In this document: one piece after another, positions 1 to 44,541 of the stretch | Layout of the letters: each line of letters opens with the position of its first letter | Position numbering within the stretch: the first letter of the stretch is position 1 | Source: Nitrospirota bacterium | GTDB lineage: Bacteria; Nitrospirota; Thermodesulfovibrionia; Thermodesulfovibrionales; JdFR-85 | Assembly: GCA_035873375.1 (NCBI GenBank) | Contig: JAYWMQ010000011.1 | Span: 1 to 44,541, forward strand | Reading direction: 5' to 3' | DNA: 44,541 nucleotides | Notes under the pieces: model-generated | Seen by the model: only the letters and a program-made list of their open reading frames with translations | Database searches by the model: none | Told to the model about the DNA's origin: nothing | Position numbers and translations under genes: made by a program

Positions 1-26
1 CTTGTTTTTAGATATTTTGCTCACTT

Positions 27-96
27 GAAATGCCCCTTTCTTTGGTTATTGCGCTTCCCACGCTTCTTATTTTAACCAATAGATTCGGGGCATTTC
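27..96. repeat. Imperfect inverted repeat (potential cruciform)
   Basis: Ten-base arms GAAATGCCCC (27-36) and GGGGCATTTC (87-96) are exact reverse complements. A second nested pair, TTGGTTA (42-48) and TAACCAA (73-79), lies inside. The structure could be a terminator-like hairpin, a transposon end or an operator; no gene is recognisable around it in bases 1-290. Confidence 0.5.
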
Positions 97-195
97 TACC
101 TCTTACTGTTTGTTTTTTGTTTTATCGCGCTTCTTTAAGGTCTAATAGCATCCACTAGAGAAAAAAGTGGCTAACCAAGGGTTACGAAAAATAAC

Positions 196-252
196 GGGGG
201 TCAGCCCTTGAATCACGACAAAACAAACACAATATGCTAAGATAGCACCGTA
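196..252 (+). repeat. Solo copy of a RAYT element left end
   Basis: This stretch matches the 5' end of the intact transposase element at 3658. Both begin with GGGGTC-GCCCTTGAA and continue through a shared AATATGCTAA/GATATGCTAA block to a position equivalent to the transposase start codon. The ATG and the coding sequence are absent here, and unrelated sequence begins after about base 252. It is probably the relic of an excised or deleted element; a non-autonomous copy is also possible. Confidence 0.55.
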
Positions 253-290
253 CACGACCACAGTGTCCCAATGGTTATCGGAGATTCATA

Positions 291-440
291 ATGGACTTTA
301 AATTCATCATCGAAAAACTTATGACTGCTTTTAAGGAGCAGGATATTCAGTATGCCCTGATTGGCGGGTTGGGCCTTGGTTTATGGGGAGTTCCGAGAGC
401 GACTGTGGATATCGATTTTAAGGAGAAAATATGGCAGTGA
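291..440 (+). pseudogene. Truncated nucleotidyltransferase (MNT/AbiEii-like), N-terminal fragment
   Basis: The 49-residue frame carries the start of a nucleotidyltransferase fold: ALIGG at residues 22-26 and the metal-binding D-x-D (VDIDF, residues 39-43). Such proteins are usually part of toxin-antitoxin or abortive-infection modules and are over 150 residues long. The homology stops right after the DxD motif, at about base 420, and the frame ends six codons later. A second aborted reading frame starts at 431 behind a good AAGGAG and ends at 475, next to the broken transposase. The site therefore looks like a deletion or insertion junction. The fragment cannot be catalytically active. Confidence 0.6.
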
Positions 441-546
441 TTAGCGAGAATTTAGAATTTAGGGGACGTTATTGACTACGTTGACTAACTATGCTATAGT
501 AACATGGTTGGAGAGAAACCAATACAAAAACAGTACGGAGAAAGAA

Positions 547-741
547 ATGCCACGGCAGGCAAGGTTTGATGCCTCGGGAACACTGCACCATATAATAATC
601 CGGGGAATAGAGAAGAGAAAAATAGTAGATGACAGGAAGGATAGAGAGAATTTTATAGAAAGAGTAGGCCGAGCTGCATCAGATAAATCAGAGAGAAACC
701 GAGACTTGATGAATAAAGGATTAAAGGATTGTGAAACGTGA
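547..741 (+). pseudogene. Truncated REP-associated tyrosine transposase (RAYT) fused to a CRISPR repeat
   Basis: The ATG at 547 follows a GGAGAAAG ribosome site and opens with MPRQARFDASGTLHHIIIRG, the typical start of one RAYT subgroup (Y1 single-strand transposases). Homology continues for about 46 residues and then stops. The His-x-His motif and the catalytic Tyr are missing. From base 691 the same frame reads through a lone CRISPR repeat and ends at 741. The subgroup differs from that of the intact RAYT at 3713, so this is not a copy of it. The upstream GGGGACGTTATTGAC (463-476) is probably the element's left end. Non-functional as a transposase. Confidence 0.65.
691..737 (+). repeat. Isolated CRISPR repeat 1.2 kb upstream of the array
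   Basis: The first 32 bases (691-722) are identical to the repeat of the array at 1897-2160. The 3' end then differs: AAAGGATT is duplicated (715-722 and 723-730) and is followed by GTGAAAC instead of GCGAC. No second repeat lies within spacer distance on either side. The unit forms the 3' part of the broken transposase reading frame. Confidence 0.8.
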
Positions 742-941
742 CTGTAATGCGTGTCCGAAAAAGGAAAAGGCGGTTGCCAGAGTAATGAGTTGAGGGGGGG
801 AACAGTAAGGATTGCATACTTTGGGGCTTTCTGCAGGGTGTGTTGTAATTTACTCGTTAAACGTATTAAATAAAGCTGATTTTGTTAGAATAGATAACAT
901 CCAGGTGCATGAGGTAAACTGATATAAGGAGGAAAGGTGGA

Positions 942-1169
942 ATGAAAAAGGCAGTTATAGAAATTGACGATTCTCAATTACTAAATGCATTGGAACAGCT
1001 ACCTCCCGATGATTTAAAGAAAATAATTGATGCCCTTTTTCTAAAGAAGCTATTTAAGAAACCTGAGTTTGAAGAGGTCTCTGCAAGAGTTAAACGAATT
1101 GTTAAAAAAGAAGGGCTTAAACCTGATGTTGTTGAGGAAGCGATAGATTGGGCAAGAAAACAAGGGTAG
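942..1169 (+). CDS. Probable antitoxin of a PIN-toxin pair
   Basis: A 75-residue, charged, mostly helical small protein with a strong AAGGAGGA ribosome site (926-933) before its ATG. I do not recognise the family by sequence alone. Its role is inferred from position: the PIN-domain toxin gene starts 22 bases inside its 3' end, the usual translationally coupled antitoxin-toxin order. The LEQLPPDDLKKIIDALF segment (residues 17-33) resembles antitoxin N-termini that form dimerisation or DNA-binding helices. Such antitoxins normally bind and block the PIN active site with their C-terminus and repress the operon. Moderately sure. Confidence 0.6.
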   Translation: MKKAVIEIDDSQLLNALEQLPPDDLKKIIDALFLKKLFKKPEFEEVSARVKRIVKKEGLKPDVVEEAIDWARKQG

Positions 1170-1564
1170 TTATTGACACGAATGTAATAGTATCAGCATT
1201 TGGTTGGCTTGGTAAACCTGAAGAGGTTCTCAGACTTGTCACAAAAGGAAAAATAGCGAGTTATATAAGCACTGAAATGCTTGCTGAACTCAGAAAAGTT
1301 GTAAGTTATCCTAAATTCAAATTCTCAGAAGCATTGCAGGCGCAAATTATTGAGACTGTATTTTTTGAGTCGTCTCTGGTTTTTGTGAATGAATCATTAA
1401 ATGTTATTGCTGATGATCCAGAAGATAATAGGGTTCTTGAGTGTGCAATTTCTGCTGGCGCTGACTTTATTATTTCCGGAGACAAACATTTGCTTAATCT
1501 TAAAAACTTTAGAGAAATTGAGATATTAACCCCTGAGGATTTTTTAAGCAGAAGGCGTTTTTAG
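1148..1564 (+). CDS. PIN-domain ribonuclease toxin
   Basis: The 138-residue product is close to a complete single PIN domain of the family annotated as putative toxin-antitoxin system toxin component, PIN family. Likely metal-binding acidic residues are D10 (VVIDTNV), E47 (LAEL), D93 (PEDNRVLECA) and D112 (SGDKHLL), the standard order. Family members are Mg-dependent endoribonucleases that cut RNA when released from the antitoxin. The start is a TTG inside the upstream gene, chosen because GAGGAAG (1134-1140) sits seven bases before it and no ATG is available before the first active-site Asp. All catalytic positions look intact. Confidence 0.8.
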   Translation: MGKKTRVVIDTNVIVSAFGWLGKPEEVLRLVTKGKIASYISTEMLAELRKVVSYPKFKFSEALQAQIIETVFFESSLVFVNESLNVIADDPEDNRVLECAISAGADFIISGDKHLLNLKNFREIEILTPEDFLSRRRF

Positions 1565-1896
1565 AAAGAGCGAAGGGATGGATGTTGTTGTGTAGTATGC
1601 AAAAGTATTGATAGGCAAGAAAATAAAGCAATGACCTTTTGGAATGGTTTTTGGCCGTGGGAAAGTAACAGAAGACGAAGAAGCCTATATTTTATAAGGT
1701 GTTAACGGAGCTTTTATAAAGTGGTAAAATAGGGTTAGGTTACAGGACGCAAGATAACCTGTTGAAATTGTTAGATAACCTGCTCATTGACAACGAGAAA
1801 AACAGACGTGAAGGAGGCATCAGAATTGTTAGTAACTCGAGGTTACAGAAAAGCAGGTAGTAACCACTTGATTTTATTGGTGAAAAAGGGGATGCA
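1565..1896. other. Intergenic stretch before the CRISPR array (possible leader)
   Basis: No credible gene is visible here. It contains a 38-base partial copy (1592-1629) of the MITE-like element found at 2488. The AT-rich part from about 1690 to 1896 directly precedes the first repeat and could be the leader if the array is transcribed on the plus strand. I saw no clear promoter. Confidence 0.4.
1592..1629 (+). repeat. Partial copy of the MITE-like element end
   Basis: These 38 bases match 2499-2536 at 32 of 38 positions, including TATGCAAAA and CAAGAAAATAAAGC. The two copies lie in the same orientation on either side of the CRISPR array, so they form imperfect direct repeats about 0.9 kb apart. 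The rest of the element, including its right arm, is not found here. Confidence 0.6.
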
Positions 1897-2160
1897 GAGA
1901 GAAACCGAGACTTGATGAATAAAGGATTGCGACTAATCCCGACAAGCACGTTCGCCCAAGTAGCTCCTAAATGAGAGAAACCGAGACTTGATGAATAAAG
2001 GATTGCGACTTACTGTTCTGTGTCTCTGATCCTGCCCCATTGTTGCGAGAGAAACCAAGACTTGATAAATAAAGGATTGCGACAGTGCGTATGCCCTGAA
2101 TCTCCGAGGATGATTATTTCTGTGAGAGAAACCGAGACTTGATGAATAAAGGATTGCGAC
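1897..2160 (+). CRISPR. Orphan CRISPR array, 4 repeats / 3 spacers
   Basis: Four 37-nt repeats lie at 1897-1933, 1973-2009, 2047-2083 and 2124-2160. Repeats 1, 2 and 4 are identical. Repeat 3 has two G-to-A changes (its positions 11 and 21). Spacers are 39, 37 and 40 nt and unrelated to each other. Repeats begin GAGAGAAACC and end GGATTGCGAC on the plus strand. An 8-nt 3' end of the ATTG-AC type resembles crRNA 5' handles of type I-B/I-D/III systems, which favours plus-strand transcription; this is inference. No cas gene occurs in the window, so the array is orphan or depends on cas genes elsewhere. The short length and a degenerate internal unit suggest decay. Confidence 0.92.
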
Positions 2161-2246
2161 GGGAAAGCACCGTTGTTTGTGAACGGTTGATCAATGCCTT
2201 GCCGGTTTGTCCTGAAAAAGTATTAAAGCAGAAGGATTATTAAAGT

Positions 2247-2362
2247 AACCCCCTCAGTCCCCCTTAACCTAAGGGGGAAGTTTTAATGCCTGTCAGCCTT
2301 TCCTTAATTTAAATAGGAAGTTTTAAACTCCCCTCTTAGTTTAAGAGGGGTTGGGGGAGTTA
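2247..2362. repeat. Cluster of REP-like hairpin repeats
   Basis: Three related units are seen. At 2259-2277, CCCCCTTA and TAAGGGGG flank ACC, followed by AAGTTTTAA. At about 2300-2326 there is a degraded copy with the same AAGTTTTAA tail. At 2330-2350, CCCCTCTTA and TAAGAGGGG form an inverted-orientation unit followed by TTGGGGGAGTTA. Alternating orientation of short GC-rich palindromes is typical of REP/BIME clusters. A fourth copy is at 2689. Bases 2161-2246 before it hold nothing recognisable. Confidence 0.7.
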
Positions 2363-2487
2363 GCAGTTTAGGGGGAGTTATCCGGTAAATGCCTATGGAT
2401 ATAAATGTTCTATATCGTTACATATGACATAACCCCTTCGGTGGGGCAGTTTTAATTTAACCGCTTCCGCACACAGGAAGACAGACT

Positions 2488-2671
2488 TTGGGGACATCCT
2501 ACTATGCAAAACTATTGACTGACAAGAAAATAAAGCGGATAAGATTGCAGGATTGTAGCGTGCTGCTACAGCCAAGAGTAAATATACAAGGAGCCCCGCA
2601 CACGGCCAATTGCACGAAGGGAAGAAACTTGATAATGTATAAGTTTTGCATAGTGTGCAACACGTTCCCAA
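2488..2671. mobile_element. MITE-like element with imperfect terminal inverted repeats
   Basis: The left arm (2488-2513) reads TTGGGGAC then ACTATGCAAAACT. The reverse complement of the right arm (2642-2671) reads TTGGGAAC then ACTATGCAAAACT. The shared inner 13 bases are exact and the outer part is imperfect with a short length difference. The 184-base unit encodes no credible protein. A partial copy at 1592 shows that the left part is repeated. It could be a non-autonomous element mobilised by a RAYT or another Y1 transposase; that is inference. Confidence 0.5.
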
Positions 2672-2688
2672 CTAAAAAAAAGGAACAC

Positions 2689-2725
2689 ACCCCTTAATCC
2701 CCTCTTGATAGAGGGGGAAATTTTG
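2689..2725. repeat. REP-like hairpin repeat, fourth copy
   Basis: CCCCTCT (2699-2705) and AGAGGGG (2710-2716) form a hairpin. The flanks CCCCTTAAT and GAAATTTTGA match the unit at 2247-2286 in the same orientation. It directly follows the right arm of the MITE-like element. Confidence 0.6.
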
Positions 2726-3040
2726 ATATATACGGTCTTGCAGGCAGGAGTGATGGAGTGGTTCCTTTTTACAGATGCAGACAGCTTTGATCAATCAAGA
2801 ATGAATATTAAAGAGGGTATCCTGTGCAGTAGGAGTATCTGAAGTGAGGAGAATCTGAAGGAATTCTCTGGGATAAATTCCTTGACGGCGGGCAGTGAGA
2901 ACAAGGCCGGGCAGGATACTGTGAGTTCGCAGACAGCGGCTGGCCGTGTATTGAAGATAATCTTTCTAAAACAACTATAGCTTTGAGAAATTGTAGAGTG
3001 TACCATGCGTTTATGTTAAAATTGAAAAGGAGGTGCTACA
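2726..3040. other. Intergenic, nothing recognised
   Basis: I find no supported gene here. The only structure noted is a short inverted repeat around GGAATTCTCTGGGATAAATTCC (2859-2880 approximately). The stretch ends with the AAAAGGAGG ribosome site of the next gene. Confidence 0.4.
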
Positions 3041-3235
3041 ATGCTACAGTTAAAAGTGCCCATATCTGCTGAGGAAATCATAGAAGCGGTCAAAAAGATG
3101 AAAAAAGCCGACAGAGAAGCTTTTATAGAGGATCTGCTTGCAATCACTTCACCTGAATATCTGCAGAGCGTTAAGGAAGCGAGGGCGGAATATAAAGCGG
3201 GCAAGAGAAAAACACACAAAGAAATTTTTGATTAA
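3041..3235 (+). CDS. Antitoxin of a RelE/ParE-type pair
   Basis: The 64-residue, highly charged protein has an AAAGGAGG ribosome site ahead of its ATG. Its stop codon overlaps the toxin start by one base (TAATG), so the two genes are translationally coupled. No ribbon-helix-helix or Phd motif is obvious. The sequence PISAEEIIEAVKKMKKADREAFIEDLL (residues 7-33) is helical and similar in style to small antitoxin N-termini found before RelE-like toxins. The C-terminal basic tail would be expected to wrap around the toxin. Function is inferred mainly from gene order. Confidence 0.65.
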   Translation: MLQLKVPISAEEIIEAVKKMKKADREAFIEDLLAITSPEYLQSVKEARAEYKAGKRKTHKEIFD

Positions 3236-3492
3236 TGAATTACAGGCTTGTTTATACACGCAGGGCAGAAAAGGACATAAAAAAGCTTGATCCTACAGTT
3301 AAGACATCCATTGGAAACTCCCTTCAGAAACTGCAAGATGATCCTGTCCAATACTCTGAACAACTAACTGATCCGAAAATCGGAACATATCGATTCAGGA
3401 TAGGTGATTACAGAGTGATATTTGATATAGAAGGCAAGGATATTGTTGTTCTCAGAGTGGGTCACAGGAAAGACATTTATAGAAGGCTTTAA
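3235..3492 (+). CDS. RelE/ParE-family toxin
   Basis: The 85-residue protein covers the whole family length. It opens with a beta strand and the helix AEKDIKKLDPTVKTSI (residues 11-26), followed by the characteristic core GTYRFRIGDYRVIFDI and ends VVLRVGHRKDIYRRL. The conserved R and K/H residues of RelE-type mRNA interferases (R in YRFRIGDYR, H and R in GHRKDIYRR) are present. RelE members cut mRNA in the ribosomal A site, while ParE members poison gyrase; sequence alone favours the RelE/YafQ-like side. The gene directly follows its antitoxin. Confidence 0.8.
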   Translation: MNYRLVYTRRAEKDIKKLDPTVKTSIGNSLQKLQDDPVQYSEQLTDPKIGTYRFRIGDYRVIFDIEGKDIVVLRVGHRKDIYRRL

Positions 3493-3514
3493 TTTCTTTA
3501 CTTCGCTTTTGTTT

Positions 3515-3640
3515 GGGGTCATTAAAGACGGTAAGGTAGACGTGGATGCGTATATTGAGTTTCTTGCTCAATACAACGAATTCATCAATCACGAGCCGAA
3601 ACCGTTTAAACCTATGATTGATAAGGTGATGAAGTTGTGA
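3515..3640 (+). pseudogene. C-terminal remnant of an unidentified small protein
   Basis: The frame from 3515 to the TGA at 3640 reads as 41 protein-like residues, GVIKDGKVDVDAYIEFLAQY through NEFINHEPKPFKPMIDKVMKL. There is no start codon or ribosome site of its own: the reading frame only extends upstream into the out-of-frame RelE gene. It looks like the 3' end of a gene whose beginning was lost when the toxin-antitoxin pair arrived. I cannot name the family. The RAYT element begins 18 bases downstream. Confidence 0.4.
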
Positions 3641-3657
3641 GAGTCTCTTAATATAAA

Positions 3658-4706
3658 TTGGGGTCTGCCCTTGAAACGGGATAGAACAAATAAGATATGC
3701 TAAAATACCACCATGGCGAGACCGCTGAGAATAGAATACAAGGGAGCTGTGTATCATATCCTGTCAAGGGGAAATCAGGGTGAAGAGATATTTTCTGATG
3801 ACAGTGACAGGGAATATTTTGTAGAAATACTTCAGCGTGCAAAGGAGAAGTATGGGGTAGAAGTCTATGCATACTGCATAATGGGGAACCACTATCATTT
3901 ACTCATATCAACTCCGGAGGGAAAACTTACGAGGGCGATGCACTTTATCGGGTCGAGTTACGGGAGTTATCTGCGGAGATACCGTGGAATGACAGGCCAT
4001 GTATTTGCCGGAAGATACAAGTCGTTGTGTGTGGAGAAGGAGAGCTATCTCCTGGAATTAAGCAGATACATTCACCTGAATCCAGTGCGGGCAGGTATAG
4101 TGAAATCTCCTGAAAAATATCCGTGGAGCAGCTACAGATACTATATCGGAAAGAAGACGGGGCCTGATTGGCTGAATACTGAGTGGCTGATAGGTGTATG
4201 CGGGAAAAGACCGAAGACAAGGCAGAGGAAATATAGAGAATATGTAGAGGCAGGGATAGAGAGTAAAGCGGAATATCCGGTAGAGAAGATAGTGGGACAG
4301 GCAATCCTTGGGAGCAGGGAGTTTGTTAAAAAGGTGCTGAAGGGATTGAAGAAAAGCCGGGGTTTGAAGGATGTGACTGCAAGGAAGAAGCTTGAGGGAA
4401 AGATAGAGTTAGATGAACTGTATCAGGAAGTATGTGAGTATTATGGAGCAGCAGACTTGAAAAATACGGCAGGAGTGAAGGATTCGGATGAGAAAAGGGC
4501 CCGGGAAATGTTTGTATTCCTGGCAAAGGAGCATACGTCGGCATTAAACAGGGAGATAGCAGCGCTGGTGGGGGATGTCAGTGCATCAGCAGTGAGCCAT
4601 CAATATAAAAGGACAGGCAGGAAGATGCAGGGGAATAAGAAGCCGGCAAGGCAATGGAGGAAAGAGGTCAGGGAGCTTGTTTCACGATTCAAGGGCTGAC
4701 CCCCAA
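3658..4706 (+). mobile_element. Complete RAYT insertion element with terminal inverted repeats
   Basis: The left end TTGGGGTCTGCCCTTGAAAC (3658-3677) matches the reverse complement of the right end (4685-4706, TTGGGGGTCAGCCCTTGAAT in that sense). There is one internal mismatch, one extra G and divergence after about 18 bases. The stop codon of the transposase (4697-4699) lies inside the right inverted repeat, so the gene fills the element edge to edge. A solo left end occurs at 196. No target-site duplication was found, as expected for Y1-type enzymes. Confidence 0.7.
3713..4699 (+). CDS. REP-associated tyrosine transposase (RAYT) with DnaA-like C-terminal domain
   Basis: The 328-residue protein starts with MARPLRIEYKGAVYHILSRG, the hallmark N-terminus of the family. 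The Y1/HUH catalytic core (residues 1-150) carries H60-x-H62 in MGNHYHLLIS and a likely nucleophilic Tyr at Y112 (SYLLELSRYIHLNPVRAG; Y119 is the alternative). Residues about 250-310 (FVFLAKEHTSALNREIAALV) resemble the DnaA C-terminal helix-turn-helix found in long RAYTs. RAYTs nick single-stranded REP hairpins and are thought to spread them. Nearby REP-like palindromes and the element's own inverted repeats are candidate substrates. All key residues are present. Confidence 0.88.
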   Translation: MARPLRIEYKGAVYHILSRGNQGEEIFSDDSDREYFVEILQRAKEKYGVEVYAYCIMGNHYHLLISTPEGKLTRAMHFIGSSYGSYLRRYRGMTGHVFAGRYKSLCVEKESYLLELSRYIHLNPVRAGIVKSPEKYPWSSYRYYIGKKTGPDWLNTEWLIGVCGKRPKTRQRKYREYVEAGIESKAEYPVEKIVGQAILGSREFVKKVLKGLKKSRGLKDVTARKKLEGKIELDELYQEVCEYYGAADLKNTAGVKDSDEKRAREMFVFLAKEHTSALNREIAALVGDVSASAVSHQYKRTGRKMQGNKKPARQWRKEVRELVSRFKG

Positions 4707-4809
4707 ATTTTCTAAGGGGTCCTTTACATCGCCCAAAGCTGTATTATTGCTGGATCCGGGCAAGCTGGAATGACACAAGGACAATAACTGTCCGACTTTA
4801 TCACAGCCT

Positions 4810-6519
4810 CTAATTGTATATTGTTACAATGGTTTTGTACTTCAACATGCCTGGTGTGGATGTTTTGAATATCCTGTAAACCCGCTTGCCTTTTGTCCGC
4901 TGCCTTACATACTCCGGGAGTTGTGGGGCCGGGCTGTCCGAGATGACTACTACGGCGGTCTCTTCCGGCAGGTTCCTGCCTTTGGGTGCGTAAAATGCGG
5001 GGTTTCTGTATTCCCATGTAAACCTGGTGGGTGAGTTCAAAATCTCCTCTTCAGGAGGACGTTTTATGAGCGCTGAGTTGAGCCTGTAGTCGTAAAAAAT
5101 CTCCTTGTCTGTATAGAGGTCGAGGATTGGCACCGAGATTGCCGGGTTTACGTCAGAGCCCTTTTGCGGCAGGGTGAAGACCTCGATGGCCTTGATGTCA
5201 AGGGTGTTCAGGGCCTGTCCGGCATTTTTCAGGTTCATTGAGGTGTGCCTCTGCAGGAAGGGGAGGTAGAGGCTGTATGCGAGAAGGAGTGAGGTCAGGA
5301 CAGTGCAGAGGACTATAAACCTTCTGAGGCGGATATCCCTGATCTCTTTGAGTCCGTATGATGCCGTCAGTGTGAGCATTGGAAACAGCGGTATGATGTA
5401 GCGGAGCAGTTTTATCTGGAATATGATGAGTATGATGGGCAGGTAACATATGATTGCGTATCTGCTGTCCCTCTTCCTGATGGCAATCCAGACTGAGCAT
5501 ATGGCTGAAAGGGTGATAAAGGGATGGGTCTGGAAGAGGAAGGCGGATGTAAAAGACTCGGTCCATTCGCCCAGGACCGTTACCTGATAACCCGTAAGGA
5601 TTCCGAACTGCTCTGAAATGACATTGTATTTCAGCGCCACTGCCAATGCAGTAAGCATTGTTGTTATCAGGACCACGGCAGCCCCCCTCAAGACCATCTT
5701 TTTCGGGTCCCTTCTCACGTAGACCGCAAGTATGACTGCCAGGACAGAGAGCATCGGCCAGGTCGAATACTTTGAGAACATGGCAAGAAAGACCGCAATG
5801 GATGAGAAGATGATTCTCCGCGTGCCTCCCTGCTCCATGACATTAATGAAGCTGAATATGGAGAGGGTAAGAAAAAACATGGTCGGGACATCTACCATCA
5901 TGAGCGGCACCTGCGTGAAGAGATAAGGGATGCCGAGAAGGAATAATCCGCCGTAAAAACCTGTTTTTTCATCCCACAGGGTCTTTCCGGTTAAATAGGT
6001 GAGCACCACTGTAAGGGAAAACAGAAGGGTTGTGAATATCTCGATATAAATAATCTTTTCGCCTGCAAATCTGAAGATCAGGCCGTAGATGAAGGGGAGT
6101 ACAGGCGAGTCCGTCCACGCCGTGATATCCCGGCCCCATTCACTGAAAAAATACCTGATGCCGTACAGCTCCAGGTGCTTGGCCTGAATGAAATATCTTG
6201 AGGTATCAATGTTAAACTGGGGTTCAATCCAGAAGACCGCTGCAGAGATAAATGAGAGTGTGAAGAGGAATGTGACGGGGTATTGTTCAAAATACCGGTT
6301 TTTGGAGAGTGCCCGGGCAAGTATTGTTATCAGGATAATGCCGGGGACGAGGAGGAGCAGTATCACGGCACTGCCGGGCCCCTCAAACAGCCACGGCCAC
6401 CGGAGGGTGAAGTTGGTGTCTGCAGAGCGGAGCAGATAGAGTGCAAGTGGTGCAAGGATGGTGAAGAGAGAGACTGTTATGGACTCTTTTTTGCTCATAT
6501 CCGGGTAGTGTTCGTGCAC
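4810..6519 (-). CDS. GT39-type (ArnT/PMT-like) membrane glycosyltransferase
   Basis: The 569-residue protein has roughly ten to twelve hydrophobic segments in the first 400 residues and a soluble, probably periplasmic, C-terminal part of about 150 residues. The acidic pair in the first loop (PQFNIDTSRYFIQAKHLELY) matches the catalytic region of polyprenyl-phosphate-sugar transferases such as ArnT. These move a sugar from a lipid carrier to lipid A, glycans or proteins on the outer face of the inner membrane. The acceptor here is unknown. The start is a GTG at 6519; an ATG at 6498 is the alternative. The gene is single and diverges from gyrA. Confidence 0.75.
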   Translation of the reverse strand: MHEHYPDMSKKESITVSLFTILAPLALYLLRSADTNFTLRWPWLFEGPGSAVILLLLVPGIILITILARALSKNRYFEQYPVTFLFTLSFISAAVFWIEPQFNIDTSRYFIQAKHLELYGIRYFFSEWGRDITAWTDSPVLPFIYGLIFRFAGEKIIYIEIFTTLLFSLTVVLTYLTGKTLWDEKTGFYGGLFLLGIPYLFTQVPLMMVDVPTMFFLTLSIFSFINVMEQGGTRRIIFSSIAVFLAMFSKYSTWPMLSVLAVILAVYVRRDPKKMVLRGAAVVLITTMLTALAVALKYNVISEQFGILTGYQVTVLGEWTESFTSAFLFQTHPFITLSAICSVWIAIRKRDSRYAIICYLPIILIIFQIKLLRYIIPLFPMLTLTASYGLKEIRDIRLRRFIVLCTVLTSLLLAYSLYLPFLQRHTSMNLKNAGQALNTLDIKAIEVFTLPQKGSDVNPAISVPILDLYTDKEIFYDYRLNSALIKRPPEEEILNSPTRFTWEYRNPAFYAPKGRNLPEETAVVVISDSPAPQLPEYVRQRTKGKRVYRIFKTSTPGMLKYKTIVTIYN

Positions 6520-6735
6520 AGCAATAATACCTTGAAAAACAAGGAATAATCAATCTTCCCATGGTTTTTCTGTCTCTATTCCGGGAAACCTCTCAGTAGC
6601 AGGCAAAAAGGCCTGCAAATAGTTTATACTATACAGTGGAAATTTGAATCTCCGCAGCAGTTTGCATCCTCTGAGTTTGCACTGCATAAGTCGAGTAGTG
6701 GATGCTCTTGATCAATCTTTTTCAGGAGGGGTTTT
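6520..6735. other. Divergent intergenic region (glycosyltransferase / gyrA)
   Basis: This 216-base gap must hold promoters for both flanking genes. A TATACT hexamer at 6625-6630, inside the partly palindromic ATAGTTTATACTAT, could serve as a -10 box, but no matching -35 box is visible. An AGGAGG ribosome site for gyrA is at 6725-6730. No other structure was recognised. Confidence 0.4.
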
Positions 6736-9141
6736 ATGTCTCGTGTACCTGTAAGTATAGAAGAGGAGATGAAGGTAAGCTATCTTGATTACGCCATGAG
6801 CGTAATCATAGGCAGGGCCTTGCCTGATGTGCGCGACGGGCTCAAGCCTGTGCAGCGCAGGATACTCTATGCAATGTTCCGGGAAGGACTGCTTCCGGCA
6901 AAGAGATATTCGAAGTGCGCCGGTGTGGTCGGAGAGGTGCTGAAGAAGTATCATCCGCACGGAGACAGCGCTGTCTACGATGCACTTGTGAGGCTTGCCC
7001 AGGATTTCAACATGCGTAATCCCCTTATAGACGGGCAGGGTAACTTTGGCTCAATTGACGGCGATCCCCCTGCTGCCTACCGTTACACTGAGGCAAGGCT
7101 TGCCAAGATTGCAGAGGAACTGCTGAGGGATATAGACAAGGAGACCGTTGATTTTACCCCGAATTTTGATGAAACAACCGTTGAGCCTGTAGTGCTTCCC
7201 ACCAGGGTGCCGGGCCTGCTGATAAACGGCTCCTCAGGCATTGCCGTTGGCATGGCCACCAATGTGCCGCCCCACAACCTCAGAGAGATAATAGATGGTC
7301 TTGTGATGCTCCTTGACAAGCCGGAGGCCACGGTGCAGGACCTTATGACGCATATAAAGGGGCCTGACTTTCCAACAGGCGGAATGATTCACGGACTTGA
7401 CGGAATCCTGTCTGCCTATACCCATGGCCGGGGCATTATCAGGGTGAGGGCCTGTGCAAGGATTGAGAGACCGCAGAAAGGGCCGGAGCAGATAATAGTG
7501 ACGGAGATGCCATATCAGGTGAATAAGGCAAGGCTGATTGAGAAGATTGCCGAACTCGTCAGGCATAAGAAGATAGAGGGTATCTCGGAGTTGAGGGATG
7601 AGTCGGACAGGGACGGTATAAGGGTTGTAATCGAGCTGAAGAGGGGTGAGATGCCCCAGGTTGTACTGAATAACCTTTATAAACAGACCCAGATGCAGAA
7701 CACCTTCGGCATAATCATGCTTGCCCTTGTCGGCGGACAGCCCCGGATAATGAGCCTCAAGAGGATCCTTACCTACTTTATCCAGCACCGCAGGGAGGTA
7801 ATACTCCGCAGAACGCGCTTTGAACTGAGAAAGGCTGAGGAGAAGGCACATATCCTTGAGGGTCTGAAGATAGCCCTTGATTACCTGGATGAGATAATAA
7901 ACCTGATAAGGGCCTCAAGGAATCCCCAGGAGGCCAAGACAGGGCTGATGACGAGGTATCCCCTCTCTGCCGTCCAGTCACAGGCCATCCTTGATATGAA
8001 ACTCCAGAGACTGACCGGGCTGGAGAGGGACAAGATAATTAAGGATTATGAGGATACCATGAACGAGATAGAGAGGCTGAAGGGGATACTCGCAAGTGAA
8101 ACCCTGGTTAATGACATAATAAGGAACGAGCTCCTTGAGATGAAGGAGAAATACGGTGACGACAGGCGGACCGAGATAATGGCCGCTACCAAAGAGATAA
8201 CTATTGAAGACCTGATTACTGAAGAGGAGATGGTCATCACCATATCCCACAGGGGATATGTCAAGCGTAACCCCCTCAGTGAATACCGCAGCCAGAGAAG
8301 GGGCGGAAAAGGCCTCATCGGGATGGAGACGAGAGAGGAGGATTATGTTGAGCAGCTTTTTATAGGCTCAACACATGACTACATGCTCTTCTTTTCCAAC
8401 CTCGGCAGGCTTTACTGGCTGAAGATTTACCAGATACCCGAGGCAGGCAGGGCCGCAAGGGGCAAGGCGATCGTAAACCTCCTGCAACTGCAGGAAGGCG
8501 AGAGGATCACGACGGCCATTCCCGTAAAAGATTTCAGGGAAGGCTATCTGGTGATGTTTACAAAGAAGGGTACAGTCAAGAAGACACCTCTTCATGACTT
8601 CAGCAATCCAAGGGGAAGGGGAATTATCGCAATAACCCTTGATAAGGGGGATGAGCTTATAGCCGTAAAAATGACCTCAGGCATCAATGACCTCCTTATA
8701 GGCACGAGAGACGGGCTTGCAGCAAGGTTCAAGGAGGAGGATGTAAGGCCCATGGGGAGGACTGCCAGGGGTGTCAGGGGCATAAGGCTTAGCCCTGATG
8801 ATGAGGTGGTCTCTGCTGTGGTGGTGCAGGAGAGGACGGCGATACTTACAATTACAGAGCGGGGGTATGGTAAGAGAACAAAGGTTGAGGAATATCCTGC
8901 TCATAAACGCGGAGGAAGGGGTGTTATATCCATAAAGGTTACCGACAGGATAGGCCGGGCCGTGGGGCTTCTGCAGGTGAGGGATGATGACGAGATAGTC
9001 ATGATAACCAATGCAGGGAAGCTGATAAGGACAAGGGCCGGAAATATATCTCTCCTTGGCAGGAATACCCAGGGTGTAAAACTGATGGATGTTGACCCTG
9101 ATGACAGGATTGTGAGCCTTGGAAGAGTTGCAGAGAAGTGA
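6736..9141 (+). CDS. gyrA: DNA gyrase subunit A
   Basis: The 801-residue protein is the breakage-reunion and DNA-wrapping subunit of gyrase. The catalytic tyrosine is Y117 in RYTEARL. The quinolone-region motif [10 protein letters not shown] spans residues 73-82, with Ser78 and Asp82 at the positions linked to drug susceptibility. The GyrA box QRRGGKG is at residues 520-526, which separates it from ParC, and the C-terminal beta-pinwheel repeats follow to the end. AGGAGG lies six bases before the ATG. gyrB is not in the window. It heads a plus-strand run with holB, ricT and metG; gaps of about 100 bases leave room for internal promoters. Confidence 0.97.
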
Positions 9142-9246
9142 GAATCTCTGTTCGGTTTGAAGGTAACTAATACTTTTGTTGTTGGAAGGTTTTTGTGATC
9201 TCGATCTTCTCTGCGGTAGATTGAAGTACTCCCATGGATTTAGTGA

Positions 9247-10281
9247 ATGAGTTTGTTAAATGCCATAACAGGCCACGACAGGCCTAAAAATATACTCCTT
9301 GGCTCGATCGGGACGGCAAGGGTTGCAACTACCTATCTCTTTACCGGCGAGAGCGGTATTGGCAAGAGACTCGCTGCAATTGAATTTGCCGGGGCGATTA
9401 ACTGTCTCAACCCCATAAAGGTAACCCGCAACCCGCAACCCGCAACTCGCAATCCGAAATCCGAAATCCGCGATCCGAAACCCGAATATCTGGATGCCTG
9501 TGACAGTTGCAGCTCCTGCAGGAAATTTTCCTCACTCCTCCATCCGGACCTTAAGGTCGTGGAGGCTGACGGGGGCCTTATAAAGATTGACATTATAAGG
9601 GAGGTACAGGAATTTTTGTCTTTTACCCCCTATGAGGGCAGGAAAAAAGTGGTTATAATAGATGGTGCGGAGTGCATGAACCCGTCGGCATCCAATGCAT
9701 TTCTGAAGACCCTGGAGGAGCCTCCGCCCGACAGTGTGATAGTACTGATAACAATGGCCCCTGACAGGCTGCTGGATACCATCAGGTCAAGGTGTTTTGT
9801 GGTGAGGTTTTCGCCCCTGAGCATTGGTGCCTGCAGGGAGGTTATCGGCAGGAAAGTCAGTGGTCTTGATACAGAGACACTGGAGTCCCTGGCGGCGTTT
9901 TCAATGGGACGCCCGGGTGTGGCTATCCAGGGAGAGGGGGCTATGGCGAGGGATACGATCAGTAGTATGGTGCGCGGTATTGTAGGGGGGGGGTTGTCTT
10001 TTCAATGGAAGGACAGGAGTGATATGGACCAGTGGTTGAACCTCTTCCTGATGGTGCTGAGGGATATGATAGTGATGAAGATAAACCCTGATGACAGGGG
10101 ATTGCTTATAAACAGATGGCTTGAAAGCGAGATATCCGCAATCAGCAGGAGTATGGAACTGGAAGAGATGCTGAGACTTTATTCCGAGGTTAGTCTCCTG
10201 ATGGCTCACTTCAGGTTTAACCTGAATACGTCGATAGTGTCGAATTATATAAAGTCGATGTTTGTTAACCGCGTAACATAA
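9247..10281 (+). CDS. holB: DNA polymerase III delta-prime subunit, with repeat-encoded insert
   Basis: The 344-residue clamp-loader subunit contains an AAA+ fold. GHDRPKNILLGSI and YLFTGESGIGKR (P-loop region) are near the N-terminus, the zinc-module cysteines CDSCSSC follow, and then VVIIDGAECMNPSASNAFLK and the LEEPP-LIT-RSRC sensor region. It works with HolA and DnaX to load the beta clamp. Between NCLNPIK and LDACDSC lies a non-family insert of 21 codons made of 7-nt repeats (9425-9487). Homologues go almost directly from the first strand-helix unit into the zinc knuckle. The frame is kept and the rest looks intact, so the protein is probably functional. The ATG has only a weak ribosome site. 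Confidence 0.9.
   Translation: MSLLNAITGHDRPKNILLGSIGTARVATTYLFTGESGIGKRLAAIEFAGAINCLNPIKVTRNPQPATRNPKSEIRDPKPEYLDACDSCSSCRKFSSLLHPDLKVVEADGGLIKIDIIREVQEFLSFTPYEGRKKVVIIDGAECMNPSASNAFLKTLEEPPPDSVIVLITMAPDRLLDTIRSRCFVVRFSPLSIGACREVIGRKVSGLDTETLESLAAFSMGRPGVAIQGEGAMARDTISSMVRGIVGGGLSFQWKDRSDMDQWLNLFLMVLRDMIVMKINPDDRGLLINRWLESEISAISRSMELEEMLRLYSEVSLLMAHFRFNLNTSIVSNYIKSMFVNRVT
9425..9487 (+). repeat. Nine tandem heptanucleotides inside holB
   Basis: The units are CCCGCAA three times, CTCGCAA, TCCGAAA twice, TCCGCGA, TCCGAAA and CCCGAAT. Nine units of seven bases give 63 bases, i.e. 21 codons, so the reading frame is preserved. The translated stretch (TRNPQPATRNPKSEIRDPKP) is Pro/Arg/Asn-rich and unlike any part of the protein family. 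Identical short-period repeats normally sit between genes. Confidence 0.9.
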
Positions 10282-10361
10282 ATAATTCGCTGCATGGTAC
10301 GCCGGGGGCGCCGGGGTTTTCTGTGCATTGCGGTAATTTAATTCTGATTTGAGGGAGAGTT

Positions 10362-11552
10362 ATGAGTGTGTCAGTCAATGATAAAGACGAAAATGGAGTG
10401 AAGACCCGTCCCGCTGTGGGGGTCAGGTTTAAACCGTGCGGCAAGATATACAGTTTTGACCCCGGAGAGCTTGAGCTGAAGAAGGGCGACAAGGTGGTTG
10501 TGGAGTCCATGTTCGGGCTTACGATAGGGACGGTTGTGCAGGAGGTCTCTGAAAATGCACAGACTCAAAAGGGTGATTCCCGGGATGAGGCGAGTGAGAG
10601 GAAAGGTCCTGCGGCAAAGCCTCCCAAGGAGCTCAAGCCGGTAGTCAGAAAGGCCACTGAAGAGGACCTCAGTGCCGCGGAGTGCAACAGCGAACTTGAG
10701 GCTGAGGCAAGGCGTCACTGCCTTGAGAGGATAGCTGCAAGGGGGCTCCCGATGAAGCTTGTGAGTACAGAGGCTACCCTTGACAGGAAGAGGGTGATCT
10801 TTTACTTTACCGCTGACGGCAGGATTGATTTCAGGGAGCTTGTCAAGGACCTTGCGTCCAGGTTCAGAACGCGGATAGAGATGCGGCAGATTGGTGTGAG
10901 GGACGAGTCAAAGTTGATCGGCGGCATTGGTGTGTGCGGCAGGGAGTTTTGCTGCCGGTCGTTCCTTACAAGTTTTGCCCCTATCTCGATCCGCATGGCA
11001 AAGGAGCAGGAGCTGGTATTGAATGCCGCCAAGCTTTCCGGTGTATGCGGCAGGCTGATGTGCTGCCTTAGCTATGAGTATGATGAGTGGCAGGCAGAGG
11101 GGCTTGATGAGGTTGTTCCCGAGGACCCGATGAATGGGTGTCTTTGCGGAGATTGCAACTCAGAGAGTTCGGAGAGTCTTGTGTCATCACTGACGCAGGG
11201 GGACAATGCCCCTGCTCCAGAGAAAAAGAGGGAAGAATCCAGGTCTGCAAGGGATAAATCATCCGCCAGTGGCGGGTTTAAGGAGAGAAAAAGGCCTGCC
11301 AGGCAAAGAAGGCCGGCATCCAGTGAGAGTGAGCGCGAGGGTGCGGGTAGTGACGGGTCCTCCGGTGCTGATGCAGGTCGTCCCGAGACAGTGGCAGGGG
11401 ATAAGATATCCGCTGATACCTCCGGGTCTGCAGAAAAGGGTGATATTGAGACGAAGCAGCCTGATGCCTCCCAGGAAGACAAGACCGGGACAGGCAAGAA
11501 GAAGAGGCCTTACTTCAGGCACAAGAATAAAAAGAGGAGGAAACACAGGTAG
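10362..11552 (+). CDS. ricT: PSP1-domain protein RicT (YaaT family)
   Basis: The 396-residue protein carries the PSP1 domain in residues 15-260. Cysteine clusters GVCGREFCC (near residue 189) and GVCGRLMCC (near 226) are the pairs that ligate an Fe-S cluster in the Bacillus RicAFT complex, which affects RNase Y-dependent RNA processing and phosphorelay flux. A third cluster CLCGDC follows near residue 258. The last 110 residues are a low-complexity, charged tail rich in Ser, Lys, Arg and Asp, typical of extended PSP1 proteins. GAGGGAGAG precedes the ATG. The gene lies 80 bases after holB and 2 bases before metG; holB-ricT-metG is a widely conserved order. RicA and RicF are not seen here. Confidence 0.88.
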   Translation: MSVSVNDKDENGVKTRPAVGVRFKPCGKIYSFDPGELELKKGDKVVVESMFGLTIGTVVQEVSENAQTQKGDSRDEASERKGPAAKPPKELKPVVRKATEEDLSAAECNSELEAEARRHCLERIAARGLPMKLVSTEATLDRKRVIFYFTADGRIDFRELVKDLASRFRTRIEMRQIGVRDESKLIGGIGVCGREFCCRSFLTSFAPISIRMAKEQELVLNAAKLSGVCGRLMCCLSYEYDEWQAEGLDEVVPEDPMNGCLCGDCNSESSESLVSSLTQGDNAPAPEKKREESRSARDKSSASGGFKERKRPARQRRPASSESEREGAGSDGSSGADAGRPETVAGDKISADTSGSAEKGDIETKQPDASQEDKTGTGKKKRPYFRHKNKKRRKHR

Positions 11553-11554
11553 AG

Positions 11555-13489
11555 ATGGATAAGAAATTTTACGTCACCACTCCCATATATTACGTTAACG
11601 ATATCCCCCATATCGGGCATGCCTATACAACGGTTGCTGCTGATATCCTTGCAAGGTTTAATCGTCTCAGGGGAAAGAGGGTCTTTTTCCTTACAGGTAC
11701 GGATGAGCATGGACAGAAGGTCCAGAAGGCGGCAGAGGAGAAGGGGCTTACACCGGGCGAACATGCCGATATCATGGTGGAAAATTTTAAAAACCTCTGG
11801 GGTAGGCTTGATATATCAAATGACGCATTCATAAGGACAACGGATGAAAGACACAGGGGTGTTGTCCGTGAGATGCTTGAAAAACTCAAGGAAAGAGGCA
11901 GGATCGTAAAGAGGGTTTATAAGGGATGGTACTGTACACCGGATGAGAGGTTCTGGACAGAGAAGGAACTTCTTGACGGTAACTGCCCCGAGTGCGGAAG
12001 GCCGGTGGAGGAGATAGAGGAGGATAACTATTTTTTTCTCATGTCTGAATACGGGGAAAGGCTTATCAGGCATATAGAGGACAATCCCGGATACATCCTG
12101 CCTGAGACGAGGAGAAATGAGGTTATGGGGTTTTTACGCTCCAGGAACCTCGGAGACCTCTGTATATCGCGGCCCAAAAAGAGGCTTCCGTGGGGAATAC
12201 CCCTTCCCTTTGATGAGGATTACGTGACCTATGTCTGGTTTGATGCCCTTGTTAATTATTATTCTGCAACCCGTTATCTTGCCCCGCCCCTGGAGGCCGA
12301 ATCCTGGTGGCCTGCTGATCATCACATTGTCGGCAAGGATATACTGACAACCCATGCAGTCTACTGGTCAACCATGCTGATGGCTCTTGATATGCCTTTG
12401 CCCGGAAATATATTTGCACACGGCTGGTGGACTGTAAAGGGAAGGAAGATGTCCAAATCCGTCGGAAATGTGGTTGACCCAAACGAAATGATCGAAAAAT
12501 ACGGCCCGGATGCCTTCAGATACTTCCTCTTCAGGGAGGTTCCGTTCGGCCTTGACGGTGATTTTTCCGAGGATGCACTTACTGGCCGCATTAACAGTGA
12601 CCTTGCAAATGATTTGGGCAATATTTTGAGCCGTACCCTGACCATGATAGAAAAATACAGGGACGGTACAATTCCGGAGGCAATTGACAGCAAGGACAGG
12701 GAAGACCTGGAGAAAAGGATCAAGGCGTGGTTTAGCGCAGAATCAACAACCAGTATTTCAAATAGCTTTAGTGATTTTCTGAAAAACCTCCAGTTCCACC
12801 ATGCACTTGCCCTGTTGTGGAAGGTCCTGAGTGACGTAAACGAATATATACAGCGTGCGGCTCCCTGGAAAGAAAAGGATGAGGGAACCCTGTCCAACAC
12901 GCTCCATACCATTGCCGAGGCCCTCGGTATGCTCGCCGTCTATCTCTTTCCGTTTATGCCTGCCACGGCTGAGAAGATGTGGGTCCAGCTCGGTATTGAC
13001 GGCAGGATAGGAGAAAGAAAAGAATTGCCGAAATGGGGAGACCTGCAGGTCAGCGGCAAGAGGGTGAGAAAGGGAGATCATCTGTTTCCAAGGATTGAAA
13101 AGCGTAAGGAAGAAAAGAAAGAGGCTGTTCCTGACAAAAAAGCAAAAGAGGAAAAAAGAGAAGACTCAGGTCTTATCTCCATAAACGATTTTGCCAGAGT
13201 TGAGCTGAAGGTTGGAAAGATACTCGAGGCCGAGCGTGTCAAGGGCTCAAACAAACTCATAAAACTGCAGGTGGATACCGGAGAGCAGCGGCAGATTGTT
13301 GCGGGAATCGGCAAGGTATACAGCCCGGAGCAGCTTGTGGGCAAGAAGATTATCGTGGTTGCAAACCTGAAACCCGCAAAACTCATGGGAATTGAATCGC
13401 GGGGTATGCTCCTGGCTGCCAATGACGGGGAGAAGCTTGTCCTTGTAACTCCTGAGGGAGATGTGAGGGTGGGGGCAAGTGTCAAGTAG
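11555..13489 (+). CDS. metG: Methionyl-tRNA synthetase
   Basis: The 644-residue class I synthetase joins methionine to tRNA-Met. The HIGH motif is in YVNDIPHIGHAY near the N-terminus and KMSKS is K298-S302. A single zinc knuckle remains, with CPECG at about residues 146-150 paired with YCTPDERF upstream. After the anticodon-binding helices a charged linker (KRKEEKKEAVPDKK) leads to a C-terminal tRNA-binding OB domain of about 105 residues (INDFARVELKVGKILEAERV) that usually mediates dimerisation. The ATG follows the ricT stop after two bases, so the two genes are co-transcribed and probably coupled. Confidence 0.97.
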   Translation: MDKKFYVTTPIYYVNDIPHIGHAYTTVAADILARFNRLRGKRVFFLTGTDEHGQKVQKAAEEKGLTPGEHADIMVENFKNLWGRLDISNDAFIRTTDERHRGVVREMLEKLKERGRIVKRVYKGWYCTPDERFWTEKELLDGNCPECGRPVEEIEEDNYFFLMSEYGERLIRHIEDNPGYILPETRRNEVMGFLRSRNLGDLCISRPKKRLPWGIPLPFDEDYVTYVWFDALVNYYSATRYLAPPLEAESWWPADHHIVGKDILTTHAVYWSTMLMALDMPLPGNIFAHGWWTVKGRKMSKSVGNVVDPNEMIEKYGPDAFRYFLFREVPFGLDGDFSEDALTGRINSDLANDLGNILSRTLTMIEKYRDGTIPEAIDSKDREDLEKRIKAWFSAESTTSISNSFSDFLKNLQFHHALALLWKVLSDVNEYIQRAAPWKEKDEGTLSNTLHTIAEALGMLAVYLFPFMPATAEKMWVQLGIDGRIGERKELPKWGDLQVSGKRVRKGDHLFPRIEKRKEEKKEAVPDKKAKEEKREDSGLISINDFARVELKVGKILEAERVKGSNKLIKLQVDTGEQRQIVAGIGKVYSPEQLVGKKIIVVANLKPAKLMGIESRGMLLAANDGEKLVLVTPEGDVRVGASVK

Positions 13490-13507
13490 GGTTTTTAAGG
13501 TAATGAA

Positions 13508-13598
13508 TGGCGGAGGGGGTGAGATTCGAACTCACGGAGGCCGTTCAGACCTCAACGGTTTTCAAGACCGTCGCCTTAAACCACTCGGCCACCCCTCC
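13508..13598 (-). tRNA. tRNA-Ser (UGA anticodon)
   Basis: On the minus strand the acceptor stem GGAGGGG pairs with CCCCTCC, followed by discriminator G and an encoded CCA (13508-13510). The anticodon loop is CTTGAAA, giving TGA. The long variable arm of class II tRNAs (GAGGTCTGAACGGCCTC region) and the T-arm GTTCGAATC are present. Length is 91 nt with CCA. A TATAAT box on the minus strand at 13638-13633 could be its -10, with no clear -35. It lies convergent to metG and divergent to rpsU. Confidence 0.97.
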
Positions 13599-13675
13599 TT
13601 GTTAGTCGGATAACCAGATAACAATAAATGAAATTATAACAAAATTGCCAGCTTTTAGTCCTCTTTTCGCTTGCC

Positions 13676-13705
13676 TTGACAGTGATAAACTTTTGCTGGT
13701 ATAGT
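13676..13705 (+). promoter_or_regulatory. Sigma-70-type promoter for rpsU
   Basis: TTGACA (13676-13681), an 18-base spacer and TATAGT (13700-13705) form a near-consensus promoter. It lies about 47 bases before the rpsU ATG and is the likely start of the rpsU-yqeY transcript. Confidence 0.75.
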
Positions 13706-13752
13706 ATTTTTATTTTTTTAAAATATATAAATGAGAGGAGTGTGGTCAGTGG

Positions 13753-13953
13753 ATGCCCTCTGTGAGCGTCAGGAAGAACGAGTCCTTCGAACTTGCACTG
13801 AAGAGGTTTAAGAAACAGTGCGAGAAAGACGGAATACTCTCGGAGATCAGGAAGCGGGAGCATTATGAAAAGCCGAGCGTCAAGAGGAAGAAAAAGATCC
13901 TTGCAGCGCGGAAAAAAGCTCTCAAGAAAATGAGACTGTATCAGGGAAGGTAA
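13753..13953 (+). CDS. rpsU: 30S ribosomal protein S21
   Basis: The 66-residue basic protein reads [20 protein letters not shown] followed by [20 protein letters not shown], the standard S21 sequence, and ends in a Lys/Arg-rich tail. S21 joins the small subunit late and helps the start site base-pair with 16S rRNA. GAGGAG lies 12 bases before the ATG, a long spacing. The gene heads the classic macromolecular-synthesis order (rpsU ... dnaG ... rpoD), here with two extra genes in between. The next gene starts immediately after the stop codon. Confidence 0.97.
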
Positions 13954-14400
13954 ATGTCCATACTTGAAAGGATTGACAGCGACCTGAAGGTTGCGATGAA
14001 GTCTTCTGAAAAGATCAGGGTTTCAACGCTCAGAATGGTGAAGGCAGCTCTGAAGAATCTCGAAATAGAAAAAGGAGAGCTTTCAGATGACGATGTAATC
14101 GGGGTTCTGAGTACCCAGGCAAAACAGAGAAGGGAGTCTATCTCCGAGTTTGAGAAGGGCGGAAGGCAGGACCTTGCAGATCAGGAGAGCGAGGAACTTG
14201 CCGTCATCCTGGGTTATCTGCCTGAACAGTTATCGGAGGAGGAACTTACCGGTATAATTCAGGAAACTATAAGGGAGACTGGTGCGTCTTCCCTGAAAGA
14301 TATGGGCCGGCTCATGAAAAGCCTTATGCCACGGGTAAAAGGCAGGGCTGCCGGCAAGTTGGTAAGTCGGAAGGTGAAGGAATTATTGGGGAATCAATAG
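13954..14400 (+). CDS. GatB/YqeY-domain protein
   Basis: The 148-residue protein is a stand-alone YqeY domain (ILERIDSDLKVAMKSSEKIR, then STLRMVKAALKNLEIEKGEL), related to the C-terminal helical domain of GatB that contacts tRNA in the amidotransferase. The stand-alone form has no proven role; tRNA interaction is assumed. The ATG abuts the rpsU stop (TAAATG), so the two are co-translated. rpsU-yqeY is a recurring pair in many bacteria. Length and sequence are complete. Confidence 0.9.
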   Translation: MSILERIDSDLKVAMKSSEKIRVSTLRMVKAALKNLEIEKGELSDDDVIGVLSTQAKQRRESISEFEKGGRQDLADQESEELAVILGYLPEQLSEEELTGIIQETIRETGASSLKDMGRLMKSLMPRVKGRAAGKLVSRKVKELLGNQ

Positions 14401-14426
14401 TACTATAAGACTTAAAGAATTTGCCT

Positions 14427-14537
14427 GGACAGGATTAAGTAGCAGGATTAACAGGATGGACATGATAAAACAAAACAGAATTATTTTCGTTGGTTTCATT
14501 AAAAAGAAGAAATCCTGTAAATCCCGTTAATCCTGTC
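14427..14537. repeat. Inverted pair of short-period repeats (AATCCTGT family)
   Basis: The right part (14511-14537) is three 9-nt units: AATCCTGTA, AATCCCGTT and AATCCTGTC. The left part (14427-14457) carries the reverse complement sense (GGACAGGATTAAG, CAGGATTAACAGGAT). The two arms could fold into a long imperfect hairpin in the gap between the yqeY-like and NIF3-like genes. The same repeat recurs at 35911. Confidence 0.7.
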
Positions 14538-14596
14538 TAAAAAACAGTATTTAGTCTTTATTGTTTCCCATCATACAACATAAAAAGGAGAACAGG

Positions 14597-15547
14597 ATGA
14601 CACTTGGTGAACTATACGAAAAGGCGGTCTCTACCGGTATCGGCAATGACCCCAGGGGCTTGGATATTGTTAATAATGAACTGTCATCTGTCAGTAAAAA
14701 CTTTGACGAACTCAAAGACAGGGATAAAGAATTTTTTGACAAGGAGACCCTTAAAAACCCTTATGCCGATTCCAGAATACTCTATGGCAATGGTGACGAG
14801 GAGATAAAGACAATCCTTGCGGGGATTGATATAGAGGTAGGTGAGGTAGTGCTTGCCGACCAGATGAGGTCAAAGGGAAGGACAATAAGCATGCTGCTCT
14901 CTCATCACCCTGAAGGCCGGGCCTATGCCCATCTTTACGATGTCATGAGAATGCAGTCGGATGTGCTCCACAGGTTTGGTGTGCCCATTAATATTGCAGA
15001 GGACCTGATGGAGGGGAGGATAAAGGAGGTTGAGAGGAGGCTCATGCCGATCAATCATGCCCGTGCCGTAGATGCCGCGAGACTCCTCGATATACCTTTT
15101 ATGTGCCTTCATACCCCGGCTGACAATATGGTTGCTTCCTATCTGCAGGGAGTCTTTGACGAGAGAAAGCCTTACAGGATAGAGGATGTAGTTGACCTCC
15201 TGCTGGAGGTGCCTGAATACAGGCAGGCCAAAAAGATTGGTGCCGGACCAAAGATACTCATTGGTTCGGAAAAGAGAAAGGCCGGGAAAATATTTGTTGA
15301 TATGACGGGTGGCACTGAGGGGGCCAAGAAGATATTCAGCAGTTTGACCGCAGGTGGCGTCAGTACGATAGTGGCCATGCATCTGAGTGAGGATCACCGG
15401 AAAGAGGCCGAGAAAAACCACCTAAACGTTGTTATTGCCGGACACATTGCAAGTGACAATGTTGGTGTTAACCTCCTCCTTGACAAGATTCTTGACGATA
15501 CGATCGAGGTGATCGAATGTTCCGGCTTCAGCCGTGTCAGAAGATGA
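14597..15547 (+). CDS. NIF3-like (NGG1p-interacting factor 3 family) protein
   Basis: The 316-residue protein resembles the longer NIF3-type proteins of Nitrospirota and related phyla. Features are LAGIDIEVGEVVLADQ (near residue 75), LLSHHPEGRAYAHLYDVM with the His-His-Pro metal-site signature, and a C-terminal VAMHLSEDHRKEAEKNHLNV / IAGHIASDNVGVN half. NIF3 proteins are hexameric toroids binding two metals. Their substrate is unsettled, and a GTP cyclohydrolase-like name in databases is not well supported. The ATG at 14597 is chosen for the AGGAG seven bases upstream; an in-frame ATG at 14561 has no ribosome site. Placement directly before dnaG is unusual. Confidence 0.72.
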   Translation: MTLGELYEKAVSTGIGNDPRGLDIVNNELSSVSKNFDELKDRDKEFFDKETLKNPYADSRILYGNGDEEIKTILAGIDIEVGEVVLADQMRSKGRTISMLLSHHPEGRAYAHLYDVMRMQSDVLHRFGVPINIAEDLMEGRIKEVERRLMPINHARAVDAARLLDIPFMCLHTPADNMVASYLQGVFDERKPYRIEDVVDLLLEVPEYRQAKKIGAGPKILIGSEKRKAGKIFVDMTGGTEGAKKIFSSLTAGGVSTIVAMHLSEDHRKEAEKNHLNVVIAGHIASDNVGVNLLLDKILDDTIEVIECSGFSRVRR

Positions 15548-15630
15548 TGCCGGATGGGTTTGTTCTTAATTGAAAAATAAAGTTTAGTCTTGTTCACTTA
15601 CCGTCTTTTGCATTTTGAAAAAAACCTTCT

Positions 15631-17340
15631 ATGGATCTAAGCAATGTTGTTGATGAGATCAAGACTCGCCTTGATATCGTAGACCTGCTTTCCGGGTATA
15701 TTGATCTGAAGAGGGCAGGGCAGAATTTTAAGGCCCTCTGTCCGTTTCATACTGAAAAGACGCCCTCTTTTGTTGTAAGTCCTGATAAACAGATATTTCA
15801 TTGTTTTGGCTGTAATGCCGGTGGAGATGTTGTTACATTTATCATGAAGTATGAAAACCTCTCTTTTCCCGAGGCGGTCAGAGCACTTGCCGAGAGGGCC
15901 GGAATCACGATTGAGCAGGAATCCGTCAGGTCATCTGCAACCACGACACTGAGGAAGAGGCTTATAGAGATGCACAAGGAGGCCTGTGCCTTTTATGAGA
16001 GTGAGCTGGGCAGGAACGCACAGGCAAGGGATTATCTCAAAAAGAGGGGGCTTTCGGATGAGACGATCGGGGTGTTTGCAATAGGGTTTGCCCCCGGCGG
16101 AAACCAGCTCCTGAAATTCCTGAAGACAAAGGGATATGCGGAGAGCGATATACTTGCCTCAGGGCTGTGTAAGGAGACGGAGCGGGGGAAGATGGATACC
16201 TTCAGAAACAGGGTTGTCTTTCCGATATCCAATGTCCGGGGAGAGGTGATCGCGTTCGGTGGGCGAATACTTATTGACAATACCCGCGCCCCCAAGTATC
16301 TGAACTCACCTGAGACCATCCTTTTTAAGAAATCTTCCGAGCTCTTTGGTCTTAACCTTGCAAAGACGGATATAAGAAAGCGGGGGTATGTAATCATGAT
16401 GGAGGGGTATCTGGATGTTATCACCGCCCATCAGCACGGAATAAGGAATTGCGTGGCCCCCCTTGGAACTGCACTCACAGAGGCCCAGGCAAAAAAACTG
16501 AAGGCACTGACAAAGAAAATACTGCTTGTTTTTGACTCGGATGATGCAGGAGTTAAGGCCTCGGTGAGGGCCCTTTCCCTGCTGTATGAGGATGGTTTTG
16601 TTGCAAAGGTATTATTGCTGCCGCCGGGAGACGATCCTGACACGTTTTTGAGGAAGAAGGGACGGGATGCCTTTCAGCGGAAATTCAGGGATGTTATGGG
16701 TCTTGTTGACTTCTACCTCTCTCTTTCCGGGGAAAGGGTTGACATTGTGAGGGATTTAATACTTATAATTTCCAGGGTGACGGACGGTATAATAAGGAGC
16801 GATTTAATCAGGGAGGTATCGGAAAAAACAGGGCTTTCAGAGCAGTTTTTGAGGGAGGAACTGAATCTCCTGAGGAAGAAACCCGGGCTGTCCCGTAATG
16901 ATAAAAAAAGCGCCGAGCCAATGTCTGCTGAAAAATTCCTCCTGGGTGTATACCTTTCTTATCCGGAGCATGTCCATCTGATAAGAGAGAGTATCACACC
17001 GGCTGAGATTGAAGACAAGAGTGTTAGGGCTATATTTGAGAAACTTTATTTTTCGTCAGTCTCAAAGCTTGAGGAAGTTACGGCAAAACTGAGCGAGCAA
17101 GAGTTGGCCATCGTTACAGGGGCAACCATGGGACTCAATATTGATGGAGAGGAGGTTGAAAAAAACATAAGGGATTGCATAAGAACCATCAGGAATAAAA
17201 AACTTAAGAGAAGACTCAGGGATCTGGAGATGGAGATCAGGATTGCTGAAAACAGGGGTGAGGGACACCTCATTAATAACCTGCAGGATCAGATGAATCT
17301 CCTGATCAAGGAGGGGGGGGCGGATGAAGGAGTATTTTGA
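15631..17340 (+). CDS. dnaG: DNA primase
   Basis: The 569-residue primase makes RNA primers at the replication fork. The N-terminal zinc-binding domain has C37-x2-H40 and C58-x2-C61 (CPFH, CFGC). The RNA polymerase core follows, and the TOPRIM fold starts near residue 253 (MMEGYLDVI) with LVFDSDDAG as the acidic metal site. The C-terminal 150 residues would bind DnaB helicase. The ATG has no obvious ribosome site. The 3' end overlaps rpoD by 17 bases and contains a run of eight G (17313-17320). Confidence 0.96.
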
Positions 17341-18868
17341 TTTTTACGAAGATTCCATATATGATTCAAATGGTTCGGGTCTGAGACCTGAAGAGAAGGA
17401 GCTGTATGAAGAGGAGGAGACAGAGCAGGGGGTAAAAGAGGAGCATGACCCGTTAAGGTCCTATATGAAAGAGATGGGGGCTGTCCCTCTTCTGACAAGG
17501 GAGGGGGAAGTGGAGATTGCAAGAGAGGTGGAGAGGCGTAAGCAACAGCTGACCATGGCTACATTTTCCGTTCCTCTGATTCTGAAGAAATTGATAATCC
17601 TTGGTGAATTGATAGAAGGTGGAGAAGCGCCCCTGGGGGAGATAGTCCAGACAGAAGGTGATGAGAGTGAAGAGGACCTGCTGGTCAGGAAGAGGGGGTT
17701 TTTTAAACATACCGAGAAGGTAAGGGAACTTTTCAACAAAAGGATGCAGCTCCTTGGAGAACTGAGCAGGGAGGGCAGGAGGGAAAAGGTTATCCGTGAG
17801 TTGAAGAACAACAGGAAAGACGTTTATGCGGAGATCAAGAACCTGAATCTGAAGGATTGTACTGTTAATGCCTTTGCAGATGAATTGAGGAGATTAAGTG
17901 ACCTGCTGACCCAGAATCACAGGGAACTCATGCTGATAAAGAGGAGACTCAGGAAGAGGAATATCGGGATTCCGCCGGAAGAGGATATTTATAAATATCC
18001 TGAAAAGGTGCAGGGTATATTGAGAGAGTATTTACTGAAGCAGGAGGAGATTGCCGCGATGGAGAAAGAGGTCGGCATGGAAAGTCCGCAACTCAGACAC
18101 GTGCTCAGGGCAATCCAGAAGGCTGACAAGACCATACACGAGGTCAAATCGAGGCTTGTTGAGGCCAACCTCAGGCTCGTCATAAGCATTGCAAAGAGAT
18201 ATATCGGCAAGGGGCTTAGTTTCTCGGACCTCATTCAGGAGGGCAACATAGGATTGATGAGGGCCGTGGACAAGTTTGAATACAGGCGGGGGTATAAGTT
18301 CAGTACTTACGCCACATGGTGGATCAGACAGGCTATAACAAGGGCTATTGCCGATCAATCCCGTACAATAAGAATACCCGTGCACATGATAGAGACCATA
18401 AACAAGGTTACAAAGAGTTCGAGGGAACTCGTCCAGGAGTTTGGGAGAGAGCCTTCCGAGGAAGAAATTGCCCGGAAAATAGACATGCCGGAGGCGAGGG
18501 TAAAGGAGATACTCAAGATTGCCAAGGAACCGATATCCCTTGAATCCCCAGTTGGTGATGATGAGGACGGACAGCTCAGGGATTTTATTGAGGATACCCT
18601 GATGTCATCCCCCCTTGATGAAGCCATTCACGGGGACCTGAGAAGGAACATCGAGCGGGTGCTTATGAGCCTGAACCCGAAAGAGGCCGAGGTTATAAGG
18701 AAGCGATACGGCCTTGACGGTTCTAACTTTCCTCATACCCTTGAGCAGGTTGGCAAGTCCATGGAAGTAACCCGTGAGAGGGTGCGGCAGATAGAGGTTA
18801 AGGCTATAAGGAAATTGAAACACCCCTCAAGAAGCAGGTGGCTTAAGTCTTTTATAGAAAGAACTTGA
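17324..18868 (+). CDS. rpoD: Primary sigma factor RpoD (sigma-70)
   Basis: The 514-residue housekeeping sigma factor has region 1.2 ([20 protein letters not shown]), a long non-conserved region (about residues 70-270), region 2 (about 276-345, including [20 protein letters not shown] and [10 protein letters not shown] for -10 recognition), region 3, and region 4 (about 445-505, [17 protein letters not shown]) for -35 recognition. The N-terminus is short: only about 45 acidic residues precede region 1.2, so region 1.1 is reduced. AAGGAGG in the dnaG 3' end supports the ATG at 17324. Overlap with dnaG implies coupling. Promoters found in this window fit its expected TTGACA/TATAAT specificity. 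Confidence 0.96.
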
Positions 18869-18894
18869 CCTTAGCGATAAAAGAACTCTATAAT
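18865..18894 (+). promoter_or_regulatory. Sigma-70-type promoter for the CAU tRNA
   Basis: TTGACC (18865-18870), an 18-base spacer and TATAAT (18889-18894) lie 14 bases before the mature tRNA. The -35 box overlaps the rpoD stop codon, so the tRNA has its own start inside the operon. Confidence 0.75.
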
Positions 18895-18908
18895 AAAGGC
18901 CGTCTTCA

Positions 18909-18984
18909 GGGCCCATAGCTCAGCTGGAAGAGCCACCGGCTCATAACCGGTTGGTCCCAGGTTCGAGTCCTGGTGGGCCCACCA
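18909..18984 (+). tRNA. tRNA with CAU anticodon (Ile2 or Met)
   Basis: The 76-nt cloverleaf has acceptor stem GGGCCCA/TGGGCCC, discriminator A and an encoded CCA (18982-18984). The D-arm is GCTC/GAGC, the anticodon arm is ACCGG-CTCATAA-CCGGT and the T-arm is CCAGG-TTCGAGT-CCTGG. The anticodon is CAT. A first base pair that is closed (G-C) rules out the initiator. Overall resemblance favours the lysidine-modified Ile2 tRNA over elongator Met, but the sequence alone does not settle it. Confidence 0.93.
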
Positions 18985-18999
18985 TTTTACTGATAAACA

Positions 19000-19069
19000 T
19001 TGGAGAGATGGAGGACTGGTAACCTTGGAGAATCGTTGCTGCAGCCAGCCCGGTGCTCCATCTTTCCAA
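19000..19069. repeat. Stem-loop repeat of the GGAG/CTCC family, copy 1
   Basis: Arms of 14 bases, TTGGAGAGATGGAG (19000-19013) and CTCCATCTTTCCAA (19056-19069), pair with one G-T wobble. A related element starting ATTGGAGAGATGG is found at 26580. It lies between the tRNA and the zinc-ribbon gene. Confidence 0.65.
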
Positions 19070-19099
19070 GATATTTATTGTGTTCAGAACAACACTTGA

Positions 19100-19147
19100 T
19101 GGACTCTTAAAAAGTCCATGGATTGTCACCCTGAACTTGATTCAGGG
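19100..19147. repeat. Two short palindromes, including a dispersed CCCTGAA/TTCAGGG unit
   Basis: TGGACT and AGTCCA (19100-19118) form one hairpin. CCCTGAA-CTTGA-TTCAGGG (19129-19147) forms a second and is of the kind seen as a dispersed intergenic repeat in many genomes. No T-run follows, so neither is a convincing terminator. Confidence 0.5.
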
Positions 19148-19220
19148 TCTCATAATGACAGAATACAGTGTTTTTGATTTTTAGAATTCATCAAAATTAA
19201 AGAATGTCAGATTGGAGAGA

Positions 19221-19976
19221 ATGAAAGAGGAACTCAAGCTTCTTGTTGCCCTTCAGGAGATAGATTCTGTAATCCTCCGGAAGAGACTTGAACTAAAAAA
19301 GGCACCCGAAGAGATCAAGCGTTACCAGGGACCTTTAAGCGAGTCTGAAAAGGCGTACAGGAGGGAGAAAGAAAAGTACGAGGTTGTTGAAAAGAAGAAA
19401 AAACAGAAAGAGCTTGAGGTCAGGGAGGTCGACGACAGGATTGAGAAGCTAAAATCGAGAATGTCGGATATAAAGACCAACAAGGAATACCAGGCCCGTC
19501 TGAAAGAGATCGAAGCCATTGAGAAGGAAAGGTCAAGGCTGGAAGACGAGATCCTCTATATGATGGAAGAGCTTGATGAGGTATCTGGGGGACTGAAAGA
19601 GGCGGAAAGGCGGATAGAGGATGAGAAGAAGCGGCTTCAGTCCCTGCAGAAAGAACTGGATGACAAAAGGGATTTGATCGAAAAGGAACTTGCAGAGCTG
19701 AAGGAGCAAAGAGAAGCGCTTGTCAGAAAGATTCCCGCAGGCCTTTATACCAGATACATGGATGTTTTTCAGAAATCAAGCGGCCTGTCCGTGGTTGAGG
19801 CAAAGGATGAGAGATGCCTCGGATGTTATATGAGTATCCCCCCCCAGATCTACGTTGAGATAAAGACGTCGGAAGAGCTTATGCAATGTCCTCAATGCGG
19901 CAGGTTCCTGTACCGTAAGGAGACAGCTGCCGGGGAAGCACAGGAGCAAGGCAAAGGCAGCAAGAATTCAGATTGA
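19221..19976 (+). CDS. C4-type zinc-ribbon coiled-coil protein (DUF164/CdsZ-like)
   Basis: The protein of about 251 residues is almost entirely coiled coil up to residue 190 (Glu/Lys-rich heptads such as LEDEILYMMEELDEVSGGLK). It ends in a four-cysteine zinc ribbon, CLGCYMSIP plus CPQCGRFLY. Members are annotated as C4-type zinc ribbon proteins; some have been linked to nucleic-acid or export functions, with no settled role. The ATG at 19221 has GGAG only three bases away; a TTG at 19212 is the alternative start. Its TGA overlaps the RNase H start. The zinc-ribbon, rnhA, rnpB neighbourhood suggests RNA metabolism, but this is inference. Confidence 0.82.
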   Translation: MKEELKLLVALQEIDSVILRKRLELKKAPEEIKRYQGPLSESEKAYRREKEKYEVVEKKKKQKELEVREVDDRIEKLKSRMSDIKTNKEYQARLKEIEAIEKERSRLEDEILYMMEELDEVSGGLKEAERRIEDEKKRLQSLQKELDDKRDLIEKELAELKEQREALVRKIPAGLYTRYMDVFQKSSGLSVVEAKDERCLGCYMSIPPQIYVEIKTSEELMQCPQCGRFLYRKETAAGEAQEQGKGSKNSD

Positions 19977-20392
19977 AGACAAAGAAACCAGTCAGGGAAG
20001 CCGTTATCTTTTCTGATGGGGCCTCAAGCGGCAATCCCGGTCCGGCAGGCATAGGGGTTGTTGTAATTATCGGCGATAAAAAGATTACCCTCTCGGAGCC
20101 GATAGGTAATGCCACAAACAATGTGGCAGAGTACAGGGCCCTGATCAGGGGGCTTGAGACAGCGCTTAAGCACAGGGCCGAAGCGGTGAAGATATGTCTT
20201 GATTCTGAACTGATTGTCAGACAGTTGACCGGCATCTACAGGGTGAAGAACGAAGGGCTTATCCCGTTATATAAAAAAGTGTGCGCCATCCTCGAAAAGT
20301 TTAAAGGTTATAATATAACTCACATTCCCCGTGCAGAAAACAGCGAAGCCGATTCCCTGGCAAAGAAGGCTTTTCAAAGAGTCAACCGTTAA
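19973..20392 (+). CDS. RNase HI-family protein
   Basis: The 139-residue single-domain protein carries the RNase H catalytic acids in order: D in IFSDGASSGNPGPAG, E in NNVAEYRALIRGL, D in CLDSELIVRQL and D in NSEADSLAKKA. The family cuts the RNA strand of RNA-DNA hybrids, removing primers and R-loops. The basic protrusion of E. coli RNase HI is missing, as in the short reverse transcriptase-like RNase H group. Translation starts at a TTG overlapping the stop codon of the upstream gene, since no ATG precedes the first catalytic Asp except this coupled start. rnpB follows after 9 bases. Confidence 0.87.
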   Translation: MKTKKPVREAVIFSDGASSGNPGPAGIGVVVIIGDKKITLSEPIGNATNNVAEYRALIRGLETALKHRAEAVKICLDSELIVRQLTGIYRVKNEGLIPLYKKVCAILEKFKGYNITHIPRAENSEADSLAKKAFQRVNR

Positions 20393-20401
20393 TTACAATA
20401 A

Positions 20402-20865
20402 ATGCAGGGCAGGTGAGATGGTCGCTCCGTAGACGGGCGCAAGCCTGAGTCTACGGAGAGGAAAGTCCGGGCTCCGAAGGGCAAGGACAGTGGCTAAGCG
20501 CCACCGTCCCGTCGTTGGCCGGGGTTGCCGGTCTATGGCGGGACAGGGAAAGTGCCACAGAAAAGATACCGCCTGTGTGTAGGGGTCAGGTCTCAACATT
20601 CAACATAAGCAGCAAGCTTATGTTGAATGTTGAGACCTGACCCCTCAGACTGGTAAGGGTGAAAAGGCGGGGTAAGAGCCCACCGCTGCAGGGGTGACCT
20701 TGCAGGCATGGTAAACCCTGTCCGGAGCAAGGCCATGTAGGTTCCGCCTCGAGGGTGGCCCGCCCGATTGAGCGGAACGGGTAGGCTGCATGAGTCCGGG
20801 AGCAATCCCGGACCTCAGATGAATGACCATTACATACAGAACCCGGCTTATTGCCTGCCCTGCAT
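20402..20865 (+). ncRNA. rnpB: RNase P RNA, class A, with palindrome insert in P12
   Basis: The P1 stem ATGCAGGGCAG (20402-20412) pairs with CTGCCCTGCAT (20855-20865). The conserved cores are present in order: GAGGAAAGTCCGGGCTCC, AAAGTGCCACAGAAAAGA, GGTAAGGGTGAAA, GGTAAGAGCCCACCG, GTAAACCCTGTCCGGAGCAA, and GATGAATGACCATTACA with CAGAACCCGGCTTA. This RNA is the catalytic part of RNase P, which trims tRNA 5' ends. The segment equivalent to helix P12 is replaced or extended by a 65-nt perfect hairpin (20581-20645). All catalytic-core blocks are intact, so the gene is expected to work. It starts 9 bases after the RNase H gene and may be processed from that transcript. Confidence 0.96.
20581..20645. 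repeat. Perfect 30-bp palindrome (REP-like) within RNase P RNA
   Basis: Bases 20581-20610 are an exact reverse complement of 20616-20645, with a 5-base loop AGCAA. The outer sequence AGGGGTCAGGTCTCAACATT resembles ends of RAYT-associated repeats; the RAYT element here also begins GGGGTC and its solo copy at 196 has GGGGTCAG. The palindrome occupies the P12 position between the conserved blocks ACAGAAAAGATACCGCC and GGTAAGGGTGAAA. Confidence 0.92.
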
Positions 20866-20947
20866 TCATTATTTAAACTTTCAGGACCGCAGAACCACTT
20901 CTCCTGCCGGCAATCATTTTTAATCTTAATCAGCTATAATAAAAATT

Positions 20948-22246
20948 ATGAAAACTCTGAAGGCAGCCATCCTTTTTTCTTTACTCTTCCTTTCATTGCC
21001 TCTGCTGTTGTTTTCTGCAGAAAACAGGGCTGGGCAGGTCATGGTCATAACCGTTCAGGGTGTCATAAACCCTGTCTCCTCTGAATATATAGAGAAGAGT
21101 ATTGAAGAGGCGAATGAGCAGGGGATGGAGGCGCTTGTGATTGAACTGGATACGCCGGGAGGCCTCGACACCTCCATGAGGTCAATTATAAAGGTCATAA
21201 ACGGCAGTGAGGTGCCTGTGGTGGTTTATGTGGCTCCATCAGGGGCGAGGGCTGCCTCGGCTGGTGTCTTTATTACGATGGCCGCACATATTGCGGCAAT
21301 GGCCCCGGGTACCAATATAGGTGCTGCCCACCCTGTTGGAATCGGTGGCAAGATGGACAAGACCATGGTTGAGAAGGTAACAAATGACGCAGTGGCCTAT
21401 ATAAAATCCATTGCTGAAAGGCGCGGCAGGAATGTAAAATGGGCAGAGGATGCCGTAAGAAAGAGTGTCTCCGTCACTGCCCGCGAGGCACTGAAACTCG
21501 GTGTGATAGACCTTGTGAGCAAGGACCTTAAAAGTCTTCTTGACAGTATTGACGGTACGAAGGTGCAGACACCGGAAGGAGAGAAGGTGCTGCATACCAG
21601 GGGGGCTTCAGTTGTAAGGAAAGAGATGGGCCTGAGGCTGAAGATACTTGCTACAATAAGCAATCCCAATATTGCCTATATCCTGATGCTCCTCGGTTTC
21701 TATGGCCTCTTCTTTGAATTCACAAACCCGGGCTCGATATTTCCGGGTGTGGTTGGCGGAATATGCCTTATACTTGCCTTTTATGCATTTCAGACCTTGC
21801 CCGTCAATTATGCCGGGCTTCTTCTCATTATCCTCGCCGTAATTCTCTTTGTTCTGGAGGTAAAGATAACATCCGGTGGAATACTGACCATTGGTGGTAT
21901 AATATCCATGTTTATAGGCTCTATAATGCTGTTTGAAAGTCCGGGGTCTTTAATTAAACTCTCCATATACCTTATTGTGCCGGCAGTCCTTATAACGGCC
22001 TTCTTTTTCTCTGTAACCGTTGGTCTTGCGGTAAAGGCCTGGAAGAGAAAGCCCGTAACAGGAGTTGAGGGTCTTATAGGGCTTGAGGGGGTTGCCCATA
22101 CAGATATATTTGATGATGGTATGGCACTTGTTCACGGAGAATACTGGAGGGCATACAGTGATGAGCCGGTTAAAAAGGGAGAGAAGGTGATCGTTGAGTC
22201 TGTTTCGGGACTCAGAATAAAAGTCAGAAAGGAGGAGAGGAAATGA
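20948..22246 (+). CDS. NfeD-family membrane serine protease (long form)
   Basis: The 432-residue protein has a signal peptide (residues 1-24), a ClpP/SppA-like periplasmic protease domain (25-220) with [10 protein letters not shown] and the nucleophile Ser104 in RAASAGVFI, and a likely catalytic Lys at about 138-143. About five membrane segments (225-370) and a C-terminal OB-fold NfeD domain ([17 protein letters not shown] to the end) follow. Archaeal relatives cleave the C-terminus of the partner stomatin. Its ATGA overlap with the slipin gene fits that partnership. There is no ribosome site; a TATAAT (20935-20940) lies seven bases before the ATG, so the mRNA may be nearly leaderless. Confidence 0.9.
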
Positions 22247-23007
22247 TTTTCCCACCGCAGTTTTTAAGCTTTGTCTTTATTGTAGTAGTTGTTCTTTACT
22301 TCCTTGCAAGCTCTATCAAGATCCTCAAGGAGTATGAGAGGGGTGTGGTCTTCAGGCTTGGACGTATTATTCCGGTAAAAGGGCCGGGCCTTGTGATTAT
22401 ATGGCCGATAATCGATAAACTTGTCAGGGTCAGTCTCAGGACAATAACAATGGATGTGCCTTCGCAGGATGTTATAACAAGGGATAATGTTACGGTTAAA
22501 GTCAATGCTGTTGTATATTTCAGGGTGATGGACCCTATAAAGGCAGTGACTGCAATCGAGGACTACTATTTTGGTACGAGCCAGATGGCCCAGACAACAC
22601 TCCGGAGCGTTCTCGGACAAAGTCAGCTTGATGAACTGCTCTCCAAGAGGGATGCCATCAATGCGGAACTGCAACGGATCATAGATTTTCAGACAGAACC
22701 GTGGGGTATAAAGGTAACGGCCGTTGAGGTGAAGAATGTTGACCTTCCTGTAGAGATGCAGAGGGCTATTGCAAAACAGGCAGAGGCTGAAAGGGAGCGC
22801 AGGGCAAAGGTAATCCATGCAGAAGGTGAATTCCAGGCTGCTCAGAAACTTGCAGATGCTGCAAAGATCATTGCAACCGAACCGGCCACACTGCAGTTGA
22901 GATTTCTCCAGACGCTGACGGAGATATCTTCTGAAAAGAATTCAACGATCATCTTCCCTGTTCCTATTGACCTGATAAAGCCTTTTCTTGAAAAGAGGAA
23001 CTCCTAA
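22243..23007 (+). CDS. Slipin (stomatin/prohibitin-family) membrane protein
   Basis: The 254-residue protein has one N-terminal membrane segment (about residues 5-25), the SPFH/Band 7 domain ([20 protein letters not shown] then the [20 protein letters not shown] block), and a coiled coil rich in Ala/Glu ([20 protein letters not shown]). Slipins oligomerise at the inner membrane and organise membrane microdomains. The gene overlaps nfeD by four bases, the classic nfeD-slipin operon. It converges with fabH on the other strand. Confidence 0.93.
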
Positions 23008-23043
23008 CAAGGGGTTAGGTGATGGCGGTGGGTTGTAGTTGTG

Positions 23044-24024
23044 CTACCATTTTATCAATGCAGAGGCCCATGTCAATCCACCGCCAAAGGCCTCAAGGAT
23101 GATATAATCACCCTCTCTGACCCTGCCCGACCTGACGGCCTCATCAAGGGCTATGGGGATTGAGGCGGCAGAGGTGTTGCCATAGCGGTCAAGATTGATC
23201 ATTACCTTCTCAAGCCCCAGCCCGAGTCTCTTTGCCGTGGCACTGATTATCCTGAGGTTTGCCTGGTGGGGGATGAGCAGAGAGATGTCCTCGGGTTTTA
23301 ATTTATGTTCTTTCAGGGTGCTCAGCACGAGTTTTTCCAGTGTCCTTACAGCTACCTTGAATGTCTCGTTCCCCCTCATCTTCATATAGTGCAGCCCCTC
23401 TTTTACCGTCTTCTCAGTTGCAGGCATTCTCGATCCTCCGGCCGGTATATGGAGAAGGTCCCACATCGAACCATCGGCATTAAGCTTGACAGAGAGTATT
23501 CCCCTGTCACCGTCTGTTGCCTCAAGGACTACAGCGCCTGCCCCGTCACCAAGCAGCACGCAGGTGCTCCTGTCCGTCCAGTCGGTAATCCGTGATAGCA
23601 CCTCGGAACCAACTACAAGTACTCTCTTGTATATTCCTGCCCGAATGTATGCATCAGCTGTTGAGAGGGCGTATATAAAACCGGAACAGGCGGCATTTAC
23701 GTCAAAGGCTGCAGCCTTTTTTGCGCCTATCCTGTGCTGAAGTAGACAGGCGGTGGAGGGCAGTGGCATGTCACCACTTACTGTGGCAACAATTATGAGG
23801 TCCAGCTTTCTTGCCTTCAGACCCGCAGATTTGAGGGCCTCGTTTGATGCCATCAATGCAAGGTCTGACGCAGCCTCTTCGTTTGCAGCGATCCGCCTTT
23901 CCCTTATGCCGGTCCTCTCCCTGATCCATTGGTCAGAGGTATCCACCATTTTTTCAATGTCAAGGTTTGTTAGAACCTTTTTGGGAACGTATAGACCGGT
24001 TCCAGTGATCCTGGCCTTTAACAA
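23044..24024 (-). CDS. fabH: 3-oxoacyl-ACP synthase III
   Basis: The 326-residue condensing enzyme starts fatty-acid synthesis by joining acetyl-CoA (or a branched starter) to malonyl-ACP. The triad is complete: C113 (NAACSGFIYAL), H253 (LIPHQANLRI) and N283 (RYGNTSAASIP). The start is a TTG at 24024 with AGGAG eight bases upstream. It is last in the minus-strand cluster yceD-rpmF-plsX-fabH, a conserved arrangement tying ribosome and membrane-lipid synthesis. A 66-base gap separates it from plsX. Confidence 0.95.
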   Translation of the reverse strand: MLKARITGTGLYVPKKVLTNLDIEKMVDTSDQWIRERTGIRERRIAANEEAASDLALMASNEALKSAGLKARKLDLIIVATVSGDMPLPSTACLLQHRIGAKKAAAFDVNAACSGFIYALSTADAYIRAGIYKRVLVVGSEVLSRITDWTDRSTCVLLGDGAGAVVLEATDGDRGILSVKLNADGSMWDLLHIPAGGSRMPATEKTVKEGLHYMKMRGNETFKVAVRTLEKLVLSTLKEHKLKPEDISLLIPHQANLRIISATAKRLGLGLEKVMINLDRYGNTSAASIPIALDEAVRSGRVREGDYIILEAFGGGLTWASALIKW

Positions 24025-24090
24025 TTATATAACTCCTTAATAGACGGTTGTTTTATTTTTTCCAGCATTGAGGTAACATCCTGACTGTCC

Positions 24091-25119
24091 CTACGCCGAG
24101 GCCTTGGCTGCCGGCCTGGAAGGCTTGCTGTTTTTCTTGAGTTCGGAGGATATTATCTCATCCACCCTGAGCCGGGCGGATATATTGGCTGTCTTCAGTG
24201 CGTTTCTTATGGCCTTTGATGAAGACCGCCCGTGACTTATTATGCATGTTCCCCTGATTCCAAGCAGAGGAGCCCCTCCATATTCAGCATAATCAGTCTT
24301 CTTTTTAAAGTTCTTGAGGGCAGGTTTCATAAAGAGATAGGCAAGCCGTCCCGTGGCAATATCGGCAATCTCCTGCTTCAGCATCTTCATGATTGTCTCA
24401 GCCAGGCCTTCGCTGACCTTAAGTACCACATTTCCGATAAAACCATCGCATACAACAACATCTACATTGCCGCTGAAGATATCCTTGCCTTCTATATTGC
24501 CGACAAAATGCAGTCCGCTGTTCTTTATAAGCCTGAACGCCTCTTTGGTAAGTTCGTTCCCCTTTGTGTCTTCCTCCCCAATGCTCAGCAGTGCAACCCT
24601 TGGTTTCTGTATGCCAAGGACATTTCCGCAGTAAGCATTCCCCATCAGGGCAAACTGCAGGAGGTTTGATGCTTCGGAGTCAACATTTGCCCCTGCGTCG
24701 ATGAGTACGAAAGGCCCCTTGAGGGTTGGCATGGTGGTAGCTATGGCAGGCCGGTTAACCCCTTCAGCCGTGCCCAGCAGCAGGAGGGCAAAGGCCATTA
24801 CTGCCCCTGAGTGCCCTGCGCTTACAAAGGCATGGGCCTCCCCTTTTTTGACCATCTCTACCCCCCGCCTTATCGAGGAATCCTTCTTTCGTCTGACAGC
24901 CACGGATATTGGTTCATCCATGGCTATCAGCTGGGAGGCGTGTTTGACGGAAATCCTGTCCGGGGGATAACGTTTATGTCTCAGTTCTTCTGCAATCAGA
25001 TCTTCCCGGCCAATAAGAATAACCTCGATATCCTCGGTATCATTGACAGTTTCAACCGCTCCCTCCACTGTCACACGGGGCGCAAAATCCCCTCCCATGG
25101 CATCAAGAACGATCTTCAT
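24091..25119 (-). CDS. plsX: Phosphate acyltransferase PlsX
   Basis: The 342-residue peripheral membrane enzyme converts acyl-ACP to acyl-phosphate for PlsY in phospholipid synthesis. Signatures are the start KIVLDAMGGDFAPRVTVEGA, then SAGHSGAVMA, LIDAGANVDSEASNL and VVCDGFIGNVVLK. The C-terminus has a Lys/Pro/Ala-rich tail of about 15 residues. Its ATG overlaps the rpmF stop by four bases, so translation is coupled. Confidence 0.95.
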   Translation of the reverse strand: MKIVLDAMGGDFAPRVTVEGAVETVNDTEDIEVILIGREDLIAEELRHKRYPPDRISVKHASQLIAMDEPISVAVRRKKDSSIRRGVEMVKKGEAHAFVSAGHSGAVMAFALLLLGTAEGVNRPAIATTMPTLKGPFVLIDAGANVDSEASNLLQFALMGNAYCGNVLGIQKPRVALLSIGEEDTKGNELTKEAFRLIKNSGLHFVGNIEGKDIFSGNVDVVVCDGFIGNVVLKVSEGLAETIMKMLKQEIADIATGRLAYLFMKPALKNFKKKTDYAEYGGAPLLGIRGTCIISHGRSSSKAIRNALKTANISARLRVDEIISSELKKNSKPSRPAAKASA

Positions 25120-25307
25120 ATTTCTGTTTTTTCAATAACCGCTATGACTTTTCTGTCATTATATATGCCGCAGCTTGTACATACCCTGTGAGGCAGCTTG
25201 AGTTCCCCGCATTCAGGGCATTTCATAAGGGAGAGAATCGTTCCCTTCCAGTTTGCCCTTCTCCTGTCTCTGCGACACCTTGAGTGTCTGGATTTAGGAT
25301 TTGCCAT
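25116..25307 (-). CDS. rpmF: 50S ribosomal protein L32
   Basis: The 63-residue protein begins MANPKSRHSRCRRDRRRANW, the standard L32 start, and carries two cysteine pairs (CPECG and CTSCG) for a zinc ribbon, so it is the zinc-binding form. L32 sits near the exit-tunnel side of the large subunit. It lies between the yceD gene and plsX, with a four-base overlap into plsX. Confidence 0.96.
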   Translation of the reverse strand: MANPKSRHSRCRRDRRRANWKGTILSLMKCPECGELKLPHRVCTSCGIYNDRKVIAVIEKTEI

Positions 25308-25330
25308 TTTTAATTACTCCTTTCTGTTTT

Positions 25331-25837
25331 CTATTTGGATAAGAGTTTCTTTAAACTCTTCAGTCTCGGATCAATGTACTCATACTTGCATTCGCATCTC
25401 TGGAGGTTCAAGTCAGCACCACATACAGGACAGAGTCCCTTGCATGTTTCATCACACAATGCCTTCATGGGTAGATTGAGAATCAGTTGTTCTCTTATCA
25501 CCTGAGTGATATCAATCTCATCGTTGCTGTAAAAACCTATATTGATCTCATCTCTGGAGACCTCGTAAGTCTCTTCTTTTGCCACCTCTGCTGCGGGGTG
25601 GTATAACAGGTCAATATTGAGAGACAGCTCCTTCTGAAAGTTTATCAGGCATCTGCTGCACTGAAGTGCCACCCTGCCCTGAATGTCACCCTCAATCCTG
25701 ACTTCTTCTCCCCGCCTGTTTATCCGAAAGTGAGCAGTAACAGGGCCTATGGATTCAAGCAGGGAGTTTTGGGAGAGACTTTCAGAGAAATCCAGGTCTA
25801 TCCCGTGTTCTTCTATTTCGGAAACAATTATCTTCAT
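25331..25837 (-). CDS. YceD/DUF177 family protein
   Basis: The 168-residue protein is of the DUF177 family (YceD), found almost always just before rpmF, as here. Two cysteine pairs are visible: CSRC near residue 80 and CPVCG near residue 145, the latter preceded by LCDETCKGLCPVC. In E. coli and plants, members affect 23S rRNA accumulation; the exact activity is unknown. It is the first gene of the minus-strand lipid cluster, downstream of the promoter at 25940-25969. Confidence 0.88.
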   Translation of the reverse strand: MKIIVSEIEEHGIDLDFSESLSQNSLLESIGPVTAHFRINRRGEEVRIEGDIQGRVALQCSRCLINFQKELSLNIDLLYHPAAEVAKEETYEVSRDEINIGFYSNDEIDITQVIREQLILNLPMKALCDETCKGLCPVCGADLNLQRCECKYEYIDPRLKSLKKLLSK

Positions 25838-25939
25838 AATTCTGTGGCCTCATTATCCCATGGTTTCAGATTAATGGTTCTTATGAGGATGTTATATATT
25901 ACCATAGTATAGGGGGAATAAAGAAATTAATAGAGTGAA

Positions 25940-25969
25940 AGTATACTTTTTACTTGAAAATATTGTCAA
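25940..25969 (-). promoter_or_regulatory. Sigma-70-type promoter of the yceD-rpmF-plsX-fabH operon, with palindrome
   Basis: Reading the minus strand, TTGACA (25969-25964), an 18-base spacer and TATACT (25945-25940) give a strong promoter about 100 bases before the yceD-like gene. A perfect inverted repeat TACTTGA (25951-25957) / TCAAGTA (25966-25972) with an 8-base centre overlaps the -35 box and spacer. It could be an operator for a lipid regulator; which one is unknown. Confidence 0.7.
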
Positions 25970-25987
25970 GTAGTTGTAAATTAATAC

Positions 25988-26566
25988 ATGGGATTAGAAA
26001 AAAGATACTGTCTATGTTGCGGAGAGGAGGTTCCCTGCAATATTGTGGTAAGAAACGAGAGAAGGGAACTAACCTGTGCCTTTTGTGGCTTTACACTGGG
26101 TACGGATAATCTATGGGAAGGTAGAAGGAGATCATCAGGTACGTATGCACTTATTGCAGAGGACTCAAAATTCACAAGGACCCTGCTGAAAGAATTAATA
26201 TTGAAGAAGGCGTTAGCCAGTGAGGTTGTTGCAGTCTCCAACGGCCTTGAACTCGTTTCGGAATATTCGAAACTTCTGTCCGCTGATATCCAGGTCAGAT
26301 TTGCAATAATCGACCTTAATATGCCGGTGATGGATGGTCTTACTGCTGCAAGGACCCTCAGGACACTCGAGGAAAAAAAGAAGAAAAAGAAGGTGCCGAT
26401 ACTCTTTTTCTCAGGAATCAAGGCTGACGAAGGTCTTAAGAGGCAGATGGAACTTCTTGCCCCTGCCAATTATGTCAACAAGGGGGCAGACCCTGATACG
26501 AAGGTGCTTGTTCGCAGGGTGGAGGGACTCCTGAATTTTATATCTCAGCACTATCAGAGTGCCTGA
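25988..26566 (+). CDS. Response regulator with N-terminal zinc ribbon and no output domain
   Basis: The 192-residue protein has an N-terminal zinc ribbon (C8/C11 in CLCCG, C30/C33 in CAFCG) and a receiver domain (about 52-180). The receiver has the acidic pair E58-D59, the phospho-acceptor D109 (IIDLNMPVMDGL), S142 and K165 (NYVNKG). A run of six lysines (130-135) lies in the loop before the fourth strand. No DNA-binding or enzymatic output domain follows, so it probably acts by protein contact through the zinc ribbon. No ribosome site is visible before the ATG. No histidine kinase is nearby. Confidence 0.82.
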   Translation: MGLEKRYCLCCGEEVPCNIVVRNERRELTCAFCGFTLGTDNLWEGRRRSSGTYALIAEDSKFTRTLLKELILKKALASEVVAVSNGLELVSEYSKLLSADIQVRFAIIDLNMPVMDGLTAARTLRTLEEKKKKKKVPILFFSGIKADEGLKRQMELLAPANYVNKGADPDTKVLVRRVEGLLNFISQHYQSA

Positions 26567-26579
26567 TAGAGGAAAATGC

Positions 26580-26674
26580 TGGAGTATTGGAGAGATGGGG
26601 AGTTGTAGAAATGCAGATTTCAACACTTTCAAAACACTCTCATACTCCAAGACTTCCATACTCCAAAACTCCAC
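26580..26674. repeat. Stem-loop repeat of the GGAG/CTCC family, copy 2
   Basis: The left arm carries 8-nt-spaced GGAG units (GGAGTATT, GGAGAGAT, GGGGAGTT from 26581). The right arm carries 8-nt-spaced ACTCCA-type units (ACT at 26636, 26644, 26652, 26660 and 26668). The arms are imperfect reverse complements. It fills the gap before the acylphosphatase gene and shares ATTGGAGAGATGG with the copy at 19000. Confidence 0.65.
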
Positions 26675-26680
26675 GTGGCT

Positions 26681-26959
26681 ATGAAGAATCTAAGGGCGCA
26701 TCTCTATATTGAAGGGCTTGTTCAGGGTGTTTTTTTCAGGGCGTTTGTAATGGAGCTTGCCCTGAGGTTAGGTCTCAAGGGATGGGTAAGGAACCTCCCT
26801 GACGGGAGAGTGGAGGCAGTTTTTGAGGGAAAAGGGGAGGACGTTGAGAAAGCGATAGTAGAATGTTATAAGGGGTCTCCTGCTGCTCACGTCACCAATA
26901 TAGACGTTGCCTGGGAGCCTTACAAGGGTGAGTTCACGGTTTTTGAGATAAGATACTGA
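26681..26959 (+). CDS. Acylphosphatase
   Basis: The protein of about 92 residues matches the full family length. It shows the signature VQGVFFRAFV, with the Arg that binds the acyl-phosphate, and the catalytic Asn in GWVRNLPDGRVEAVFEG. The enzyme hydrolyses acyl phosphates such as carbamoyl- or acetyl-phosphate; the physiological substrate is not known. The ATG at 26681 is preferred; an in-frame GTG at 26675 is possible. Neither has a clear ribosome site, because the stem-loop repeat reaches right up to the start. Confidence 0.93.
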   Translation: MKNLRAHLYIEGLVQGVFFRAFVMELALRLGLKGWVRNLPDGRVEAVFEGKGEDVEKAIVECYKGSPAAHVTNIDVAWEPYKGEFTVFEIRY

Positions 26960-26974
26960 AAGACTATATGATTT

Positions 26975-27958
26975 ATGCAGGTTAAAATGAGCGGATTGCT
27001 GACGGAGCTAAAAGAGAGGGTACTTAACGGGGGAGAGGTCTCGGAAGAAGAGGCGTCCTTTCTTGCAGATGGTACTGCTGTGCCTCTGCACACTTTATTT
27101 GAGGCTACCACCTCTATCAGGGAACGTTTCAGGGGTAACAGAGTTGATCTCTGCTCAATTGTTAATGCAAAGTCCGGTAATTGTACAGAGGATTGTGCTT
27201 ATTGTGCTCAATCCACCAGACACAGGACAAATATAAATGTCTATCCCTGGATGGGGCAGGGCGAAATCTTAAGCAGGGCGAAAGAGGCAAGGCTTTCCGG
27301 TACAAAGAGGTTCTGTATCGTTACGAGTGGCAAGCGGGTTTCAGGAGAAGAAATAGAGGTTATAGCCTCTGCAGTTGGCGATATCCGGCAGATTGGTCTC
27401 CTGCCCTGTGCCACACTCGGTCTTCTCGATGAAGATGCCCTCAAAATACTGAAAGACGCAGGTCTTGAACGCTTTCATCACAACCTTGAGACCTCTGAAG
27501 AGTTCTTTCAGAAGGTCTGTACCACCCATACCTATAGTGACAAGATAAAGACGATTATGGCTGTGAAGAATGCCGGTCTTTCCCTCTGTTCAGGAGGGAT
27601 TTTCGGTCTTGGTGAATCATGGGACGACAGAATCAGGATGGCTTTTACGTTGAAAGAGCTGAATGTGGATTCCGTTCCCATAAATTTCCTGATGCCCGTG
27701 AAAGGGACACCTATGGGCCATCTTCCCCCACTTCATCCTTTAGAGGCCCTGAGGATTATAAGTGTCTACAGGTTTATACTTCCCGAGAAAGAGATAAGGG
27801 TCTGTGGCGGACGGGTGCAGACACTGGGAGAATTGAACTCAATGGTCTTCCTTGCTGGTGCCGACGGCCTCCTGACAGGTAACTACCTTACACTGAAAGG
27901 CCGCTGTGCGGAAGATGATATAAGGCTGATCAAGATGCTGGGCCTGAGATACGATTAG
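26975..27958 (+). CDS. bioB: Biotin synthase
   Basis: The 327-residue radical-SAM enzyme inserts sulphur into dethiobiotin. The SAM cluster motif is C70-x3-C74-x2-C77 (CTEDCAYC). Ligands of the second [2Fe-2S] cluster are C114 (FCIVTSG), C145 (LLPCATLG), C205 (LSLCSGG) and R280 (CGGRVQTLG), all present. HHNLETSEEFF is the family substrate-loop signature. The start may be the ATG at 26975 or 26987; neither has a ribosome site. bioW follows after three bases, making a partial biotin operon; bioF, bioA and bioD are not here. Confidence 0.94.
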   Translation: MQVKMSGLLTELKERVLNGGEVSEEEASFLADGTAVPLHTLFEATTSIRERFRGNRVDLCSIVNAKSGNCTEDCAYCAQSTRHRTNINVYPWMGQGEILSRAKEARLSGTKRFCIVTSGKRVSGEEIEVIASAVGDIRQIGLLPCATLGLLDEDALKILKDAGLERFHHNLETSEEFFQKVCTTHTYSDKIKTIMAVKNAGLSLCSGGIFGLGESWDDRIRMAFTLKELNVDSVPINFLMPVKGTPMGHLPPLHPLEALRIISVYRFILPEKEIRVCGGRVQTLGELNSMVFLAGADGLLTGNYLTLKGRCAEDDIRLIKMLGLRYD

Positions 27959-27961
27959 TTC

Positions 27962-28753
27962 ATGTACTGGAATATAAGGATGAGGGCATCTGAGGGTGAG
28001 ATGCATATCTCCGGGGCTGAGGGCCTGTACCCGGGAGATGAGCTGCAGGACACTGTAGCGGCTTATGTGCAAAGGGCACTGCATCATGACAGGGGTGAGC
28101 CTGACAGGGTTGTGGTTACCGTTGAGAGGCTTGAAGAGGAGCCTCAGCTCATAGAGATGCAGCCGGTTTATACAGTGAGTACCGGAGATTACAGTGAGGC
28201 ATGGAGATTTGTTGAAGAGGGACTGAACTGTCTTGATGTCTCCGGGAAGGCATTCAATACTGCCAGATCCATAATAGAGTCTCCGGATGTTATGAGGGGG
28301 GCGGCACTTGTAAGGGCAGTCAGTGGTGTCAGGGTAGAGCCTGACAGGGTAAGGGGAGTGAGGGCCACAAGGCTCGGCATTATGCCGGCATTATTGCCGA
28401 CATTATATGAGTCTCTGAATAGATTCGATGCAGACAGGACTGTTGTGAGTGAGGCCGTTGTGCTTGCTTCAAAGGTGGCGTCCTTTCCTCATATAGTTGC
28501 AGAGCTGTGTGTGTCTGATGACCCCTTTTACACAACCGGTTATCTCTCTTCAGAAAATACCGGTTATGTGAGGGTGCCTCACATAAAAGAGAAGGATATG
28601 ATGAATGGCGGCAGGGTCTTTTTTGTTATTGAAGAGTGCGCTGTAGGGGATGTTGTCAGGTATCTCGAGGAGACACCTGTTATGATCAATAAGTTATCAG
28701 ATATTCATGATATAATTAACCCTGATGAGTTCATCTGCAGTATTAATCGTTAA
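27962..28753 (+). CDS. bioW: 6-carboxyhexanoate-CoA ligase (pimeloyl-CoA synthetase)
   Basis: The 263-residue protein matches BioW. The N-terminus is YWNIRMRASEGEMHISGAEG, and the centre carries VRAVSGVRVEPDRVRGVRAT and RLGIMPALLPTLYESLNRF. BioW adenylates pimelate with ATP and transfers it to CoA, giving the precursor used by BioF. Its presence means that this lineage can use free pimelate rather than only the BioC-BioH route. It directly follows bioB and overlaps the next gene by 29 bases. Confidence 0.9.
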   Translation: MYWNIRMRASEGEMHISGAEGLYPGDELQDTVAAYVQRALHHDRGEPDRVVVTVERLEEEPQLIEMQPVYTVSTGDYSEAWRFVEEGLNCLDVSGKAFNTARSIIESPDVMRGAALVRAVSGVRVEPDRVRGVRATRLGIMPALLPTLYESLNRFDADRTVVSEAVVLASKVASFPHIVAELCVSDDPFYTTGYLSSENTGYVRVPHIKEKDMMNGGRVFFVIEECAVGDVVRYLEETPVMINKLSDIHDIINPDEFICSINR

Positions 28754-29588
28754 TCCGGCCTCAGGTTCTTTCTCTGAAAAGAGACTCCTGTCAGCAATAG
28801 ATGTGCTGAAGAAGAGATTCGGTGACGTCTCCATCTTTTATACAGGCAAGAGGGGTGATGCCGAGCGGATTGCCGGAGATGCTGTAAAAAAATCCCCTGA
28901 GATGATACTGGCCATAGGGGGGGATGGCACTTTTAACGAGGTGGTCAACGGAACGGCCTTTACAGATGTGCCTGTTGCCTTTATACCTGCGGGTACCACA
29001 AACGTCCTTGCCCGGGAGCTGGATTTCCCGGCTGACATTTATAAGGCTACACTGAAGGCCCTAAACGGCAAGACGGAGTATGTTCATCTCGGCAGGATAA
29101 ATGATAAATACTTTGTTCTTATGGCTGGAATCGGCTTTGACGGCGAGGCCGTTTACAGGGTGGACCAGAGGTTGAAGCGCGTGTCAGGTAAAGGGGCATA
29201 CCTGATAAGCGGTCTTAAGTGTTTTATGAGATATCACCCTGACCTGCTCAGGATAGTCGTTGATGACAGGGAATACGAGGGATATGGGCTTATTGTCTGT
29301 AATGCCGGATATTATGCCGGAAGTTTCAGGGTCTGCCCTGATGCAGGCCTTGGAGCTCCGCACCTGTATGTCTCTATTATGCACGGAAGCAAGAGAAGAG
29401 ACCTGCTCGGATATGTGATTGAAGTTATAAGTGGTGGGCGTATGAGTTCAGAGAGAACAACCTGCATAAAGGGGAAGAGAATAGTCGTATCAGGAGATGC
29501 ACATATTCAGATAGACGGTGATTATTTTGGCACAACACCTGCTGAAATAACATTTCATGAGAGGGCACTCCGGCTGATAGTTCAGTAG
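28725..29588 (+). CDS. Diacylglycerol kinase-family lipid kinase (YegS/DgkB-like)
   Basis: The 287-residue protein has the DAGK catalytic fold. VLIVNPASGSFSEK is at the N-terminus, the nucleotide-binding GGDGTFNEVVNG lies near residue 66, FIPAGTTNVLARELDFP follows, and a C-terminal beta domain contains IQIDGDYFG. Members phosphorylate diacylglycerol, sphingoid bases or related lipids; the substrate cannot be told. The ATG lies inside bioW, a 29-base overlap that implies co-translation although the functions differ. Its end overlaps the opposing mglA-like gene by seven bases. Confidence 0.88.
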   Translation: MSSSAVLIVNPASGSFSEKRLLSAIDVLKKRFGDVSIFYTGKRGDAERIAGDAVKKSPEMILAIGGDGTFNEVVNGTAFTDVPVAFIPAGTTNVLARELDFPADIYKATLKALNGKTEYVHLGRINDKYFVLMAGIGFDGEAVYRVDQRLKRVSGKGAYLISGLKCFMRYHPDLLRIVVDDREYEGYGLIVCNAGYYAGSFRVCPDAGLGAPHLYVSIMHGSKRRDLLGYVIEVISGGRMSSERTTCIKGKRIVVSGDAHIQIDGDYFGTTPAEITFHERALRLIVQ

Positions 29589-30169
29589 TGTTTTTTCAGT
29601 TCCATGAGAACCTGCTTCCCGATATTCTTCAGTGTTTCAAATACTCCCCTGCCGCTTGTGGCCACACACTCGAACGCGGGAACCTTATCGGGATTCAGGA
29701 GACTATCCAGCTCTGCAACAGGAACAACATTAGGCAGATCCCGTTTATTGTACTGCATTGTGAAGGGCAGCCTTTCGAGTTCATATCCCTGGTCAGCGAG
29801 GTTGATCCTGAGGTCCTCAAGGCTTTCAATATTGGCGTCTGTCCGCTCGATCTGTGAATCTGCAACAAAGACAACGCCGTCCACTCCTTTTAGTATCAAT
29901 TTCCTGCTTGCCGCATAAAAGACCTGTCCCGGGACAGTGTAGAGATGGAATCTCACCTTAAACCCCTTCATGTCACCAAGTGCAATTGGAAGGAAGTCAA
30001 AAAAGAGAGTTCTCTCGGTCTCTGTTGCAAGAGATATCAGTTTGCCCTTTTGCTGAGGGGAGGTTTTTTTGTAGATGAATTGCAGGTTTGTGGTTTTACC
30101 ACACAATCCGGGTCCGTAATAGACTATCTTGCAGTTTATCTCTCTGGAGGAATAGTTTATAAAGGACAC
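29582..30169 (-). CDS. mglA: MglA-like small Ras-family GTPase
   Basis: The 195-residue GTPase has the P-loop GPGLCGKTT near residue 19, the switch region ATETERTLFFDF, VPGQVFYAASRKLILKGVDG and the guanine-specificity motif NKRDLP. MglA switches set cell polarity and drive gliding or type IV pili in Myxococcus and occur with MglB across several phyla. The start is a GTG at 30169 with a weak ribosome site. It lies ten bases after the mglB-like gene on the same strand, in the order GAP then GTPase. Confidence 0.9.
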   Translation of the reverse strand: MSFINYSSREINCKIVYYGPGLCGKTTNLQFIYKKTSPQQKGKLISLATETERTLFFDFLPIALGDMKGFKVRFHLYTVPGQVFYAASRKLILKGVDGVVFVADSQIERTDANIESLEDLRINLADQGYELERLPFTMQYNKRDLPNVVPVAELDSLLNPDKVPAFECVATSGRGVFETLKNIGKQVLMELKKHY

Positions 30170-30179
30170 CTAATAACAC

Positions 30180-30665
30180 CTACTTGAAAAGCTGGTCAAT
30201 ATCTTCATCCGTAATTTCGGCGAAGGGGGATAATTCCGCTCTTCCCCTCTTCTCTCCCAGGGCCTTTCTGTCCATCTCGTGAAAGATCCTGGTTAATGCT
30301 CCTGTAGATTTTTTGACCCTGAGTCTGACGATTCCCAGGGAAGACCGTCGATCAAAGAGAACTCCCAGGATTACCTTGTTTGCTACAATGGATATGTGAA
30401 TATTGTCCCTGTCACCTTCGTGAAACAGGATAGAGAACTCCTTCTGGCCGAGGAGTTTTGCTATACCGCCTGTGGCAGCTATATTGCCGGCAGTGAGAGA
30501 TGCAAGGGCGGTTGTGTCAATATTATGGGTATCACCTGCTGAGGCGATTAGTTGACCGTTTTTGTCAACGAGAAAGACGAGCTTGGCATTGGCCAGATGG
30601 TAGAGTCTCCTTAATTCCTCATCGACCCTCCGGAACTCTTCCTCATAAATTACAAAGTCTGACAT
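30180..30665 (-). CDS. mglB: MglB-like roadblock/LC7-domain protein
   Basis: The 161-residue protein has a roadblock/LC7 domain (about 20-125: KLVFLVDKNGQLIASAGD, ALASLTAGNIAATGGIAKLL, and HISIVANKVILGVLFDRRSS). MglB homologues are the GTPase-activating partners of MglA. A C-terminal acidic tail (residues 130-161) ends in DEDIDQLFK. GGGAGAG precedes the ATG. It is the upstream half of the two-gene MglB-MglA module, downstream of the opposing lipid-kinase gene and next to the Por cluster. Confidence 0.88.
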   Translation of the reverse strand: MSDFVIYEEEFRRVDEELRRLYHLANAKLVFLVDKNGQLIASAGDTHNIDTTALASLTAGNIAATGGIAKLLGQKEFSILFHEGDRDNIHISIVANKVILGVLFDRRSSLGIVRLRVKKSTGALTRIFHEMDRKALGEKRGRAELSPFAEITDEDIDQLFK

Positions 30666-30763
30666 CGCTCTCCCGGACAGATCTTTTTAAGGCCATTTCA
30701 GTAATGGCTTTCGTAAATCCTGTTGTTTTACATTAACAGAAAGGACAATTATTTTCAACCCGG

Positions 30764-31729
30764 CTAATTCCCTTCTTTTGTCGTTTCTGTTTCTTCAGCC
30801 CAGCAGGCCGCCTCTCTCAGGAGTTTATCCCATTCATGATCGGTATTTTCCTGAGCTTGTTTCAGGAGGTCTTTACTGTCAGGTGAAAAGAGGTGTTTGA
30901 ACCTTCCCTGGGTCTTGAGGAAGTCGGTGACCGGTTTCTTTTCCTTTGGCTTGTAGTTTATAGTCAACCTGCCGTTTTCATATTCATAGAGCGGCCAGAA
31001 ACAGGTGTCAGCAGCGATTCTGCAGAGTTCTATTGCATTGTTTGTAGGAGTCCTCCATCCGCGATTGCACGGTGCGAGTATGTTTATGAAGGCCGGACCA
31101 TCAACCTCAAGCGCCTTTCTGACCTTTGTCATAAGGTCGCGCCAGTGTGCTGGTGTGGTCTGTGCAACATAGGGGATGTCATGTGCAGCCATTATCCTGG
31201 TGAGATTCTTTCTTTTCTGGGGTTTGCCGTGTATTACCCGGCCTGCCGGACATGTGGTTGTATTGGCACCAAAAGGGGTGGCGCTTGAGCGCTGTATTCC
31301 CGTGTTCATGTATGCGCCATTGTCATAGCAGATGTATACCATGTCATGTCCCCGTTCCATGGCACCGGAAAGGCTCTGAAACCCGATATCGTAAGTGCCC
31401 CCGTCTCCGCCAAATGCAATAAACTTTATCTTGCGGTCAATCCTGCCCGTTTTCTTCAGTGCCTTGTACATGGCCTCAACCCCCGAGATTGTGGCAGCCG
31501 CATTCTCAAAGGCACTGTGTATCCAGGGGATTTTCCAGGCGCTGTACGGATAGATGGTTGTAGAGACCTCAAGACAGCCGGTTGCGTTTGACGCCACCAG
31601 GGGGACATCAGCGGCAAGCAGTACCTGTCTGATCGCAATGGGTGCACCACAGCCGGCACAGAGCCTGTGCCCGCCTGTAAGCAGTTCCTCTTTTTTTGAA
31701 AGTTCCTTTAACCTCAATGGTGTTGACAT
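30764..31729 (-). CDS. porB: 2-oxoacid:ferredoxin oxidoreductase beta subunit (PorB-type)
   Basis: The protein of about 321 residues binds thiamine diphosphate and the proximal cluster. CAGCG at the N-terminus and the later Cys in ATGCLEV are cluster ligands, and FGGDGGTYDIGFQSLSGAME is the ThDP-binding motif. With PorA, C and D it interconverts pyruvate (or a related 2-oxoacid) and acetyl-CoA plus CO2 using ferredoxin. The ATG at 31729 is chosen for its AAAGGAG; a longer in-frame start at 31777 has none. Last gene of porC-D-A-B. Pyruvate is the likely substrate, not proven. Confidence 0.9.
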   Translation of the reverse strand: MSTPLRLKELSKKEELLTGGHRLCAGCGAPIAIRQVLLAADVPLVASNATGCLEVSTTIYPYSAWKIPWIHSAFENAAATISGVEAMYKALKKTGRIDRKIKFIAFGGDGGTYDIGFQSLSGAMERGHDMVYICYDNGAYMNTGIQRSSATPFGANTTTCPAGRVIHGKPQKRKNLTRIMAAHDIPYVAQTTPAHWRDLMTKVRKALEVDGPAFINILAPCNRGWRTPTNNAIELCRIAADTCFWPLYEYENGRLTINYKPKEKKPVTDFLKTQGRFKHLFSPDSKDLLKQAQENTDHEWDKLLREAACWAEETETTKEGN

Positions 31730-31773
31730 CGTTAGCTCCTTTTTTAAATTGTCGATTTTCAGTTTTTTAATGC

Positions 31774-31801
31774 TCAATCGTCAATAGTCGATAGTCAATA
31801 G
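31774..31801. repeat. Four tandem heptanucleotides between porA and porB
   Basis: The units are TCAATCG, TCAATAG, TCGATAG and TCAATAG, directly downstream of the porA stop codon. Same period as the repeat inside holB, different sequence. Confidence 0.8.
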
Positions 31802-31804
31802 TTA

Positions 31805-32983
31805 TTATTCTCTAACCCCGATATATTCTTTCAGGGTCCCTGTCTTCCCGGTATCCAGGATTTCGGTCATCTCCTTGATGACTGCTTCTGCATCTTCAGG
31901 CATGAAGTCTCTTCCGCCGAGGCCGTAAATCTTGTTGACCATAAGGGGGCTGGAGCCTGATGCCATCATTGCCGAGGCAATCTCCATGTACATCGGGCCA
32001 AAACCACCAAAGGAATCAGCCCTGTCAAATACACATATGACCTTTGCGTTGCCCAATGCCTCTGCAACCTCCTCATAAGGGAATGGCCTGAAAAGGCGGG
32101 GCTTCAGCAGTCCCACTCTTATCCCTTTGTCCCTGAAGGCATCTACCACGTCCTTGGCAGTGCCTGCTGCAGAGTTGAGCAGGACAACGGCAATCTCGGC
32201 ATCATCGAGCCTGTAGGGCTCAAAGAGGCCGTAACTCCTGCCCGATATTTTTTCAAACTCCCTGGCCACCTCAAGTGTAACCTTCTTTGCCTTGTTTATG
32301 GCCTCATGCTGAGCCTTTTTGAACTCTATATAAAAGTCCGGAAGCACAAGGGGCCCGTAAGTTACAGGCTTGTCAACATTGAGGAGCGGGTATTTTGGTT
32401 TAAACTCCCCTATAAAATCCCTGATTACCTCATCCGGCAGGAACTCCATACTCTCGATTGAGTGACTTATTATGAAACCATCCATGCATACCATTGCAGG
32501 AAGCCTTATATCCTCGTGTTCTGCAATCCTTACAGCCTGAAATATGTTGTCGTATGCCTCCTGGGCATTTTCTGAGTAAAGCTGAATCCATCCGCAATCC
32601 CTTGCGCCCATTCCGTCGGAGTGGTCGCCGTGGATATTGATGGGGGCGGAGAGAGCCCGGTTTACAAGCGTCATTGCTATTGGTAGCCTCATGCCTGAGG
32701 CAATGTGGAGCATTTCCCACATCAGGGCAAGTCCCTGTGAAGACGTGGCCGTCATTACCCTTCCACCAGCTGCTGAAGCGCCTATGCAGGCACTCATGGC
32801 ACTGTGTTCACTCTCCACAGTGACGAGTTCCGTATCCACCACACCGTCTGATACAAAGGATGCAAATCTCTGCATAATCTCTGTTGAGGGCGTGATAGGA
32901 TAGGCGGCACAGACATCAGGGTTTATCTGTTTCATGGCCTCTGCCAGGGCCTGGTTTCCTGTAATTGCAAGTTTTTTACCCAT
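31805..32983 (-). CDS. porA: 2-oxoacid:ferredoxin oxidoreductase alpha subunit (PorA-type)
   Basis: The 392-residue protein covers domains I and II of the enzyme. The start GNQALAEAMKQINPDVCAAY leads to PITPSTEIM and TVESEHSAMSACIGASAAGG, the substrate- and ThDP-facing motifs. VLLNSAAGTAKDVVDAFRDK and RLFRPFP mark the second domain. A strong AGGAGG is just upstream of the ATG. It lies one base after the delta-subunit gene and 75 bases before porB. Confidence 0.92.
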   Translation of the reverse strand: MGKKLAITGNQALAEAMKQINPDVCAAYPITPSTEIMQRFASFVSDGVVDTELVTVESEHSAMSACIGASAAGGRVMTATSSQGLALMWEMLHIASGMRLPIAMTLVNRALSAPINIHGDHSDGMGARDCGWIQLYSENAQEAYDNIFQAVRIAEHEDIRLPAMVCMDGFIISHSIESMEFLPDEVIRDFIGEFKPKYPLLNVDKPVTYGPLVLPDFYIEFKKAQHEAINKAKKVTLEVAREFEKISGRSYGLFEPYRLDDAEIAVVLLNSAAGTAKDVVDAFRDKGIRVGLLKPRLFRPFPYEEVAEALGNAKVICVFDRADSFGGFGPMYMEIASAMMASGSSPLMVNKIYGLGGRDFMPEDAEAVIKEMTEILDTGKTGTLKEYIGVRE

Positions 32984-32984
32984 A

Positions 32985-33278
32985 TTAGTTGCCCTCCTCT
33001 ACCATCACGATTGCCTTCTTTCCCTTTTTACCGGGACATTCATGAGCACATACCCCACAGCCCTTGCAGTGCCCGTAATCAAACTCACCCCTCTTGCTGT
33101 CCTTTACCGTGACGGAAGAGTCAGGGCAGTATATCCAGCAAAAGAGACATTGAATACAGTTTTCCTCTATCCATTGAGGTCTGGAGGCACGCCATGAACC
33201 AGTGTTGTACTGTTCTGCATTACCTGCCTCGGGAATAATCGCCCCTATCTCCAGTTCTTTCCATCCCTTTAGTTTCAT
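32985..33278 (-). CDS. porD: 2-oxoacid:ferredoxin oxidoreductase delta subunit (2x[4Fe-4S] ferredoxin)
   Basis: The 97-residue protein has a family-specific N-terminus (LKGWKELEIGAIIPEAGNAE) followed by two [4Fe-4S] motifs: CIQCLFCWIYCP (about residues 41-52) and CKGCGVCAHECP near residue 75. It carries electrons between the catalytic clusters and external ferredoxin. It overlaps porC by four bases and is followed at once by porA. Confidence 0.93.
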   Translation of the reverse strand: MKLKGWKELEIGAIIPEAGNAEQYNTGSWRASRPQWIEENCIQCLFCWIYCPDSSVTVKDSKRGEFDYGHCKGCGVCAHECPGKKGKKAIVMVEEGN

Positions 33279-33850
33279 CCTTCTTTAACCTCCTCATAGC
33301 CTCTTCTGGTTGCTTCCAGATTGCCTGTGATAATCTTTTCAGAGAATTTGCTGCCAAAGCTCCCCTTTACATCATCAAGAAGGGTCTGAATATCCGTTAT
33401 CCCCGATGCCTTGATAAGGGCTCCAAGTACGCATGAATTCGGGAGGGGTCTCCCGATGGTCTCCATGGCGATTGTGCTTGCATCAATCGTAAAGAGCTTC
33501 TGACTATCCTTCAACTTCAGCCTTTTCCTTATTTCTTCCGGTGTCCTGTGTGTGTTGATCACGAATATGGCATCATCCGGAGTCCCTTCCGTGATATCAA
33601 TGCTCTCAATGAGGGTTGCATCCATGACAACTACAATCTTCGGATGGCTAACCGGACAGTGTAGTCTTAGGGGTTTTGAACTTATGCGGTTATATGCCCT
33701 GAGAGGTGCACCTGCCCTTTCAGGACCATACTCAGGAAATGCCTGTACATTCTTACCGCCGCTCAGGCATGCATCAGCCAATACCTTGGCAGCAGTAACA
33801 GTGCCCTGTCCACCCCTGCCATGCCATCTGATCTCAATCGTTTCACTCAT
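33275..33850 (-). CDS. porC: 2-oxoacid:ferredoxin oxidoreductase gamma subunit (PorC-type)
   Basis: The protein of about 191 residues shows the gamma-domain signature EIRWHGRGGQGTVTAAKVLA at the N-terminus and AFPEYGPERAGAPLRAYNRI soon after; it binds CoA in the complex. The ATG at 33850 is supported by GGAGGAA seven bases away; an in-frame ATG at 33865 would put that site inside the gene. It is the first gene of the porC-D-A-B operon, divergent from recN. Confidence 0.91.
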   Translation of the reverse strand: MSETIEIRWHGRGGQGTVTAAKVLADACLSGGKNVQAFPEYGPERAGAPLRAYNRISSKPLRLHCPVSHPKIVVVMDATLIESIDITEGTPDDAIFVINTHRTPEEIRKRLKLKDSQKLFTIDASTIAMETIGRPLPNSCVLGALIKASGITDIQTLLDDVKGSFGSKFSEKIITGNLEATRRGYEEVKEG

Positions 33851-34018
33851 AAAGGATTCCTCCATTGTTTCTATACTTGGTTTGGATTGGAAAATCTCGT
33901 GATAAGAGTCAAGTGCCTTCTATTCTATTAAATTAACAAGTGTTATTTCAAGAAGATTAGCAATATAACCGTCTTTTTGGCCTTTTTTTCTCTGATACTG
34001 TTATGATAATTTTTTATA

Positions 34019-35674
34019 ATGTTGAGAGAAATAAGAATAAAAAACTTTGCAATTGTGGACAAGCTCAGCCTCTCCTTTGAAGAAGGCCTGAATGTAATAA
34101 CAGGTGAGACAGGGGCCGGCAAGTCCCTTGTTGTGGATGCCATTGAGCTGGTACTTGGGGGCAGGGCGAGCTCAGACTCCATCAGGGCCGGCGCAGATGA
34201 GGCCTGGATAGAGGCTTTTTTCGAGATAAAGGATAGCCTTCTGCTTGATTCAATCGGTATTGCCTGTGATGAGGGGGTAATCGTAAAACGGGTAGTTTCG
34301 AGGACCGGACGGAGCAGGGCCTATATTAACGATTCCCTTGTAACCATACAGACCCTTTCAGCCTTTGGCAAAGACCTTGTCGACCTGCACGGCCAGCATG
34401 AACACCAGAGTCTGCTCTCCCCTGCTGTCCAGAGGGGGCTTGTTGATTCCTTTGGTAGACTTGACGGTCTTGTAAAAGAGGTAGGTAAACTTCATAACGG
34501 TTACCGGACCCTGCTCAACACCGTTACGGATATAAAGGAGAGGGCAAGGGAGAGGGCACAGAGAATAGACCTTCTGAGGTATCAGATTGCCGAGATCGAT
34601 GCCGCAGGACTTGGGGGGGGAGAAGAGGCGGGGCTGCGTGAAGAGAAGGCAATTCTTTCCAACCTTACTCGGCTGAGATATCTTGGGGAGTCGGCCTTTT
34701 CGGTTCTGAAAGATGAGGACGGCTCTGTCCTGGAGAAACTCGGCATGCTCCTTCGCGATATTGAAGAACTCAGTCAGATAGATGCCTCTGCGGCAGAGGT
34801 TCTGAAGGTTTTAAGGGATGCAGATTCCCTGCTGCAGGATGCCGCCTCTTCCCTGCGCGAGATCAAGGAGAGGTATGACTGTGAGCCACAGAGACTTGAT
34901 GACGTGGAATCAAGGCTGGCACTGATTGAAGACCTTCAGAGGAAGTATGGTGAGACAGTGGAGAGCATCCTTGATTATAGAGAGAAGGCAGCAGCGGAAC
35001 TTGAGGATTTGGAGGGACTTGAGGAGCGGGGTGCAGAGATTGAGAATGAGTTGGAAAAGATTCACTCAACATTGATGGAGAAGGCCGACTCCCTGAGCAG
35101 GGAGAGGAAAAAGACGGCCCGGAGGATTGAGGTCATGTTAAGGGAGGTGCTCTCCGAGCTTGCTTTCAGCCACCCTGATTTCATGATAGAGGTTGCAGAG
35201 ATACCCATCACGTCAACAGGCATTGACAGGGTCGATTTTCTCTTCTCCGCCAATCCCGGTCAGTTGCCGCGCCCCCTCAACAAGGTTGCCTCAGGCGGGG
35301 AACTCTCAAGGCTGATGCTTGCCCTGAAGAGTGTGTTTGCAGATGTGGACAGGGTGCCGGTGCTGGTCTTTGATGAGGTGGACGCAGGGGTGGGGGGACA
35401 GACGGCCGAATCAGTTGGGGAGAGATTGAGAAGACTTTCAGAGAGACACCAGGTTATATGTATAACACACCTGCCGCAGATTGCATCAAGGGCGGTTTTT
35501 CATCTCCTCATAACCAAGGAGGAGGAAGGAGACGGGGTTGCAGTGACGGTCAGGGGGCTTGACCGTGATGAGCGGGTAAGAGAGATTGCGAGGATGCTCA
35601 GTGGCTCTGTGACCGGGCCGTCTCTAAGACATGCCGAGGAGTTACTGCGCAAAAAGCGGGATGAAGGGCGATGA
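34019..35674 (+). CDS. recN: DNA repair protein RecN
   Basis: The 551-residue SMC-like ATPase acts in double-strand-break repair. It has Walker A GETGAGKS near residue 28, the family motif DLHGQHEHQSLL, a central coiled coil, the ABC signature ASGGELSRLMLALK and Walker B LVFDEVDAGVGG near residue 450, then THLPQIASRA. No ribosome site precedes the ATG. TATAAT (34015-34020) even overlaps it, so the exact start is uncertain; MLREIRIKNF aligns with the family start. It overlaps the following ferredoxin gene by four bases. Confidence 0.95.
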   Translation: MLREIRIKNFAIVDKLSLSFEEGLNVITGETGAGKSLVVDAIELVLGGRASSDSIRAGADEAWIEAFFEIKDSLLLDSIGIACDEGVIVKRVVSRTGRSRAYINDSLVTIQTLSAFGKDLVDLHGQHEHQSLLSPAVQRGLVDSFGRLDGLVKEVGKLHNGYRTLLNTVTDIKERARERAQRIDLLRYQIAEIDAAGLGGGEEAGLREEKAILSNLTRLRYLGESAFSVLKDEDGSVLEKLGMLLRDIEELSQIDASAAEVLKVLRDADSLLQDAASSLREIKERYDCEPQRLDDVESRLALIEDLQRKYGETVESILDYREKAAAELEDLEGLEERGAEIENELEKIHSTLMEKADSLSRERKKTARRIEVMLREVLSELAFSHPDFMIEVAEIPITSTGIDRVDFLFSANPGQLPRPLNKVASGGELSRLMLALKSVFADVDRVPVLVFDEVDAGVGGQTAESVGERLRRLSERHQVICITHLPQIASRAVFHLLITKEEEGDGVAVTVRGLDRDERVREIARMLSGSVTGPSLRHAEELLRKKRDEGR

Positions 35675-35901
35675 AGGGCAGGATTGAGATAGACAGGGAA
35701 CTATGTAAGGGTTGTGATTACTGCGTTATTACATGCCCGAGGGGGATAATAGAGACGGATTCCGTGTTCAACAAGGCCGGCTATTATCCTGTAAGGCTGA
35801 CAGAACCTGACAGGTGTACCGGGTGCGTGCTCTGTGCCGAGGTCTGTCCTGAGTTGGCGATTATGGTCTGGCGGGAAAGCGTTGTGCAGGAGAAATCATA
35901 A
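35671..35901 (+). CDS. Small 2x[4Fe-4S] ferredoxin (KorD/delta-subunit-like)
   Basis: The 76-residue protein has two [4Fe-4S] motifs, CKGCDYCVITCP (residues 12-23) and CTGCVLCAEVCP near residue 49, with the spacing and flanks (IDRELCKGC, GYYPV) seen in KorD, the delta subunit of 2-oxoglutarate:ferredoxin oxidoreductase. KorD is normally followed by korA, but no korA is found here. The ATGA overlap with recN means co-translation with a repair gene. It may be an orphan electron carrier or the relic of a split kor operon. Confidence 0.85.
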   Translation: MKGRIEIDRELCKGCDYCVITCPRGIIETDSVFNKAGYYPVRLTEPDRCTGCVLCAEVCPELAIMVWRESVVQEKS

Positions 35902-35910
35902 AAATTATTC

Positions 35911-35935
35911 AGACAGGATTAACAGGATTTACGGG
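35911..35935. repeat. AATCCTGT-family dispersed repeat, second locus
   Basis: AGACAGGATTAACAGGATTT (35911-35930) and the next bases ACGGG match the reverse complement of 14511-14537, starting AGACAGGATTAAC. The remaining gap to 36143 holds a perfect 7-1-7 palindrome ATTCAATAATTGAAT (36008-36022) and degenerate ATCGGTG-containing repeats (around 35970 and 36080-36140), with no gene. Confidence 0.65.
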
Positions 35936-36143
35936 GTATTTTTCATTTTTATCTCAAATTACGCAAGGGTATCGGTGAGTGAGCGGATTTTCGCCTCCTT
36001 TGAATCAATTCAATAATTGAATATGCAACACAGTTTATCTAAAAAAGTGATACATAACTTAAAACGTTGAGGCCCCAGTCTGTTAATAATTCGGCGAGTT
36101 AATCAGTGAACGAATCGGTGCCCTTGTGTAATCGGTGCTTACT

Positions 36144-36962
36144 TCACTTCCTGTTTCTGATAAACTCGTAAATAGTGATTGCCGCAGTTGAGGCCACATT
36201 GAGGCTTTCAGCCTTTCCATATATGGGTATCCTGAGGCTGCATGATGCCTCCTGCCTTATATCCTTGCTTACCCCCTGCGTCTCATTTCCAAAGACCAGA
36301 GCGCCGCTGCCCTCAAGGTCAAACTCAAATATCGTCTTGTCTGCCTCTGGTGCTGTAATCAGGATGGGGATCTTGTGCCCCCTGCACCACTCCAGAAAAT
36401 CCTCTCTTTCCGCCAGGACGATGTCCAGGCTGAAGACACTCCCCGCGGATGCCCTGATTACCTTGGGATTAAAGGGATTGGCAGAGCCCTTGAGGGAGAT
36501 GAAGGCCCTTATTCCTGCCCCGTCACAGACCCTGATGATTGTTCCTGTGTTGCCGGGGTCCTGTATTGCGTCGGATACGACGAAGAGTTCATCCTCTTCC
36601 GGAGAAAGGTCATGGATATCCCTTGCCTTTACCTTGCAGATTGCAATTATTCCCTGGGGCGTTACGGTGTCGGATATTTGAGCCATCCGGTCTTTGTCTA
36701 TAACGAATACCGGTATGGTGAGACCGGTAAGTTTTTCGAGTATGGTGTCGTACTCTGTTTCCTTCAGAACGTCCTCTGTGATGAGTGCCGACTTGATTGC
36801 GGCCCCGGCTTCAATGGCCATTGTGAGGGGTCTTGGCCCTTCAATCAGTACCTCGCCGGAGAGGCTTTTGAGGTCGGGTGCATATTTTTCAGGCCTGCTC
36901 CTCAGTTTGAGGACCTTCTTTATTGCCGGGTTATGCGGGGAGTGAAGGGTCTTCGGCTTCAT
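36144..36962 (-). CDS. SpoU/TrmH-family RNA 2'-O-methyltransferase
   Basis: The 272-residue protein has an N-terminal substrate-binding domain (about 1-105) and a SPOUT knot domain. The three motifs are present: IQDPGNTGTIIRVCDGAG (motif 1, with the key Asn and Arg), ALVFGNETQGVS (motif 2) and LRIPIYGKAESLNVASTAAI (motif 3). Members methylate ribose 2'-OH in rRNA or tRNA; the target nucleotide cannot be told. It is the last gene of a minus-strand trio with overlapping ends. Confidence 0.92.
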   Translation of the reverse strand: MKPKTLHSPHNPAIKKVLKLRSRPEKYAPDLKSLSGEVLIEGPRPLTMAIEAGAAIKSALITEDVLKETEYDTILEKLTGLTIPVFVIDKDRMAQISDTVTPQGIIAICKVKARDIHDLSPEEDELFVVSDAIQDPGNTGTIIRVCDGAGIRAFISLKGSANPFNPKVIRASAGSVFSLDIVLAEREDFLEWCRGHKIPILITAPEADKTIFEFDLEGSGALVFGNETQGVSKDIRQEASCSLRIPIYGKAESLNVASTAAITIYEFIRNRK

Positions 36963-37881
36963 TTTTAACCCTCCATTTTATGTATACGATTATTCCGGGC
37001 AGAGAGCCCACTGTGTAGGCAAAAAACCATGCAAGGGATATCGAGGTGGCTACCTGGGGAGAGATTCCTGTAAGCCCCAGGAGCATTACAAACGCCCCCT
37101 CCCTGATGCCGAGCCCTGATATGGATATGGGGAGGGTTGTGAGGGTGTTTATTATGGGTATGAAGAGAAAGTATTCTATGAGGGAAGCATCTGCGCCGAT
37201 GCCGACAGACAATATATAGACAGAGACGATTCCAAAGACCTGTATGATGATTGAGAGGGCGAAGGCCTTTAACAGAATAACAGGGGAGTGCTTCAGCTTA
37301 CTGAAATACTTATGAAAACGCCGTATGGTTGAAAACCTTTTCCCAATCTTGAGGACAAAAATGAAGAAACTGATTGCTATAAAGATCATTGCTATTACAG
37401 GTACCGCCCATTCCACACCAGTGCCCCGTATTTTGTTTATTCCAAAGGGAATGGCGGTAAGTCCGAGGGTGATCATTGCCAGAAATCCCATATACCTGTC
37501 GGCAAAGACCGTTGCGAGAGACAGGGAGCCCCTCTCTGTGTCCTTGTAAAGATAGTAGGTCCTGACTGCATCTCCACCGACCATGCCGGGCAGGAAGCGG
37601 TTGAAAAAGGCCCCCATGAGATAGAGCGAAAAGAGCCTGAAGGTACTCATGTTACCGAAATTCTCTCCAAGTGGTGTAAGCAGTACCTTCCACCTGATGG
37701 TTGATGTAAAGAGGGACATTAAATAGAGTATCAATGCGGCAACGAAGCTTAAGGGGTTCATCTCCCTGAGAGTGAGATATACTTCCCGAACCCCGGCCTT
37801 CCTCAATACAAAATAGAGGATGGCAGAGCTTATGGTCATCTTCACCAGGAGCGTGAATATTTTATTTCTCTTTTTTGCCAA
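36931..37881 (-). CDS. Lysylphosphatidylglycerol synthase TM-region / flippase-like membrane protein (UPF0104)
   Basis: The 316-residue protein has about eight membrane helices and the family marks GENFGNMSTFRLFSLYLMGA, RFLPGMVGGDAVRTYYLYKD and ISISGLGIREGAFVML. It lacks the soluble MprF aminoacyl-transferase domain. Members are proposed to move or organise lipids; function is not established. The start is TTG at 37881 with AGGAG five bases upstream. It overlaps the GT2 gene by 20 bases and the SpoU gene by 32, so the three form one transcript. Confidence 0.85.
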   Translation of the reverse strand: MAKKRNKIFTLLVKMTISSAILYFVLRKAGVREVYLTLREMNPLSFVAALILYLMSLFTSTIRWKVLLTPLGENFGNMSTFRLFSLYLMGAFFNRFLPGMVGGDAVRTYYLYKDTERGSLSLATVFADRYMGFLAMITLGLTAIPFGINKIRGTGVEWAVPVIAMIFIAISFFIFVLKIGKRFSTIRRFHKYFSKLKHSPVILLKAFALSIIIQVFGIVSVYILSVGIGADASLIEYFLFIPIINTLTTLPISISGLGIREGAFVMLLGLTGISPQVATSISLAWFFAYTVGSLPGIIVYIKWRVKNEAEDPSLPA

Positions 37882-38872
37882 GGGTCTCCTTGATTACATA
37901 GATTGGCTTTCTCTGACTCTCGTGATAAACCCTTACGAGCATCTCACTTATAAGTCCCATGCCTATGAGCTGAATTCCGACAATTATCAGGAGGATACTC
38001 AAAAGGAGAAGTGGTCTGCCCCCTATGGACTCGCCGAACAGGACCTTTCTGAATGTGAGATAAAGTGAGAGGGCAAAGCCGATAAAGCCGCAACCCAGTC
38101 CAAGGGGGCCAAAGAACTGTATGGGTTTTGTGGAGAAGCTCTGCAGGAACTTTACTGTTATAAGGTCGAGCATCACCTTGACTGTACGGGAGATGCCGTA
38201 TTTTGATTTGCCCCTGAGCCTCGGATGATGAGTGGTCTCCACCTCTGCCACGCTCACTCCATACCAGCTTGCCACGGCAGGAATGAACCTGTGCATCTCT
38301 CCGTATAGTCTCAGGCTTTTAATAACCTCACGCCTGTAAGCTTTTAAAGAGCACCCGTAATCATGAAGCCTTACCCCGGTTACCCTGCTTATAAGCCAGT
38401 TTGCAGCCATTGAGGGAAGCCTTCTGCTGAAAAAGGGGTCTTTCCTCTCCTTTCTCCATCCGCTCACAAGGTCAAAGTCATTTATAAGAGAAAGGAGTTT
38501 TGGTATATCTGCGGGATCATTCTGCAGGTCCCCATCCATGGTTATGATAACGTCGCCCTGTGCAAGGTCAAAGCCTGCGGCAAAGGCAGCGGTCTGGCCA
38601 AAGTTTCGCCTGAGGATTAAGACCACAACGCGCTGGTCTGAGATGGATAGTTTGTTTAGGAGTAGCGGGGTTTTGTCAGTGCTGCCGTCATCCACATATA
38701 TGAGTTCATAATCAACACAGAGGGATGGAACCACCTCCATAAGTCTTGCATGAAGCTCGTTAATGTTCTCTTCTTCGTTATAGAGCGGGATTACTATAGA
38801 GAGCCTTTTTAACCAGGCCGGTTTGTTTGTAATATTCTTCTCCTCTTTCAGTTCACTAACAGAGTGTTGCAA
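37862..38872 (-). CDS. GT2 glycosyltransferase, polyprenyl-phosphate type, with two C-terminal membrane helices
   Basis: The 336-residue protein has a GT-A domain (about 22-250) with SIVIPLYNEEENINELHARL, the nucleotide-sugar motif VDDGSTD, ITMDGDLQNDP and the acceptor-side CSLKAYRREV. Two membrane helices (about 258-315) follow. This layout fits enzymes that load a sugar onto undecaprenyl phosphate (GtrB/ArnC/DPM1-like). Such a donor could feed a GT39-type transferase like that at 4810; this link is inference. The start is TTG with AGGAAA upstream. First gene of the minus trio. Confidence 0.9.
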   Translation of the reverse strand: MQHSVSELKEEKNITNKPAWLKRLSIVIPLYNEEENINELHARLMEVVPSLCVDYELIYVDDGSTDKTPLLLNKLSISDQRVVVLILRRNFGQTAAFAAGFDLAQGDVIITMDGDLQNDPADIPKLLSLINDFDLVSGWRKERKDPFFSRRLPSMAANWLISRVTGVRLHDYGCSLKAYRREVIKSLRLYGEMHRFIPAVASWYGVSVAEVETTHHPRLRGKSKYGISRTVKVMLDLITVKFLQSFSTKPIQFFGPLGLGCGFIGFALSLYLTFRKVLFGESIGGRPLLLLSILLIIVGIQLIGMGLISEMLVRVYHESQRKPIYVIKETLGKKEK

Positions 38873-39176
38873 GTTGATTTCCTTTTTCCTCCCGGGATTG
38901 CACGGAAATTCCTGATAAATAATCCTTTCCCGAGATCCGTTATTCTATGTAAGTTGCAACTCGTCCCCGAACGGGTCTTCTATTTTACACATTTTACAGC
39001 AACTAAAACAAACTGTGCGGATCTGACCTCTGCGTAATCCGTGCTCTCTCCTGAGAAGGTAATAGTGCTCAAAGGTTATAAATTGTGAAGTTGGCTTCTC
39101 AAGCGAAGTGTCGTTTTTTGTCACTCGATGCCATTTATCCTGATGCGGGGGGCTTGAAGAACTTAATGGATACAAT
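38873..39176. other. Divergent intergenic region
   Basis: I see no supported gene or strong promoter in these 304 bases between the GT2 gene and the small frame at 39177. It probably contains the promoters for both directions. Confidence 0.4.
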
Positions 39177-39377
39177 GTGTTAGCAGATCTTCTTATTCCA
39201 TTGACTTTTAAGCCTTTTGTGTCGGAATTACATTATTTTTTCTTAATGTTACCGCGTTTTGAAAAAGCTCCAATGAGCTCTTTTATCGAGAATGCCTGGA
39301 AAGTGGGCATGATACTTGCTACATTTATGTATGTTGTATTAGAATTAGTTAAAGCGGGAGTTTTCTATATAAAATAA
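39177..39377 (+). CDS. Possible small membrane protein, unrecognised
   Basis: A 66-residue frame starting at GTG encodes a hydrophobic N-terminal stretch (LADLLIPLTFKPFV) and a good C-terminal membrane helix (WKVGMILATFMYVVLELVKA). There is no convincing ribosome site and no family match that I know. It ends 39 bases before the diguanylate cyclase gene and could be co-transcribed with it. It may also be a chance frame in an otherwise gene-free gap. Confidence 0.25.
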   Translation: MLADLLIPLTFKPFVSELHYFFLMLPRFEKAPMSSFIENAWKVGMILATFMYVVLELVKAGVFYIK

Positions 39378-39416
39378 AACGAAACTGTACGACAGATGCA
39401 GGGTTGGTGAACTATT

Positions 39417-40646
39417 ATGGCAGATATGCAAGCAATTACAAAAATTTTAATATTCATGGCAGCAGCAGTGGGTGTTATTAGTGTGATGATATATATACTC
39501 GGACTCTTCAGGCGACCTGATACAGAGGAGAAGGAGAATGTAAGCAATCTCAGAAGTAATTCCTTGAGGGATCAGAAGATCCGGACGCTTCAGTCCCAGG
39601 TACAACGTTTGAATGAGCTTAACAGCCGCTATCTGGTTTTTATGCTAAACGTCCCCACGGTGGTCATGCACCTGAACACCACACTCGATTTTGACAAAAT
39701 CACCGCCACGATTATTCGACTGGTAAGGGATATCCTTGCCACAGATACGGTTGAGCTCTATATCTTTGACAAGGAGGATGAACTCTTGAAGAGGGTATCT
39801 CCGGATGGCAAGATAGAGGACCATGTTACGTATGCCCTTGGAGAGGGACTGATTGGCAGGGCCGGACAACATCGAATGCTCAGGATTAGAGGCCGGGGGG
39901 ATGAAGGGGTTAACGGGAAAAAGGCTACTGAACAGGTAGAGACACAGCTCTATATGGCTGCGCCCATTCATTTCAGCAATCGCCTGCTTGGTGTCATAGG
40001 TGCCGGAGAGGTCAGAAACCCCAGCGGTAACGAAGGGAGCCTGCTGAAGATGATTGCAGACATTGCAAGTGTGGCGTTGTTTAATCAGAAGTTTCTGAGC
40101 GGGGCAAAGAAAGAGGCGGAAGTCGATCCTCTGACCGGGCTTTATAACCGCCGCTACTTCTTCCACATGGTCCAGAAGTTTGTGGAGAAATCCATTCTGG
40201 AGGATATTCCAATCTCGATCTTCCTTTTTGATATTGATAACTTCAAGCACTACAATGACACCAATGGCCATGCCGAGGGGGATCAGCTTTTGAAGGAGCT
40301 TAGTGATCTGGTGAGTAAATTTACACGTAAGACATCAGTTGTTGCACGCTATGGTGGTGAGGAATTTATTGTCATGCTGCCCGAGATTTCAAAAGAGGAG
40401 GCCTTTGTTTATGCCGAAAGGGTTCGGGAATTAATCTCCACTCATCCTTTTGCCAACAGGGAGAAACAACCACTGGGTATTGTTTCGATCAGCGGTGGTG
40501 TAGCAAGCTTTCCTGCTGACGGCAGATCAATTCATGAGGTGATTCAGTTGGCGGATGCGGCCCTCTATCAGGCGAAAAGGGAAGGGAGAAACCGTGTTTT
40601 TATGCACAAACCCTTTCTGTTTTCAGATGATATCTCAGAAGATTGA
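39417..40646 (+). CDS. Membrane-anchored GAF-GGDEF diguanylate cyclase
   Basis: The 409-residue protein has one N-terminal membrane helix (about 8-30), a short coiled coil (45-75), a GAF-like sensor domain (about 85-225) and a GGDEF domain (235-400). The active site is GGEEF (residues 313-317), with VDPLTGLYNRRYF and LFDIDNFKHYND conserved, so it should make cyclic di-GMP from two GTP. The inhibitory site that would read R-x-x-D is R-K-T-S before VVARYGGEEF, so product inhibition is probably lost. It converges with the hem operon. Confidence 0.92.
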   Translation: MADMQAITKILIFMAAAVGVISVMIYILGLFRRPDTEEKENVSNLRSNSLRDQKIRTLQSQVQRLNELNSRYLVFMLNVPTVVMHLNTTLDFDKITATIIRLVRDILATDTVELYIFDKEDELLKRVSPDGKIEDHVTYALGEGLIGRAGQHRMLRIRGRGDEGVNGKKATEQVETQLYMAAPIHFSNRLLGVIGAGEVRNPSGNEGSLLKMIADIASVALFNQKFLSGAKKEAEVDPLTGLYNRRYFFHMVQKFVEKSILEDIPISIFLFDIDNFKHYNDTNGHAEGDQLLKELSDLVSKFTRKTSVVARYGGEEFIVMLPEISKEEAFVYAERVRELISTHPFANREKQPLGIVSISGGVASFPADGRSIHEVIQLADAALYQAKREGRNRVFMHKPFLFSDDISED

Positions 40647-40709
40647 TAGTGCGCCCAGATTGGTGCCTGTCAAATTGAACTCCGTTCATTACCGTATTTT
40701 TGACATGCA

Positions 40710-42245
40710 TTAATGGGTATGGCCGAAACGCTGAAGGCGGTACCTGATAATCTCTTCAACCATTGCATCCACAGTAGCGGTTTCAGGCATAATATCCACT
40801 TTCAGTCCCGCCTTCTCAATAGCCCTTGCAGTAACAGGACCTATTGCGGCAATTGTGACATCTTTCAGCAGATCACCTGCCTCATCACCCATCATCTCGC
40901 GGAAATTGGTAAATGTGGCTTCAGAAGTGAATGTTACTATGGTAATCTTTCCTTCCCTGAGGAACCGTTTCAACCGCTTGCCTTGACTGCCGGGTTTAAT
41001 TGCCCTGTAAGTGAAAGGAACGTCTATCTCTCCACCGGACTTTCTTACTTTCTCGGGAAAGACCTCCCTTGCCGCTGCAGCACGCGGCAGCAGTATTTTC
41101 AGGCCCCTGAAAGCATCAGGTCCGCCAAATGCCTTGATAAGTCCCTCTGCCCTGAAGCTGTCAGGAATAAGGTCAACCCTGAGTCCGTATCTTCCGACCG
41201 CATCTGCTGTTTTTGAGCCAATAGCGCATATTTTGATCCCAAAAAGGTCTCTCACATCCATGTTGAGCTCAAAAAACCTCTGGAAAAAGAATCTCACCCC
41301 GATTGCACTGGTAAAGACAAGCCATTTATAGGTGCTGACCTTACTGATTGCAGCATCAAGCTCTTTCCATGACTCCGGTGGTACCACCTTGATAGTGGGG
41401 AATACCGTCACCTCGGCCCCAAGCCTTTCAAGTGGTTCAAACCCCTCTGAATGCTCCCGTGTAACCAGTACCCTCTGACCAAAAAGCGGTTTCTTTTCAA
41501 ACCAGTTGAGTTTATCCCTCAGTTTCACAACATCTCCCACGACTATCACAGCCGGGGGCCTTATCTCGCTGCTCTTTATCGCCTCGGGGATATCTCTGAT
41601 AGTTGAGACAATGGTTCTCTGCTCCGACCTTGTCCCCCAGCGTATTACTGCCACAGGCGTATTCGGGTCCTTTCCATTCTCAATAAGTTTCTCCGAGACG
41701 TCCTCAATGTTCTTTATCGCCATCAGAAAGACGATAGTTCCATTGCCCCGTGCAAGGGCTGCCCAATCAATACTGCTCTCCTTTTTTGTTGATGCCTCAT
41801 TGCCGGGGACTACAACAAACGAGGAGGCGTAATCCCTGTGTGTCAGGGGAATTCCGGCATAGGCCGGTGCGGCAATAGCTGAACTGATACCAGGGACAAC
41901 CTCAAACTCTATCCCTGCCTCTGTAAGGACTTCAGCCTCTTCGCCTCCCCGGCCAAAGACAAAGGGGTCGCCACCCTTCAGCCTGCATACATCCTTCCCT
42001 CCCAGCGCCTTGCGGACCAGAACGGAATTTATCTCATCCTGTGTCATATCATGGCGTCCGCCACGCTTTCCTGCATAGATAAGCTCAGCCCCACCCTTTA
42101 TATAATCCAGTATCTGGACATTGAGATGGAAGTCGTAAACCACAACATCGGCCCTCTGCAGACACTTCAGCCCTTTTATTGTCAATAACCCGATATCTCC
42201 CGGCCCTGCCCCAACGAGAGATACCTTACCTTTTGTCACTTTCAT
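40710..42245 (-). CDS. Fused uroporphyrinogen-III C-methyltransferase / uroporphyrinogen-III synthase
   Basis: The 511-residue protein joins two enzymes. Residues 1-250 are SUMT (CobA) with VGAGPGDIGLLTIKGLKCL, CRLKGGDPFVFGRGGEE and AYAGIPLTHRDYASS. Residues 255-505 are HemD with FGQRVLVTREHSEGFEPLER and a C-terminal VTFTSEATFTNF / AAIGPVTARAIEKAGL half. HemD closes the tetrapyrrole ring and CobA methylates it to precorrin-2, feeding sirohaem, cobalamin or the alternative haem path. The fusion channels flux at the branch point. It is the third gene after hemA and hemC. Confidence 0.94.
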   Translation of the reverse strand: MKVTKGKVSLVGAGPGDIGLLTIKGLKCLQRADVVVYDFHLNVQILDYIKGGAELIYAGKRGGRHDMTQDEINSVLVRKALGGKDVCRLKGGDPFVFGRGGEEAEVLTEAGIEFEVVPGISSAIAAPAYAGIPLTHRDYASSFVVVPGNEASTKKESSIDWAALARGNGTIVFLMAIKNIEDVSEKLIENGKDPNTPVAVIRWGTRSEQRTIVSTIRDIPEAIKSSEIRPPAVIVVGDVVKLRDKLNWFEKKPLFGQRVLVTREHSEGFEPLERLGAEVTVFPTIKVVPPESWKELDAAISKVSTYKWLVFTSAIGVRFFFQRFFELNMDVRDLFGIKICAIGSKTADAVGRYGLRVDLIPDSFRAEGLIKAFGGPDAFRGLKILLPRAAAAREVFPEKVRKSGGEIDVPFTYRAIKPGSQGKRLKRFLREGKITIVTFTSEATFTNFREMMGDEAGDLLKDVTIAAIGPVTARAIEKAGLKVDIMPETATVDAMVEEIIRYRLQRFGHTH

Positions 42246-42284
42246 TATTCACCTCAGTCAGATATAAACTCACTCTTTTTTCGA

Positions 42285-43247
42285 TTAACGTGCCGGGTCT
42301 CTCCCGTAAACACTATCAAGTATCTCCTTTGCGCCCCTTGAGAGCAGGTCTTCGGCAAGCCTGATGCCGATGGACTCTGCAATATCCTGCTTACCTTTCA
42401 TTTGTTCCCTTATAATCCTCTCACCGGATACGCTTCCAACAAGACCTTCCATCACAATTTTTCCGTCAATCAGCCTTGCATAGGCACCAACCGGTACCTG
42501 ACAACCCCCTTCGAGCTTTTTCAGAAAGGCCCTTTCAGCCCTCACGCAGACAGAGGTCTCCTCGTGATTTAATGGCATGATCAGGGTGTTTATAAAATCG
42601 TCCCCGGCCCTGCACTCAATTCCAACAGCACCCTGTCCTATTGCCGGAAGGCTTATTCCGGTCGGAAGTACCTCTGTTATCCTTTCGTGCCAGCCGAGCC
42701 TTTTAACGCCGGCGGCAGCAAGGATTATGGCATCAAACTGTCCCTCGTCAAGCTTTTTCAGCCTTGTATCAAGATTGCCCCGTAACTGCCCTATTTTTAA
42801 ATCAGGCCTGATGTTAAGCAACTGGCATGACCGTCTGAGGCTGCTCGTTCCGATTACAGCTCCTTCGGGCAGGTCTTTAAATTTCTGAATTTTGAATCCC
42901 GAGTCCTGAACTTGTGATATAAACGCATCCCTCGGATCTTCTCTTTTGCATATAACGGCAAGATGCAGGCCGGCGGGAAACTCTGTCGGCACGTCCTTCA
43001 TGCTATGAACTGCAATGTCTGCCTCATGCCTCAGGAGTGCCTCTTCAATCTCCTTTACAAAGAGTCCCTTGCCGCCCACCTTTGCAAGGGGAACGTCCAG
43101 GATCTTGTCACCCGTGGTCTTTATCCTGTTGAGTTCAACCTTCAGGTCAGGATAAAGTCTCTGCAGCTCCGACTTTACCCACTCAGCCTGCCAGAGTGCC
43201 AGCCTGCTGCCCCTGGTACCTATTATCACCTTTTTATTGCGAGCCAT
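42285..43247 (-). CDS. hemC: Porphobilinogen deaminase (hydroxymethylbilane synthase)
   Basis: The 320-residue enzyme polymerises four porphobilinogens. The cofactor-binding Cys is C249 in [25 protein letters not shown] and [10 protein letters not shown] are conserved. Between DAFISQ and [15 protein letters not shown] the protein has [13 protein letters not shown], about six residues more than E. coli HemC, encoded by a TTCAGGACTC / ATTCAAAATTCAG repeat-like stretch (about 42879-42915). The rest looks complete. The ATG lies 14 bases inside the hemA 3' end. Confidence 0.95.
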
Positions 43248-44508
43248 TATTTTCCCCTATGCCGTAAAGTCTCTTTATCATTGCAATCAGTACATCCCTG
43301 TCCTCTGAATCCTCCTTGAGAGCCACGGTGGGGGGATGAATGAGTTTGTTGACCACTGCAGAGACAGTGTATTCGATTGCCTTCCTCTGTTTTTCGTCCA
43401 CACCTTCAAGCCTGTTCATAAGTTTTTCAAGTTCTGCCTGCTTTATTTCCTCCGCCCTGTTACGAAGGGCTACTATCGTGGGGACGGAATCAAGGGATAC
43501 CTGCCATTTCAGAAACTTCTCAAGTTCCTCCTCAATAATCCCTTCAGCCCTCTCAGCCTCTTTTTCCCTTCCCATAATGTTTGAGTCGACAATGCCCTGA
43601 AGGTCATCCACATCATAGAGGTAGACGTTGTCAATATCATTTATCTCCGGATCAATATTGCGGGGAACGGATATATCAATTATAAAGACAGCCCTGTTCT
43701 TCCTTCCTTTCATTATCATCTGCATATCCGACTTATGGAGTATATATGAGGGGGCGCCGGTTGAACAGATAATAATATCCGTGTTGACAAGTTCCTTTAT
43801 AAAGTCTTCGAACCTTACGGCCCTGCCGCAAAATTCCCTTGCAAGCTCAACTCCCCGTTCATAGGTCCTGTTTACAACAGATACATCCTTTACACCGCTT
43901 TTGATAAGGTGCCTGACTGCCAGTTCCGCCATCTCCCCGGCCCCGAGGAGCATGAATCTCTTTTCACTCAGGTCGGTAAATATCTTTTTTGTCAGCTCTA
44001 CTGCGGCATAACTTATGGATACGGCATTCTCTGCAATTCTTGTTTCCGTCCTTACCCTCTTTGCAACGGTTATGGCCTTCTTCAGAAGCCTGTTCAGGAG
44101 GATACCTGTAGCCCCTTTTGTGAGTGCGAATTCAAAGGCGTCCTTCAATTGTCCCAATATCTGCGGCTCGCCGACAACCATTGAGTCAAGGCTTGAGGCG
44201 ACCCTGAAGACGTGCCTTATTGCATCCCTGTCGGTATAGAAGTAAAGAGAGTTTTCAAGGGCTCCGGGATCAATGGAATGAAATTCCGAGAGAAAGGCCT
44301 TTACGGAATCAACGGCTATTTCAGGGTTGCTGACATGGGCATACATCTCCACTCGGTTACAGGTGGAAAGTATCATTGCCCCTCTCACCTCCGGTATCTG
44401 AAGGAAACTGTTCAGTCCCTCCTCCAGACCGGGACCGTCAAAGGCCAGTTTCTCCCGTACCTCTACCGGGGCAGTCTTATGATTAAGTCCGGTTACCAAT
44501 ACCCTCAT
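43234..44508 (-). CDS. hemA: Glutamyl-tRNA reductase
   Basis: The 424-residue enzyme starts the C5 route to 5-aminolaevulinate. The catalytic thiol is C50 in [31 protein letters not shown] is the substrate domain, [16 protein letters not shown] is the NADPH site, and a C-terminal helical dimerisation domain follows. The ATG overlaps the TGA of an upstream gene, so it is not first in its operon. It precedes hemC and the CobA-HemD fusion. Confidence 0.96.
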
Positions 44509-44540
44509 CTTACAAAGCTGTGAACCCCCTTCAGTAACAG
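44505..44540 (-). CDS. C-terminal end of an upstream gene (possibly ccsA/hemX-like), partial
   Basis: Reading the minus strand from the window edge, 11 codons ([11 protein letters not shown]) lead to a TGA that overlaps the hemA start (ATGA). A cytochrome c assembly (CcsA/HemX-type) gene is the usual neighbour ahead of hemA in this kind of operon, and the short hydrophobic-basic end is compatible with it. The sequence is too short to prove this. Confidence 0.4.
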   Translation of the reverse strand: MLLKGVHSFVR

Positions 44541-44541
44541 A

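Follow-up and report, generated by a model that had tools for sequence, protein, structure and literature searches.

The RNase P RNA gene (rnpB) of a Nitrospirota bacterium carries a perfect palindrome in its P12 hairpin, which very probably originated as a miniature element of the TIRYT type that was inserted in the P12 loop and then kept as a tolerated hairpin. The kind of element is known and its landing place is unusual: a transposon-derived hairpin kept within a conserved ribozyme. New here is that the host with this insert-bearing rnpB also encodes rnpA and HARP, a protein-only RNase P.

A palindrome in the P12 helix of RNase P RNA

The window, that is, the whole stretch of 44,541 nt of DNA that was analysed, contains a class A rnpB at positions 20405–20866 of the forward strand, which matches the RF00010 model full-length (model positions 1–367) with a cmscan score of 277.2 bits (E = 1.3e-89) against a gathering score of 100. 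The palindrome appears in this search as an insertion relative to the model that falls in the P12 hairpin, the helix to which a previous sequence-only reading had assigned it. Exactly as described in that reading, the inverted repeat occupies 65 nt (20581–20645, +) and is formed by a left arm (20581–20610, +) and a right arm (20616–20645, +) of 30 nt each, separated in the fold by a 5-nt loop (20611–20615, +). The arms, of sequence GGGGTCAGGTCTCAACATTCAACAT, are 100% complementary with zero mismatches over 30 nt and constitute terminal inverted repeats (TIRs), the left one being also repeated elsewhere in the genome. The miniature TIR element proper covers 63 bp (20582–20644, +), reads GGGG...CCCC and is flanked by an A/T pair. 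On both sides, sequence and fold reveal the remnant of the basal P12 stem, whose 5′ strand CCTGTGTG (20572–20579, +) pairs with the 3′ strand CAGACTGG (20646–20653, +) with T.T and G.G mismatches.

As RNA, the palindrome region folds into one long hairpin of −71.4 kcal/mol (z = −11.2), a value that none of 200 shuffled sequences equalled. A 30-bp perfect inverted repeat in 44.5 kb is far beyond chance, and an assembly artefact is unlikely, as the insert is present in four separate genomes (see below).

Dispersed copies, a Y1 transposase and the TIRYT family

The sequence-only reading had suggested searching for further copies of the palindrome in the host genome (G000; 2.67 Mb in 63 contigs, 99% complete). 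With up to three mismatches allowed, a 25-mer of the arm matched at 15 places, namely the two rnpB arms themselves and 13 others, whereas the reversed 25-mer used as a control gave none. Nearly all of these copies occur as inverted pairs, which span 62 bp (C7), 63 bp (rnpB), 92 and 93 bp (C47), 149 bp (C15), 158 bp (C24) and 998 bp (C17), together with a lone end on C5, and nearly every copy is bounded on either side by GGGGTCAG. The 998-bp pair (C17:34393–35390) encloses an open 305-aa ORF with a Y1_Tnp domain (7e-13) and a C-terminal Bac_DnaA_C domain (PF08299, 1.1e-15), and units of 999 and 995 bp that share these ends are present in genomes G002 and G010, respectively. The copies of 62–166 bp share their TIRs with the 998-bp element, are non-coding and occur several times, as expected for MITE-like sequences. 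Inverted-pair copies together with a 998-bp unit with a Y1 transposase point to a likely autonomous element plus its miniature set, the small copies being presumably moved in trans by the C17-type transposase. The earlier proposal of a mobile insertion in P12 thus gains both dispersed genomic copies and a link to a Y1 tyrosine transposase. As a side observation, the 62-bp copy of genome G003 (L148, C195) has its centre inverted with respect to similar 62-bp copies in G000, G002 and G004 (L147, L150 and L066), as if the hairpin had been flipped.

Regarding the family of the element, the name TIRYT was given to Y1 transposases that lie between long TIRs, often with a GGGGWSAS motif (Di Nocera 2013, PMC3733652), and most belong to TnpAY1 subclass 2.1, in which the C-terminus bears an HTH, for instance Bac_DnaA_C (Quentin 2018, PMC6006769). 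The host element shows a Y1 gene between long TIRs (C17), GGGGWSAS ends and a C-terminal Bac_DnaA_C, and therefore, as judged from its GGGGTCAG ends and its Y1 plus Bac_DnaA_C transposase, fits the TIRYT/TIRtron class, with which it also shares dispersed TIR dimers. It differs from the elements described in those works in that one copy lies inside rnpB and is common to four species, RNase P being unmentioned in PMC3733652.

The ends had previously been taken as resembling those of RAYT/REP sequences. A canonical REP/REPIN dimer mobilised by a RAYT (TnpA-REP) would share with our element the short inverted pair, a transposase of the Y1 HUH family and the non-autonomous dispersal of scattered copies. 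REPs, however, are short palindromes accompanied by a GTAG-type tag (PMC8266576), and here a single arm folded alone gives 0 kcal/mol and no hairpin, whereas the flanks of the copies vary, none of them being consistently GTAG. These unfolded single arms and the absent tag lead us to discard a canonical REP/RAYT identity; moreover, the terminal repeat is much longer, and both the ends and the transposase domain match TIRYT instead. Mobilisation of a REP/REPIN dimer by a RAYT is consequently a very improbable origin. From the former description as a REP-like insertion, the mobile miniature element stands, but a strict REP/RAYT affiliation gives way to TIRYT/TIRtron.

Two other sequences of this kind came to light. 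At 3660–4703 (+), the window contains a second and different TIRYT-type unit, with a Y1_Tnp ORF at 3713–4699, a weak Bac_DnaA_C match and the inverted ends GGGGTCTGCCCTTGAA (3660–3675) and GGGGTCAGCCCTTGAA (4688–4703, minus). A similar GGGGTCAGGTCC...GGACCTGACCCC inverted pair is found outside rnpB in a Planctomycetota contig (L127, ~4262–4302, minus), which suggests that such an end type is widespread.

The insert among congeners and the upkeep of its arms

The genus set comprises six genomes (G000–G005, the host of the window being G000), and in four of them the insert occupies the same position within P12: G000, G002 (SZUA-77), G003 (BMS3Bbin07) and G004 (M_MetaBat.13). In the other two (G001 and G005) P12 is short and ordinary, its fold running uninterrupted for 14–15 bp, and the arm repeat is absent from the whole genome; their P12 is empty, in a sequence too diverged to give an exact junction. 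In a tree of rnpB and its flanks, the carriers form one side of a branch with 100/100 support, in the order (G002,(G003,(G000,G004))), with 88/89 support for the last fork. A single insertion before the split of the four carrier species is the simplest reading, and the insert is apparently common to them through descent. The insertion had been considered recent, which is wrong at the species level: four species share the insert, and the perfect arms do not, therefore, date it. In G004, one arm position has changed on both sides. When 84,980 species were scanned for the exact pattern, six matches were returned, of which only three are real and correspond to the congeners SZUA-77, BMS3Bbin07 and M_MetaBat.13. 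Among candidates for a wider spread, neither L126 nor L127 matched rnpB, and L128 holds the rnpB of an alphaproteobacterium, whose P12 is short and ordinary.

The form of the insert is not uniform, with an imperfect version of 81 bp in G003 and the perfect 63-bp version in the other three carriers. The 81-bp insert matches at 75 of 81 positions a second copy located just 3′ of the G003 rnpB. Such a second 81-bp copy directly 3′ of rnpB occurs in G003 (L140:1054–1134) and G002 (L141:783–863) and is absent from G000 and G004; a clean empty site for it was not found when G003 and G002 were compared with G000. The differing inner sequence of the carriers makes a second insertion or a conversion in G003 possible, and a conversion or replacement in this genome would require fewer steps on the tree than two identical deletions elsewhere.

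The same comparison bears on whether the palindrome could be an ordinary P12, slowly lengthened and perfected by selection without any mobile element. The helix is indeed variable, with 22–144 nt across the phylum as measured between sequence anchors in a genome sample that followed the CM score, a G-C to C-G double change in G004 preserves the helix, and the long P12 inserts of other relatives are essentially unrepeated in their own genomes. Yet the genomic copies of the arm contradict slow growth, as it is found at many unlinked sites as inverted pairs, one of them around a transposase gene, and the sister species lack the insert altogether, so that this origin seems to us barely credible. 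The sequence-only reading had favoured insertion over slow growth, which the dispersed inverted pairs and the sister species without insert now sustain; the same helix with compensatory changes in all relatives and no other genomic copies, the pattern it had associated with an ordinary P12, is not what we observe. As for the other long P12s, those of the relatives G013, G011, G006 and G026 (L034, L036, L040 and L050), all of them with two types of RNase P, measure 110–144 nt and have unrelated sequences. When considered as dispersed repeats, three were single-copy, and the one of G026 gave only a weak 34-nt partial second match.

Repeats within rnpB have been reported in cyanobacteria (Vioque 1997, cited in PMC2858038). 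The STRR sequences in rnpB of heterocyst-forming cyanobacteria resemble our case in that repetitive DNA sits in the gene and the gene is kept, but, going by the title of that work, they are short tandem repeats, whereas here we deal with a transposase-linked palindrome. A literature search with little coverage of subscription journals, and hence weak, found no REP-type or mobile insert in rnpB.

How the arms stay perfect is a separate matter. The 63-bp inserts of G000 and G002 are identical, against a divergence of 8.8% in the remainder of rnpB (chance ~0.003), and in G004 both arms are changed by one G-C to C-G swap, 29 of 29 pairs being kept in either form. An uninterrupted duplex of ~30 bp is conserved in three of the four carriers, the helix of G003 being interrupted, and the basal stem immediately beneath the insert is mismatched in all carriers, whereas its pairing is complete in the two species that lack the insert. 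We infer that perfect arms are upheld by template-switch correction, by gene conversion from other copies or by selection for pairing. At the sequence level, rnpB outside P12 looks intact and constrained in the carriers, with CM scores (263–277 bits) like those of the non-carriers (275 and 280 bits), and with an identity between carriers and non-carriers of 84–88% outside P12 as opposed to 67–78% in the flanks.

The hairpin may have been co-opted, perhaps as a point of entry for RNase III that leaves the RNase P RNA split or controls its amount. In this line, the ~30-bp duplex of three carriers and the identity of the G000 and G002 inserts despite the divergence of rnpB are joined by the precedent of the 23S rRNA intervening sequences, which are cut by RNase III (PMC6191907). 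The parallel lies in an additional segment placed where an essential RNA is variable; the RNA is another one, and RNase III processing in rnpB is putative. The conservation would follow equally well from palindrome correction or from conversion by the other copies, and G003 retains only an interrupted helix. A role of this kind, unlikely in our opinion, can hold together with the TIRYT insertion.

A second RNase P in the host and the probable tolerance of the insert

The host HARP (C30:57056–57601; L155:482–1147) scores 198 bits with TIGR03875 (cut-off 95.3) and matches the RNA-free RNase P of PDB entry 7e8k at 1.8e-66, so that HARP, rnpA and rnpB are all present in the genome. The former description of rnpB as an essential ribozyme therefore needs a caveat, as HARP is also encoded by the host. 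HARP is known from Nitrospirae, and from some bacteria beside the RNA enzyme (PMC6380272, PMC10941002). Among 379 genomes of the phylum, rnpB exceeded its cut-off in 267 and HARP its own in 106, both enzymes occurring together, by a hand tally, in about 10 compared to 75 expected, which makes them nearly exclusive of each other in the phylum. In many relatives HARP is present and rnpB undetectable. Large inserts were considered as the cause of these missing genes, but a relaxed search for rnpB stayed below the cut-off throughout, and HARP is present in most of the genomes concerned. Two genomes listed as 95–100% complete (G043 and G051) gave no rnpB, rnpA or HARP matches.

Very long P12 helices appear to be enriched in genomes with both enzymes. 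P12 reaches at least 80 nt in 7 of the 12 genomes with both enzymes as against 3 of 70 RNA-only ones (Fisher 2e-5), one of these three being masked with N, whereas by genus, counted by hand, the figures are 4 of 7 and 3 of 54 (0.002); G002, 80% complete and with no HARP match, was excluded from this comparison. The enrichment is suggestive and phylogenetically clustered: the dual genomes come mostly from one family, which implies few independent events, and with a sample that followed the CM score and a P12 delimited by anchors, we treat the association as a lead.

One model would link both observations, namely that HARP makes the RNase P RNA partly redundant, so that P12 expands and the insertion is tolerated. 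A host with HARP, rnpA and rnpB, where both enzymes are otherwise seldom together, and the commoner P12s of at least 80 nt in dual than in RNA-only genomes agree with such a relaxed ribozyme. On the contrary, neither the remainder of rnpB nor its CM score shows decay in the carriers, the association suffers from the family and sampling biases just mentioned, and P12 is variable anyway and dispensable in some cases, such as cyanobacteria (PMC2858038). We regard relaxation as possible though doubtful, and it can be compatible with the TIRYT insertion.

Altogether, for the TIRYT insertion we propose that a non-autonomous miniature element, moved by a TIRYT transposase supplied in trans, would have entered the P12 loop, most simply once, in the ancestor of the four carrier species, and would have persisted as an over-long P12 hairpin. 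It was probably tolerated because the distal part of P12 is peripheral and variable, and the inverted repeat folds itself away. The hairpin of ~30 bp may be cut by RNase III to give a two-piece RNase P RNA, in the manner of the intervening sequences of 23S rRNA, and selection against the insertion was possibly relaxed by the presence of HARP. The full chain, in which HARP relaxes the RNase P RNA and turns P12 into a landing pad, and RNase III cuts the TIRYT insert to leave a two-piece RNA beside HARP, is quite improbable as a whole.

In similar cases, a perfect palindrome should be taken with caution, as it does not prove that an insertion is recent. With four carriers, two sister species that lack the insert and a second RNase P in the cell, the present case offers a natural experiment on two questions: by which route an RNA enzyme gains new helical segments, and for what reason some bacteria retain both RNA-based and protein-only RNase P.
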